48,486 bases of DNA from Tychonema sp. LEGE 07203 (GTDB lineage: Bacteria; Cyanobacteriota; Cyanobacteriia; Cyanobacteriales; Microcoleaceae): the NCBI RefSeq assembly GCF_015207285.1, contig NZ_JADEXD010000032.1, positions 1 through 48,486 on the forward strand, in the 5' to 3' direction. The translations under genes were made by a program, and so were the position numbers. A model generated the notes under the pieces. It was not told the DNA's origin and made no database searches. It saw only the letters and a list, made by a program, of their open reading frames with translations. This document shows positions 1 through 48,486 of this stretch, piece after piece (the stretch's first letter is position 1; each line of letters opens with the position of its first letter).

Positions 1-35
1 AACCCCCCCTTGCTAATGGGGGGCGAGGGGGGGTT
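1..35. repeat. G/C-tract inverted repeat inside natH
   Basis: A perfect 9-bp inverted repeat (AACCCCCCC at 1-9, GGGGGGGTT at 27-35) flanks a second G6 tract at 18-23. It lies in the linker-encoding part of natH and contains the TAG that ends the frame. It resembles short palindromic repeats often seen in cyanobacterial genomes. Confidence 0.75.
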
Positions 36-497
36 GCGGTTAATTTTTCTGGCGGCGACATACCCCGCAGTCGCTGCGATAATACTTGCTAGCAGGTAAA
101 AACGAGAGGTTGGGTCGATCGGCGAAATGACCGCACCCACAACCGCAGCACCGAGTAAAATTAGTAAAGGCGGATTCCAAAGTCGTTCTTCCCGCTGAAT
201 GTTTCCCCAAGTCAAGCCTCCCAACAAAGCAATTATCGCCGTTACTATCCACAGCCGCCAGTAAGAATCGCGGGGAAATCTGCCGGCAAAAAATAGCGGC
301 AAGTTGGCTTCTAATACCCGCCATTGAGCTTTTGTAGTTGCCCAAACGATAATTCCTTTAACAGTTTGGAAGGCGACAACCGCACAAACTACTGTCAGAA
401 TGCAGTTGTACCAGGTGCTGAATAAGTTTTTGCGCGCCCAATTCCAAGGCGTGGGCGATTCGGTAGGTGGGGGCGGTAGTACGGGGGTTGTTTCCAT
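1..497 (-). CDS. natH: NatH-like amino acid ABC transporter permease, N-terminal part, frame broken near window edge
   Basis: This is the N-terminal part of the second membrane subunit of a polar amino acid ABC importer (AapM/BztC family, NatH of the cyanobacterial Nat-II system). The start is ATG at 495-497. The visible product has a Pro-rich start, a first membrane segment around residues 28-48, the family-typical stretch AQWRVLEANLPLFFAGRFP, and two further hydrophobic segments. The conserved permease core should follow to the left of the window. The frame instead meets TAG at 12-14, inside a G/C-tract inverted repeat (1-35). Removing one base from the C7 tract (27-33) would read through as NPPSPPISKGG. 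The gene is therefore frameshifted in a repeat, or the tract length is misread. Family assignment rests on the N-terminal pattern and on natG and natF upstream. Confidence 0.7.
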   Translation of the reverse strand, partial: METTPVLPPPPTESPTPWNWARKNLFSTWYNCILTVVCAVVAFQTVKGIIVWATTKAQWRVLEANLPLFFAGRFPRDSYWRLWIVTAIIALLGGLTWGNIQREERLWNPPLLILLGAAVVGAVISPIDPTSRFYLLASIIAATAGYVAARKINRNPPSPPISKGG

Positions 498-517
498 AGA
501 TTATGAGTTGTTATTTG

Positions 518-1117
518 TTAATTCCTAATTGCACTTGCTAAAATCCCCAAGATTTTATTGACATTGTTGAGAAAATACTCGGTAGTATCAATTTCTACTG
601 ATGTTCCTTCTAGCTTAATAAATTTCCATACTGTTCCTGTGGTCACAGTCCCCAGAATTACTTTTATTTCCTGCCCTTCATGCTGGTTAAATATTTGAGC
701 AGCTAACATTTCTGCGACGCACTGTCCCAATCCAGAGCTTATATTTTCCTTTTTAGCTTCTACAATTGCGATTACTGGAGATTTCACAATTAGCAATTCT
801 GGAGAACTGGTAATTAGAAAATAGCAAATTCCATTTAAACCTCTTTCGGGACTAACATTAAAGTCTATGCCGGAAAACAAACCTATCTGTTCTTGTAATT
901 GTGTTCTCAATTCTAATAAAACTGGTGCCACAATCATTTCCGAACGCGATTTTTCTGTATTGCTGCCAACAGCTACCGGCAGATATCGCCGCAAATTTTC
1001 TGTTAGTAATGGGCTGCATTCTAATTCGGGTTCTCCTGCAAATAAATCAGCGGTTTCAGAATAACTTAATTCAAATGTTTTTAAAACGCTGTTTAAGCTG
1101 AAGTCACTGTAAGCCAT
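518..1117 (-). CDS. conserved hypothetical protein with PD-(D/E)XK nuclease-like motif
   Basis: A 199-residue protein of unknown function. Residues about 60-125 look like a restriction-endonuclease-type fold: acidic residues E60 and E69 in a helix, D85, then a hydrophobic strand running into E110-A-K112, followed by a helix with Q122. The pattern VIAIVEAKKE is characteristic of PD-(D/E)XK enzymes and of DNA-binding relatives that have lost activity. There is no signal peptide or membrane segment. The gene lies between natG and natH on the same strand, 44 bp downstream of natG's stop and 20 bp upstream of natH's start. It therefore appears to be inserted within the transporter operon. The fold is inferred from motif spacing only. 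An inactive nuclease-like protein is also possible. Confidence 0.6.
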   Translation of the reverse strand: MAYSDFSLNSVLKTFELSYSETADLFAGEPELECSPLLTENLRRYLPVAVGSNTEKSRSEMIVAPVLLELRTQLQEQIGLFSGIDFNVSPERGLNGICYFLITSSPELLIVKSPVIAIVEAKKENISSGLGQCVAEMLAAQIFNQHEGQEIKVILGTVTTGTVWKFIKLEGTSVEIDTTEYFLNNVNKILGILASAIRN

Positions 1118-1161
1118 TTCATTTTTCCTTGGCTGAGTGTATTTTTTTGAGTATTAAATTT

Positions 1162-2376
1162 TTACCTTTCCTTGAGTTGTACCGTGCTATTGTACCAATT
1201 CATGAACAGAGAAACTATTAAACTAATTGTTAGGTATGTTACCATGATAATTATCATTGCTTCGATCGCCCGACCGGTCTGATTCAACGTCGGAGAACCC
1301 ACCACAAAGTAAACGTCGGGATAAGCCACGGCCACCGCTAAACTCGAATTCTTAGCTAAATTCAGATACTGACTGGTTAAAGGCGGCACAATCACCCGCA
1401 AAGCTTGGGGCAAAATTACCCTCCGCATCGCGGTTCCAGACTTCAGTCCCAAAGATTTTGCCGCTTCCCACTGGCCTCGCGATACTGACTGAATTCCGGC
1501 GCGGACAATTTCTGCAATGTAACTGCCAGTATACAAGCTGAGTCCTGTTACTAAGGCTGCAAATTCGGGAGTTAATTTTAATCCTCCTTGGAGTTGCAAT
1601 GCTGGTGTCAGGCGGGGGAAATCTAGGCGCAAAGGCAGATTTTTGGTGATAATTAAAGCTACGATCGCACTTAGGACGATCGCACCAGCCGCCCAAAACA
1701 ACTGTCTTCCCGGCTTAGCTTCTTCCAACATCACCCGCGCCCGCCACATCCACAGCCCAGCGGCAGCCAAAACTCCCACCGTTAGCAAAATCAACCAAAC
1801 TTCAAAACCGGGCAAAGCCACAGGCCAAGGTACAGCAATACCGCGATTTGTCAAGTAAATCGGCCCCCTCATCTGCTGGTTGTCTTCCAGTTTTGGCAGG
1901 GAAATGAAAACTGCAAAATACCAGAAAAATAATTGCAGCAATAACGGCGTATTCCTCAAAATCTCCACATACAAACCAGCCAGAGTTCGCAGCAACCAAT
2001 TGTCGGAAAGGCGCGCAACTCCTACTGTCAAGCCCGCAACTGTTGCCAAAACAATACCGATACCCATTACCCGGAGCGAGTTGATCAAACCGACAAAATA
2101 AGCTTGTCTGTAAGTGTTTTCGGGACTGTAGGGGATGACGCTTTCGCCGATATCAAAAGATGCTTGGGAATTGAGAAAGTCAAATCCAAATGCAATCCCT
2201 AATTGCGCGTAATTGGCACTGAGATTGTCCCAGAGAATCGCGATGACAGCGATTACTAAAATTAGGGCGATCGCCTGTACGGCAATTTTCCAGAAGCGAT
2301 CGTCCCGCAGCAGTTTTGATATATCTTTAAATTCGGGCAATTTCTGCGATTTGCCCGGTTGAGGTTCTGGGTTCAT
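1162..2376 (-). CDS. natG: NatG, amino acid ABC transporter permease
   Basis: Inner-membrane permease subunit (404 residues) of the Nat-II/Aap-Bzt type importer for neutral and acidic amino acids. It has a cytoplasmic N-terminus, a membrane segment near residues 30-50, a long family-typical extension, and a permease core in the C-terminal half. The EAA loop that contacts the ATPase is clear at about residue 303 (EAAKSLGLKSGTAMRRVILP). The motif NTPLLLQLFFWYF is also typical of this family. The length fits AapQ/BztB relatives. It lies downstream of the binding-protein gene natF, with about 300 bp of repeat-rich DNA between, and upstream of natH. The ATPase subunit (BgtA in Anabaena) is not in the window and may be encoded elsewhere. 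Confidence 0.92.
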   Translation of the reverse strand: MNPEPQPGKSQKLPEFKDISKLLRDDRFWKIAVQAIALILVIAVIAILWDNLSANYAQLGIAFGFDFLNSQASFDIGESVIPYSPENTYRQAYFVGLINSLRVMGIGIVLATVAGLTVGVARLSDNWLLRTLAGLYVEILRNTPLLLQLFFWYFAVFISLPKLEDNQQMRGPIYLTNRGIAVPWPVALPGFEVWLILLTVGVLAAAGLWMWRARVMLEEAKPGRQLFWAAGAIVLSAIVALIITKNLPLRLDFPRLTPALQLQGGLKLTPEFAALVTGLSLYTGSYIAEIVRAGIQSVSRGQWEAAKSLGLKSGTAMRRVILPQALRVIVPPLTSQYLNLAKNSSLAVAVAYPDVYFVVGSPTLNQTGRAIEAMIIIMVTYLTISLIVSLFMNWYNSTVQLKER

Positions 2377-2683
2377 AACTTAAATTATATTTGATAAATC
2401 TGCTGGCAAATCCAGGCGAGATTGAGCTTTGGTGCGTGATATCGTTTCCGGTTCATCGGAATGATTTAACCTTACTAGGGCGCAGAGAACGCAGAGGGAG
2501 AGAATACAGAGATGAATACAGGACGATGCTACCGGATTTGATATGACTTGATAGTTACTCGAAAGGCGATCGGGATTTTTCAAGTCACGCACTCTACATA
2601 GCTTTGGTGCGTGACTAAAATATCTTGTTGGTTAACAGTTAACAGTCAACGGTCAACAGTTAACAGTCAACAGTTAACAAAAA
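2377..2683. repeat. natF-natG spacer with short repeats
   Basis: This 307-bp spacer holds no convincing gene. It contains a heptamer tandem array of AACAGTT/AACAGTC type at 2631-2678, two copies of AGCTTTGGTGCGTGA (about 2428 and 2601), and a GGGCGCAGAGAACGCAGAG stretch (about 2478-2497). The last is related to sequences at 31020-31060 and 47069-47099. The 70-codon ORF here consists of this repeat DNA and was rejected. Confidence 0.7.
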
Positions 2684-3769
2684 TTAGCGGAACGGTGGCG
2701 AGTAAAGCAAACCGCCATCTTTCCAAAGTCTGTTTTGACCCCGTTCTAACTTAAGTGTACTTTTCGGGCCGAGGTTGCGATCGTACATTTCGCCGTAATT
2801 ACCCACTTTTTTAACAACGCGGGCGGCGAAATCGTTCGAGAGTCCCAAACCTTGACCTAAATCTCCTTCTGTTCCTAGCAAACGTTTGACGTTCGGATCT
2901 GTAGTGCTTGCCGCAGTTTGGTCTACATTTGCTGAATTAATTCCCAAATCTTCAGCTTCAATCGTCGCAAAAATAATCCATCTCACCGCGTCAGACCATT
3001 TAGGATCGCCGCTTTTTACCGCTGGGGCTAAAGGTTCTTTTGACATCACTACCGGCAAAATTAGATTGTTCTCGGAATTCGGTAGGGTTGTGCGCTTTGA
3101 CACGAGTTGCGATCGATCGGCAGTAATGCCTTGACAGCGACCTTCTTGATACGTCGCAAAGGTAGTATTCACATCTTCAAACACTACGGGAGTGTATTTG
3201 ACTCCTAATTTTCGCATTTGGTCGGACAAATTTTGTTCGGTGCTCGTACCTGTCTGCACGCAGATAGATTTGCCGGCAAAATCTTTTAAAGTTTTGATGC
3301 CGCTGTCTTTTTTGACCATGATGCCTTGAGAGTCATAAAAGATCACTGGGGCAAATTCCAGTCCGGTAGTGCTGTCGCGACTCGCTGTGTAGGTGGTATT
3401 GCGGCTGAGAATGTCGATTTCTCCGGCCTGCAAAACTGTAAATCGATCTTTGGCGTTGAGCTTTCGATATTCTACTTTTTCTGGATCGTCAAATATTGCC
3501 GCCGCGACAGCCCTGCACACATCCACATCCATTCCCGAATATTTGCCTTTTTCGTCTACAAAGCTAAAACCCGGCAGTTCCCCGCTGACACCACATATCA
3601 GTTTGCCGCGGCTGACAATTGTATCTATCCGGCTAGAACCTTGTTGCGATTTGCCTTCAGCCGTATTTGTACCTGTATTTTGTACGATTTGTGCCGATCG
3701 ATCCCTACAAGATGCCAACGGTGCCACAAATAACACGCTTGCTAGCAGCAGAAATCCCCATTTACGCAT
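2684..3769 (-). CDS. natF: NatF, periplasmic amino acid-binding lipoprotein
   Basis: Solute-binding protein (361 residues) of the amino acid ABC importer formed with NatG and NatH. The N-terminus is a lipoprotein signal peptide with lipobox LASC at residues 18-21, so the mature protein is probably anchored by Cys21. The body is a type 3 solute-binding fold, with the signature GELPGFSFVDEKGKYSGMDV after the strand GKLICGVS, then VEYRKLNAKDRFTVLQAGEI. The C-terminal NYGEMYDRNLG motif is typical of AapJ/BztA proteins. It is the first gene of the minus-strand cluster, so transcription probably starts in the 200-bp space before it. No clear NtcA box was found there. Confidence 0.93.
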   Translation of the reverse strand: MRKWGFLLLASVLFVAPLASCRDRSAQIVQNTGTNTAEGKSQQGSSRIDTIVSRGKLICGVSGELPGFSFVDEKGKYSGMDVDVCRAVAAAIFDDPEKVEYRKLNAKDRFTVLQAGEIDILSRNTTYTASRDSTTGLEFAPVIFYDSQGIMVKKDSGIKTLKDFAGKSICVQTGTSTEQNLSDQMRKLGVKYTPVVFEDVNTTFATYQEGRCQGITADRSQLVSKRTTLPNSENNLILPVVMSKEPLAPAVKSGDPKWSDAVRWIIFATIEAEDLGINSANVDQTAASTTDPNVKRLLGTEGDLGQGLGLSNDFAARVVKKVGNYGEMYDRNLGPKSTLKLERGQNRLWKDGGLLYSPPFR

Positions 3770-3969
3770 AGATTTTAGTAGAACGCTTTCCTGACGATCC
3801 TACCTTGTCGCTGTCGAGAACTGTTGCGATCGCCCCTGTACAACATCCGGCTGCTTCAAGTCAGCCGTTCTGCCGCGCGACAGGACACCCAAACCCGCCT
3901 GTATTTTTTGGGCTCGCCGCCAGCGCGATCCCTTCCCTACAATATTTATCCAATTTTGATTGAATCGGC

Positions 3970-4197
3970 TCAAAACCGCTCAGGGGCCAAACGCTGTTCA
4001 GCTAAATCGCGAATTAGCGACAGCCGAGACTCGATGTACTCGTTCAACAAATCTGTTTCGTTGCCATTGAGCGCAGAGTTGGCCTTCAACTGCTTCAGCA
4101 GCCACTGTACCAAGGTGGCATCGTCTAAATTGACTAACAGATTGGCTTGGGTGGTCTCAATTAATGACCAGAGTTGACGTAACATGACTGGAGTCAT
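3970..4197 (-). CDS. small conserved cyanobacterial protein
   Basis: A 75-residue helical protein of unknown function. It begins MTPVMLRQLWSLIETTQ and has a leucine-rich core followed by an acidic helix with an Arg-rich end. No signal peptide, membrane segment or metal motif is seen. I recognise the style as a small protein common in cyanobacteria, but not its function. It has a good Shine-Dalgarno-like GGAGG a few bases before the ATG (CCTCC at about 4202-4206 on the plus strand). It stands alone between natF and the large histidine kinase. Confidence 0.65.
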   Translation of the reverse strand: MTPVMLRQLWSLIETTQANLLVNLDDATLVQWLLKQLKANSALNGNETDLLNEYIESRLSLIRDLAEQRLAPERF

Positions 4198-4438
4198 AAA
4201 ACCTCCTGGAGCGTAAATACGCAGTTAATGGGCTGGGCGAAATGCTGGTCTTAGTCTTTCAAGCCGATATACGAAAATCACCCTGCGATCGATCGGCTTA
4301 ATGATTATTTTATATTTCACCACAATAACTCAATCTAGGAGTGTCAATAGCTACAACACACAAGATGTTATAAGAGTTCCCAATCTCGTCACATAGAGAT
4401 AAATATCTTGATAAAAAGTTAACAATCTTTACAAACTT

Positions 4439-7400
4439 TTAAATTCCTGGCTCAGCCACCAACTTTTGAACCCCCGCCAGAATTATTTCCAATTCAGCGA
4501 TGATTTTCGCCGCTGCCTCCAAATCCTTTGATTGTGCCAGACGTTCAAGCTCAGCAGCCAGATCGGGCATTAGCCGCACCGCCGCCGTAGCGCTGACACC
4601 TTTAATTTGATGCGCCCTGCGGGCCAGCGTCTCCACATCTCCCGCAGAAATCGCCCCCTTAGCCTCTTCTAAATAAGTGCCAGTATCCGCCACAAAAGCT
4701 TGCAAAATTTCCCGCTCAAAATCTAAATCAGCGCCCGCAATTTCGTGCAAGCGCGCCATATCGACGGCAGATTCTAGATCCGGCGCAGAGTTTTGGAGTT
4801 CCTCGCCCTGAAACTTGGGACTTTCAATTTTTAACTTTACCGACCAATTTTCTAGTACAGATTTTAAGTTGTCGATCGAAATAGGCTTGCTAATATAATC
4901 GTCCATGCCCGCCGCCAGACACTTTTCTCGATCGCCCTTCAAAGCATTTGCCGTCATCGCCACCACCACCGTATGAAGCTGTGGATTCATCGAACCAGCA
5001 GCACCTGCGGCTTCCAGGCGGCGCAATTCCCGCGTCGCTTCGTAACCGTCCAAAACCGGCATCTGACAGTCCATCAACACAATGTCATACTTTTTGATAG
5101 CCAGCATAGATAGCGCCTCAGCACCGTTATTCGCCACATCCGCAGCGCATCCCAAAACTTTGAGTTGATTCAAACCAACTTTTTGATTTATCGGAGTATC
5201 TTCAACTAACAAAATCTTTAAGTTGGCTAACTTCTGGTTGTCAATAACAGAGGCTTGATTTTGCGGGGGATTTGCCAGCGACAGATCGATTGCAGCACCG
5301 GGGGCGATCGCATTCACCAAGCAATCAAACAACCGGTGAGCTTTCACAGGTTTAGTTAAATAGCCGCTAAAACCGATATCTACCAAACGTTTCGCCTCCG
5401 ATATCTGAGTAATGGAAGTCAGCACCACCCAATGCGTCTGCTGCATAGCCTGCTCAGCAATCATCAAGCGTTCCAGACTTCCCGCCACCATTTCCGGTAA
5501 CTGAATATCAACCAAAACAATATCGTAAGGACAATTAACGCTGACAGCTTTGTACAGAGATGCGATCGCCATCCAACCGTTCTCAACTTCATCAACTTCC
5601 ATTCCCCACAAAACAGCCATTTTCAGCAGCACTTTTCGCAATGTCGGCTTATCGCTAGCAACTAACATTTTTCGCCCCGCCAGCACCGTTTCCAAATTCA
5701 CTTGGCACGCTGTCCCCGCAGCAGTTAAATTTTCCTTAACAGCCGGCACAGTAAACCAAAAACTTGAGCCTTTGCCAAACGTGCTTTCCACGCCTATTTG
5801 ACCTCCGAGCAACTCCACCAACTGCTTAGAAATAGCCAGACCCAAACCTGTACCGCCGTATTTTCTCGTCGTAGAAGCATCAACTTGAGTAAAAGATTGA
5901 AACAGCTTTTTTTGGTCTTCTTTCGTAATTCCAATTCCTGTATCTGTGACTTTAAACAGCAGGAACAGCGAGCGATTGCTTCCGAGTTTTGACGGTTGGA
6001 GCTGATCTAAAACTTTCCGCTCGCTGGCTGCCACCAACCCCGGAGGCCTGCCAGTAGAAACCTCAATTACGACTTCTCCTGCTTCGGTGAACTTGATCGC
6101 ATTGTTGATTAAGTTAGTGAGAATTTGCCGCAACCTCGCTGCGTCGCCTCTAATTTGCAGCGGCACGTCGCTGTCAATCAGCGCCACCAATTCTATACCT
6201 TTTTCTTGGGCGGGAGTTGCCAACAAATCCAGCACTTCATCCAGACAGATACTGAGGTCAAATTCGATCGTTTCCAAGCGCATTTCTCCTGCTTCCAGTT
6301 TGGAAAGGTCGAGAATATCATTAATGATCGACAGCAAATTTTGGCTGCTGAGTTTCAGCGTTTGCACAAAGTCTAGCTGTTCGGGAGTGAGATTTGTTTT
6401 CAGCAGCAAATCAGTCATCCCCATCACTCCATTCATCGGAGTGCGGATTTCGTGACTCATATTTGCTAAAAATAGCGACTTCATTCGAGACGCTTCCAGG
6501 GCTGCTTCTCGGGCCTGCTGCGCTTGTTCAAAAAGAGTAGATTGCTGAATGGCGATCGCCAACTGCACGCTCAACCTTCCCAGCAAATCCACCTCAGAAT
6601 CAGTCCAAGCGCGCGGGCCCCTGCACTGGTGAGCAACCAGCAAGCCCCACAATCGATTTTGACGCTTGTCCAAACTCCCGACAGGCAATTCTATTAACGG
6701 AGTTTCCGGCGAATTTTCCGATCTCGGTTCCTGATTTTCATCGCCGATAAAAATTGGTACAACTAAATTAGCCCTTACCTGCACACTTGCCAAAAAATCT
6801 CGGTGGGAGTCGCTCAAATTTGCCGTATAAATATCGGATATTGCTTGAATTTTTCCAGCGCGGTACAGCGATACATAACTTTCTCCAAAAAACGCTTCTT
6901 GAAGTTTTCTGTCCAGCAGCGGCATCCAATCATATCCTACAGATTCCACAACTACAATCGCTGTTTGCTCCGAATCAAAACGATAAATTACCGTGCGGTC
7001 AGTTTCCAGCAACTGCCGCACTTCTTCTACGGCCGTGCTCAGAGTTTGAGTGAGGTTGAGAGACTGGCGGACTCGCTGGGCGATCGCCGAAACCAGCCGT
7101 TCTCGTTCTGCTTGTTCCCGCAGCATTCTCTCAGCCTGCTTGCGTTCGGTGACATCGCGAATTACCGCAGCAAAGCACAGCGGTTCGCTGGTTTGAGGGT
7201 GTTTTACCAAAAAAGCATTCATCACCACATCAATGGGTTTTCCGCTGAGCAAGTGGTGCATTTGACCTTCTCCTTGCCACTGACCCTGACTGATAATTAT
7301 TGGCAAAATCTCTTGACTAAATTCCTGTTTTAAATTTTGACCGATATAATCCCATATTTCTGTATCAAGCACTTCCGAAACATTCTCTAAACCCACCATT

Positions 7401-9598
7401 TTTCGTCCGGCTTCGTTGACAAACAGCGTTTGACCTTCGAGAGTAGCCATACTGATAAAATCGCTGCTATTTTCAATCAGCGATACAAATTTTTGCCGTT
7501 CTTCTTCTCCTTTTTTGCGTTCGGTAATGTCGCGCTTGACGCAGACGTGACAAATTACATCGCCGCTGTTGTTAATCACAGAGGATGCCGCCACGTCGAT
7601 CGCCAGCTTGCGACCTTTTTTGGTACAGTTAGTAATTTCGCCCCGAAAAGTTCCTGTTTTCGCTAAACTTTTGGCAATTGCCGAAAAGTGTTCCCCCGGC
7701 ACCAGGGGTGGCGCTTCTGCTTCTAATTCTGCGTCTGTGTATTCTAGCAGCGATTTGTGGGCGCGATTTTGTTCGAGAAAAAACCCGTCAGCATCGATAA
7801 TGACGATCGCATCGTTGGAGTTTAAAAATATTTCTCGGTAAAGTTTTAGTTTGTCCTCAGCTCGCTTGCGTTCGGTGATATCTCTTTTGACGCTGACGTA
7901 ACAAACCACATCCCCAGCATCGCCCCGAACCGCAAAAGCCGAAACTTCCGCCTCAACAACTCCAGCTTGCAAAGCCTTAACACAGGTTATTTCGCCTCGA
8001 TAACTCCCTGTTTCGCCCAAGCTTTGCAGCACCGAGGCAAATGCCTTTTCTCCCATGTGAGTTGCAGGGGTTTTTCCCCACAATTTCGATGAACTGTAAC
8101 CCAGCAAAGCCGTGTGAGATTGATTTGTTTCTAAATAATAGCCTTGGGGATCTAAAATGGCGATCGCATCGTTAGACTTTAAAAATATTTCTTGATAAAG
8201 TTGCAGTTTTAATTCCGCTTGTTTGCGATCGCTAATATCCGTGAACAAGCCGTAGTAAACAATCTCCCCCGAGGCTTGCATTTCCGGCTGTGCATCTCCT
8301 TGCACCCATTTCAGTTTTCCCGACAAAGTGACAATTCTGCCTTCCCACCGCCAAGGCTGCAAACTTTCAGCAGAAAGCCTCACCGAATTGACAAAATCAT
8401 CTCTATCTTCGGGATGAATCATGTCAACAATGACATTAATCTCCTGCTGAGCTTCCTCTGGCTCTATTTCATACAATTCTCGACAGCCGGCGCTGACAAA
8501 GGAGAACACCATCGAACCGTCTGGATGCAAGTCAACTTGATATACAGTACCCGGTACGCTAGCAGTAATTTTTTGCAATTGGGTTTGGCTTTGATTCCTG
8601 GCTGCATCTGCTGCGGAGTATTCTGCAATTTCCCGCGAAATACCCAAAACCGCAAATATATTGCCCCCGGCATCGCACAGCGGCAGTTTTTGCGTGTCAA
8701 AGACGTGCTGTTTGCCGCCTGCAAAGGCGATTTGCTGGTAGGGATTGCGAACCGTCTCCCCGGCGAGCGCAGCTCGATCGTCCTCGCGGATGCCCCTAAC
8801 CCGGCTGTGGCGATCGCCAAATACTGATGTTTCTAAAAAACCTAATTCAATGTCATCTTTGCCGAGAATTTCATCAACATTTTTTTCTAAATATTTCGCA
8901 AAACTTTGATTGACAAAAATATATCTAAAATTTCGATCCTTTGCATAAACCATGTCCGGCGTAACGTCCATCAAAGCCCGCATTAGCAGTTCTTGATTTT
9001 CCGAATTGAAAGCAAAAATATTTTTACTTTTGCTCTTGAAATCTGGAGTTTCAGCTGCTAATTTAATTAATGATTTAGCACAGATTTGAGCTACAGTCTG
9101 GAGCAAACAAAGGTGTTCAAAATCAAAAGCACTGGCCTGCTCTGCACCGATAAAAAATACTCCCAACAATTCTTGACTTTCATCCGGGTGTGCCGGTGCC
9201 ATCAACACCGACTCAAACTGAGCAATTGGTGGCAAAGCAATGTTGTGCGCCCAGTCCCGATTTCCCGCCAGCCATTCAGCGCCGGCAGCTTGCAACCTTG
9301 CTTTAATTTGGGCTTTGGTGCGAGCAGCTAAGGGGTGTGGCGGTTGTTCGAGGTACAGCTTCTGGTCCGGTAGCGTCAAAAGTGCGTTAGCGAAGCGATC
9401 CGAAGGAAAGCCCTGGAAGAGGATCGTCTCAGCAGGCATCAGGCGATTGATGTGTTCGATACACGCAGACCAAATTTCATCAACAGTCGCAGCAAGTTGT
9501 AATTTCAGACTAAGTTCGTTGAGAACTTGCAGTTCCAAAGTACGCTGGCGGACTTTTGCCTTGAGGCTGGCGGCTAGGATTTGCATAGAGCTCACCAT
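4439..9598 (-). CDS. hybrid sensor histidine kinase, GAF-PAS(5)-GAF-HisKA-HATPase-REC-REC-HPt
   Basis: A 1719-residue phosphorelay sensor without obvious membrane segments, so probably cytoplasmic. Approximate domains: GAF 25-182; five PAS domains 203-320, 336-453, 463-573, 579-690 and 699-813; a phytochrome-type GAF 829-1029; HisKA with SHEIRTPMNGVMGM and the phospho-His near 1047; HATPase to about 1286 (NAIKF, DTGIGI and GGTGLGLAIS boxes). REC1 (1303-1426, phospho-Asp in LVDIQLPEM), REC2 (1456-1586, Asp in LMDCQMPVLDG) and an HPt domain (1609-1716, His in RRAHQIKG) follow. All key phosphorylation residues are present, so a full His-Asp-His relay within one chain is plausible. The second GAF resembles cyanobacteriochromes but has DSH where the bilin-binding Cys-His normally lies. 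PAS3 and PAS4 are recent duplicates. No cognate regulator is adjacent. Confidence 0.95.
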   Translation of the reverse strand: MVSSMQILAASLKAKVRQRTLELQVLNELSLKLQLAATVDEIWSACIEHINRLMPAETILFQGFPSDRFANALLTLPDQKLYLEQPPHPLAARTKAQIKARLQAAGAEWLAGNRDWAHNIALPPIAQFESVLMAPAHPDESQELLGVFFIGAEQASAFDFEHLCLLQTVAQICAKSLIKLAAETPDFKSKSKNIFAFNSENQELLMRALMDVTPDMVYAKDRNFRYIFVNQSFAKYLEKNVDEILGKDDIELGFLETSVFGDRHSRVRGIREDDRAALAGETVRNPYQQIAFAGGKQHVFDTQKLPLCDAGGNIFAVLGISREIAEYSAADAARNQSQTQLQKITASVPGTVYQVDLHPDGSMVFSFVSAGCRELYEIEPEEAQQEINVIVDMIHPEDRDDFVNSVRLSAESLQPWRWEGRIVTLSGKLKWVQGDAQPEMQASGEIVYYGLFTDISDRKQAELKLQLYQEIFLKSNDAIAILDPQGYYLETNQSHTALLGYSSSKLWGKTPATHMGEKAFASVLQSLGETGSYRGEITCVKALQAGVVEAEVSAFAVRGDAGDVVCYVSVKRDITERKRAEDKLKLYREIFLNSNDAIVIIDADGFFLEQNRAHKSLLEYTDAELEAEAPPLVPGEHFSAIAKSLAKTGTFRGEITNCTKKGRKLAIDVAASSVINNSGDVICHVCVKRDITERKKGEEERQKFVSLIENSSDFISMATLEGQTLFVNEAGRKMVGLENVSEVLDTEIWDYIGQNLKQEFSQEILPIIISQGQWQGEGQMHHLLSGKPIDVVMNAFLVKHPQTSEPLCFAAVIRDVTERKQAERMLREQAERERLVSAIAQRVRQSLNLTQTLSTAVEEVRQLLETDRTVIYRFDSEQTAIVVVESVGYDWMPLLDRKLQEAFFGESYVSLYRAGKIQAISDIYTANLSDSHRDFLASVQVRANLVVPIFIGDENQEPRSENSPETPLIELPVGSLDKRQNRLWGLLVAHQCRGPRAWTDSEVDLLGRLSVQLAIAIQQSTLFEQAQQAREAALEASRMKSLFLANMSHEIRTPMNGVMGMTDLLLKTNLTPEQLDFVQTLKLSSQNLLSIINDILDLSKLEAGEMRLETIEFDLSICLDEVLDLLATPAQEKGIELVALIDSDVPLQIRGDAARLRQILTNLINNAIKFTEAGEVVIEVSTGRPPGLVAASERKVLDQLQPSKLGSNRSLFLLFKVTDTGIGITKEDQKKLFQSFTQVDASTTRKYGGTGLGLAISKQLVELLGGQIGVESTFGKGSSFWFTVPAVKENLTAAGTACQVNLETVLAGRKMLVASDKPTLRKVLLKMAVLWGMEVDEVENGWMAIASLYKAVSVNCPYDIVLVDIQLPEMVAGSLERLMIAEQAMQQTHWVVLTSITQISEAKRLVDIGFSGYLTKPVKAHRLFDCLVNAIAPGAAIDLSLANPPQNQASVIDNQKLANLKILLVEDTPINQKVGLNQLKVLGCAADVANNGAEALSMLAIKKYDIVLMDCQMPVLDGYEATRELRRLEAAGAAGSMNPQLHTVVVAMTANALKGDREKCLAAGMDDYISKPISIDNLKSVLENWSVKLKIESPKFQGEELQNSAPDLESAVDMARLHEIAGADLDFEREILQAFVADTGTYLEEAKGAISAGDVETLARRAHQIKGVSATAAVRLMPDLAAELERLAQSKDLEAAAKIIAELEIILAGVQKLVAEPGI
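9380..9426. repeat. in-gene dispersed repeat (copy 1)
   Basis: Inside the histidine kinase gene, AGTGCGTTAGCGAAGC (from 9381) and CCCTGGAAGAGGATCG (9411-9426) match a shorter copy at 14199-14229 in the DUF3086 gene. The match looks like an inserted repeat kept in frame in both genes. Confidence 0.6.
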
Positions 9599-9825
9599 AC
9601 TGGTTTCCTTATATTATAATTATTAACTTTCAAACTTTTTTAAACAATTATTGTAAAATAAATCCGGAGCAAAGACAACTTTTTTATATTTATCTTAACT
9701 TCAAGCGCTCAAAAAAACAAAAGTGCGATCGGGAGCAAAGCGACACTGCTCAATGCCAGCTCTCGCTCCCGCTGCGACACTTATTAACATCCTCCGAATC
9801 AATCGAAAATCGATTGACGGCGAAA

Positions 9826-10227
9826 CTAACCCATTAAAATCACGTTATCAATGACGTGGATCACGCCGTTGTCAGCTTCGATATCGGCCGAGACAACAGT
9901 AGCATTTTTCACTTCAAAACCGTCCGAGCAATCAATCTTAATCGGCGAACCTTCCAAGGAAGTAACAAAACCGAGTTTTGCCAAATCAGCCTTCATAAAC
10001 TTGCCAGAGACGACGTGAAACATCAAAATCCTGCTCAATTGGGGCACGTTCTGCACTAGGGTAGTAATGGTTCCCGGTGGCAATTTCGCAAAAGCATCGT
10101 CAGTTGGCGCAAAGACGGTAAAAGGGCCCGGACTTTTGAGTGCGTCCACTAAATTAGCCACTTGCACCGCCGTTACAAGGGTTTGGAAGGAACCTGCACC
10201 TACGGCAATATCAACGATATCAGGCAT
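9826..10227 (-). CDS. fasciclin (FAS1) domain protein
   Basis: A 133-residue protein made of one FAS1 domain. The conserved H1 box is present as [15 protein letters not shown] and the H2 box as [13 protein letters not shown] at the C-terminus. FAS1 domains are adhesion or protein-interaction modules. There is no signal peptide, so it is either cytoplasmic or exported by a route not visible here. This single-domain form is common in cyanobacteria. The start has a GAGGT ribosome-binding site about 9 bases upstream. It lies downstream of the immunity-like gene on the same strand. Confidence 0.93.
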
Positions 10228-10298
10228 TGTGTGTTACCTCATCTGGCAAAAAAAAGTTCTATTAAGTATCGTAAACTGATTTGGTTGCTGGTTATTGG

Positions 10299-10700
10299 TT
10301 ATTTGTACAATTCTGCTGGCGTACCCGCCGCCAAAACCTTTGTTCCTAAATCTGCTATTGGTGAGTTGATATTCTCTCCTTTGTGAATGCTAAAACTGCC
10401 GTACAAAATTGAAATTTCAAAAATATCTGTAGTAATCACCGCAGGCTTGCGGTGTTCCGGCTCGCCCAAAGAAATTCCGAAAAATTCAGCTTCCAGTTCG
10501 CCAACTGCCTCTTCATCCTGTACAGTCCAACTGATATCGCGACAGTCTTTGAATGCCAGGATATAAGGCAATCTTTCTTCGGGATTGTAGACGCATTCAA
10601 TTAATACTTCGTTGCCCCATAAAGATACTTTGACTTCTGTGATTAAAGATGTAAAGCCACCCAATCCAAGCAAGTTATAGTCATCCTTCCAATCACTCAT
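10299..10700 (-). CDS. probable immunity protein of a toxin/immunity pair
   Basis: A 133-residue acidic protein with alternating beta-type segments (IECVYNPEERLPYILAFKDC and FEISILYGSFSIHKG). It has no catalytic motif. It follows the toxin-like ORF with an 8-bp overlap: ATGAGTGA carries both its start and the upstream stop. Such overlap is typical of co-translated toxin and immunity genes. Function is inferred from context and overall character. I cannot place it in a named immunity family with confidence. Confidence 0.55.
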   Translation of the reverse strand: MSDWKDDYNLLGLGGFTSLITEVKVSLWGNEVLIECVYNPEERLPYILAFKDCRDISWTVQDEEAVGELEAEFFGISLGEPEHRKPAVITTDIFEISILYGSFSIHKGENINSPIADLGTKVLAAGTPAELYK

Positions 10701-11055
10701 TTAATTTTTCTCCCGTATTGTGAGTACCTGGAATTAAATTACCAAATTCGTCTCTCGTTCGCAATAAATCACCATCTCTATCGAGACGCAAACCTTTGTT
10801 GATATTTATTCCATCCGATCCATATTTCGGTGCAGGCGTTCTAATCACTTCACCGTTAGGACGGATCGTTACTGTTGACTTATCAAAAAATTTATATGCA
10901 ACATAACCATCTCTAGTAGTTCTAATTTCTGCACCCAGTCCGCGCAAAAAGTCATCGACTTCTTGACGAGTCATCCCGCTTAAGTCTCCAAACTCAGATG
11001 CAATTCCATTTCCTCCCACTCCCTGACTCGGCACGCAAGTCTCGTCATCAACCAT
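10693..11055 (-). CDS. orphan polymorphic-toxin C-terminal domain-like protein
   Basis: A 120-residue protein resembling the detached C-terminal domain of a polymorphic toxin. It has a helical lead (MTRQEVDDFLRGLG), a beta-rich core (DGYVAYKFFDKSTVTIRPNG followed by EVIRT), and a C-terminal IPGTHNTGEKLNE segment. The beta core with conserved Lys, Ser, Thr and Arg resembles small RNase-type toxin folds, but I cannot name the family. An in-frame TAA lies two codons upstream of the ATG, so no delivery domain (RHS, PT-HINT, filamentous) is attached. The gene overlaps the putative immunity gene by 8 bp. It may be a cassette left after decay of a larger toxin, or a stand-alone module. Confidence 0.5.
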   Translation of the reverse strand: MVDDETCVPSQGVGGNGIASEFGDLSGMTRQEVDDFLRGLGAEIRTTRDGYVAYKFFDKSTVTIRPNGEVIRTPAPKYGSDGININKGLRLDRDGDLLRTRDEFGNLIPGTHNTGEKLNE

Positions 11056-11436
11056 TGCTTCTTAGAGTTTAGCACAGTTGGAAGAAGTCATTTGTTATTG
11101 GTTGTTGGTTATTGGTTGTTGGTTATTGGTTGTTGGTTGTTGGTTGTTGGTTGTTGGTTGTTGGTTATTTGTTGTTGGTTGTTGGTTATTTGTTGTTGGT
11201 TGTTGGTTGTTGGTTGTTGGTTGTTGGTTGTTGGTTGTTTGTGACAACTGACAACTGACAACTGGCAACTGCTTTCCGTACAGCGCCATCAGTCCGATGG
11301 AAGATGGAAGATGGAAGATGGAAGAATTATTCCTTAAACTCGCAATTTTTAATTTTCAATTCTCAATTACCAATTACCCAAAAGATAGGGGACGCAGTGC
11401 GCCCCCTATTAATCAACTAACTAAAGTGGTAAAGAA
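11056..11436. repeat. heptamer repeat array and terminator region
   Basis: A gene-free spacer. Positions 11091-11240 are a heptanucleotide array of GTTGTTG and GTTATTG units. Positions 11296-11325 carry GATGGAA 9-mer-type repeats. An AT-rich stretch and an hsp20 terminator hairpin follow. A 64-codon ORF of TNNQQPT-type repeats here is a repeat artefact. Confidence 0.85.
11380..11409 (-). terminator. rho-independent terminator of hsp20
   Basis: Read on the minus strand, ATAGGGGGCGC and GCGTCCCCTAT form an 11-bp stem (one G-U pair) around ACT, followed by CTTTT. It starts 28 bases after the hsp20 stop. Confidence 0.75.
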
Positions 11437-11883
11437 TTATTGACCGCCGATTTGCACTTTCACTACGCGGTTTTTTTCTGCTTCCGCTTTGGGCAAATTC
11501 AGGTGCAATACCCCGTTTTTGTACTCAGCTTCTACGCTGTCATTTTGAATGCGAGTCGGTAGGGGAATCACGCGGCGGAAAGAGCCGTAGCGGAACTCTG
11601 AGCGAGTTATGCCTTTTTCTTCAGTCTTGGTTTGCGCTCGCCTTTCGCCGCTAATTGCAACAGCTTCTGCGGTTACTTGTACGTCCAAATCCTGAGCTTC
11701 CATGCCCGGAACTTCTAACTTAAGGTGGATGGTTTCTGGAGTTTCATCGATTTCGGCGGGGGGGACGAAAGCCACACCGTTAGATGCGCGATCGGTCGCT
11801 GGTGTCAAGCTATCAAACAACCGATTCATTTCTCGCTGCAAGGAGTCCATTTCTCGCAAAGGTTCCCAACGAATAAGTGCCAT
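11437..11883 (-). CDS. small heat shock protein, Hsp20/alpha-crystallin family
   Basis: An ATP-independent holdase chaperone of 148 residues. The N-terminus MALIRWEPLREMDSLQREMN is typical of class A bacterial small heat shock proteins. The alpha-crystallin domain spans about residues 45-140, with the consensus KNGVLHLNLPK near 127-137. The C-terminal VVKVQI resembles the IxI-type oligomerisation motif. It is a single gene with its own terminator. The leader carries a hairpin that covers the GAGGT ribosome-binding site, with a second overlapping hairpin upstream. This suggests temperature control of translation, as known for cyanobacterial hsp17. No CIRCE element was found. Confidence 0.95.
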   Translation of the reverse strand: MALIRWEPLREMDSLQREMNRLFDSLTPATDRASNGVAFVPPAEIDETPETIHLKLEVPGMEAQDLDVQVTAEAVAISGERRAQTKTEEKGITRSEFRYGSFRRVIPLPTRIQNDSVEAEYKNGVLHLNLPKAEAEKNRVVKVQIGGQ

Positions 11884-11939
11884 AATTGATACCTCGAATC
11901 TCTTGATTTTTAGAGGTTGAGCAACACTTGACTCAACCT
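11884..11939 (-). promoter_or_regulatory. candidate RNA thermometer in hsp20 leader
   Basis: In the hsp20 mRNA leader the Shine-Dalgarno GAGGU (complement of 11891-11895, 7 bases before AUG) can pair with ACCUC (complement of 11913-11917). A four-base-pair AAUC/GAUU stem with an AAGA loop lies inside. A competing hairpin pairs AGGTTGAG (complement of 11932-11939) with CTCAACCT (complement of 11914-11921) and uses four of the same bases. The two structures exclude each other. Confidence 0.6.
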
Positions 11940-12149
11940 GTATTTAATATATTCCAGCTTCCGAAACTGGGGGATTCGGTTTTCCGCAAAAAGGCCGATC
12001 GCATTTCCGAACATGGGCGATCGTACTGCTAAATCATTACAGGCACAGGTATCCGAGGGAGCCACAGCTAAACAATGTTAAATTTGAGATTGCATCGATA
12101 AGTTCCATCCTTAAATCTCAAATTTAAAGTCTCCTGTTTCTCAAGTCGG

Positions 12150-12437
12150 TCAACCCCACCGCGAATGCTGATAAGCTGCGTAGGTATCAAACAAAGCACC
12201 CACCAAACCAAAAGCTAGACCGATGACCAAAAAACCCTGGAGGGGACAGCCGCTGCCGAAAGTAGCTAAGAACTGCAAAATCAGGTCTTCTCCAGCATGA
12301 CCGACTCCTTGGAGGGCAGGGACGAGGCCGATCAGCGCACAGCCAGTCAATCCCGCGCCGATTAACAATAAGGGAGCGATGAAGCTCAACAGGCTCGTTA
12401 GCAGTAAAGAGCGAAGAAAATTAGGAAAAATGCTCAT
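12150..12437 (-). CDS. small membrane protein, unknown function
   Basis: A 95-residue protein with two or three hydrophobic segments (about residues 8-42 and 62-82) and a short C-terminal tail ending SRWG. I recognise no domain. The region between the segments (GVGHAGEDLILQFLATFG) may be amphipathic. It probably sits in the cytoplasmic or thylakoid membrane. It is transcribed divergently from mlaE, with about 160 bp between the starts. It looks like a conserved cyanobacterial protein. Confidence 0.65.
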   Translation of the reverse strand: MSIFPNFLRSLLLTSLLSFIAPLLLIGAGLTGCALIGLVPALQGVGHAGEDLILQFLATFGSGCPLQGFLVIGLAFGLVGALFDTYAAYQHSRWG

Positions 12438-12601
12438 AAGAGTCAGTAAATTCAGCTAAACTGCCGAAAGGTGCAAGCAAACAAAACTTGTCCTTTTCTA
12501 CGATAGGCAGCGATCGCCCTCCTCCGCCAATTCTGTCAAAAATCTTAAACCTAGTAGAAGAAACTTGTTTAAGATTTGTAGATAGATTTCATTTTTAGCA
12601 G

Positions 12602-13417
12602 TTGTTCTACAGTCGAGATCCCTTGAGCACAACTACACAGTCGAGCCTCCGTTTGTGGAGTCAGCGCTTGTTTGCAGCAATTTTATTGGGCGGCCAAGTC
12701 ATGCTGCACCTGCTGACGCGCAAAATTAACCGCCGCAATACCCTCGACCAAATGGCAGCAGTTGGCCCGGAATCGCTGCTGATTGCTTTGCTGACTGCGG
12801 GTTTTGTCGGCATGGTGTTTACTATTCAGGTGGCGAGGGAGTTTATTAACCTCGGTGCCGGCAATGTGGTGGGCGGGGTTTTGGCTTTGTCTTTGACTCG
12901 CGAACTCGGCCCGGTATTAACAGCGGTAATCGTCACGGGACGGGTAGGTTCGGCTTTTGCGGCGGAAATCGGCACGATGCAGGTTACAGAGCAGATAGAT
13001 GCCCTGCTGATGCTCAGAACAGACCCGATCGACTATTTAGTAATTCCCCGCGTCCTAGCTTGCTGCCTGATGCTGCCAATTCTGACCGTATTGTCCCTCG
13101 TCACGGGCATCATCGGCGGGCTGCTGATTGCGACGACAATGTACGGCATTTCTCAAACCGTGTTTTTAGAGTCAGTCCGCAATTTCCTGACTCTGTGGGA
13201 CATTTGCAGCGCGGCGATCAAGGCTTTTGTGTTCGGGGCTTTGATTGCTGTAATCGGTACTAGCTGGGGCTTGACCACCACCGGCGGCGCAAAAGGTGTC
13301 GGCCAATCGACTACCACGGCGGTGGTGACGGCTTTGCTGGCTATTTTTGTGGTTAACTTTCTGATGACTTGGATCATGTTTCAGGGGACTGGCTCTAGCG
13401 TACTCAAAGGGCTCTAA
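12602..13417 (+). CDS. mlaE: MlaE-family lipid ABC transporter permease
   Basis: Membrane permease (271 residues) of an MCE/Mla-type lipid transporter, related to plant TGD1 and Synechocystis Slr1045. It probably moves phospholipid or glycolipid between envelope membranes. The family core is complete: GFVGMVFTIQVAREF, LTRELGPVLTAVIVTGRVGSA, AEIGTMQVTEQIDAL and TTTGGAKGVGQSTTTAVV. The first in-frame start after the upstream TAG is TTG at 12602, which gives the usual family length. The ATPase and MCE subunits are not here. DUF3119, DUF3086 and plsY follow on the same strand, an arrangement seen in many cyanobacteria. Confidence 0.93.
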   Translation: MFYSRDPLSTTTQSSLRLWSQRLFAAILLGGQVMLHLLTRKINRRNTLDQMAAVGPESLLIALLTAGFVGMVFTIQVAREFINLGAGNVVGGVLALSLTRELGPVLTAVIVTGRVGSAFAAEIGTMQVTEQIDALLMLRTDPIDYLVIPRVLACCLMLPILTVLSLVTGIIGGLLIATTMYGISQTVFLESVRNFLTLWDICSAAIKAFVFGALIAVIGTSWGLTTTGGAKGVGQSTTTAVVTALLAIFVVNFLMTWIMFQGTGSSVLKGL

Positions 13418-13470
13418 GCTAGGAAACAGTAAAATATGAAGTATTGACAAAATTAGTTTGACTTAAGCCC

Positions 13471-13863
13471 GTGAATACCACTGCTGATTTGACTGCGCCG
13501 ACAAATACGATCGAACTCGCCCCGAGTTTTGCGATTCCCCTAGTCCTGGTACTGGCTGCGGTACCGCTGCTGTTCGTGCAGAAGTGGGCGAGTTTGCCGC
13601 TTTCGGTGTTCGGCTTGTTTCTGATGTACCAAGCGGCCACCATCCGGCTACAATTTACTCCGACGGATTTAGACATTTATCGATCGTCCAACTTGATCCG
13701 CCGCTTTCCTTTCCGAGAATGGCAAAATTGGCGGATATTTTGGCCGGCTGTGCCGATTTTGTTTTATTTCAAAGAAATTAACAGCATTCACTTTCTGCCG
13801 GTTCTGTTCGATCGTAAAATGCTACAGACCTGCTTAGAACAGCGCTGTCCCCGTCGAGACTAA
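13471..13863 (+). CDS. DUF3119 family membrane protein
   Basis: A 130-residue protein starting at GTG 13471, 53 bp after mlaE. Two hydrophobic segments (about residues 22-55) are followed by a soluble domain with the family-like run LDIYRSSNLIRRFPFREWQN and the ending FYFKEINSIHFLPVLFD. DUF3119 is a cyanobacterial and plastid family that resembles a PH-like domain anchored by a membrane hairpin. Function is unknown. Position between mlaE and DUF3086 suggests an envelope or membrane role. Confidence 0.88.
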   Translation: MNTTADLTAPTNTIELAPSFAIPLVLVLAAVPLLFVQKWASLPLSVFGLFLMYQAATIRLQFTPTDLDIYRSSNLIRRFPFREWQNWRIFWPAVPILFYFKEINSIHFLPVLFDRKMLQTCLEQRCPRRD

Positions 13864-13922
13864 AAAAGTTGTTAATTTTAAATTTTTAGCTTTTACGTAC
13901 CCTGCGCCGAACCAAATTTCCC

Positions 13923-15275
13923 ATGAATTCAGACGAATTTCCAACCCAAAAACCGCAAGAAACACCAGCCGCTGACGGCGAACTCAATCTCAATTTACCC
14001 GCGAAGGAGACCGACTACCAGCCTCCATCCCAAAAACGGAAAAGACCGATCGAACTTCAGAAGCCTGAAGCCCAATTACCGCCGGAAACAGACCCCTGGG
14101 ACGAGCCGGATGCCGAAATCGCCGATTTCGTGGACGCAGCAGGCGTACTCGCCCAAATGGAGCCAGAAACAGCAGAAACAGACAGTTACCAATCAGAAAG
14201 TGCGTTAGCGAAGCCCTCGAAGAGGATCGAGCAAACCGAGCCAGAAACAGACTCGCAGCCAACAGCAACCGCAGCAGCGGTAACAGACATCCCTGAAAAT
14301 GTTACCGAAAATTTGGCAGAGAGAGTCAAAGCTTTGCAGCAGCAAGAACAAGATTTGACAGCAAGAATTGCCACCTTGGAAGCCGACAAAGCCAAGGCGA
14401 TAGAAGAGTTGGGCGAGACTCAATCATCGATCGGGCGTTTGGTACAAGACGGCTTGGTTCAATTAGAAGCGCGCAAACAAGCCCTTCTAATTGAAGTAGA
14501 AAAACTCGAACGCCGGCGCGATCGAATTCAAAAGGAAATGCGTACAACTTTTGCAGGCGTTTCCCAAGATTTAGCAATTCGAGTTCAGGGTTTCAAAGAC
14601 TATCTAGTCGGCAGTTTGCAGGATTTGGCCGCCACCGCCGAACTCTTAGATTTGACACCGCCGGTGCAAGAAACGCCCAAGCAAATGTATGCGGACGAAT
14701 CTCAATCCTCAGCACCAGTAAATCCCAGATTTGCCGAACAGGGATTTCAAGAACAAGCCAAACAAATTCGCCGCATCCTCGACCAATATCGCACTCTCCC
14801 CGACTACTACGGCCCGCCTTGGCAACTCCGCCGCACCTTTGAACCCATCCATGCGGAACGAGTTTCTAACTGGTTTTTCACCCAAGGAGGACGGGGGGCT
14901 TTGCGGAGTATGGGTTCGCGGTTGCAAAATATCTTGATTGCTTCGACAATTATTTCTGTACTCAGAAGCGTCTACGGCTCGCGGGTGCGGACTTTGGTGC
15001 TGGCGAACAGTCCCGAACGTTTGGGAGAGTGGCGCAGGGGTTTGCAGGACTGTTTGGGGATTACTCGCAGCGATTTTGGCCCGGAATATGGGATTATTAT
15101 GTTTGAGTCTGCTGAGGCTTTGGCTCAAAAAGCCGATCGACTGGTGAGAGATGGTAAATTGCCGTTAATTGCGATCGATGAAACTGAGGATTTAATTAGT
15201 TTGTCAATGCTGCAATTTCCGCTGTGGCTGGCCTTTGCTCCCGATCCGCAAAGTTTGATAGCTAAGGATTTTTGA
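13923..15275 (+). CDS. DUF3086 family protein with coiled coil
   Basis: A 450-residue cyanobacterial protein of unknown function. The first 130 residues are low-complexity, acidic and Pro/Glu/Thr-rich. Residues about 130-205 form a coiled coil (LQQQEQDLTARIATLEADKA onward). The conserved core follows with EMRTTFAGVSQDLAIRVQGF and LVGSLQDLAATAELLDL. The C-terminal third (PDYYGPPWQLRRTFEPIHAE onward) looks like a globular regulatory domain. A short dispersed repeat at 14199-14229 encodes SALAKPSKRIE within the variable N-terminal part. The gene lies 59 bp after DUF3119 and is probably co-transcribed. Confidence 0.9.
   Translation: MNSDEFPTQKPQETPAADGELNLNLPAKETDYQPPSQKRKRPIELQKPEAQLPPETDPWDEPDAEIADFVDAAGVLAQMEPETAETDSYQSESALAKPSKRIEQTEPETDSQPTATAAAVTDIPENVTENLAERVKALQQQEQDLTARIATLEADKAKAIEELGETQSSIGRLVQDGLVQLEARKQALLIEVEKLERRRDRIQKEMRTTFAGVSQDLAIRVQGFKDYLVGSLQDLAATAELLDLTPPVQETPKQMYADESQSSAPVNPRFAEQGFQEQAKQIRRILDQYRTLPDYYGPPWQLRRTFEPIHAERVSNWFFTQGGRGALRSMGSRLQNILIASTIISVLRSVYGSRVRTLVLANSPERLGEWRRGLQDCLGITRSDFGPEYGIIMFESAEALAQKADRLVRDGKLPLIAIDETEDLISLSMLQFPLWLAFAPDPQSLIAKDF
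14199..14229. repeat. in-gene dispersed repeat (copy 2)
   Basis: AGTGCGTTAGCGAAGC joined directly to CCCTCGAAGAGGATCG matches both arms of the 9380-9426 repeat but lacks its 14-bp centre. It encodes part of the disordered N-terminus of the DUF3086 protein. Confidence 0.6.
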
Positions 15276-15732
15276 TCTTAAATCCCGGCGAATAGAATTC
15301 GCGGCTATACAAACAAAGTCCACTCCTAGCGGACTCAATAAATTTAGGGGTAAATTAACCGGATTTGCTTCTTCCTTCTTTCTGATGACGTTATACGGAA
15401 AGCTCGGAGGCGACAGCACTGATGACGTTGGACGTTGGACTTCTTCCTGATGACGTTGTACGGAAAGCAGTTGCCAGTTGTCAGTTGTCAGTTGCCAGTT
15501 GTTACCAATAACAAATAACCAATAACAAATAACTAATGACTAATGACGTTGGACTAATGACTGATGACTGATGACTAATGACGTTGGACTAATGACTGAT
15601 GACTGATGACGTTGGACTGATGACTGATGACTAATGACGTTGGACTAATGACGTTGGACTAATGACTGATGACTAATGACGTTGGACTGATGACTAATGA
15701 CTTCTTCTGTACAACAAATCTCAAATTAAAAA
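15276..15732. repeat. DUF3086-plsY spacer with heptamer-type tandem repeats
   Basis: No gene is seen. Positions 15420-15705 are a complex array of units such as TGATGAC, TAATGAC and GACGTTGGAC, plus CAGTTGC/CAGTTGT heptamers around 15468-15500. The sequence ACGTTATACGGAAAGC / ACGTTGTACGGAAAGC occurs twice (about 15387 and 15453). Confidence 0.85.
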
Positions 15733-16413
15733 ATGGCTAGCTGGATAATTTTAAATGGCACATTGCTAATAGCAGCTTACTTGCTGGGTTCAATTCCGAC
15801 TGGGTACGCCTTGGGGAAATGGATGCTGGGAATTGATATTCGGGAAGTCGGTTCTGGTTCGACTGGCGCGACGAACGTACTCAGGACTTTGGGGAAGTGG
15901 CCGGGGTTGGGAGTGTTGCTGGTTGACGTGCTCAAGGGGGTAAGTGCGATCGTCCTAATTCGCTACATTTACTCTCTTGATTTTACCGCCCAGTTAGCAA
16001 CCGCCGCCGATTTAGAAAATACTGCAACTCTCCTCCCTTGGATGGCAACTTTGGCTGGTTTCTCTGCTATTTTGGGTCACAGCAAATCAATCTGGCTGGG
16101 GTTTACCGGCGGTAAATCTGTGGCTACGAGTTTGGGAGTTTTGCTGGGTTTGTATTGGCCAGTTGGTTTGGGAACTTTCGGAATTTTTGGCATAGTTTTT
16201 GCCCTGTTCCGAATTGTTTCTTTAAGCTCGATTATCGGGGCAATTAGCGTTGCTGGATTGATGTTTGCTTTACATCAACCGCTGGCTTATGTATTGTTTG
16301 GCATTGCGGGCGGCGTATTTGTAATTGTGCGGCACCGCAGCAACATTCAGCGTCTGTTGAACGGTACTGAACCCAGGATTGGAGATAAATTGGAAACATC
16401 CGCTAGCGATTAA
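15733..16413 (+). CDS. plsY: glycerol-3-phosphate acyltransferase PlsY
   Basis: An integral membrane enzyme (226 residues) that transfers an acyl group from acyl-phosphate to glycerol-3-phosphate, the first step of membrane lipid synthesis. The three family motifs are present: GSIPTGYALGKW near the N-terminus, GSGSTGATNVLRTLG at about residues 40-54, and GFTGGKSVATSLGVLLG at about 128-144. About five membrane helices are visible. Length is slightly above the usual 200 because of a longer second loop (DFTAQLATAADLENTATLLP). It closes the mlaE-DUF3119-DUF3086 strand but is separated by a repeat-rich spacer and may have its own promoter. Confidence 0.95.
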   Translation: MASWIILNGTLLIAAYLLGSIPTGYALGKWMLGIDIREVGSGSTGATNVLRTLGKWPGLGVLLVDVLKGVSAIVLIRYIYSLDFTAQLATAADLENTATLLPWMATLAGFSAILGHSKSIWLGFTGGKSVATSLGVLLGLYWPVGLGTFGIFGIVFALFRIVSLSSIIGAISVAGLMFALHQPLAYVLFGIAGGVFVIVRHRSNIQRLLNGTEPRIGDKLETSASD

Positions 16414-16420
16414 TCGGTAG

Positions 16421-16530
16421 TAAGCTGTTGTGCATTTAAATTGTAGATTTTGATGACAATCAAAAATTGTCAAATTCTCTTCCCCTTTCCCCCTCAATTG
16501 CCATACACAATCTATATGAGCAACAGCTTA
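16421..16530. mobile_element. MITE-A copy 1
   Basis: A 110-bp element with perfect 10-bp terminal inverted repeats TAAGCTGTTG / CAACAGCTTA and the subterminal motif TGCATTTAAATTG. Related copies are at 25638, 26738, 33491 and 38675. It encodes no protein and lies 8 bp after plsY. Confidence 0.7.
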
Positions 16531-16619
16531 TTGTTGTACCGCTGGTTGCAGATTACCATTTCTCTGACCAATCTTCGATTTAAGCTTTTTTAGGATGCAA
16601 TTGCAGCACATCCTACAGC

Positions 16620-17411
16620 TTAGAATCCCTGAACTGATAGAATACTGTTTTGGAGTTGAGTAGGCGTTATATATTCAACAAAACCTACTAAATCGCCAGA
16701 ACTCCTGACTTTGATAAGAGTCCCTGAAGTCACAACAGTTGAAGGATTTAAAACATCTGCTGGGGAGACAAGGGGTTTCGCAGCTTTTGAAAAATCAAAA
16801 TCTTGTAGCAGCAGCACATTTGTCAAATTCTCCAAAACTACATCGTTAACAGTCAAACCGTCTGATAATCCAATCCGATCTAAACCGACTTGGAAACGTG
16901 TAACGACATCGGTCTTGTTGATATCCGTAACTCCTGACTCTAGTTGCAGGACGAATAAGGTACTGCCACTGGTTTTAAGCGAAGAAGCACCATAATCCAC
17001 ACTTGCCAAATAGTCTCGACCCAAACCTCCTATCAAAGTATCATTCCCGTTACCGCTGTATAAAATATCATTTCCTCTACCTCCCAATAAAATATCATCT
17101 CCTGCTTGACCGCGAAGCCAATCAGCATCTTGACCACCGCTAAGACAGTCATTTCCCTCGCCTCCCCATAAATCATCTTTCCCTTTTCCCCCCAATAAAG
17201 AATCGTTGCCAAAATATCCTACTAGCGAATCTTCCCCGTCATTGCCAAATATCAAATCGCCGATTGTTGAGCCGAATACTGTATCGTCACCTCCGAGCAT
17301 CCATACTCCCGAAGGGAAATTAGCTGTACTTCGGAACCGTAAACTAGCGTATTCGGATGTATTGTCGCCAATTAATCGGGGTACTCCTGATGGGTCTGTT
17401 TGTAAAGCCAT
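16620..17411 (-). CDS. calcium-binding RTX-repeat protein
   Basis: A 263-residue protein with RTX (hemolysin-type) nonapeptide repeats at about residues 40-130, such as GGEGNDCLSGG and GGRGNDILYSG. These form a Ca2+-binding parallel beta-roll. The C-terminal half (TSGSTLFVLQLESGVTDIN onward) resembles the conserved non-repeat tail of cyanobacterial secreted RTX proteins. No N-terminal signal is present, which fits type I secretion. No secretion genes are nearby. It is transcribed divergently from the first receptor kinase, with 177 bp between starts. Confidence 0.88.
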   Translation of the reverse strand: MALQTDPSGVPRLIGDNTSEYASLRFRSTANFPSGVWMLGGDDTVFGSTIGDLIFGNDGEDSLVGYFGNDSLLGGKGKDDLWGGEGNDCLSGGQDADWLRGQAGDDILLGGRGNDILYSGNGNDTLIGGLGRDYLASVDYGASSLKTSGSTLFVLQLESGVTDINKTDVVTRFQVGLDRIGLSDGLTVNDVVLENLTNVLLLQDFDFSKAAKPLVSPADVLNPSTVVTSGTLIKVRSSGDLVGFVEYITPTQLQNSILSVQGF

Positions 17412-17484
17412 AAAATATTTGTCCCTAAAATTTCGGATGTCAACATGATTAAATAAGCCTCTCTCAAAGTCAATTCATATATTC

Positions 17485-17530
17485 ATAACTTTGAGTTCAT
17501 AAAAGTCATAACTTTGAGTTCGTAAAAGTC
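17485..17530. promoter_or_regulatory. tandem 23-bp direct repeat upstream of receptor kinase 1
   Basis: Two adjacent 23-bp copies of ATAACTTTGAGTTCATAAAA plus GTC (17485-17507 and 17508-17530) differ at one base. They end 58 bp before the kinase start, and a diverged pair occupies the same place before kinase 2. The position suggests an operator, but no known regulator consensus was recognised. Confidence 0.5.
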
Positions 17531-17588
17531 ATATTTGTGGTACGATCGACACCAACGAGTGCGGCGAGTCGAGGGGATAAAACGATTT

Positions 17589-19997
17589 ATGTGTCTGAAT
17601 CCAGGGGATATTCTGCGCGATCGCTACCGAATTATCGATGAACTAGGTGAGGGAGGATTTGCCAGAACCTATACTGCTAAGGATTTGGTCAGCCCCGAAA
17701 ATCCCCTGTGCGTCGTCAAGGAAATTGGATCGCCTCAATCTAGCGATCTGCGGGTGTTGGAGGAAGCACAACAGCAATTTAAAAATGAAGTTAACAGCCT
17801 GAAGCTTCTCGATAAGTGTCCGCACATTCCCGCGTTAATCAATAGCTTTATTGAAAATAAAAAATTTTACTTAATCCAAGAATACATCGAAGGAAATCCG
17901 CTGAACAAAGAAGTCGTTTCTCTCAGGCAGTTTCAGGAGTCAGAAGTTATTGATTTATTGCTGGACATTTTGTCAGTTTTAGATTTCGTCCACTCTCAAG
18001 GTATTATTCACCGCGATATTAAACCGTCAAACTTAATCCGGCGCCAACTTGACGGCAAAATTGTTTTAATTGATTTTGGGGCAGTAAAAGGTATTAGCAA
18101 TTTGGCGATCGAGGGCGGCAAAATAACTCAAACTCGTGCCATTGGTACTGAGGGTTATATGCCGGCAGAACAGTGGAAAAATCAGCCAAGAGTTAACAGC
18201 GATATCTATGCGGTAGGAATCATCGGTATCCAAGCGATCGCAGGCTTAGATATTGAAGACCTTTTTTATGATAAAAAAACTGGCGAACTCGTCTGGCACT
18301 ACTCAACTGACGATCGCCCGATGGTACAAATTAGCGACAAGCTGGAAAAAGTGTTAAATAAGATGGTACGCTACCACTTTAACGATCGCTATCAATCCGC
18401 TGCTGAAGTGTTGCAGGATTTGCGCTCGCTAACAGCGTTGCACTCACCTGCGCCCCATGCACAACAACATCTGCTACCTAAGCCTCAACGCCAATGGAAA
18501 GATAAATTGAGAGTCTGCTTGCCGATCGCGATCGCAGGATTCTTCGGGGTAGCAGCATTTTTAATACACAAAATTTTCACACCTAAAACTTGTCCTTTAA
18601 TCCAGGGAGATGCTGCGAGTTGTGGCGAGGAACTGCTGATAAAAACATCGAGTTCTCTCTTAAAAGAAAGGGGAATAAATAATTTTTTTAAGGAAAATTA
18701 TCAATCAGCTTTTAATTCATTTCAACAATCGTGGAACGAAGAAGAACGCAAAGATCCAGAAACTTTAATTTACATGAATAATGCCCTTTTGAAGGCAAAA
18801 AAAGCTGATTACTACACCCTTGCAGTTGCCGTTCCCATTAGCAACAGCGAAGGAGGTACTGTCAATTCTGATTTGGCTAGAGAAATGTTGCGCGGCATTG
18901 CCCAGGCCCAAACAGAAGTCAACCTAGGACTCTTTAATTCCGATCGCAATAAGGACTTTCCCGGTCAAGGTTTTTTAGCAGGGAAAGCCATTAATGGCAA
19001 GGGTATTAGAGTCATTATCGCTGACGATGCCAATCTGAAAACAGAGGCAAAAGCTAGGGCCTCTTCACTCGTCAAGCAAACCGAGATTTTGGGTGTTGTC
19101 GGTCACTATACTAGCGAGATGACTGTGCATGCAGTCGATATTTATGACAAAAATCGCTTGGTCTTAATTTCGCCGGGGAGTACAACAGAACAATTAACAG
19201 AAAAACGTCGGAACTTTTTCTTTCGCACTGTCCCTAGACATCAAATTACTGCTAAAAACTTCAAGAACTATCTGATTGAAAACGCAGGTTCCAAAAAAGC
19301 GGCGGGTTTATACTGTCCTGAGATTCAAGCTACTTCTTCATTGTGGGAAGAATTCAGAAAACAGTTTAGACAAGCAGGAGGAAATATTGTCAGCATCACT
19401 GAATACGATTTGTGTAAGAAAAATTTTAACGTTGAACTAGCGTTACAAGAAATCGAGCGAACCGAGAAAACAGCGATCGTCTTAAGTACGAGTCATGTCC
19501 CGAATGCAGTCAAAAATGCGATGGCACTTATTAAAGCCAATGGCGATCGCAATTGGGTAGTGGGAACCGGGGGAATCTACAGCCAGAAAACCTTAGAAAC
19601 TGCCTCCCAGTTAAAGTCTTTTGAGAAACTGGTGACATCATCCTCTTGGCATCCTTTAACTGCTCCCAACCGCACCTTTGCCGATAATGCTCGAAAGCTT
19701 TGGGGAGGAAACGTCAACCACCGCACAGCTTTAACCTACGATGCAACTCTGACGCTAATTAAAGCAATAGAAATCCAAGAGCAACCCAGCCGCGAAGGGA
19801 TGCAGAAAACTATTGCTAGTCTGAATTTTAGCGCCACAGGAGCAACCGGAACTATTGAGTTTGATGCAAATGGCGACCGCCAAAATTTTCGACCGGAGTT
19901 AGTGCATATTGTCAAGTGTCAGAAAGAACAATTCGGTGTAGCTTTTGTTCCCGTCAAGTATGCGACGGCCGCAGCGGCGGGTTTAAAGTGCGATTGA
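17589..19997 (+). CDS. receptor-like Ser/Thr kinase fused to periplasmic-binding-protein domain (copy 1)
   Basis: An 802-residue membrane receptor kinase. The Hanks-type kinase domain spans about residues 12-285: glycine loop GEGGFARTY, catalytic Lys44 in CVVKE, catalytic loop HRDIKPSN, DFG in LIDFGAVKG and PAEQW. It looks active. A membrane helix follows at about residues 317-337 (IAIAGFFGVAAFLIHKIF). The outer part has a short helical TPR-like segment (SFQQSWNEEERKDPETLIYM) and a type 1 periplasmic-binding domain of the branched-chain amino acid receptor class. The kinase is cytoplasmic and the ligand domain periplasmic, an inference from topology. Start ATG at 17589 was chosen over the upstream GTG because it matches the third paralogue. 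Ligand and substrates are unknown. Confidence 0.9.
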   Translation: MCLNPGDILRDRYRIIDELGEGGFARTYTAKDLVSPENPLCVVKEIGSPQSSDLRVLEEAQQQFKNEVNSLKLLDKCPHIPALINSFIENKKFYLIQEYIEGNPLNKEVVSLRQFQESEVIDLLLDILSVLDFVHSQGIIHRDIKPSNLIRRQLDGKIVLIDFGAVKGISNLAIEGGKITQTRAIGTEGYMPAEQWKNQPRVNSDIYAVGIIGIQAIAGLDIEDLFYDKKTGELVWHYSTDDRPMVQISDKLEKVLNKMVRYHFNDRYQSAAEVLQDLRSLTALHSPAPHAQQHLLPKPQRQWKDKLRVCLPIAIAGFFGVAAFLIHKIFTPKTCPLIQGDAASCGEELLIKTSSSLLKERGINNFFKENYQSAFNSFQQSWNEEERKDPETLIYMNNALLKAKKADYYTLAVAVPISNSEGGTVNSDLAREMLRGIAQAQTEVNLGLFNSDRNKDFPGQGFLAGKAINGKGIRVIIADDANLKTEAKARASSLVKQTEILGVVGHYTSEMTVHAVDIYDKNRLVLISPGSTTEQLTEKRRNFFFRTVPRHQITAKNFKNYLIENAGSKKAAGLYCPEIQATSSLWEEFRKQFRQAGGNIVSITEYDLCKKNFNVELALQEIERTEKTAIVLSTSHVPNAVKNAMALIKANGDRNWVVGTGGIYSQKTLETASQLKSFEKLVTSSSWHPLTAPNRTFADNARKLWGGNVNHRTALTYDATLTLIKAIEIQEQPSREGMQKTIASLNFSATGATGTIEFDANGDRQNFRPELVHIVKCQKEQFGVAFVPVKYATAAAAGLKCD

Positions 19998-20044
19998 ACT
20001 CGTGATGCTTAAATAAGCCACCCTCAAAGTCAATTCATATATTC

Positions 20045-20090
20045 AGAACTTTGAGTTCATAAAAATCGTAACTTTGAGTTCATAAAAATC
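20045..20090. promoter_or_regulatory. tandem 23-bp direct repeat upstream of receptor kinase 2
   Basis: Two 23-bp units (20045-20067 and 20068-20090) with core AACTTTGAGTTCATAAAAATC lie at the same distance from the start codon as the pair before copy 1. They differ from that pair at a few positions, while the following sequence is nearly identical. Confidence 0.5.
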
Positions 20091-20148
20091 ATATTTGTGG
20101 TACGATCGACACCAACGAGTGCGGCGAGTCGAGGGGATAAAACGATTT

Positions 20149-22548
20149 ATGTGTCTGAATCCAGGGGATATTCTGCGCGATCGCTACCGAATTATCTATG
20201 AACTAGGTGAGGGAGGATTTGCCAGAACCTATACTGCTAAGGATTTGGTCAGCCCCGAAAATCCCCTGTGCGTCGTCAAGGAAATTAGGCCGCATCAATC
20301 TACAGATCCGCGAGCCTTGGAAAGGGCAAAACAGCTATTTGAAAGAGAAGCAAAAACTCTGAAAATTTTAAGTCAGCACCCGCGCATTCCCGCGTTCATC
20401 GAGCATTTTCAAGAAAACGGGCTGTTCTACATCGTGCAAGAATATATTGACGGACATTCCTTACAAAAAGAATTTATTCCCAATCACCGTTGGACTAAAG
20501 AACAGGTAACAGAATTATTACGAGATATCTTAGAAATTCTCAAGTTTGTCCACGAGAACAATGTCATCCACCGCGACATTACACCGTCGAATTTAATCCG
20601 GCGCAACAGCGATGAAAACATTGTTTTAATTGATTTTGGAGCCGTTAAAGAAATTGGCACGGTCGAGATAACTGCATCGGGAAGAACGAAAACCACAACG
20701 ATCGGCACTCCCGGATACAGCGCTCCCGAACAATTAAACGGTCAACCCAGATTATGCAGCGATATTTACTCGGTCGGTCTGATTGCAATTCAATTTTTGA
20801 CGGGGGTGCATCCGGGAGAACTCCCGCAGGATCCAAGGACAGGTGAAAATATCTGGAATTACTCGCTTCCCAATCAACCGATGCTGCACGTTAACAAACG
20901 TTTGGCAAATGTTTTGAACAAAATGGTGCGCTACCACTTTAATCATCGCTATCAATCTGTTGCTAAGGTGTTGCGGGACTTGGATGCGCCGCCTCTGCCG
21001 TGGAAGTGGCTGTTGTTGGCGATCGCACCGATTGCGGTCGCCTTTTCGATCGCGATCGATCGCAACAATATTTTCCCATCAAAAACTGCTTTAGTCTTCA
21101 AAGATGGCTTAAGTGGTGGAGAAGAAATTCTGTTTACAAATTCTAGTTCTTGGCTCAAGAAAAAAGGAGTTGATGAGTTTGCAGGTTCAAATCCGCAGCA
21201 AGCTTTGAAAAACTTCAAACAAGCGTGGCAGAAAGAATACCGCAAAGATCCAGAAACTTTAGTTTACATGAACAATGCTTTTCTGGATGCCAACAATATT
21301 CCTTATTACACAATTGCTGTAGCCCTTCCCATCGGATCGAGAAATCCAGACTCTCCTGCTCACCTTGGCGATCGGGCAAAAGAAGTTCTGCGCGGAGTGG
21401 CTCAAGCGCAAACAGAAGTTAATTTGGGACTGCCAGCTTCTAGGAGCGAGCTGGACTTTCCATATCTTGGTTTTCTACAAGGTAAAGCCATTAATGGCAA
21501 AGGGCTTAAAGTAATTATTGCTGACGATGCGAACGATGAAGAAGAGGCAAAAAACCTAGCAAATTTACTGGTAAATCAACCGGAGATTTTAGCAGTTATC
21601 GGTCATACTAACAGCGAGATGACGATGGCCGCAGTAGATGAGTACGATCGAAATAATTTGGTCTCTATCTCTCCTGGTGCTTCCACAGAAGAACTGACCT
21701 ACGAGCCTAGAAATTTTTTCTTTCGGACTCAATATGCGAGCAGTTTAATAGCTAAAGATTTAGCGGACTACCTGTTTGCAAAAAACCAAAAACAAGCAAC
21801 AATTATCTACAATCCGTCCAATCCATTCAGCGCATCTTTTAAGCAAGAGTTCACCAAGTATTTTGGAAACATCAAGAAGGGAAAAATCGTCAGAATTCGC
21901 GATTTCGATTTATCTAGAAAAGACTTCAACGCCCCAAGAGCAATAAAGGAGATCGAGGAAAAGGGAGAAACTGCGATCGTGTTAGTTCCCGACGCTCAAG
22001 TTACGATATCCCTAAACAACGCTTTTGAAATAGTGAAACTTAACGCCAATTCTCTCGCCGATAACTTCGGGGCGCGTAATTGGATTGTCGGGGCATGGAC
22101 GCTGATGAGGTCAGAAACTTTAGAACTTGCATCAGGGCAACCGAAAAAGTCGTTTAAAAAAATCATCTTATCTGTCGGCTGGCATCCTTTAAACAGTCCC
22201 AACAAAGCATTTCCCCAACAGGCTCGCTCGCTGTGGGGAGGAGAGGTAAATACCCGTACAGCTTCGGCTTACGATGCAGCCCGCGCAATTATAAAAGCCT
22301 TGGAAAGGCAGCCAAATCCCAGCCGCGAAGGAATGCAAAAAACGCTTTCGTCTCCTGATTTTAGCGCCGAGGGAGCAACAGGAACTATTCAGTTTGACTC
22401 GCCGCATAATGGCGATCGCAAAAATCCTCCCAGCGATTTGGTGCATATTGTAGAGTGTCCAAAAGAACAGTTCGGCCTCGCTTTTGTTCCCGTCAAGTAT
22501 CCGACAGCGGCAGCGGCAGGTTTAAAGTGCGATCGATCGGGTTTCTGA
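20149..22548 (+). CDS. receptor-like Ser/Thr kinase fused to periplasmic-binding-protein domain (copy 2)
   Basis: A 799-residue paralogue of the preceding gene with the same order: kinase (about 12-285), membrane helix (about 284-303, WLLLAIAPIAVAFSIAI) and periplasmic-binding domain. Catalytic Lys44 and the DFG motif are kept. The catalytic loop is HRDITPSN, with Thr in place of the usual Lys, a change that occurs in some bacterial kinases but may lower activity. The first 46 residues and the 5' flank are almost identical to copy 1, then identity drops sharply. The receptor part is diverged (VVLP-type ligand pocket residues differ), so a different ligand is likely. The ATG start was chosen by analogy with copy 3. 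Confidence 0.9.
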   Translation: MCLNPGDILRDRYRIIYELGEGGFARTYTAKDLVSPENPLCVVKEIRPHQSTDPRALERAKQLFEREAKTLKILSQHPRIPAFIEHFQENGLFYIVQEYIDGHSLQKEFIPNHRWTKEQVTELLRDILEILKFVHENNVIHRDITPSNLIRRNSDENIVLIDFGAVKEIGTVEITASGRTKTTTIGTPGYSAPEQLNGQPRLCSDIYSVGLIAIQFLTGVHPGELPQDPRTGENIWNYSLPNQPMLHVNKRLANVLNKMVRYHFNHRYQSVAKVLRDLDAPPLPWKWLLLAIAPIAVAFSIAIDRNNIFPSKTALVFKDGLSGGEEILFTNSSSWLKKKGVDEFAGSNPQQALKNFKQAWQKEYRKDPETLVYMNNAFLDANNIPYYTIAVALPIGSRNPDSPAHLGDRAKEVLRGVAQAQTEVNLGLPASRSELDFPYLGFLQGKAINGKGLKVIIADDANDEEEAKNLANLLVNQPEILAVIGHTNSEMTMAAVDEYDRNNLVSISPGASTEELTYEPRNFFFRTQYASSLIAKDLADYLFAKNQKQATIIYNPSNPFSASFKQEFTKYFGNIKKGKIVRIRDFDLSRKDFNAPRAIKEIEEKGETAIVLVPDAQVTISLNNAFEIVKLNANSLADNFGARNWIVGAWTLMRSETLELASGQPKKSFKKIILSVGWHPLNSPNKAFPQQARSLWGGEVNTRTASAYDAARAIIKALERQPNPSREGMQKTLSSPDFSAEGATGTIQFDSPHNGDRKNPPSDLVHIVECPKEQFGLAFVPVKYPTAAAAGLKCDRSGF

Positions 22549-22617
22549 TTGATTCAATTTTCTGGCGTTAGCGGCCCTGGCTCGCGGTACATGAACCGCC
22601 AGAGGGCGACGTTACAT

Positions 22618-22698
22618 TAGACCTCTTGCAAAAATAATTAGGACGGGCTCTTCGGCCCGTCCCATCAATTGATGAAAAGGATTTTTGCAAGAGGTCTA
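22618..22698. mobile_element. short inverted-repeat element (MITE candidate) with TA flanks
   Basis: An 81-bp element with 18-bp perfect terminal inverted repeats (TAGACCTCTTGCAAAAAT and its complement at 22681-22698). An inner hairpin GGACGGGC-TCTTCG-GCCCGTCC lies between. The outermost TA on each side fits a TA target duplication, as made by IS630/Tc1-type transposases. It sits 90 bp upstream of receptor kinase 3. Confidence 0.7.
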
Positions 22699-22788
22699 TA
22701 CTCGTGAGTAAAATATATAAACCCGTTCCCGCCCTTCAGGGTAAAATCAACGTCAACGAGTGCAGCCAGTCGGGGAATCGGAGAATTT

Positions 22789-25230
22789 ATGTGCCTACAG
22801 CCAGGGGATATTCTGCGCGATCGCTACCAAATTATCGGTCAATTAGGTGAGGGAGGTTTTGCCAGAACTTATACAGCTAACGATCGAGACCAACCCAACA
22901 ATTCTCCTTGTGTCGTCAAGGAAATTAGGCCGCCTCAATCTACACTTCCGGAGGTTTGGCAGAGGGCAAACGCTCAATTTGAAATAGAAGCAGCAGCTTT
23001 GCACCGCCTCGGTCAGCGGCACTCGCGCATTCCAAACTTAATAGATAGCTTTGAGTATGGGGGAAAATTTTACTTAATCCAAGAATACATTCCCGGACAG
23101 TCGCTGAGCGAGGAATTAACTACAGGTACGCGATGGACGGAAGAACAAGTAATTGTCTTGTTGCAGGAAATTCTCTCTATTATAGAGTTCGTCCACGAGC
23201 AGGGAATGGTTCACCGAGACATTCATCCCGGCAACTTAATCAGACGTTCGTGCGACAGTTCGATTGTGTTGATAGATTTTGGGGCAGTTAGAGAAATCAG
23301 CACCTTGGGTGTTACTAATTCAGGCGAGATATCAACAACGCAGGCGATCGGCACTCGCGGTTATATGCCAGCCGAACAACTGTTGATGCCCTGGAACCCT
23401 CAGGCCTACAACGATATCTACGCTATCGGGGCGATCGCAGTCCAAGCCCTAACACACGTACATCCTAACAATCTGCCACGAGATCCCCTCAGTTGCGAAC
23501 TCCTATGGCACTACTCGACACCCGATAGAGTGCTCCCGCAGGTTAGCGACAGTTTGAGAACAATTTTAAACACAATGGTACGCTTTCCATACTGCGATCG
23601 CTATCACTCCGCTGCTGATGTTTTGCAGGATTTGATCTCGCTTCCACAGGATGAAAACCTATCGAAACAGCCCAATTCCACAATAAATAATCAAACTGTT
23701 ACACAGACTGTCGGCGTGTCCTCCCAAAAATGGAGAGTCCGACTGTCGATCGCGATCGCCCTCGTTGCGGCCACAGGAGCGAGCGCGATTTATTACAGCA
23801 TTTTCTTATCAAAAACTGGTTTAGTCCTCCCAGATGGTTTAAGTGCTGGAGACAAAATTCTCGTGACAAGTTCTAGTCCTTGGTTAAAGCAAAGGGGAGT
23901 TGAGGAGTTTGCCAAATCAAATTATCAATCTGCTTTTAATTTATTCAAAAAATCATGGAACGAAGAAGACAGCATAGATCCAGAAACTTTAATTTACATG
24001 AACAATGCTTTATTGAAGGCTAAAAATGCCGATCATTACACAATTGCTGTTGCCGTTCCCATCCTGAAAAATCAGGAGGGTTCTGTAGTGAATGCAGATT
24101 CTGCCAAAGAACTTTTGCGCGGCGTAGCCCAAGCCCAAACCGAAGTTAATTTAGGATTAATCCCTGCTACTGAGAGGAATCAAAACTTTCCCGGTCAAAG
24201 CTTTATCGAAGCCAAAACTATTAACTGAAAAGGTCTGAGAGTCATCATTGCTGACGATGCAAATGTCAAAAAAGAGGCAAGAAAAAGAGCCGCTTCACTG
24301 GTTGCACAGCCGGATATTTTAGGGGTAGTAGGTCACTATGCCAGCGAGATGACAGTATCAACAGTAGATATTTATGACCAAAATAACCTGGTGCTGATTT
24401 CTCCGGGAAGCACAACGGAAGAACTCACAGAAAAGCATCGAAAAATTTTCTTTCGCACATCCTATTCGAGTCGGTTTGCTGCTCAAACTTTAGCAAAGTA
24501 TCTGCGGTCAGCAGGTAAAAATCAAGCGACAGTTTTATACAATCCCGGCAGTTCGTCTGGTGCTTATTTTACACAAGCTTTCAAAAGGCAGTTTCAAGAT
24601 GACAAAACAGGAAAAACAGTCAGAATTCGCGAGTTCGATTTATCGAAGAATGAATTCAACGCCCAAACAGCTTTAAATCAAATCCAGCGCACAGGAGAAA
24701 CAGCGATCGTGTTATCTCCAGACGGCCAAATTACCAATTCATTAAATAACGCGATCGCATTAGTTAAAGCCAACCGCGATCGCCATTGGATAGCCGGAAT
24801 TTGGGTACTCTACAAGTGGAGAACTTTAGAAGCAGTATCCCAGTTAAAATCCTTTGAAAAACTAATCGTGTCTGTCCCCTGGCATCCCTTAAGCAGTGTT
24901 AACAAAAAATTTCCTCAACAGGCTCAAAAGTTGTGGGGAGGAACGGTAAATACCGATACAGCCTTAGCTTACGATGCAACTATTGCACTGATTAAGGCAA
25001 TGGAAATGCAGCAGCAACCCAGCCGCGAAGGAATGCAGAAAACGCTTTCTCTTCCCAACTTTATTGTAGAAGGAGGAACAGGAACTATTCAGTTTGGAAA
25101 GAATGGATCTCGCCAAAATCCCCCCAGCGAATTGGTGCATATTGTCAAGTGTCGAAAAGAACAGTTCGGTGTAGCTTTTGTTCCCGTCAAGTATCCGACA
25201 GCAAAAGCGGCAGGTTTAAAGTGCGATTGA
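22789..25230 (+). pseudogene. receptor-like Ser/Thr kinase copy 3, interrupted by in-frame TGA
   Basis: The third paralogue, with a full-length frame of 813 codons except for TGA at 24226-24228. The aligned codon is Gly (GGC) in copies 1 and 2 (KAINGKG), so one GGA-to-TGA change explains it. The frame stays open afterwards to 25230. The upstream part (479 residues) keeps the whole kinase (HRDIHPGN catalytic loop, DFG, PAEQL), the membrane helix (about 317-336) and the start of the receptor domain, so a truncated kinase could still be made. The receptor part downstream begins DDANVKKEARK. Its 5' flank differs from copies 1 and 2 and contains a MITE. A sequencing error is the simple alternative. 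Confidence 0.85.
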
Positions 25231-25243
25231 TGTTCCGGCAGCC

Positions 25244-25341
25244 AGAAACCGGGTTTTTGCGAAAATACTTCGTTGTGGCGAACAGATGCGGCCAAAAACC
25301 CGGTTTCTTTGATTTTACGAGCAGCCAGAAACCGGGTTTTT
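25244..25341. repeat. AGAAACCGGGTTTTT palindromic repeats
   Basis: Three 15-bp arms: 25244-25258 and 25327-25341 in one direction, and 25294-25308 inverted. The first two pair perfectly. This dispersed cyanobacterial repeat also occurs at 40591, 42991-43410 and 45342. It could act as a terminator after receptor kinase 3. Confidence 0.8.
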
Positions 25342-25379
25342 ATGACAATACTTAGCTATGGCGAACAGATAATGTACAT

Positions 25380-25592
25380 TTAATTTTCAGATTGCTCGGT
25401 AGAATTTGAGCGCAGAGAGTGGCGGTAATCCTGAGCCAACTGCATCGCCTCATCATAAGCAGGATTATCAGCAAATGTTCCAGCAATTCTTTCCCACCAA
25501 GGTTTAGAAAACGAGTCACTTTCTACTTTATTTTTGAGGGGGGCAACTTCTGCTTCTAAGAGAGCAATCCTTTCTTCTAACTTTTCAGGCAT
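25380..25592 (-). CDS. small antitoxin-like protein, partner absent
   Basis: A 70-residue protein with an N-terminal coiled coil (LEERIALLEAEVAPLKNKV) and the conserved segment PWWERIAGTFADNPAYDEAM followed by a basic end. From memory this segment is typical of small cyanobacterial antitoxins encoded just before VapC/PIN toxins. Here no PIN-like ORF lies within 150 bp on either side, only palindromic repeats. It is either an orphan antitoxin or a family with another role. Identification is by recognised motif only. Confidence 0.65.
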   Translation of the reverse strand: MPEKLEERIALLEAEVAPLKNKVESDSFSKPWWERIAGTFADNPAYDEAMQLAQDYRHSLRSNSTEQSEN

Positions 25593-25637
25593 TGGCGATC
25601 GTCCTCATTGAAACTTAACTCTTACTTCTCGGTTGTT

Positions 25638-25740
25638 AAGCTGTTTTGCATTTAACTTGTATCTTATCTTTAGGGTAAGCATCCAGCCCGCCCCACAAAA
25701 GTTGAACTGTAATCTGTCGTGCAATTTAAATGCCGGTGAG
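25638..25740. mobile_element. MITE-A copy 2 (degenerate)
   Basis: The left end TAAGCTGTTTTGCATTTAA and right subterminal CAATTTAAATGC match the MITE-A family, but the right terminus has diverged. It lies between the antitoxin-like gene and proC. Confidence 0.5.
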
Positions 25741-25741
25741 G

Positions 25742-26587
25742 TTATTTACCCAATTCTTGAGAACGCAAAGAAGCTGCTTTCACCGCTTCGATCAGCGCAG
25801 ATCGAAAGCCATTACTCTCTAGTTTAGCAATTCCGGCAATAGTTGTGCCGCCGGGACTCGTCACCCGATCTTTTAATTCTGCTGGGTGCATTCCGGTTTC
25901 TTGCAATAGCTTCGCCGTACCGAATACAGTTTGGATTGCTAATTGAGAGGCGATCGCCCGTGGCAGTCCAGCACAAACTCCGCCATCTGTCAAGGCTTCG
26001 ATAAAAATTGCCACATAACCAGGGCCGGAACCGGAAAGCCCAGTCACCGCATCCAGCATACTTTCGGGAACTTCCACGACTTCTCCCACAGCCCCAAAGA
26101 TGCGTTTTACCAATTCTAAATCGGTTGGTTGCACGAGTTTGCCAGGGGCGATCGCGCTCATTCCCGCCCCCACCGTCGCCGGAGTATTCGGCATCACCCG
26201 CAGCACCGATCGCCCCGGAAACGCCGGTTCTAGCTTGCTGAGCGGGACTCCTGCTAAAATCGATACTATCAGCGCTTCCGGCTGGCAATTAGCAGTTTCT
26301 CCATTATTTGCTTGTTGGCGATCGGCTCCCACAGCCAACTCCAAAGCTACCGTATCAAAAACTTGCGGTTTAATCGCCAAAAACAGCACTTCTGTAGCGG
26401 CAGCAACTTCTAGATTGCTGGCTGTTGTTCCAATCCCGTATTTGTCAGTCAAAAACTCGCGGCGCTTTACCCCTGGCTCGCTCACCAATATTTCTGAAGG
26501 CAAATAAACTTTTTGTGCAATTAAGCGGGATAAGAGAGCTTCTCCCATTACCCCGCCGCCGATCGTACCAAATTTTATGTTAGTCAT
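25742..26587 (-). CDS. proC: pyrroline-5-carboxylate reductase
   Basis: A cytoplasmic enzyme (281 residues) that reduces pyrroline-5-carboxylate to proline with NAD(P)H. The Rossmann dinucleotide loop is at the N-terminus (FGTIGGGVMGEALL). The signature VTGLSGSGPGYVAIFIEAL and the C-terminal VTSPGGTTIAGI are complete, and length is normal. It is the last gene of the pipX-pipY-sepF-proC series on the minus strand, separated from sepF by a repeat-filled spacer. Confidence 0.96.
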   Translation of the reverse strand: MTNIKFGTIGGGVMGEALLSRLIAQKVYLPSEILVSEPGVKRREFLTDKYGIGTTASNLEVAAATEVLFLAIKPQVFDTVALELAVGADRQQANNGETANCQPEALIVSILAGVPLSKLEPAFPGRSVLRVMPNTPATVGAGMSAIAPGKLVQPTDLELVKRIFGAVGEVVEVPESMLDAVTGLSGSGPGYVAIFIEALTDGGVCAGLPRAIASQLAIQTVFGTAKLLQETGMHPAELKDRVTSPGGTTIAGIAKLESNGFRSALIEAVKAASLRSQELGK

Positions 26588-27064
26588 TAGTTATTAGTTA
26601 TTAGTTATTTGTTATTTGTTATTAGTTATTAGTTATTTGTTATTAGTTATTAGTTATTTGTTGTTTGTTGTTTGTTGTTTGTTGTTTGTTGTTTGTTGTT
26701 AGCTAATATTATTAATCTGCCGTCTTGATTCCACAGTTAAGCTGCTTTGTTTGCATCTAATTTGACCGTCATTTTTTCTACAATTATTGTGGGATGGGCA
26801 GGAGAGCCCGTCTTTGTATTCAATTTAGATGCGTAGCAGCTTATTAGTTGTTAACTACTGTCAACTGACAACTGTCAACTGACAACTGTCAACTGACAAC
26901 TGACAACTAAGAGGGCGGGCACGGGGGCACCGCCCCTACCAACTGACAACTGACAACTGACAACTGACAACTGAGGGCGGGCACGGGGGCACCGCCCCTA
27001 CCAACTGACAACTGACAACTGACAACTGACAACTGTCAACTGACAACTGTCAACTGACTAATAA
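26588..27064. repeat. proC-sepF spacer: heptamer arrays, MITE-A and GC hairpin copies
   Basis: No gene is seen. Positions 26588-26700 are TTAGTTA/TTTGTTG heptamer arrays, 26738-26843 a MITE-A copy, and 26850-27060 a CAACTGA/CAACTGT heptamer array. A 30-bp GC-rich unit is embedded twice in the last array (26911-26940 and 26973-27002). Each contains the hairpin GGGCGG...CCGCCC. Confidence 0.85.
26738..26843. mobile_element. MITE-A copy 3
   Basis: A 106-bp element with ends TAAGCTGCT / AGCAGCTTA and subterminal TTGCATCTAA / TTAGATGC. Its inner hairpin (26789-26812, GGGATGGGCAGGAGAGCCCG) recurs alone at 45572-45595. Confidence 0.7.
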
Positions 27065-27691
27065 CTACTGAACCATTTGAGCTTGTTGTTCGGCAGGCCA
27101 GACTGTCGGTGCGGGAGCAGCCGCAGCAGGGCGGGGGCGTCCTTGGGCTGGGGGCACTTCGTGAACCACGCCAGACTGAGTTCTCACTTGCACGCAGCTA
27201 GGGGTAAACAAGAAAATGCTTTCGCCAATTCGCTCTTGATGACCGTCCAGGGCATAAGTACCGCCCGCCACAAAGTCTACAGCTCTTTGCGCTTGGTCTG
27301 GGTCCATCACAGTCAGGTTCAAAACCACAGACTTGCGCTCTTTCAGCGCTCGAATTGCGGCCGGCATCTCTTCAAAAGTGCGCGGCTCCATTACTACTAC
27401 TTCCGAGATCCCGTTCATAGCTCCTGGCATTCCAATCACGTTATTCATTACTGACCCTACTCCCCCGTTTGGTGCAACAACATCGGTACCTGTCGATCCT
27501 ACTACTGACCGCTCCCGCATTCTGCGATTTTGGCGGCGTTCTTCTTCTGCAGCAGCCGCAGTGGCGTTCGGTTCGGGCGGTTGGTAGACGGTTTGAAAAC
27601 GATCTCCATCCGCTTCGTCGTATTCGTAATCGTACTCAGGCTCGTTGTTAAAGCCTACAAAATCTCGTAGCTTAGAAAAAATGCTCACCAT
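27065..27691 (-). CDS. sepF: cell division protein SepF (Cdv2)
   Basis: A 208-residue FtsZ-binding division protein that links the Z ring to the membrane. The N-terminal amphipathic helix [14 protein letters not shown] should insert in the membrane. An acidic linker follows, and the SepF core (about residues 95-180) has [40 protein letters not shown] and a conserved Gly-rich turn. The C-terminus is Pro/Ala/Gln-rich. It lies 120 bp downstream of pipY. Confidence 0.95.
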
Positions 27692-27811
27692 TTAAGCTCC
27701 TTCACGACTGTACTACCCCGACTATACTCGCGTTGCGGGTTAGCCGCGGGTCGCTCACTACTCTATCTCTATATTTAACCTAAGTTGTCTCGATCGGAAA
27801 ATTTCCAATAT

Positions 27812-28477
27812 TTATCCTCTCCTAGAGCCAAATAAGGTTTGTCCGATGCGTATCATGGTAGCACCTGCTTGAATTGCCAAATGATAATCTCCCGACATTC
27901 CCATCGAGAGCTGCTGCATCTTAATATGGGGCAAATTTTGCTGCTGGATTGTGTTAGCAAGTTCGCGGGTGCTGTTAAATAATTCTAGGATTTGCGAGTC
28001 ATCTAATCCTAGCGGAGGTATTGTCATCAAACCTTGAATTTTAATGTGCTGGCATTTGTTTAGTTCTGGGAGGTCGGCGAGCAGTTCTGGGACGCTCCAG
28101 CCGTATTTGTCGGGATCGGGCAACATTTTGACTTGCAGGCAGACTTGAGGAGAGCGCGACTGTTCCCCCGCGAGGCGATCGAGCCTCGCGGCCAGTTTTA
28201 AGCTGTCGAGAGAGTGAATCCACTGGAAATGTTCTAGGGCTAGGGCTGCTTTGTTGCTTTGCAAGTGGCCGATCAAGTGCCAGTTCATATCGGGCAAGTC
28301 TTGCAGTTGGTTTTGTTTTTCGACAGTCTCTTGAACCTTGCTTTCGCCAAAATCTCGGATGCCCGCGCCGTATGCTTCGCGGATAGCATCAGTCGATACC
28401 TGTTTGGTAACGGCAATTAACCGCACCGATTCGGGCAAGTGTTGGCGAATGCTGTTAATTGCAGAGATAATGGTCAT
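27812..28477 (-). CDS. pipY: PipY/YggS, PLP homeostasis protein
   Basis: A 221-residue alanine-racemase-fold protein of the PLPBP/YggS family, which binds pyridoxal phosphate and controls its level. The PLP lysine is K25 in LIAVTKQVS. The conserved DFGESKVQE and HLIGHLQSNKA motifs are present, and LSMGMSGDYHLAIQAGATMIRIG forms the phosphate-binding end. In cyanobacteria this gene (pipY) is usually co-transcribed with pipX. Here pipX lies upstream on the same strand but 430 bp away. Confidence 0.95.
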   Translation of the reverse strand: MTIISAINSIRQHLPESVRLIAVTKQVSTDAIREAYGAGIRDFGESKVQETVEKQNQLQDLPDMNWHLIGHLQSNKAALALEHFQWIHSLDSLKLAARLDRLAGEQSRSPQVCLQVKMLPDPDKYGWSVPELLADLPELNKCQHIKIQGLMTIPPLGLDDSQILELFNSTRELANTIQQQNLPHIKMQQLSMGMSGDYHLAIQAGATMIRIGQTLFGSRRG

Positions 28478-28907
28478 AGTTGCTCAAGGTTGGGAACTGG
28501 AGAGAAGGAAAATTAGGAACGAAAATTTAATCAGTAGGGCGTGCTGAATTAATTACACTTGTATATCGCCCCAGGGCCCAATCAGCGTCAAGAGTCTTTT
28601 TGGGCGTTGCTGATTTAGGGTATGAAAGGCTAAATACGCAAGTCATAGAAACCCGTCTCCACAAAACTTCGGGATTTTCAAGTTATTGTTTTCATACCCT
28701 GATTAAGCAAGGCCTCTTTTTGTAATTATTGATGTCCGGTTACTTGATTTAAACATCTGCTACACTTCTGTGTTTCCAGAAGCGGCGAGGTAAAGAGAGG
28801 CTCTTCCTCGGGATCTGCATTACCAGGCAGAGCGAAAGTAACGAGGAACTAATGACTAATGACTAATGACTAATGACTAATGACCAATTACTGATTACCG
28901 ATTTTTG
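28478..28907. repeat. pipX-pipY spacer containing MITE candidate and repeats
   Basis: No gene is seen. It holds the 28607-28710 inverted-repeat element and the motif GGATCTGCATTACCAG (28811-28826, also at 32669 with one change). A TAATGAC heptamer array lies at 28850-28884. Confidence 0.8.
28607..28710. mobile_element. 104-bp inverted-repeat element (MITE candidate)
   Basis: Imperfect 21-bp terminal repeats (28607-28627 and 28690-28710) share TTGCT at the edge and GGGTATGAAA at the inner side. A smaller CCCG/CGGG stem lies inside. It has no coding capacity. Its position splits the usual pipX-pipY operon. Confidence 0.65.
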
Positions 28908-29177
28908 CTATTGAAATGTACGCTTGTGAATGGCCTGCAATTGGTCGTACTCCTTGTATTGCCCGCCGCGGCGGAGGGCTCGCAGGCGAATTTCGACCAT
29001 GAGGCGAGCGTCGGAGCGGCTGATGGGTTCAAATCTCAGGCCGCCAGGGCCGTTTGTCACTAAGAAAAATAGGCGCTGGGCGTATAGGGTGGTAAATAAT
29101 TCTTGGCTGTCTTCAACCTGGGATACCCTGAAGAGGAGGCCGAAGTTTGGATGGTTGAGGTAGGTTTCGGTAGTCAT
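28908..29177 (-). CDS. pipX: PipX, PII-interacting coactivator of NtcA
   Basis: An 89-residue cyanobacterial regulator that binds either PII (GlnB) or the nitrogen regulator NtcA according to 2-oxoglutarate and energy status. The N-terminal Tudor-like domain has YLNHPNFGLLFRVSQVEDSQ and TLYAQRLFFLVT. The C-terminal helices contain ARLMVEIRLRALRRGGQ and KEYDQLQAIHKRTF. Length and residues match the family throughout. The gene lies 66 bp downstream of acpS and upstream of pipY. Confidence 0.96.
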   Translation of the reverse strand: MTTETYLNHPNFGLLFRVSQVEDSQELFTTLYAQRLFFLVTNGPGGLRFEPISRSDARLMVEIRLRALRRGGQYKEYDQLQAIHKRTFQ

Positions 29178-29243
29178 TTACGCTCACAGTCGATCGATAT
29201 TAGTTTAAAGATTTAGATTTTAGATTGGAGTTTCGCTGGCGAA

Positions 29244-29681
29244 TCACGGGAGGGGGTGGTTCTCTGGCGGGGTACAAAGGGCGATCGCCGTAGCCGTGCA
29301 ATAGTCTCCGTCGTGACTGAGGCTTAATTGCCACTGGCAATTTCCCCAAAGTGAGGCTCGTGCTGCTGCTGTTTTGTGCAGTTGCACCTTGGGAGCACCG
29401 CGATCGTCGCGCCGAACTTCCACATCTGTGTATCGTATGCCGCGCCATCCCGTGCCTAGGGCTTTGACTACCGCTTCCTTGGCAGCCCAGCGCCCCGCTA
29501 GCTGGTTGCAGGAAACTCGATTCATTTTACCTTTAATGCTGCTGTGTTGAGAATTTTGTTGCCCGCAATCCTTTTGTTCTGCCGGGGTGTAAACTTTTTC
29601 CAGGAATCGATCGCCAAACCGGTCTAATGCAGCTTGAATGCGCGGAACGTATACGATATCTGTCCCGAGATAGATGTTCAA
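29244..29681 (-). CDS. acpS: holo-[acyl-carrier-protein] synthase
   Basis: Transfers 4'-phosphopantetheine from CoA to a serine of acyl carrier protein, activating it for fatty acid synthesis. At 145 residues it is slightly longer than usual. Mg2+-binding Asp is in LGTDIVYVPRI, and the second motif RWAAKEAVVKALGTGWRGI carries the catalytic Glu and Lys. The C-terminal LSLSHDGDYCTATAIA is typical. It lies just before pipX on the same strand. Confidence 0.95.
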   Translation of the reverse strand: MNIYLGTDIVYVPRIQAALDRFGDRFLEKVYTPAEQKDCGQQNSQHSSIKGKMNRVSCNQLAGRWAAKEAVVKALGTGWRGIRYTDVEVRRDDRGAPKVQLHKTAAARASLWGNCQWQLSLSHDGDYCTATAIALCTPPENHPLP

Positions 29682-29833
29682 GGTCTTGGATCTCTAAATA
29701 TTTATCTCCATTACTGTAGCAGGACTGTGGAACCAACCATGTCCATCTCTTCAATCTAAAATTTATAGGACTGACTTAGTATCGACGCTTTTATTGGGAT
29801 CTGAGATTCTGCGTTTCACTATGCTTAAAGGTC

Positions 29834-29876
29834 ATTGTCAACTGTCAACTTTCAACTGTCAACTGTCAACTGTTTA
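29834..29876. repeat. CAACTGT heptamer array
   Basis: Six heptamer units of TCAACTG/TCAACTT type overlap the 3' end of the EcfT-like gene. The same unit occurs at 26850-27060. Confidence 0.75.
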
Positions 29877-30869
29877 ACTGTCCCAACCCCAAACCAAGCG
29901 GGCGCTCCAGAGGGCGATCAAGCAGCCGAAGGCGATCCAGTCTCGGATTTTGAAATGCAACGAGTGCCATTCTACACGGTGTCGATCGGGACTGGTGAAG
30001 CCGCGAACTTTCATGGCGCTGGCAATTTGTTCGGCTCGCAACAGCAAGTTTTCTAACAGCCTCTCGGCGATCAGCAACCAAATTTGAGCGGCGCGGCGAA
30101 AGCCGAGTTTTTTCCAGTTGATAGCTCTAGTGCTCACCGATCGCACTAAGTTTTGTATTTCTTCCAATACTAGAGGAATGAAGCGCAAAGATAACGTTAA
30201 TGTTAGGGCAATTTCAGTGACTGGCCAGCGCAAGCGGCGCAGCGGGCTCATTAAATTTTCAATAGCGCAGGTGATTTCTTCGCTGGCTGTGGTAAGTAGA
30301 TAGAGGTTGGTGCTGTAAATTACAGTAAAAAATAAGGTGCTGACATTGATAGCTAAATCTATGGATTTGCGGGTAATTTTAATCGGGCCGCCTTTGAATA
30401 AAACGTAACTGTAGCTTGTAGGTTGAGGGAGTTTATTTGGGATTTCCGATTGAGAATTTTGGGTGGGGGAGTTTGAACCCAAGTTAAAATGTTGGTACCA
30501 GGGTTTGGACTTTTGAGCGGGTGGAAGGGTTGCGGGCTGTTGGGCAAAGGTTAATTCGTCGGCGGGGATGCGGGGCTGGTGTTCTGAGGGGAGTGCGTCG
30601 GGGGCGATCGCGCTCAGGCAAAATACTAAGATGCAAAATAGCATCAGCAATCCCATTTGCTGTTTCCACACGCGCAGGGGAATTGCAGCAGCCAGCGTCA
30701 GGACAATTAACATTGCTACTAACATCAACCGCCAAGCCGGATTGGCGAGTATTGGCGCGATCAGAAACGTCATCAACCAGGCAAGTTTGACGCGGGAGTC
30801 GAGCCGGTGCAGCCAAGTTACGGGTTGTTCTAGATAAAGTCCGATGGGAAGCGATCTAAGTAAATCCAT
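29874..30869 (-). CDS. EcfT/CbiQ-family transporter T component
   Basis: A 331-residue membrane protein of the energy-coupling-factor T family, which links substrate-specific S components to ABC ATPases for vitamin or metal uptake. The N-terminus RLDSRVKLAWLMTF and the membrane helices fit. The coupling-helix motif RAEQIASAMKVRGF lies near residue 280. A long soluble loop (about residues 100-160, Pro/Gln-rich) is inserted between helices, as in other cyanobacterial versions. No ATPase or S component is nearby. Co-location with der is common in cyanobacteria. Confidence 0.88.
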   Translation of the reverse strand: MDLLRSLPIGLYLEQPVTWLHRLDSRVKLAWLMTFLIAPILANPAWRLMLVAMLIVLTLAAAIPLRVWKQQMGLLMLFCILVFCLSAIAPDALPSEHQPRIPADELTFAQQPATLPPAQKSKPWYQHFNLGSNSPTQNSQSEIPNKLPQPTSYSYVLFKGGPIKITRKSIDLAINVSTLFFTVIYSTNLYLLTTASEEITCAIENLMSPLRRLRWPVTEIALTLTLSLRFIPLVLEEIQNLVRSVSTRAINWKKLGFRRAAQIWLLIAERLLENLLLRAEQIASAMKVRGFTSPDRHRVEWHSLHFKIRDWIAFGCLIALWSARLVWGWDS

Positions 30870-31073
30870 GTTGTCGATTTGAGATTTTTAATAATATCAA
30901 TAGACTTATTGCATTCATTCCCAAATTATCTAGAAATTATCTGCGTTTGTCTGTGTTTATCTGCCTTATATCTGCGGTTTATGTATCAAAAAAATACTTA
31001 TACAAGATATCTAATTTATTGAACCGCGAAGACGCTAAGGACACGAAGGAAGAGAATAGAAGGAAGAGAATAG

Positions 31074-31113
31074 AAAAAACGCAATTTGCTTGGCTCGTTA
31101 AATTGCGTTTTTT
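31074..31113. terminator. bidirectional rho-independent terminator between der and the EcfT-like gene
   Basis: A perfect 9-bp stem ACGCAATTT / AAATTGCGT (31079-31087, 31100-31108) has A6 on its left and T6 on its right. It can therefore terminate on both strands. It lies 21-60 bp beyond the der stop. Confidence 0.85.
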
Positions 31114-31133
31114 CTTGAATCTAAAGTCTAAAA

Positions 31134-32495
31134 TTACTTGACGCGCAGTGCTCTGTTTGTGGTACTAATTTCTGAGGCACGAACTTTTTTGCCTCTCCAA
31201 AGCAGCCGCATTGGGGTACCGGTAAAGCCTAGGTGTTTGCGAAATTGGCTTTCCATGTAGCGGCGGTAATTTTCGGTGAATCGTTTGGGATCGTTGACGA
31301 ATAGGGCGATTGTCGGTGGCTGCGATCGCACTTGAGTACCGTAATAGATTTTGCCTTGTTTTCCTTGGCGGGTAACTGGCGCTGAGTGCCAGCTTGTGGC
31401 TTCTTCTATCACTTCGTTAATCACGGCGGTGGGGACGCGGCGCTTGTGTTCGTCGGAGGCTTTGTCTACTAATTCAATGATTTTTTCAACTCGCTGTCCG
31501 CTCATGGCGCTGACGAAAATCATTTCTGCCCAATCGAGGAAATAAAGTCTGCTTCTTACTTCTTTTTCGTACTCGTAGATGGTGTCGTTGTCCTTTTCTA
31601 TGGCATCCCATTTATTGACGACTATGATGCAGGCTCTACCTTCTTGGCTGATGCGATCGGCTAATTTTTGGTCTTGGTCGGTTACGCCATCAATTGCGTC
31701 AATTACTAGCAGTATAACGTCGGCGCGGCGGATCGCTTTGAAAGCGCGGTTGATGCCGAAGAATTCTGCGCCGTATTCGACGTTTTTCTTTTTGCGAATT
31801 CCGGCTGTGTCGATCAGGCGGTAGGTTTGACCGTTGCGCTCTACTAAGGTGTCGATCGCGTCGCGGGTAGTGCCGGAAATCGGGCTGACTATGGCGCGGT
31901 TTTCGCCGATAAATGCGTTTAGCAAACTCGATTTGCCGACGTTGGGACGACCGATAATTGCTACTTTAATTTCGTCTACTTCGGGCAGTGCTTCTGTGGG
32001 AAGGTGAGTCATTAATTCGTCTAGCAATTCGCCGGTGCCGTTACCGTGAATGCCGGAAATTGGGTAAGGTTCTCCCAGTCCCAATTTCCAAAAATCTGCT
32101 GCTTGGGTGAGTCCTATATTTTCCGATTCACATTTGTTGACTGCTAGAATGACCGGGACTTTTTGCAGCCGCAGCCAAGACGCGATCGATTCGTCGCCGC
32201 CTGTGAGTCCGGTTTGTCCGTCTACTACGAAAATGGCTGCGCTGGCTTCTGCAAGCGCCGCCAGTGCTTGTTCGCGAATTAATGGCAGAAATTCGGTTTC
32301 GTCGTCAAATACTAGCCCGCCGGTGTCTACGACTTGATATTCGCGATCGCCCCAGTATGCTGGTCTGTAAGTGCGATCGCGCGTGATTCCCGGTTCGTCG
32401 TGGACGATCGCGTCTTGGCTGTTGGCTAAACGGTTGACGATCGTCGATTTGCCTACATTGGGGCGTCCAATAATAGCAACTATAGGTAGAGGCAT
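31134..32495 (-). CDS. der: ribosome biogenesis GTPase Der (EngA)
   Basis: An essential GTPase (453 residues) for 50S ribosome assembly, with two tandem G domains. The first has [14 protein letters not shown] and DTGGLVFDD, with NKCE. The second has [14 protein letters not shown] and [14 protein letters not shown], with NKWD. A KH-like C-terminal domain follows with [20 protein letters not shown]. Length is normal. A bidirectional terminator lies just downstream. Confidence 0.97.
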
Positions 32496-32895
32496 AAATG
32501 TAGCAGCAATTAGGCTGCGCCGTAATTTTGAGGTTTAGTCTTTGATTATAAGCTAATTTGACCGGAATTTTAGAGATTGAGCCTGTGTTTCTGTCTTTTC
32601 ATGCTGTAGGCGGTGTTCTGCCGATCGCCCGTTTAAACATCGAGCCATAAAAAATAGGCACAGCCTGCGGATCTGCATTCCCAGCCCGACTCTGAGAATG
32701 AGAAATAAAACTTAAATAACTCAACAAATCATCTCATCTGTGGTAATTCTTTGATGATTGTGAAGGTAGATATAGGATTTTAGCGATCGGCTATTATTGA
32801 AAACAACCAAGAGTTTAGTTTTTGACGGCAGCTTAAAACAGCAGCTTAAAACTAGAAACTAAATTATCCTAAAGCCAATAAATAGGTAGTGTAAT
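32496..32895. other. intergenic space between der and the cupin gene
   Basis: These divergent genes are separated by 400 bp. A repeat fragment GTTTAAACATC (about 32632) followed by GGATCTGCATTCCCAG (32669-32684) resembles that at 28751-28826. Otherwise it is AT-rich and probably holds promoters for both genes. No ORF or RNA is supported. Confidence 0.5.
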
Positions 32896-33438
32896 ATGGG
32901 TGTCCTGCAACTAGAAGACGGTACGACATACAGCGATATCCGGGCGATCGCCAGGAAACTGGCTATTTTAAATATTGAAGTCGATCGCCTGCCAACGCAA
33001 AAAAAATCTGCGGTTCAAAAAATCCTACTCCAAGACATTCTCGATGTCACAGAAAAACAGCAGATCCTCGCAGCATTTAACAGCAAGTTTGAACGGTTAA
33101 AGCTGACAAGCGGATGTCAGTGGTGCGACTTAAAAGTGCTGCATCCCGGTTCGCCACAGATTTACCCAATCATGACTCAAAGCGATCGCACTCACACCCA
33201 CACAGATGCAGAAGTTCTTCACGTTTTAGCTGGAGAATGCGTTTTTGGGTTTGTGTATCCTAACGGCTCTCAGGTACAATTAATGCTGCAAGCTGAAGAA
33301 TACATTAAAGTGCCGGCAAATACCGAACATTGGTTTTATCTCACTCCGTCCCTGTACTTAAAAGCCTTGCAGTATTACACCACTTCTCGAGGCTGGGTTC
33401 CTCAGTATACTAACAGGAAACTCAAAATTAAAAACTAA
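32896..33438 (+). CDS. acireductone dioxygenase-like cupin
   Basis: A 180-residue single-domain cupin. The metal ligands fit acireductone dioxygenase (MtnD): H100 and H102 in THTHTDAE, E106, and H145 in VPANTEHWF, nearly the family's 96/98/102/140 spacing. ARD oxidises the acireductone of the methionine salvage pathway, with Fe or Ni determining the product. The N-terminal helical part with LPTQKKSAVQKILLQDI fits the family. No other methionine salvage genes are nearby, so substrate is inferred. The plus-strand gene stands alone and is followed by a MITE-A copy. Confidence 0.8.
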   Translation: MGVLQLEDGTTYSDIRAIARKLAILNIEVDRLPTQKKSAVQKILLQDILDVTEKQQILAAFNSKFERLKLTSGCQWCDLKVLHPGSPQIYPIMTQSDRTHTHTDAEVLHVLAGECVFGFVYPNGSQVQLMLQAEEYIKVPANTEHWFYLTPSLYLKALQYYTTSRGWVPQYTNRKLKIKN

Positions 33439-33490
33439 ATCAAAAATAAAACGGCGGTTGAAATTGGTGCTGTAAAAGCCATGTCCGGGC

Positions 33491-33596
33491 AAGCTGTCGC
33501 GCAAATAAACATTGCATATTTAGGGCGGGCTCTCCTGCGGGCCCCACAAGAATTTTATTGTTTTGTAACACACAGTTTAAATGCCGCAACAGCTTA
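33491..33596. mobile_element. MITE-A copy 4
   Basis: A 106-bp element with ends AAGCTGTCG / CAACAGCTTA and subterminal GTTTAAATGC. It is the inverse orientation of the copy at 38675, sharing GCGCAAATAA and ATTGCATATT near one end. Confidence 0.65.
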
Positions 33597-33645
33597 AAGG
33601 TGTGCAAAGAAAAGAACGTAAATTTAACGGCCCGGTATTCTAATT

Positions 33646-34452
33646 CTAATTCGGGGGGGCGATCGTTTCAATTTCTTCGCAGCGCTGCAACAGTGCTTCT
33701 ATTTCCTGAGCGAGCAAAATTACTTCCGGCCAAGAAGAACCGTTGATTAAATCTTGGGCGTGAGCTAATTTGTTTCTCAATGCTTCTGCTGACTTTAAAA
33801 AACGCTCTCCGTAACGTTTGGATTTGAGCCCGAGCCGATCGACTATTTCCGCAGAAGTCAGGATTAAATCTCGCTTGTCGCAAAATTGCAGGTAATCGAT
33901 TAAATCAATTGCTTCATTTCGCGCTCGCCCCAATTCCCACAGGTGTTTTGCTGCTGAAATGCGATCGCTCTTCAGCCAATTCTGCCACGAATCTTGGGGA
34001 AAGTAGATCCGCACAATCCGCAATAAATTCATTTCTAGCAGCGTCACCAACCCAAACAGCAGCATCCGCACCGGTGCTTTTTGCAAATCGCCACAGGTGA
34101 CAATCCCGTTGATGCGGTTGCTTTCGAGTACAAATAATCTCGGTTTTTCTCGCAGCAGCGGCAGCAATTCCATCAACGGAGTCGAGGCGGCGATCAATTC
34201 ACAGGGGTGAAAAATTTGCTGGTAGTCGCTACATTTGCCGGAGATTAAGTGCGATCGTTCCACATAGCCGCAAACCATCCCGTTTTCTTCGATCCCCAGC
34301 ACGTCAAAATCCCGGGCCTCCATCCACGATCGCAATTTAGCTGCGTCTTCGCCAGCCGGGACTGATTTTAGCGCTTCCGCCAGGTATTTAACCGTAATGC
34401 TGTCTTTGAATAAATTCCGCAAGTCAACGGAACTTGATTTTAAATGTTTCAT
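33646..34452 (-). CDS. CBS-domain protein with C-terminal HEPN-like domain
   Basis: A 268-residue protein. Residues about 20-130 form a CBS pair, which usually binds adenine nucleotides (DFDVLGIEENGMVCGYVER and LFVLESNRINGIVTCGDLQ). The C-terminal 140 residues are helical and carry RNKLAH (R226 to H231), the R-x4-H pattern of HEPN ribonucleases and Apea-like domains. This suggests a nucleotide-gated RNase or RNA-binding protein, but the HEPN assignment is an inference from motif and helix content. There is no signal or membrane segment. The HEARO-like RNA candidate lies about 120 bp upstream. Confidence 0.7.
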   Translation of the reverse strand: MKHLKSSSVDLRNLFKDSITVKYLAEALKSVPAGEDAAKLRSWMEARDFDVLGIEENGMVCGYVERSHLISGKCSDYQQIFHPCELIAASTPLMELLPLLREKPRLFVLESNRINGIVTCGDLQKAPVRMLLFGLVTLLEMNLLRIVRIYFPQDSWQNWLKSDRISAAKHLWELGRARNEAIDLIDYLQFCDKRDLILTSAEIVDRLGLKSKRYGERFLKSAEALRNKLAHAQDLINGSSWPEVILLAQEIEALLQRCEEIETIAPPN

Positions 34453-34507
34453 CTACTTTAAATTGCCCAAAAAGCTGTAATTGTCCATCGCATCCTCAAT
34501 CGAATGA

Positions 34508-34665
34508 CTTCCGCCTTTCACCTAATTTACTTGTTCGTTAATTCCGGGCAATAATGGTTGGCTGCAAGAGTTATGACGGGCGGTTGACACCGCCAGAAAG
34601 TCAAAGTTTCCTCGGCAGAAAGCCGACTGGTTCGTAAAGGGAAACCCCAACCCGAATTTGGTGTA
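34508..34665 (+). ncRNA. structured RNA candidate, HEARO/omega-RNA-like
   Basis: Two well-formed stems: TGAC (34574-34577) with GTCA (34600-34603) around hairpin GGCGGT-TGAC-ACCGCC; then GTTTCC (34606-34611) with GGAAAC (34640-34645) around TCGGC-AGAAA-GCCGA. ATGA stands just before 34508, and HEARO elements are reported to insert after ATGA. No IscB gene is adjacent, so it would be a solo copy. Identification is by recalled shape and could be wrong. Confidence 0.4.
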
Positions 34666-34787
34666 ATTTAGCTTTCTAGTTATCGCAAAAACAACTCAAA
34701 CATTGACAGTCAAACTCATCTAAAAACTTAATTTTACTGCCAAACAGAACTCCCTGTCAAACGAGCATTTCGTGATTTAAGGAGCTT

Positions 34788-35155
34788 TTAATTAACAGCA
34801 AACATCCCCTTCAGCTAGGGACAAATGTGTAGAAGCTTGCACCGATCGAATGTAATCGCCTTGATAGCAAACTTCCCCTTCTATAATTAAATCTCCTTCT
34901 AATACTAACACTTCTTCCGAGGCAGCGTGTCGGTGCAGGGGAAAAGCTACTCCCGGTTACAGTCGCATCAAGCAAGTAATTTCGCGCTTTTTATTGTCAA
35001 TGTAAAGTTTGCCGGTCCAAACTCCGGGAACTCCATAAGGTTTCCATCTGACATCGCCCGATCGCACAATTAAAGAGCGAGTATTATTCTCTGTTTTCTC
35101 GGTAACAATTGGCAGCCAATCAACTAATTCTGCCGGAGTTGGCGGCAGTTAGGCG
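34788..35155 (-). pseudogene. cupin (ChrR-like) remnant with nonsense codon
   Basis: Minus-strand translation gives a cupin of the ChrR/anti-sigma type: PPTPAELVDWLPI, then VRWKPYGVPGVWTGKLYID and ITCLMRL, an in-frame TAA, then PGVAFPLHRHAASEEVLVLE, ending at TAA near 34792. The metal-binding HRHAASEE motif lies after the stop. The beginning is also missing: TAA precedes the first recognisable codon. The gene is dead by nonsense and 5' loss. Confidence 0.65.
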
Positions 35156-35527
35156 GCTATAGGCTGGAACAGGCGGTTTTTCAGATCGGCGGCCACAGAA
35201 ACCGGAGGAGCTGCTACTCTGAATGCTGTCGATCTTTTGAACGGTAGCGATCGTATCGATCCAAATGCGATCGCCGGAGCTTTCTTGCCCGATGTTATGC
35301 GGATCGATACCACAAAACGCAGCGGCTATGCTAGCGCGACAAATGCTCGAGGAAGTTTGATCGGAGGTGGTTTGCTGATGGACGATGTGATTGATATTAC
35401 TTTGGGAGCTTTGGTGGGTTCTTTGGTTGGGGATAACGTTTCATATAACGGAATTCCGGGAAATCCGGCTCAGGGAGACAAGCCGTTAGAAGCAAATTTT
35501 CCTTATTTGGCTTTGCCGAATTGGTGA
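35153..35527 (+). pseudogene. DUF4331 C-terminal remnant
   Basis: The open frame from 35153 encodes a stretch like the C-terminal end of DUF4331 proteins: LRIDTT-type start (MRIDTTKRSGYASATNARGS), GGGLLMDDVIDITLGALVG, and the ending KPLEANFPYLALPNW. Whole proteins are several hundred residues, so only the last part remains, and no good start or ribosome-binding site is visible. It overlaps the edge of the cupin remnant on the other strand, so this looks like a decayed stress-type locus. Confidence 0.5.
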
Positions 35528-35554
35528 TTGGTGATTGCTTGTTGGCTAATGACA

Positions 35555-35700
35555 TATAGCACTTATCAGAAAGATGAGGCATGCCTTATGCCTTATGCCC
35601 GCGCCGGCCTCCGTGGCCCGCGCCGGGCCGAAGGGCGAGCGCGAAGCGGAGGGAGTGGGAAGAAGGCCGACAGCACCTTATATTTCTAAGAAAGGCTATA
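35555..35700. mobile_element. MITE-B copy 1
   Basis: Starts TATAGCACTTATCAGAAAGA and ends AAAGGCTATA, with a GC-rich centre. It shares its ends and GACAGCACCT or GACAGTACCT motif with copies at 38922 and 45436. It has no coding capacity. Confidence 0.6.
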
Positions 35701-35763
35701 TTTTTATTAAAAATCGCCTCGACAAGAATTTGAATTGGTGGCAAATTTCCACTAATTCAAGGT

Positions 35764-36201
35764 TCAGATTGAACTATGTTTATTAATAATTTCGGCTAAA
35801 TCCGGCACTCCCTTTTCCACGTAAGTCTTAGCTGAGGGGCGGAGTTTGCCATAGGCGCCTTTAACAACTGCTCTTGTGCTGTTTTCAGCTTTTTTGTCAC
35901 TGATTTGGAGCAATTGATCCGCTACTTCAGCTTTTCTTTGGGCGAGATATTCGACTGGGTTGCCATTGTTTACTGCTTCAGTCCACATCGGATCGAGTGC
36001 TGTCGAGATTTCGGGCAGAAGTTGATCCACGACTTGGGCGCAATAGTCAGCCCGTATTCCTTTGACTGTAGAGTAGGCAGCTTTCAGAGCCAAACCGCCC
36101 AATCCTTGCGCTGCTGCAACTTGTTTCTCTATCAACTTTACGCAGTCATCAACAAAATTGTCTCTATTGTTTTCATTCAATAGAATATCGCTAAGTGCCA
36201 T
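35764..36201 (-). CDS. DUF6918 family protein
   Basis: A helical protein of about 145 residues and unknown function. It begins MALSDILLNENNRDNFVDDC and continues with VKLIEKQVAAAQGLGGLALK. The conserved VKGAYGKLRPSAKTYVEKGV lies near the end, and I recognise this as DUF6918. Start ATG at 36199-36201 was chosen over the upstream TTG because AAGGAGAG stands 5 bases before it. There is no signal peptide. Confidence 0.8.
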   Translation of the reverse strand: MALSDILLNENNRDNFVDDCVKLIEKQVAAAQGLGGLALKAAYSTVKGIRADYCAQVVDQLLPEISTALDPMWTEAVNNGNPVEYLAQRKAEVADQLLQISDKKAENSTRAVVKGAYGKLRPSAKTYVEKGVPDLAEIINKHSSI

Positions 36202-36491
36202 TTCGCTCTCCTTCAATTAACGGTCAATGTCCTGATTAGCTTTGGGCTCCTTCTGGGGAGCATATATCTATTTTGAGCCTTCACTGACAATTGCACAAGT
36301 ATTTTAAGTTTTGAGTGTTTGTACTTGAAAACCTGATTTTAATATTTATCTAGTATGCGATCGCAATTATCGCAATTAATATCGGATCTGCTAATTTTTA
36401 TTTACTTACTGTTCGATCGAACTTATGAGTTGCCAACAGTCACTTGACAAAGAGAACAGATGGCACTTGCGCCTATCATCTTCCGCCTCGA

Positions 36492-36674
36492 TTAAGATTC
36501 GACCTTCGGCTCGAAGCCCGCAGGTACTGAAACCAGTGGAAGTTTCAGGGCCCGTGCCGGCAGGTCGATCGATCGCAATACAATATTTTTCGGTAAATTG
36601 GAGGCAGTGCTGACTCCAGCAAAAATTTGAAGCGATAAGGTTAAAGCCGCAGCTAACAACAATTTTTCCAACAT
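36492..36674 (-). CDS. small secreted peptide, unknown
   Basis: A 60-residue peptide with a signal sequence (MLEKLLLAAALTLSLQIFAG, then a probable cleavage after VSTA-S). The remaining 35 residues are basic and proline-containing. Start ATG at 36672-36674 was chosen because GGAGGT stands 6 bases before it, while the upstream in-frame ATG has none. No homology is recognised. Confidence 0.6.
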   Translation of the reverse strand: MLEKLLLAAALTLSLQIFAGVSTASNLPKNIVLRSIDLPARALKLPLVSVPAGFEPKVES

Positions 36675-37047
36675 GGCACTACCTCCAAATCTATCTATGC
36701 CCGAAGGCATACTTCCTCTTACACCTACACCTTACAGAACAACTTCTACCGCTAGTGCGATCGAACCAGCACACTTAAGTGACTGATATCACCGCTGAAG
36801 AGGGGGTGACACCAATCAGGGGTGAGAGGAAGGAGAGGAAAGCGAGCGAGATTGGGGGAGCGCGACAAATCTTCACGTTCGACCATCCACCCGTGAAATC
36901 CTTTAAATCCGTTCAATCGATTGCACTCATCCGTTGCCGAACTTGTTTCCAAATAGAGAATTGTCCTAGAGAAAGAAGCCGTTGAGTGTCTCGCAAAGGT
37001 AGAATTAGCGCGTAGAAGTTATTTGACACAGCGGAGGTACCGACAAG
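36675..37047. other. intergenic space upstream of ycf66
   Basis: A 373-bp spacer between divergent genes. No repeat family was recognised beyond a purine-rich stretch (about 36826-36870). It probably holds both promoters. GGAGGT lies 9 bases before the ycf66 start. Confidence 0.5.
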
Positions 37048-38619
37048 ATGCTTGCATACATTCTGGCGTTGGCGGTCGGTCTGGGCAGCTTCAGTATTTA
37101 CATGGCGGCCTTCTTTTTTCCAGAAGTTCACCGCAAAAGTGATTTTACCTGGAGCGGGGTAGGACTTTTTTATGCGTTAATTTTATGGGCTTGTGCGGGG
37201 CGAATTACTGGCGCTCTCCTGCTGGGTCAAATGGCGGGGGTGGCCATGCTGGGCTGGTTCGCTTGGGAAACTCTGACTTTGCGCCGGCTGGTAACGCCCG
37301 TTGCTCAGCAAACGCCGATTCCTAAGTCGCCGAATTTGACCGGGGCGACGGGCGGGCCGCTATCAGGTTTGTTTGGTAAGAAGCCAGAACCCGCAGCCAA
37401 AAAACCTAAGTTTGTTCGATCGCCCAAACCGAAAGCAGATGCTGTTCCAGCACCCGCTGCGAACGAGAGCCAAGTCAAGGTAGAAGAACAGCCGGCGACT
37501 CCCCCAATAGCTGAAACTATTGCCGAAAGCCCGATCGGCCCTGACTTGACAATTCCCGAAGAAAAAGCACCTGCAATTGCAGAGATACCAGTATTTCCCG
37601 TCGAAACTCCTGCTGCTGAGACTTCACCAGACCCAGCAGAATCAGCCAGCAGCTTCACTCCTCTACCTCCTCCTATAGAATTTTCAGAAATTGCCGCCCC
37701 AGCAACTGTGGAGCCAGCAGAGGCTCAGCCACAGCCTCAACAGCAGCCTGAAACAGACGATTTTGAGGAGATTTGGAGGGCGAAGGCTAAAGAGTCCGAG
37801 CCGGCAGCTCCCACAACAGCCCCGACAGCAGCCCCGACGGCAGCTCCAACGGCAGCCCCAGCAGGCAAGTCAACTCCAGCCAAAGCAGCTAAAAAATCCG
37901 GGGGTTTCGGAAGTTTGTTCGACAATATCAAAAATAGTCTCGGCGGTATCTTGGGGCTCGGTGGCGATAAAAGCAAGTCTGATGCAAAGACTCCGGCGAC
38001 AACAGAGAAAAAGACTCCAGAGCCGATCGCACCTGAATCTAAAACAACGGCAATTCCTGCACCGGATCTCGATCGGATTCTCGAATCAGAATTAGCCGAA
38101 GCCGCCAGCGAAGCAGCAGCCGAAACCAGCAACACTGCGGTTGAAACCAGCCAAGCAGTGCCGTTTCCCACCGATGTAGAAACAATGGCCGATTTGATGG
38201 AGGCTCAAACCGCGAGTTCTGCAACATCTGCAACAATAGAGGAAAGTTCGATCGGCGATCGAGATCCGTCGGCTGACAGCCAGACACCGCCCGCTGCGGT
38301 TGGTGAAACCGAAGCAGCAGCAAATGTACCGGAAGCACAAGCCCCAGAACCATCTCTCGAAATGACTGTGGTGGAAATGATTGCAGTAGCGCCGGTGGAA
38401 ATCCCAGAATCGGGACAACCCGAGGAGACGAGCGGGGTAGAAGTGGTTTCAGTAACAGTTGTGTCGATCGAATCCACAGAAAAACAACCCTCTTCCGAGG
38501 AAGAACCACCGGAATTGACTCGCCCGACTCCTCCCACTTCCGAAATAGTAGAAACTCCCCAACCTGCCGCTGAATCCAAGTCAGAGAATCTATCCGACGA
38601 AGGTAAGCCCCCAGCTTGA
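37048..38619 (+). CDS. ycf66: Ycf66 family protein with long disordered tail
   Basis: A 523-residue protein. The N-terminal 90 residues are the Ycf66 domain with three membrane segments (AYILALAVGLGSFSIYMAAF, then VGLFYALILWACAGRI and LGWFAWETL). Ycf66 is found in cyanobacteria and some plastids and its function is unknown. The remaining 430 residues are Pro/Ala/Glu/Thr-rich and likely disordered, with an APTAAPTAAPTAAP repeat at about residues 254-270 (37807-37866). A short globular patch with GGFGSLFDNIKNSLGGILGL follows. The tail is far longer than in most Ycf66 proteins. Confidence 0.9.
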   Translation: MLAYILALAVGLGSFSIYMAAFFFPEVHRKSDFTWSGVGLFYALILWACAGRITGALLLGQMAGVAMLGWFAWETLTLRRLVTPVAQQTPIPKSPNLTGATGGPLSGLFGKKPEPAAKKPKFVRSPKPKADAVPAPAANESQVKVEEQPATPPIAETIAESPIGPDLTIPEEKAPAIAEIPVFPVETPAAETSPDPAESASSFTPLPPPIEFSEIAAPATVEPAEAQPQPQQQPETDDFEEIWRAKAKESEPAAPTTAPTAAPTAAPTAAPAGKSTPAKAAKKSGGFGSLFDNIKNSLGGILGLGGDKSKSDAKTPATTEKKTPEPIAPESKTTAIPAPDLDRILESELAEAASEAAAETSNTAVETSQAVPFPTDVETMADLMEAQTASSATSATIEESSIGDRDPSADSQTPPAAVGETEAAANVPEAQAPEPSLEMTVVEMIAVAPVEIPESGQPEETSGVEVVSVTVVSIESTEKQPSSEEEPPELTRPTPPTSEIVETPQPAAESKSENLSDEGKPPA

Positions 38620-38674
38620 GCAAAAAAGCAAAATGTAGAAACCAGAATTTTGGCGATTCTGTTTTCTACCTTCT

Positions 38675-38791
38675 TAAGCTGTTGTGGCATTTAAACTGTA
38701 TGTCAAAAAACAATACAACAATGAGTGGGGAGTAGGGGTTGGGCACGCGAGCCCGCCCTGAATATGCAATTTTTATTTGCGCGACAGCTTA
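38675..38791. mobile_element. MITE-A copy 5
   Basis: A 117-bp element with left end TAAGCTGTTGTGGCATTTAA and right end TTTGCGCGACAGCTTA. It closely matches the copy at 33491-33596 in inverse orientation, including a GCCCGCCCTGAATATGCAAT block. Confidence 0.7.
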
Positions 38792-38921
38792 TCTCCAGTC
38801 AGGAAAATCACCCATCATAAAATGCGCCGTGAAAACGAAGAGTCTTCAAAGCCCAACAATAGGTCAATCAAAACTCTTCGTATTTACTACAAACGACTTT
38901 TATTGTGAGTGATTTACCGGA

Positions 38922-39024
38922 TATAGCACTTATCAGAAAGATGAGGTATGCCTTATGCTTTTAGGCCCGATGCCCGATGCTTTTAGGCCCGACAGTACCT
39001 CATATGAGAGCTTGAAAGGCTATA
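38922..39024. mobile_element. MITE-B copy 2
   Basis: A 103-bp element with ends TATAGCACTTATCAGAAAGA and GAGAGCTTGAAAGGCTATA. Inner arms carry GATGAGGTATGCC and GACAGTACCTCATATG. The centre has TTTTAGGCCCGA twice. Confidence 0.65.
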
Positions 39025-39079
39025 TGATATTACTTCTAATTTCTATTTTGTGCCTTCTACCTTCTGGTTTTAAAATATT

Positions 39080-40546
39080 ATGAAAGCAATTATGGTCGTG
39101 GGAACAACTTCTCACGCAGGAAAATCTTTACTCGTTGCAGCACTGTGTCGAATCTTGGCTCGGCGCGGCTGGCGGATAACTCCCTTTAAAGGTCAGAATA
39201 TGGCGCTGAATTCCTATGTCACCGCCAGTGGCGGAGAGATGGGCTACGCTCAAGCAGTGCAAGCTTGGGCTGCGGGTGTCCCGCCTTGGGTAGAAATGAA
39301 TCCGATTTTGCTCAAGCCACAAGGAGACATGACTTCTCAATTGATTGTCAAGGGCAAGGCGATAGCCAATGTGCGAGCATCTCAATATTACGAGCAGTAT
39401 TTCGATCTCGGCTGGCAAGCGATTCGGGAATCTTTAGAAGTTCTGAGTCAAGAATTTGATGCGATCGTCTGCGAGGGAGCCGGCAGCCCTGCTGAGATTA
39501 ATCTCAAACACCGCGATTTAACAAATATGCGGGTGGCAAAACATTTAAATGCTCGCACTTTGCTAGTCGTTGATATCGATCGCGGCGGCGCTTTTGCTCA
39601 CATCATCGGCACTTTGGAATTGCTAGATCCTGACGAACGAGCTTTAATTAAAGGATTCATTATTAACAAGTTCCGAGGACAAAAATCGATCTTAGATCCG
39701 GGGCTGACTTGGCTGGAAGAAAGGACGGGAATCCCGGTAGTTGGGGTGATTCCTTGGATAGACGAAGTTTTTCCCTCCGAAGATTCTCTCGATTTGCTCG
39801 ATCGGCGTTCTCCCAACACTCAAACCGACCTAAACATTTCCATCATCCGCCTGCCCCGAATTTCCAATTTTACCGACTTCGACCCCCTAGAGTCGGAAAC
39901 TACCGTCACCGTCAAATACATCAGCCCAAAAGACCAGTTAGGCCATCCAGATGCCGTGATTTTACCGGGTTCTAAAACTACAATTTCCGACTTGCACGTA
40001 CTCCGCCAAACAGGTATGGCAAAAGCTATTCAAAATTACTTAGTAGCTGGCGGTACAGTCATGGGAGTTTGTGGCGGCTTCCAGATGCTGGGAGAAAGTA
40101 TCAGCGATAAACAGGGGCTGGAGGGACAACAGGGAGAATTTGAAGGATTGGGATTGCTGCCTTTAAAAACTGCGATCGCCCCGAACAAAATTGCCCGCCA
40201 GCGTGTCGTAACATCTAACTATCCTCAACCGGGTTTACCAGTTTCAGGTTACGAAATTCACCAAGGAAGAACGCAAATGCTACAGTCAGATTTGACTCAA
40301 CCGCTATTTGACGATCCGACTTTAGGAATTGTCAACACTTCTCAATCAGTTTGGGGCACATACCTGCACGGCATCTTTGATAATGGAGCTTGGCGGCGAG
40401 CTTGGTTAAATCACTTGCGCCAGCAGCGGGGACTCCGCGCCTTGCCTACAGGTATTCCCAATTACCGGGAACACCGAGAAGCTCTGTTAGAGAGTCTAGC
40501 GGATACAGTGGAAAAACATTTAGATATGAACCAGATTTTAGGTTGA
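39080..40546 (+). CDS. cobQ: cobyric acid synthase CobQ
   Basis: A 488-residue glutamine-dependent amidotransferase that amidates four carboxylates of adenosyl-cobyrinic acid a,c-diamide in B12 synthesis. The N-terminal ATPase-like domain begins MVVGTTSHAGKSLLVAALC and contains FKGQNMALNSYVT. The C-terminal class I glutaminase has the nucleophilic Cys in MGVCGGFQMLGE and the His in GTYLHGIFDN. The length fits the family. A palindromic repeat that can terminate transcription lies 45 bp after the stop. Confidence 0.96.
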   Translation: MKAIMVVGTTSHAGKSLLVAALCRILARRGWRITPFKGQNMALNSYVTASGGEMGYAQAVQAWAAGVPPWVEMNPILLKPQGDMTSQLIVKGKAIANVRASQYYEQYFDLGWQAIRESLEVLSQEFDAIVCEGAGSPAEINLKHRDLTNMRVAKHLNARTLLVVDIDRGGAFAHIIGTLELLDPDERALIKGFIINKFRGQKSILDPGLTWLEERTGIPVVGVIPWIDEVFPSEDSLDLLDRRSPNTQTDLNISIIRLPRISNFTDFDPLESETTVTVKYISPKDQLGHPDAVILPGSKTTISDLHVLRQTGMAKAIQNYLVAGGTVMGVCGGFQMLGESISDKQGLEGQQGEFEGLGLLPLKTAIAPNKIARQRVVTSNYPQPGLPVSGYEIHQGRTQMLQSDLTQPLFDDPTLGIVNTSQSVWGTYLHGIFDNGAWRRAWLNHLRQQRGLRALPTGIPNYREHREALLESLADTVEKHLDMNQILG

Positions 40547-40987
40547 TCGTGACATCAAATCCGGTTAAACTGATATTTTGCACCTGTGGCAAAAACCGGG
40601 TTTCTGACCGCAAATTTAGCATCACAACCTATATCTTTCGTTCAGAAACCCGGTTTTTAAGAGCTTCCACACCAACGGTGCTCTTCTGTCAGGTCAAACA
40701 GATAAAATTCCCGAGGGGCGGGTTCACCAACAGGGAGCATCTCAAGGAAAGCAGCCCAGCCCAAAATTGGAGTTTTGAGGCAGGGGGCAGGAGGCAGTTC
40801 GGCTTGAGGAAAGAGGAAAAAGGAAAAAGGAAGGAGCCAGAAGAAGTGTTTTTACAAATATGAGATGCTCCCCACCAACATCTTTCATACCAACCAACAA
40901 TACAAGTAAAACCGCCCCGCCCCAACAGAAATGCTCAATCAATCCGACACGAGATAAATTATTAGTGAAAGCGGAGATTACAATTAA
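40547..40987. other. cobQ-ferredoxin spacer
   Basis: A 441-bp spacer with a 17-bp perfect palindrome (40591-40607 and 40642-40658) and a purine-rich stretch (about 40787-40845). No gene is supported, although several overlapping short ORFs exist. Confidence 0.6.
40591..40658 (+). terminator. palindromic repeat, possible cobQ terminator
   Basis: AAAAACCGGGTTTCTGA and its exact complement TCAGAAACCCGGTTTTT form a 17-bp stem with a 34-base loop, ending in T5. It belongs to the GAAACCCGG repeat family, so the terminator role is inferred. Confidence 0.6.
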
Positions 40988-41224
40988 ATGACAAAAATTG
41001 TTTTTTTACCTGATAATGTGACAATCGAAGCAGAAGCGGGAGAGCTTTTGCTAGATGTAGCCAAACGTGCGGGGGTTTCCATTCCTACCGGGTGTCTGAT
41101 GGGTTCTTGTCACGCTTGCGAAGTAGAAATTGACGGCGGCGAGACGATTTGTGCTTGTATTTCCGGCGTTCCTTCGGGGAAAAAGCAAGTTACAGTTAAT
41201 CTGTATTTTGATCCTGCTTGGTAA
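40988..41224 (+). CDS. short 2Fe-2S ferredoxin-like protein
   Basis: A 78-residue plant-type ferredoxin-fold protein. Three cluster cysteines follow the C-x4-C-x2-C pattern (C36, C41, C44, in GCLMGSCHACEVEI). The fourth is C55 or C57 (ETICACISG), only 11-13 residues later rather than the usual 30, so this is a minimal domain. It would carry electrons or a structural cluster. The partner is unknown. It lies 440 bp downstream of cobQ. Confidence 0.85.
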   Translation: MTKIVFLPDNVTIEAEAGELLLDVAKRAGVSIPTGCLMGSCHACEVEIDGGETICACISGVPSGKKQVTVNLYFDPAW

Positions 41225-41504
41225 TTAGGCAGTTGTCAGTTGGTGGTTGGCAGTAGTCATTAGTCATTAGTCATTAGTCATTAGTCATTAGTCATTAGTC
41301 ATTAGTCATTAGTCATTAGTCATTAGTCATTAGTTATTAGTTATTTGCTAGCAATTCCCAATTCCCAATTCCTAATTCCCAATTCCCAATTCCCAATTCC
41401 CACTGCCAGCAGCCAACAGTTAGTAGAAGCGGTGGATGGTGCGTGCGGGCCCTCTTATTTGGCAGGAAAGCAGCTAACAATCTCCCAGACTTTATTGCTA
41501 ACCT
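41225..41504. repeat. heptamer array and CAATTCC repeats
   Basis: Positions 41255-41340 are about 12 units of CATTAGT; 41350-41402 carry AATTCCC/CAATTCC units. No gene is seen. Confidence 0.85.
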
Positions 41505-42845
41505 TTAATTATTTTGCCATTGTTGCTGTTTTTTACGAGCCGATTGCAGCCATTTTTGGGATTCTGGATAAACAGTTGTTCCGGGTTTCACCGATTCTAA
41601 TTCATTGATAATTTGTTGCAACTGGCCCAGAGAGTTACCGGAATCTTGACTGGGAGAATTCACATTGTTTTGCAAATTGGCAAACAATGTTTTAGCTTCT
41701 TGCAAAGCTTTTACAGACTCTTTTTCTGATTGCAATCTAATCTGAGAAATCCCTAAATTCTTCTGATATTCTGCCAGTTTGGTTTGAGCGTCGAGATAGC
41801 CCGGATTATCGACAGGAACCATTTTTAGTCGGTTAATTCCTTCTTCCCACAATCCTGCTATTTGCTCCCACTGGGCGGCTGGATGCGGCGGTTTTTGGGA
41901 AGCGACGGCGGCGGAAAGAGCAAATTCTTTTGCTGCTTCGATTAAGTTGTCGGCGCGCGCGGAACCGGTGGCGATTCCTCCCATTGCTTGAAAGTCTCTT
42001 TCTGCTGCTTGAAGTTTTTGCTTAGCCGTTTTTCCGGCGAGGGTGTCGGCGGGAATTTGATTGAGTTGGTCGATCGCACTTTGCCAATTTTCACTCGCTT
42101 TTTGCCTCTCGGTTGCCGTTTTTCCTTCCTCGTACTGCTGTTTTGCCGCATTGAGACTTTCTTCGGCTCGATTTAACTCAGTAAAAGCATTTTTTTGCTG
42201 GAAAATTTGAGCATCCATCCGCCCGACATTTTTGCGGGCTGCTTGAAATTCATCGAATGTAAACCGCCAAGTGCAGCCGAAAAAAGAGCAGTACCTCTGC
42301 GGGTAATAGCCGAGAAACCACACCGGCAAAGCATCGAGGTGTTTTTGAGCTTGTTTTGCTTTAGTTTCGCCCAAATCGAAATCAGCAACAGCAGTCGCTT
42401 TGTTAACCAGTTGATCGGATTGTTCCACAAGGGCGATCGCCTGTCGGTAATTGTAATCCATACTGATAAAACTCGGCAGCAACAATACCGGCATTGTCTT
42501 CGCCACGGGCCAGCGAATCATCGGAAAAGGCAAATTTAGCAGCCAAATTATCCCCGCCCCAGCACCTAATAAACCGCCCGCGAAGACAATTTTGCCGAAG
42601 AATCCGGGCGGCTGGTTGGCTTTGACAGCAGCTTTGAGAGTTTGTTCGCTGAAGTTGGGAAATTCGTTTTTGAAGGTATCGCGAATTTCTTCTTTTGATG
42701 CGAAAGTGCCGTTTTGCGATCGCAATTTCTCCAACCGCTTGATTACTATCCCCCGGTACACTGAACCCGCTAGCGCATCACCCGCCGCGCACTTGTCAAC
42801 TTCCGCCCGCAAAATGTCAAAAGCTCGATCGGTAAGACGCCCCAT
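41505..42845 (-). CDS. conserved membrane protein with coiled-coil C-terminus
   Basis: About 446 residues, unknown function. A soluble helical N-terminal domain (MGRLTDRAFDILRAEVDKC onward, about residues 1-85) is followed by one or two membrane segments (about 90-130) and a long coiled-coil region of repeated helical hairpins rich in Gln, Lys and Ala. The loop WFLGYYPQRYCSFFGCTWRF has two Cys (about residue 185) that might form a disulfide. ATG at 42845 has AGGTGAG just before it. A GTG 9 bases upstream is an alternative start. This looks like a cyanobacterium-specific family. Confidence 0.75.
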   Translation of the reverse strand: MGRLTDRAFDILRAEVDKCAAGDALAGSVYRGIVIKRLEKLRSQNGTFASKEEIRDTFKNEFPNFSEQTLKAAVKANQPPGFFGKIVFAGGLLGAGAGIIWLLNLPFPMIRWPVAKTMPVLLLPSFISMDYNYRQAIALVEQSDQLVNKATAVADFDLGETKAKQAQKHLDALPVWFLGYYPQRYCSFFGCTWRFTFDEFQAARKNVGRMDAQIFQQKNAFTELNRAEESLNAAKQQYEEGKTATERQKASENWQSAIDQLNQIPADTLAGKTAKQKLQAAERDFQAMGGIATGSARADNLIEAAKEFALSAAVASQKPPHPAAQWEQIAGLWEEGINRLKMVPVDNPGYLDAQTKLAEYQKNLGISQIRLQSEKESVKALQEAKTLFANLQNNVNSPSQDSGNSLGQLQQIINELESVKPGTTVYPESQKWLQSARKKQQQWQNN

Positions 42846-43555
42846 AAAACTCACCTATTCCTTTTGATTATTCTACAATTTGTCAGCCGAAATAATTGTT
42901 AAAATATATAAATTTCACCTAAAATATCTCAATTAATTTCAGCTCAAATCCTTTAATCATCTAATTCTGTTAGGAGTTACGCACAAGACTAAAGAAACCG
43001 GGTTTTTTACCCAATTTGTAGGCGAAAATGCAGGATTTTAGTAAAAAAACCCGGTTTTTGTAAAACACCCGGTTTCTGACAGCCGCGATCGAATCTAAAA
43101 TTCGATCGCACTCACACAGCAAAGAAACCGGGTTTTTCAGGAATTTTTGGCTTTGTAGGAAGTATTTTTGTCAAAAACCCGGTTTCTGACAGCCGCGATC
43201 GAATCTAAAATTCGATCGCACTCACGCAGCAAAGAAACCGGGTTTTTCAGGAATTTTTGGTTTTGTAGGAAGTATTTTTGTCAAAAACCCGGTTTCTGAC
43301 AGCGGCGATCGAATCTAAAATTCGATCGCACTCACGCAGCAAAGAAACCGGGTTTTTTAGGAATTTTTGGTTTTGTGGGAAGTATTTTTGTCAAAAACCC
43401 GGTTTCTGCCTACCCTGCGTCCAAAATCTCAAATCTAATTCAAACCTAAAAACTTGGTAATGACTAAATTTAATTAAAATTTGTTAAGATTAACTCGACC
43501 TCAGCGCCGGTATTCCATCCGCCGCTAAACCAGCCCTTCCCCAGTCTCGATAACA
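42846..43555. other. long spacer before the ABC-F gene
   Basis: A 710-bp spacer between divergent genes. Positions 42991-43410 are GAAACCCGG-type repeats including a three-unit 110-bp tandem array. The remaining 145 bp upstream of 43556 is AT-rich and should hold the ABC-F promoter. Confidence 0.7.
42991..43410. repeat. tandem array of 110-bp palindromic units
   Basis: Three units of exactly 110 bp (43081-43190, 43191-43300, 43301-43410) differ at only a few bases. Partial copies stand at 42991-43080. Each unit has the palindrome GCGATCGAAT-CTAAA-ATTCGATCGC and inverted arms GAAACCGGGTTTTT and AAAAACCCGGTTTC. Confidence 0.9.
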
Positions 43556-45256
43556 ATGCTGCGACTCGAACACATCAGTAAAATTTACCCCACAGGCGTC
43601 GTACTCAAAGATGTCACCTGGGAAGTCAAACCGGGCGATCGCATCGGCTTAGTAGGCGTTAACGGTGCCGGCAAATCCACCCAACTCAAAATCATCGCCG
43701 GCGAAATCGAACCCACCTCCGGCGAAGTCATTCGCCCCGCCAGCCTCCACATCGCCTACCTCTCCCAAGAATTTGAAATCGATCCCACCCGCACCGTCAA
43801 AGAAGAATTTTGGCGCGCCTTCAGCGAAGCCAACGAAGTCCACGAATCCTTGATGCAAGTCCACCGAGACTTGGAAAACTCCACCCCAGAAAATCTCGAC
43901 CAACTGATCAACAAAATGGATCGGTTGCAACGGCAATTTGAAGGCTTAAACGGCTACGGTTTGGAAGCTCAAATCGAGAAAATTCTGCCCGAAATCGGAT
44001 TTGAGATGGAAGATGGCGATCGATTAGTCAGCGCCTTCAGCGGCGGCTGGCAAATGCGGATGAGTTTGGGCAAAATTCTCCTGCAAAAACCCGACATCTT
44101 ACTGCTAGACGAACCTACCAACCACCTCGACTTAGAAACGATCGAATGGCTGGAAGTATACCTCAAAGGGCTGACAACCCCGATGGTAATCGTATCCCAT
44201 GACCGCGAATTTCTCGATCGGCTTTGCACCCAAATCGTCGAAACCGAACGCGGCGTTTCCAGCACCTACCTCGGCAACTACTCATCCTACCTGCAACAAA
44301 AAGCAGAAGCCAGAGAAGCCCAACTCAGCGCCTACGAAAGCCAGCAAAAAGAACTAGAAAAACAGCAAGCTTTCGTTGAAAAATTCCGCGCCAGCGCCAC
44401 CCGCAGCACCCAAGCCAAAAGCCGCGAAAAACAATTAGACAAAATCGAACGCATCGAAGCCCCCACCGGCGGCTTAAAAACCCTGCATTTCCGCTTTCCC
44501 CCCGCCCCTCGCAGCGGCCGGGAAGTCGCCATAATTGAAGATTTGGTGCACACCTACGGCGAAAAAATCCTATTTTTGGGAGCAGATTTATTAATTGAAA
44601 GAGGCGATCGCATAGCATTTCTCGGCCCCAACGGTGCAGGCAAATCAACCCTGCTGCGCCTGATTATGGGTTTAGAACAACCAACCGAAGGCACAGTTAA
44701 AATGGGAGGCCACAACGTCATCCCCGGTTACTTTGAACAGAATCAAGCTGAAGCCTTAGACTTGAATAAAAGCGTGATGCAAACCATTCACGACGAAGTA
44801 CCCGACTGGAAAAATGAAGAAGTTCGCACCTTATTGGGGCGGTTCTTATTTACCGGCGAAACAGTATTCAAACACGTGGGCGCTCTAAGCGGCGGAGAAA
44901 AAGCCCGCCTAGCTTTAGCAAAGATGCTGCTGGAACCCGTGAACTTGCTAATTTTGGACGAACCGACAAATCACCTCGACATTCCCGCCAAGGAGATGAT
45001 GGAAGAAGCGATTCAAAATTATGACGGCACCGTAATCATCGTTTCGCACGATCGCTATTTTATTTCCCAAGTCGCCAACAAAATAGTCGAGATTCGCGAC
45101 GGAGAGTTTCGCCCTTATTTGGGAGATTACCACTACTATCTGGATAAAATAGCTGAGGAAAAAGAGCTGGCAAAATTAGCGAAGCTTGAAGCCGAGAAAG
45201 CGGCTAAGAAAGCTGACAAAGAAGCCAAGAAAAAAGCGGCCGCCAAACAAAAGTAA
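43556..45256 (+). CDS. ABC-F family ATPase
   Basis: A 566-residue soluble protein with two ABC domains in one chain and no membrane segments. Such ABC-F proteins act on ribosomes (EttA, Uup, antibiotic protection). The first domain has Walker A GVNGAGKST, signature FSGGWQMRMSL and LLLDEPTNHLD. The second has GPNGAGKST, LSGGEKARLAL and LILDEPTNHLD. A coiled linker lies between them (about residues 235-300). The C-terminus is Lys/Ala-rich (EKAAKKADKEAKKKAAAKQK), like Uup-type DNA/RNA-binding tails. Exact subfamily is not assigned. Confidence 0.93.
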   Translation: MLRLEHISKIYPTGVVLKDVTWEVKPGDRIGLVGVNGAGKSTQLKIIAGEIEPTSGEVIRPASLHIAYLSQEFEIDPTRTVKEEFWRAFSEANEVHESLMQVHRDLENSTPENLDQLINKMDRLQRQFEGLNGYGLEAQIEKILPEIGFEMEDGDRLVSAFSGGWQMRMSLGKILLQKPDILLLDEPTNHLDLETIEWLEVYLKGLTTPMVIVSHDREFLDRLCTQIVETERGVSSTYLGNYSSYLQQKAEAREAQLSAYESQQKELEKQQAFVEKFRASATRSTQAKSREKQLDKIERIEAPTGGLKTLHFRFPPAPRSGREVAIIEDLVHTYGEKILFLGADLLIERGDRIAFLGPNGAGKSTLLRLIMGLEQPTEGTVKMGGHNVIPGYFEQNQAEALDLNKSVMQTIHDEVPDWKNEEVRTLLGRFLFTGETVFKHVGALSGGEKARLALAKMLLEPVNLLILDEPTNHLDIPAKEMMEEAIQNYDGTVIIVSHDRYFISQVANKIVEIRDGEFRPYLGDYHYYLDKIAEEKELAKLAKLEAEKAAKKADKEAKKKAAAKQK

Positions 45257-45639
45257 AGTGTCAACAACAAGGCGATCTCAAATGCTGTGGTATCGGCATC
45301 GATTTCACAGCATATTCCAGGTTTATGAAGTGCACACTCCTAACCGGGTTTCTTTACAGTTCTCGCCTGGTTACTGATTCTGTTCTGTGAAACCCGGTTT
45401 CTCGCTTTCTACATCTACATGGAATATGCTGTCTTTAGCCTTTCAAGCTCTCATATGAGGTGCTGTCGGGCATAGGCCGCCGTGGGCATGGGGCATACCT
45501 CACCAAGCTTGAGAAAGGCTATATCCTTAACAACAGGCTCTCCGGTGTGTTCCACAAAGAGTAAATTTCTTGTGGGATGGGCAGGAGAGCCCGTCCATAA
45601 AAGGCTTCCACACGCATCGTGCAAGATATCAGTTGAATC
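45257..45639. other. spacer after the ABC-F gene
   Basis: A 383-bp spacer between convergent genes. It contains an AACCGGGTTTC / GAAACCCGGTT palindrome (45342-45352 and 45389-45399), a MITE-B copy (45436-45523), and the solo GGGATGGGCAGGAGAGCCCG hairpin (45572-45595). Confidence 0.7.
45436..45523. mobile_element. MITE-B copy 3
   Basis: An 88-bp element with ends TAGCCTTTCAAGCTCTCATA and AAGCTTGAGAAAGGCTATA. It is inverse to the copy at 38922, sharing CATATGAGGT and GGCATACCTCA blocks. Confidence 0.65.
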
Positions 45640-46944
45640 CTACTCTAATTCCTGCAAAACCCCAGTCAAAATTTCCAAAATGCGATCGATATGTTCTTTC
45701 TCAATAATCAGCGGCGGCGACAAAGCGATTATATCACCAGTCGTGCGAATCAGCAAGCCATTTTCGTAACACTTTACAAAACAATCAAAAGCGCGTTTTC
45801 CCGGCTTTCCAGCAATAGATTCCAACTCAATCCCCGCCACAAGTCCCAGATTCCGAACATCAATCACGTGGCGCACGCCCTGCAAAGAATGCACCGCATT
45901 TTCCCAGTAATCAGCCATCTTATCAGCCCGTTCAAACAGCTTTTCTTCCTCATAAATATCCAGCGTCGCCAAAGCAGCAGCGCAGGCCACAGGATGACCG
46001 GAATAAGTATAACCGTGAAAAAGCTCGATCGCATTTTCAGGAGCATTCATAAAAGCATCATAAATCCCCTCCTTCACAAACACAGCCCCCATCGGCACAG
46101 TACCGTTTGTAATTCCCTTCGCCGCCGTCACAATATCGGGAACAACCCCAAAATATTCAGTAGCAAAACTCGCACCCAAACGTCCGAAACCCGTAATTAC
46201 CTCATCAAAAATCAGCAAAATTCCGTACTTGTCGCAAATCGCCCGCAGCCTTTCCAAATAACCCTTCGGCGGAATCAAAACCCCCGTAGAACCAGCCACC
46301 GGTTCCACAATTACCGCCGCAATATTAGACGCATCGTGCAAAGCCACAATCCCTTCCAATTCATCAGCCAAATGCGCTCCCCATTCCGGTTGTTTGCGGC
46401 TGAAAGCATTGTGTTCGAGGCTATGAGTGTGAGGCAAATGATCGACTCCCCCCAGCAAACTGCCGAAAAACTTGCGATTTGGGGCAATGCCGCCGACAGA
46501 AATTCCCGCGAAACCAACACCGTGATAACCGCGCACCCTACCAATCAATTTTTGGCGGGTTCCTTCACCTCTAACTCGATGATAGGCGATCGCAATTTTC
46601 AAAGCAGTTTCCACCGATTCCGAACCAGAATTAGTAAAAAAAACGCGATCGAAATTGCCCGGAATTAACTTTACCAAACGTTCCGCCAACTCAAAAGCAG
46701 CCGGGTGTCCCATTTGAAAAGCCGGCGCGTAATCCAAACACAAAACCTGCTGTTTAACTGCTTCAGCAATTGTCTCGCGGGCGTGTCCCGCATTCACGCA
46801 CCAAAGCCCCGCAGTACCATCTAAAATTGAGCGGTTATCATCGCTAGTAAAGTGCATATCTTTTGCCGAAACCAACATTCGCGGATTCGCTTTAAACTGT
46901 CGGTTGGCAGTGAAAGGCATCCAATAAGCGTCCATATTTGTCAT
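45640..46944 (-). CDS. class III omega-amino acid:pyruvate aminotransferase
   Basis: A 434-residue PLP-dependent transaminase, most like beta-alanine:pyruvate aminotransferases. Key features are FFTNSGSESVETALKIA near residue 105, GYHGVGFAG, LIFDEVITGFGRLG (PLP Asp), and the PLP Lys in TAAKGITNGTVPMG. GYTYSGHPVACAAALATLDI follows, and length is full. It would pass an amino group from an omega-amino acid to pyruvate, giving alanine. The exact substrate cannot be read from sequence. It is convergent with the ABC-F gene. Confidence 0.92.
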   Translation of the reverse strand: MTNMDAYWMPFTANRQFKANPRMLVSAKDMHFTSDDNRSILDGTAGLWCVNAGHARETIAEAVKQQVLCLDYAPAFQMGHPAAFELAERLVKLIPGNFDRVFFTNSGSESVETALKIAIAYHRVRGEGTRQKLIGRVRGYHGVGFAGISVGGIAPNRKFFGSLLGGVDHLPHTHSLEHNAFSRKQPEWGAHLADELEGIVALHDASNIAAVIVEPVAGSTGVLIPPKGYLERLRAICDKYGILLIFDEVITGFGRLGASFATEYFGVVPDIVTAAKGITNGTVPMGAVFVKEGIYDAFMNAPENAIELFHGYTYSGHPVACAAALATLDIYEEEKLFERADKMADYWENAVHSLQGVRHVIDVRNLGLVAGIELESIAGKPGKRAFDCFVKCYENGLLIRTTGDIIALSPPLIIEKEHIDRILEILTGVLQELE

Positions 46945-47342
46945 TGTTTTTTATCCTTTTATATTGATACTTCTGCATCCAAACTATAACTTGCTCCCGA
47001 TCGCCGATCGCCCGACGCTTATTATAATTTTACAAAACACATCTCTCCCTCTTTCTATCTTTTCTATCTCCTCTGCGCCCTCTGCGCCCTCTGCGGTTAA
47101 AAAAAATATCATTCACAAATGAAATAAAATCACTGCCACAATCCTAAATCTTGGCGATAGATTTCCTAGTGGCAGAGATATCCGATCGAAAACCCGGCTC
47201 ATTAATTAACACAAGAAAAACCGGATTTTTAAGCAACCTAAAAACTTGATATTTAATAGACATCTCCCCAAAAACCAGTCTTGAACAGGCTGTCCGGCCT
47301 GTTCCACAATAATTATTAGAGATGTTTGATGAAAAAAACTAG
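46945..47342. other. spacer between the aminotransferase and deaminase-like genes
   Basis: A 398-bp spacer. It contains CTCTGCGCCCTCTGCGCC-type repeats (47069-47099), a partial AAACCCGG palindrome (about 47190-47230), and the hairpin AACAGGC-TGTCCG-GCCTGTT (47284-47303). No gene is supported. Confidence 0.6.
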
Positions 47343-48380
47343 CTAATTAACGATCGCCCCCACAGACTCATGGTGCAACAAACCAGTCAGCATTTGGGCC
47401 GGTTGCTTCCCGTAGGGCCACGCGAAAGCATGGCGAAAAGCGGCATTTTGACAGGCTTGCAGTTGCCGAAAATCAATGATATCCAACGTTAATAAATTTT
47501 CGTATTCAAAAGGCAGCCGCACGTTGTGCAATCCCGCATTGTCGGTGCAAATCGCAATATCGACACCGGCTTCAAAACATCGATCGAACACCACCTTCAA
47601 TTCCCCCATATCCTCCAACGTCCCCGTTTTGAGATAGGTAGTCGGGCAAACCTCCAAGCATTGACCCCTGCGCGCGACTTCTGGCAACAGTTCGGGATAT
47701 TTTAAGGGAATTTGAATTCCGTGGCCGATACGCATCAGATAGGGCAAAAGTTCGGGGTAACAGCCGGATGTTGTTTCGTAGAGGTGGCCGGTTGTTTTGA
47801 TGCCGATCGACCTTGCGTACTGGTACAATCCCACAAACTCGTCCAAACGCTCGCCAATAGCAGCATCCCCGCCAGCAAGATCGATCGCGCAAACATATTC
47901 TCCCATCTGTGCCGCCAAATCGACGATCGCCCGATTCACTTCATAGGGCAAACGCGAGTGCATACACAAAATTTGGCTGGTAACAATCGGACAATCGCCA
48001 ATTTGACTTGCCTTGCCCACAACCCGGATAATTTCTGCCATCAAATCGATACGTTTTGATTGTTCCAAATCTTCGGGAGTCCGCAAATAAGGCGTATAGC
48101 GCAACTCCAAATACGCCATATTTTCAAACACGTAAGCGCCCCGCATCAACCGATAGATGAAGTAAGGCAAAGTTTCAACAGTTTGAACGCTTTCTACCAG
48201 CGTGTGCAGTTCCAAATACTCATCCAGAGTATTGCGCGGGCGAGTGTAAAAATCCTCAAAAGCAGAGTATTCTGGAAATCGATCGACCATCTCAGCATTG
48301 TGGCGATCGAAATAGCGCCACAGCACCCTCGGAACCACAGAACCACCCAAATGGCGGTGCAACTCAGCGTGTAACGTCAT
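47343..48380 (-). CDS. adenosine deaminase-like amidohydrolase with altered active site
   Basis: A 345-residue TIM-barrel amidohydrolase of the adenosine/AMP deaminase superfamily. The metal ligands are kept: H8 and H10 (ELHRHLGGS), H in GHLYET, and D in CTDNAG. The catalytic Glu (HLYE, for HAGE) and His (IGHGIQ) are also present. Classic ADA has HLDGS and a DDP pair, but here these are HLGGS and DNAG, so the second Asp that orients the purine is Asn. Deaminase-type chemistry is likely, but the substrate may not be adenosine. It is the last gene in the window, and no operon partner is visible. Confidence 0.85.
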   Translation of the reverse strand: MTLHAELHRHLGGSVVPRVLWRYFDRHNAEMVDRFPEYSAFEDFYTRPRNTLDEYLELHTLVESVQTVETLPYFIYRLMRGAYVFENMAYLELRYTPYLRTPEDLEQSKRIDLMAEIIRVVGKASQIGDCPIVTSQILCMHSRLPYEVNRAIVDLAAQMGEYVCAIDLAGGDAAIGERLDEFVGLYQYARSIGIKTTGHLYETTSGCYPELLPYLMRIGHGIQIPLKYPELLPEVARRGQCLEVCPTTYLKTGTLEDMGELKVVFDRCFEAGVDIAICTDNAGLHNVRLPFEYENLLTLDIIDFRQLQACQNAAFRHAFAWPYGKQPAQMLTGLLHHESVGAIVN

Positions 48381-48423
48381 GGCAAAAAAGCCTCAATTTT
48401 CTCAATCTTAACAAAAATTAATT

Positions 48424-48486
48424 AGGCAGTTGGCAGTTGGCAGTTGGCAGTTGGCAGTTGGCAGTTGTCAGTTGTCAGTTGTCAGT
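48424..48486. repeat. GGCAGTT/GTCAGTT heptamer array
   Basis: At least eight heptamer units of GCAGTTG or TCAGTTG type run to the window edge. The array may continue beyond it. Confidence 0.85.

Follow-up and report, generated by a model that had tools for sequence, protein, structure and literature searches.

An accessory array of predicted receptor kinases at a cyanobacterial plsY-proC locus, with evidence for exchange of kinase and sensor halves between paralogues

Introduction

To our knowledge, few of the signals perceived by bacterial Ser/Thr receptor kinases have been identified. Receptor kinases of the PknB and StkP type combine an N-terminal kinase with one membrane helix and a C-terminal sensor outside the cell. 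In the cyanobacterium Tychonema sp. LEGE 07203, three adjacent genes between plsY and proC couple a kinase to a domain of the periplasmic-binding-protein (PBP) type. The locus raises the questions of (i) whether these proteins are receptors and (ii) how an array of dissimilar copies came to be assembled. Here, we analysed the window, that is the whole stretch of 48,486 nucleotides of contig NZ_JADEXD010000032.1, together with related loci in other genomes.

Results

Three adjacent genes encode predicted membrane receptor kinases

The genes, designated k1, k2 and k3, lie on one strand between two conserved neighbours. Sensor groups A–D and kinase groups K-I to K-IV refer to the trees described below.

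15733..16413, plus strand: plsY, conserved left neighbour of the insertion locus
16620..17411, minus strand: gene for an RTX-type calcium-binding repeat protein, divergent
17445..17744, plus strand: DNA ahead of k1 and 5' portion of its kinase, sharing 95% identity with 20005–20304 of k2
17589..19997, plus strand: predicted receptor kinase k1, 802 aa; kinase aa 1–280, membrane helix at about aa 309–328, stalk and type-I PBP sensor aa 331–802; sensor group A, kinase group K-I
20005..20304, plus strand: matching tract of k2, counterpart of 17445..17744 of k1
20149..22548, plus strand: predicted receptor kinase k2, 799 aa; kinase aa 1–280, membrane helix at about aa 285–304, stalk and sensor to the C-terminal end; sensor group B, kinase group K-II
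22618..22698, plus strand: 81-bp element resembling a miniature inverted-repeat transposon, upstream of k3, with 18-bp perfect terminal inverted repeats
22789..25230, plus strand: predicted receptor kinase k3, broken by a stop; the TGA follows the kinase, the membrane helix and the beginning of the sensor, and the remaining sensor is encoded in the open frame from 24229; sensor group C, kinase group K-III
24226..24228, plus strand: in-frame TGA stop inside k3, a sense codon in intact copies
25742..26587, minus strand: proC, conserved right neighbour of the insertion locus

The preliminary description of this DNA had recognized three adjacent genes on the same strand, each with a kinase, a membrane helix and a PBP-type domain, and Pfam, hydropathy and predicted fold agree on this arrangement. 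As a triplet of genes it holds for k1 and k2, which are intact, but not for k3, which is interrupted by the TGA at 24226–24228. Pkinase scored 115.8, 117.1 and 100.3 bits in k1, k2 and k3, and Peripla_BP_6/ANF_receptor was found in k1 (Peripla_BP_6 at 102 bits), in k2 (90.5 bits) and in the second part of k3; because the TGA interrupts the gene, the kinase of k3 lies in the first frame and its sensor in the second. The preferred starts are ATG 17589 (k1) and ATG 20149 (k2) over upstream TTGs, and the proteins then open with MCLNPGD, much like other copies. All three are Hanks-type kinases with the catalytic Lys, the HRD Asp, the Asn and the DFG Asp, residues that are retained in 79, 82, 83 and 83 of 85 receptor kinases, respectively; those missing are all gaps except for one HRD Asn.

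The most hydrophobic segment of each protein sits between kinase and sensor, with a hydropathy peak of 1.8–2.2 compared to a runner-up of 1.2–1.5 elsewhere, and indicates a single membrane helix between the two domains. Charges beside the helix favour a cytoplasmic kinase in k1 and k3; in k2, the charge is 0 before and +2 after the helix. A pair of C-terminal cysteines, present in full in 61 of 124 sensors, would suit a disulphide outside the cell, but says little because the pair is missing in 24 of 26 stand-alone sensors. Judged from sequence, an arrangement with both domains on one side of the membrane was not found, and the best reading of k1–k3 is that of membrane receptor kinases with a periplasmic ligand domain. 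Sensing of nutrients or metabolites by these proteins would be plausible. The order of domains had been called inverted; a kinase inside and a C-terminal sensor outside is instead the usual order of bacterial receptor Ser/Thr kinases of the PknB/StkP type, and it likewise appears in the available part of a domain survey of 2005 (PMC1262709). StkP is the best match in sequence among solved kinases, and PknB is among the best. In place of the PASTA repeats of these two proteins, k1–k3 carry the stalk and the type-I PBP domain; PASTA gave no Pfam match in k1–k3, and the NCBIfam PASTA-kinase model scored 113–135 bits against a cut-off of 450.

The ligand domains were initially described as diverged within a maintained architecture. 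The sensors of k1–k3 are indeed 55–61% identical, but the kinases diverge just as much (54–58%), because k2 and k3 carry kinases of other lineages. The 300-bp tract shared by k1 and k2 at 95% identity, which covers the upstream region and the 5' end, is a local conversion or duplication.

The sensor has a predicted type-I binding-protein fold

We built AlphaFold2 models of the k1 and k2 sensor regions from an alignment of 54 family members, k3 left out. The models, with mean pLDDT values of 89.2 (k1) and 88.5 (k2), bear out the PBP fold proposed at the outset. The top Foldseek match of both sensors is 4q6b, a leucine complex (E 2.6e-20 for k1 and 9.3e-20 for k2), and further LivJ/LivK-type leucine-binding matches include 3td9 and 4gnr. 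Several leucine-binding proteins reach target-normalised TM-scores of at least 0.8, as expected for a type-I two-lobe fold. Following the LivJ/LivK types, the 50 matches listed include the ectodomains of class C GPCRs and natriuretic-peptide receptors; similarity to these animal receptors, which share the type-I PBP ligand domain, is at the level of the fold only. In the animal proteins the ligand domain is N-terminal, and their outputs differ from those of k1–k3. Both sensor models open with three helices ahead of the two-lobe fold. This stalk appears TPR-like from a reading of its sequence; TPR gave no Pfam match in the stalks of k1–k3.

In the ligand pocket, the Ser of the GHxxS motif is retained. 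At another position, where we take LivJ to bind the amine of its ligand, most stand-alone sensors as well as 4gnr and 3td9 have Asp, groups B, C and D have Trp, and group A has Gly. We withdrew the loss of this acidic residue as proof of a new ligand, since 4mlc, identical in sequence to the leucine-bound 4q6b, likewise has no acid at the position. The sensor groups differ in motifs that the majority of rows in each group display: SH and VGTGGIY in group A (7 rows), PD and (V/A)GxW in groups B, C and D (13, 5 and 28 rows). In 175 columns, each of the groups A, B and C is internally conserved, and 29 of these columns distinguish one group from another.

One sensor is linked to several effectors

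A sensor match (E 1e-40 or better) was obtained in 147 of 195 genomes sampled from the order. Many among the matches listed are stand-alone frames of ~480 aa, and the fused partners seen are kinase, CHAT, caspase (one with nSTAND1 and WD40), metallophosphoesterase, and NB-ARC plus kinase. The sensor tree holds 124 rows (85 kinase, 26 stand-alone, 10 CHAT, 1 caspase, 1 caspase-STAND and 1 phosphoesterase), made up of the fetched fused forms and a selection from many more stand-alone sensors, and is no census. We counted 12 changes of effector label on this tree, and well supported branches force at least five for the kinase label and three for CHAT; with long branches in the quick sensor and kinase trees, the forced minimum of at least five is safer than the 12 counted. 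The caspase-linked sensor L099 lies within one tree with the kinase-linked sensors. On the kinase tree, the receptor kinases are intermixed with 13 free kinases of the strain's own genome (13 of the 14 tried passed the filter; L014 was dropped), with at least three forced changes.

A set of 78 named loci contained 85 sensor frames, linked to kinase (60), CHAT (18), caspase (4) or phosphoesterase (1) or standing alone (2). Here CHAT, caspase and phosphoesterase were assigned by similarity to forms already found, the sample is biased by the search patterns, and frames of overlapping loci may count twice. The 18 CHAT-linked frames are from Moorena, Okeania, Lyngbya and others, the caspase-linked sensors from four Microcystis records, and the phosphoesterase-linked sensor from Trichodesmium erythraeum. 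On a longer scale, reuse of one sensor with several effectors appears well supported and, as far as we searched in open-licence PMC papers, undescribed.

These partners bear on the alternative that the proteins are membrane-anchored binding proteins feeding ABC importers, the kinase regulating uptake and not acting as a signalling receptor. The sensor does belong to the substrate-binding-protein family, stand-alone membrane-anchored versions of the size given above occur frequently in the matches listed for the order, and a binding-protein-dependent permease domain occurs in the window at 1165–2376, though ~15 kb away. According to the available part of the 2005 survey, kinases of this kind may affect how amino acids are taken up (PMC1262709). 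Against this, none of the plsY-proC frames of at least 100 aa, besides those of RTX and receptor genes, is permease-like or ABC ATPase-like. The same sensor is moreover fused to caspase, CHAT and phosphoesterase domains, so that signalling fits better than transport, and we regard a role in import as improbable.

The array is an accessory insert, and k3 is interrupted

The own genome carries a fourth intact copy away from the array (G000:C309, 54%) and a stand-alone sensor (C252, 38%); no match beyond the four receptors exceeds 46% identity to k1. With E 1e-100 as the limit, a match was found in 30 of 59 genomes, the own one included, and 26 of these 30 belong to the same genus. Many of the relatives are draft or metagenome assemblies. 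Receptors are present at the plsY-proC locus in 11 of 29 genomes, and the locus is empty in another 11, with plsY-proC intervals of 233–1528 bp; the remaining seven loci were not scored, their flanks being on different contigs or not found. Occupied loci hold one to three receptors each. Nine have both flanks on one contig, the locus of G002 has RTX and proC flanks, and that of G016 extends over two contigs. Three copies are present in the own genome and in G002, two in G013 and G019, at least one (A-type) in G016, and one in each of the other six, all B-type. Read from the RTX side, the order is A-B-C in the own genome, B-A-C in G002, B-A in G019 and B-C in G013. The search for homologous arrays recommended with the preliminary description has thus yielded related arrays in other genomes of the group, with exchange between kinase and sensor (see below), and as these comparisons indicate, k1–k3 form an accessory insertion flanked by plsY and proC.

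An RTX-repeat gene was seen at 10 of the occupied loci and not at the eleventh, that of G022; the one in G016 is a partial match beside plsY, where a contig ends. With E 1e-25 as the threshold and up to 90 candidates scored in each genome, the empty intervals yielded no RTX gene (0 of 11), and most of them are too short to hold one. A dedicated partnership of the RTX protein with the receptors was rejected: at this locus the gene comes and goes with the array, but close homologues occur at other places in many genomes, and we therefore claim only co-inheritance.

The TGA of k3 lies some 130–140 codons into the sensor region, and the frame stays open for 333 codons beyond it, to the stop ending at 25230. 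Upstream, the terminal repeat of the 81-bp element has 63 matches in the own genome with at most one mismatch, and four genes of three relatives (G013, G019 and G002) lack the element in their corresponding upstream DNA. With k3 broken and an insertion upstream, the 'triplet' may therefore be a working pair. Taken with the single stops in receptor copies of G018, G009 and G022 and the lack of the insert in 11 of 29 genomes, this state would suit a decaying array, left behind by mobile or selfish duplication and with little function today in the strain. We consider decay very unlikely. Both k1 and k2 are intact and retain their catalytic residues, and dN/dS past the k3 stop is 0.25 and 0.26 relative to two C-type relatives, similar to 0.31 for an intact C pair; the interruption is therefore recent, or a sequence or assembly error.

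Kinase and sensor halves follow conflicting trees

Within the genus, the sensor tree resolves groups A (k1), B (k2), C (k3) and D (the dispersed copy). On the kinase tree, K-I contains eight B, four C and four A copies, K-II contains k2 and two relatives, K-III contains k3 and two B-type copies from other loci, and K-IV contains three A copies; the 28 D copies remain together. We performed AU tests on 29 rows, comprising 25 array-type copies (7 A, 13 B, 5 C) and 4 of the 28 D copies, with groups named from the trees themselves. The kinase data reject monophyly of sensor groups A, B and C (p = 0.00107, 3.1e-8 and 5.8e-38), and the sensor data that of kinase groups K-I and K-III (p = 1.6e-74 and 1.9e-60). 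In the control, each group forms one branch on its own data, K-IV weakly (81/64). K-II and K-IV are clades in both halves and are therefore not themselves in conflict with the sensor tree.

The conflict is visible in single pairs. The kinase of k3 is 82% identical to L070 compared to 56% to G002_C, and its sensor is 59% identical to L070 compared to 88% to G002_C. In sliding windows, identity of k3 to G002_C rises from 62% to 92% at k1 residue 357, identity of k3 to L070 falls from 87% to 67% at residue 279, and identity of G002_A to G002_C falls from 95% to 69% at residue 279. Fifteen pairs in which only one half belongs to a common group were tested, and each has its best breakpoint at k1 aa 279–378, corresponding to linker, membrane helix and stalk, with lnL gains of 33–190 compared to at most 14.1 in shuffles. 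Five within-group control pairs gained 37.9, 16.3, 13.3, 11.7 and 5.9; four of them exceed their own shuffles, and smaller conversions therefore occurred inside groups, too. The k1–k2 pair breaks elsewhere, at aa 47.

Synonymous divergence, computed with a maximum dS of 2.5 and the first 60 codons omitted, changes abruptly around the linker and membrane helix. Within the 25 copies of groups A, B and C, a more than 2.8-fold gap between kinase dS and sensor dS applies to 44 of 109 same-sensor pairs and to 35 of 191 different-sensor pairs, compared to 2 of 91 pairs among 14 D copies as control. None of 350 D-to-other pairs has such a jump, a weak control because distant pairs approach saturation. 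The two array copies of G019, a single-contig genome, have a dS of 0.27 in the kinase and 1.14 in the sensor.

The tandem layout and the common architecture would also be produced by ordinary tandem duplicates that drifted apart at unequal kinase and sensor rates, with no exchange of halves, and the sensors are under purifying selection (dN/dS 0.18–0.58 in the 16 pairs computed). In that case, dS should be alike along the gene; the halves differ up to about eight-fold, and in both directions. The AU tests further reject one history for A, B, C, K-I and K-III, and the kinase of k3 is of a lineage found at other loci. Unequal rates in place of recombination are rejected by the synonymous divergence, and we give drift of tandem duplicates very little credence. 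The comparisons show instead that kinase and sensor halves have been exchanged by recombination between paralogues, the located junctions lying in linker, helix and stalk, and that the sensors stay in three old groups A, B and C. The array looks like a mix-and-match receptor set. In a search of open-licence PMC papers, none of those listed deals, by its title, with exchange of kinase and sensor halves; the reassortment of halves in an accessory array appears well supported and, as far as this literature was searched, undescribed.

Upstream DNA and first codons of k3 are of native C/A type, and its foreign kinase is therefore an internal cassette. As far as these tracts indicate, k3 is a recombinant, a foreign kinase cassette in an otherwise native gene, that was later interrupted. 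Its two K-III partners come from draft or metagenome bins (G015, with 7% contamination, and G007), and the kinase/sensor combination may be an assembly chimaera, but the foreign tract is flanked by native DNA on its upstream side, and the general exchange pattern recurs in the single-contig genome G019.

Discussion

We consider it probable that the plsY-proC locus is an accessory array of one-piece receptor kinases, with halves exchanged between paralogues. In such a receptor, ligand would close the periplasmic lobes of the sensor, stalk and helix would pass the lobe change on through a dimer, and the kinase would be switched by the change passed through the helix. Receptors that share a kinase lineage would then signal different ligands through a single output, and those with other kinases, here k2 and k3, would address other outputs.

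The architecture at this locus is not new, since a fusion of kinase and ANF receptor was reported in 2005 (PMC1262709). The available part of that survey places it in another cyanobacterium, Nostoc sp. PCC 7120, with the same Pfam pair of Ser/Thr kinase and ANF_receptor (branched-chain amino acid type), and a kinase with a solute-binding domain in Streptomyces. We liken the Nostoc protein to k1–k3 by domain description and not by sequence comparison; in the available part, it is a table entry and a short paragraph, with no array, half exchange or effector swapping. Kinase and solute-binding domains in single polypeptides exist, with a further 260 in InterPro, according to the available part of PMC6069109. 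It describes solute-binding-protein kinases of Actinobacteria (MSMEG_1200/StpK7, Streptomyces) and GlnH-GlnX-PknG, which likewise couple an outside solute-binding domain to an inside Ser/Thr kinase, the latter as a split system in which aspartate is sensed through a separate membrane protein. The NCBIfam model for StpK7/MSMEG_1200 matches only the kinase part of the receptors, at 64–69 bits against a cut-off of 900, and does not make them equivalogs. Proteins with caspase and ANF receptor are reported in cyanobacteria; in these metacaspases or orthocaspases, the same sensor class is retained and a protease replaces the kinase (available parts of PMC2853523 and PMC7475262). A review of 2020 draws this combination, in its available part, as a death-signal receptor (PMC7475262).

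We rejected an anti-phage defence kinase (PD-T4-6, MAD6), as the likeness is confined to the kinase. PD-T4-6 models score 300 and 306 bits in the kinase part only, and none of the best 25 matches per protein (of 31 and 32) reaches the sensor; MAD6 scores 134 and 123 bits against a cut-off of 460. No defence gene was recognised among the 13 other window proteins scanned with Pfam. Transmembrane and PBP domains are mentioned for conflict systems in the available part of PMC7159879, and the word 'periplasmic' is absent from the main texts of PMC2176072, PMC11863333 and PMC8195603.

We put forward a wider proposal more tentatively, as a possibility that we rate well below the account given for this locus: the common membrane-anchored PBP sensor may be an exchangeable input cassette in filamentous cyanobacteria, with recombination at linker and helix continually re-pairing inputs and outputs, and the plsY-proC array may be a combinatorial repertoire under diversifying use. 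If so, re-pairing would take place both among kinase lineages within the genus and, over longer times, with CHAT, caspases and phosphoesterase, and the repertoire could, for example, discriminate strain-specific metabolites, competitors or death signals. The natural recombinants are ready-made swaps, in which one sensor occurs with different kinases and one kinase with different sensors, and make the separability of input and output directly testable, as in engineered receptors. As the sensor is common to kinases and to CHAT and caspase proteases, one ligand search could serve several signalling and possible cell-death pathways in cyanobacteria.

PBP sensor on other effectors

In loci from the same order, the type-I periplasmic-binding-protein (PBP, LivJ-like) sensor of the array receptors is joined to other effectors or effector combinations, listed here by locus:

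L109, 1477-4308 (-): single frame that unites an NB-ARC/NACHT-like ATPase with a Ser/Thr kinase and the PBP sensor
L125, 2319-8024 (-): frame of 1902 aa in which a caspase is combined with nSTAND1, WD40 repeats and the PBP sensor
L102, 1489-4461 (-): PBP sensor fused with a Calcineurin-like phosphoesterase
L223, 2543-5515 (Trichodesmium erythraeum): N-terminal part resembling that of L102

Genes and repeats around the receptor array

The window further contains the following features:

4439-9598 (-): hybrid histidine kinase (1719 aa; PAS, GAF, HisKA, HATPase, receiver and Hpt domains)
16620-17411: RTX-repeat gene, oriented divergently from the receptor array
22618-22698: 81-bp element with perfect 18-bp terminal inverted repeats
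25244-25341, 40591-40658 and 42993-43407, both strands: palindromic AGAAACCGGGTTTTT repeat

Comparison of relatives' loci shows that the RTX-repeat gene is gained or lost together with the receptor array at this locus, the plsY-proC interval. The AGAAACCGGGTTTTT palindrome occurs in 14 copies in the window, against a chance expectation of 0.03 (≤1 mismatch), and one cluster lies after k3, the third array gene. The terminal repeat of the 81-bp element has 63 matches genome-wide (≤1 mismatch), frequently arranged as facing pairs at a spacing of ~60-110 bp. The element and these matches constitute a miniature transposon-like family.
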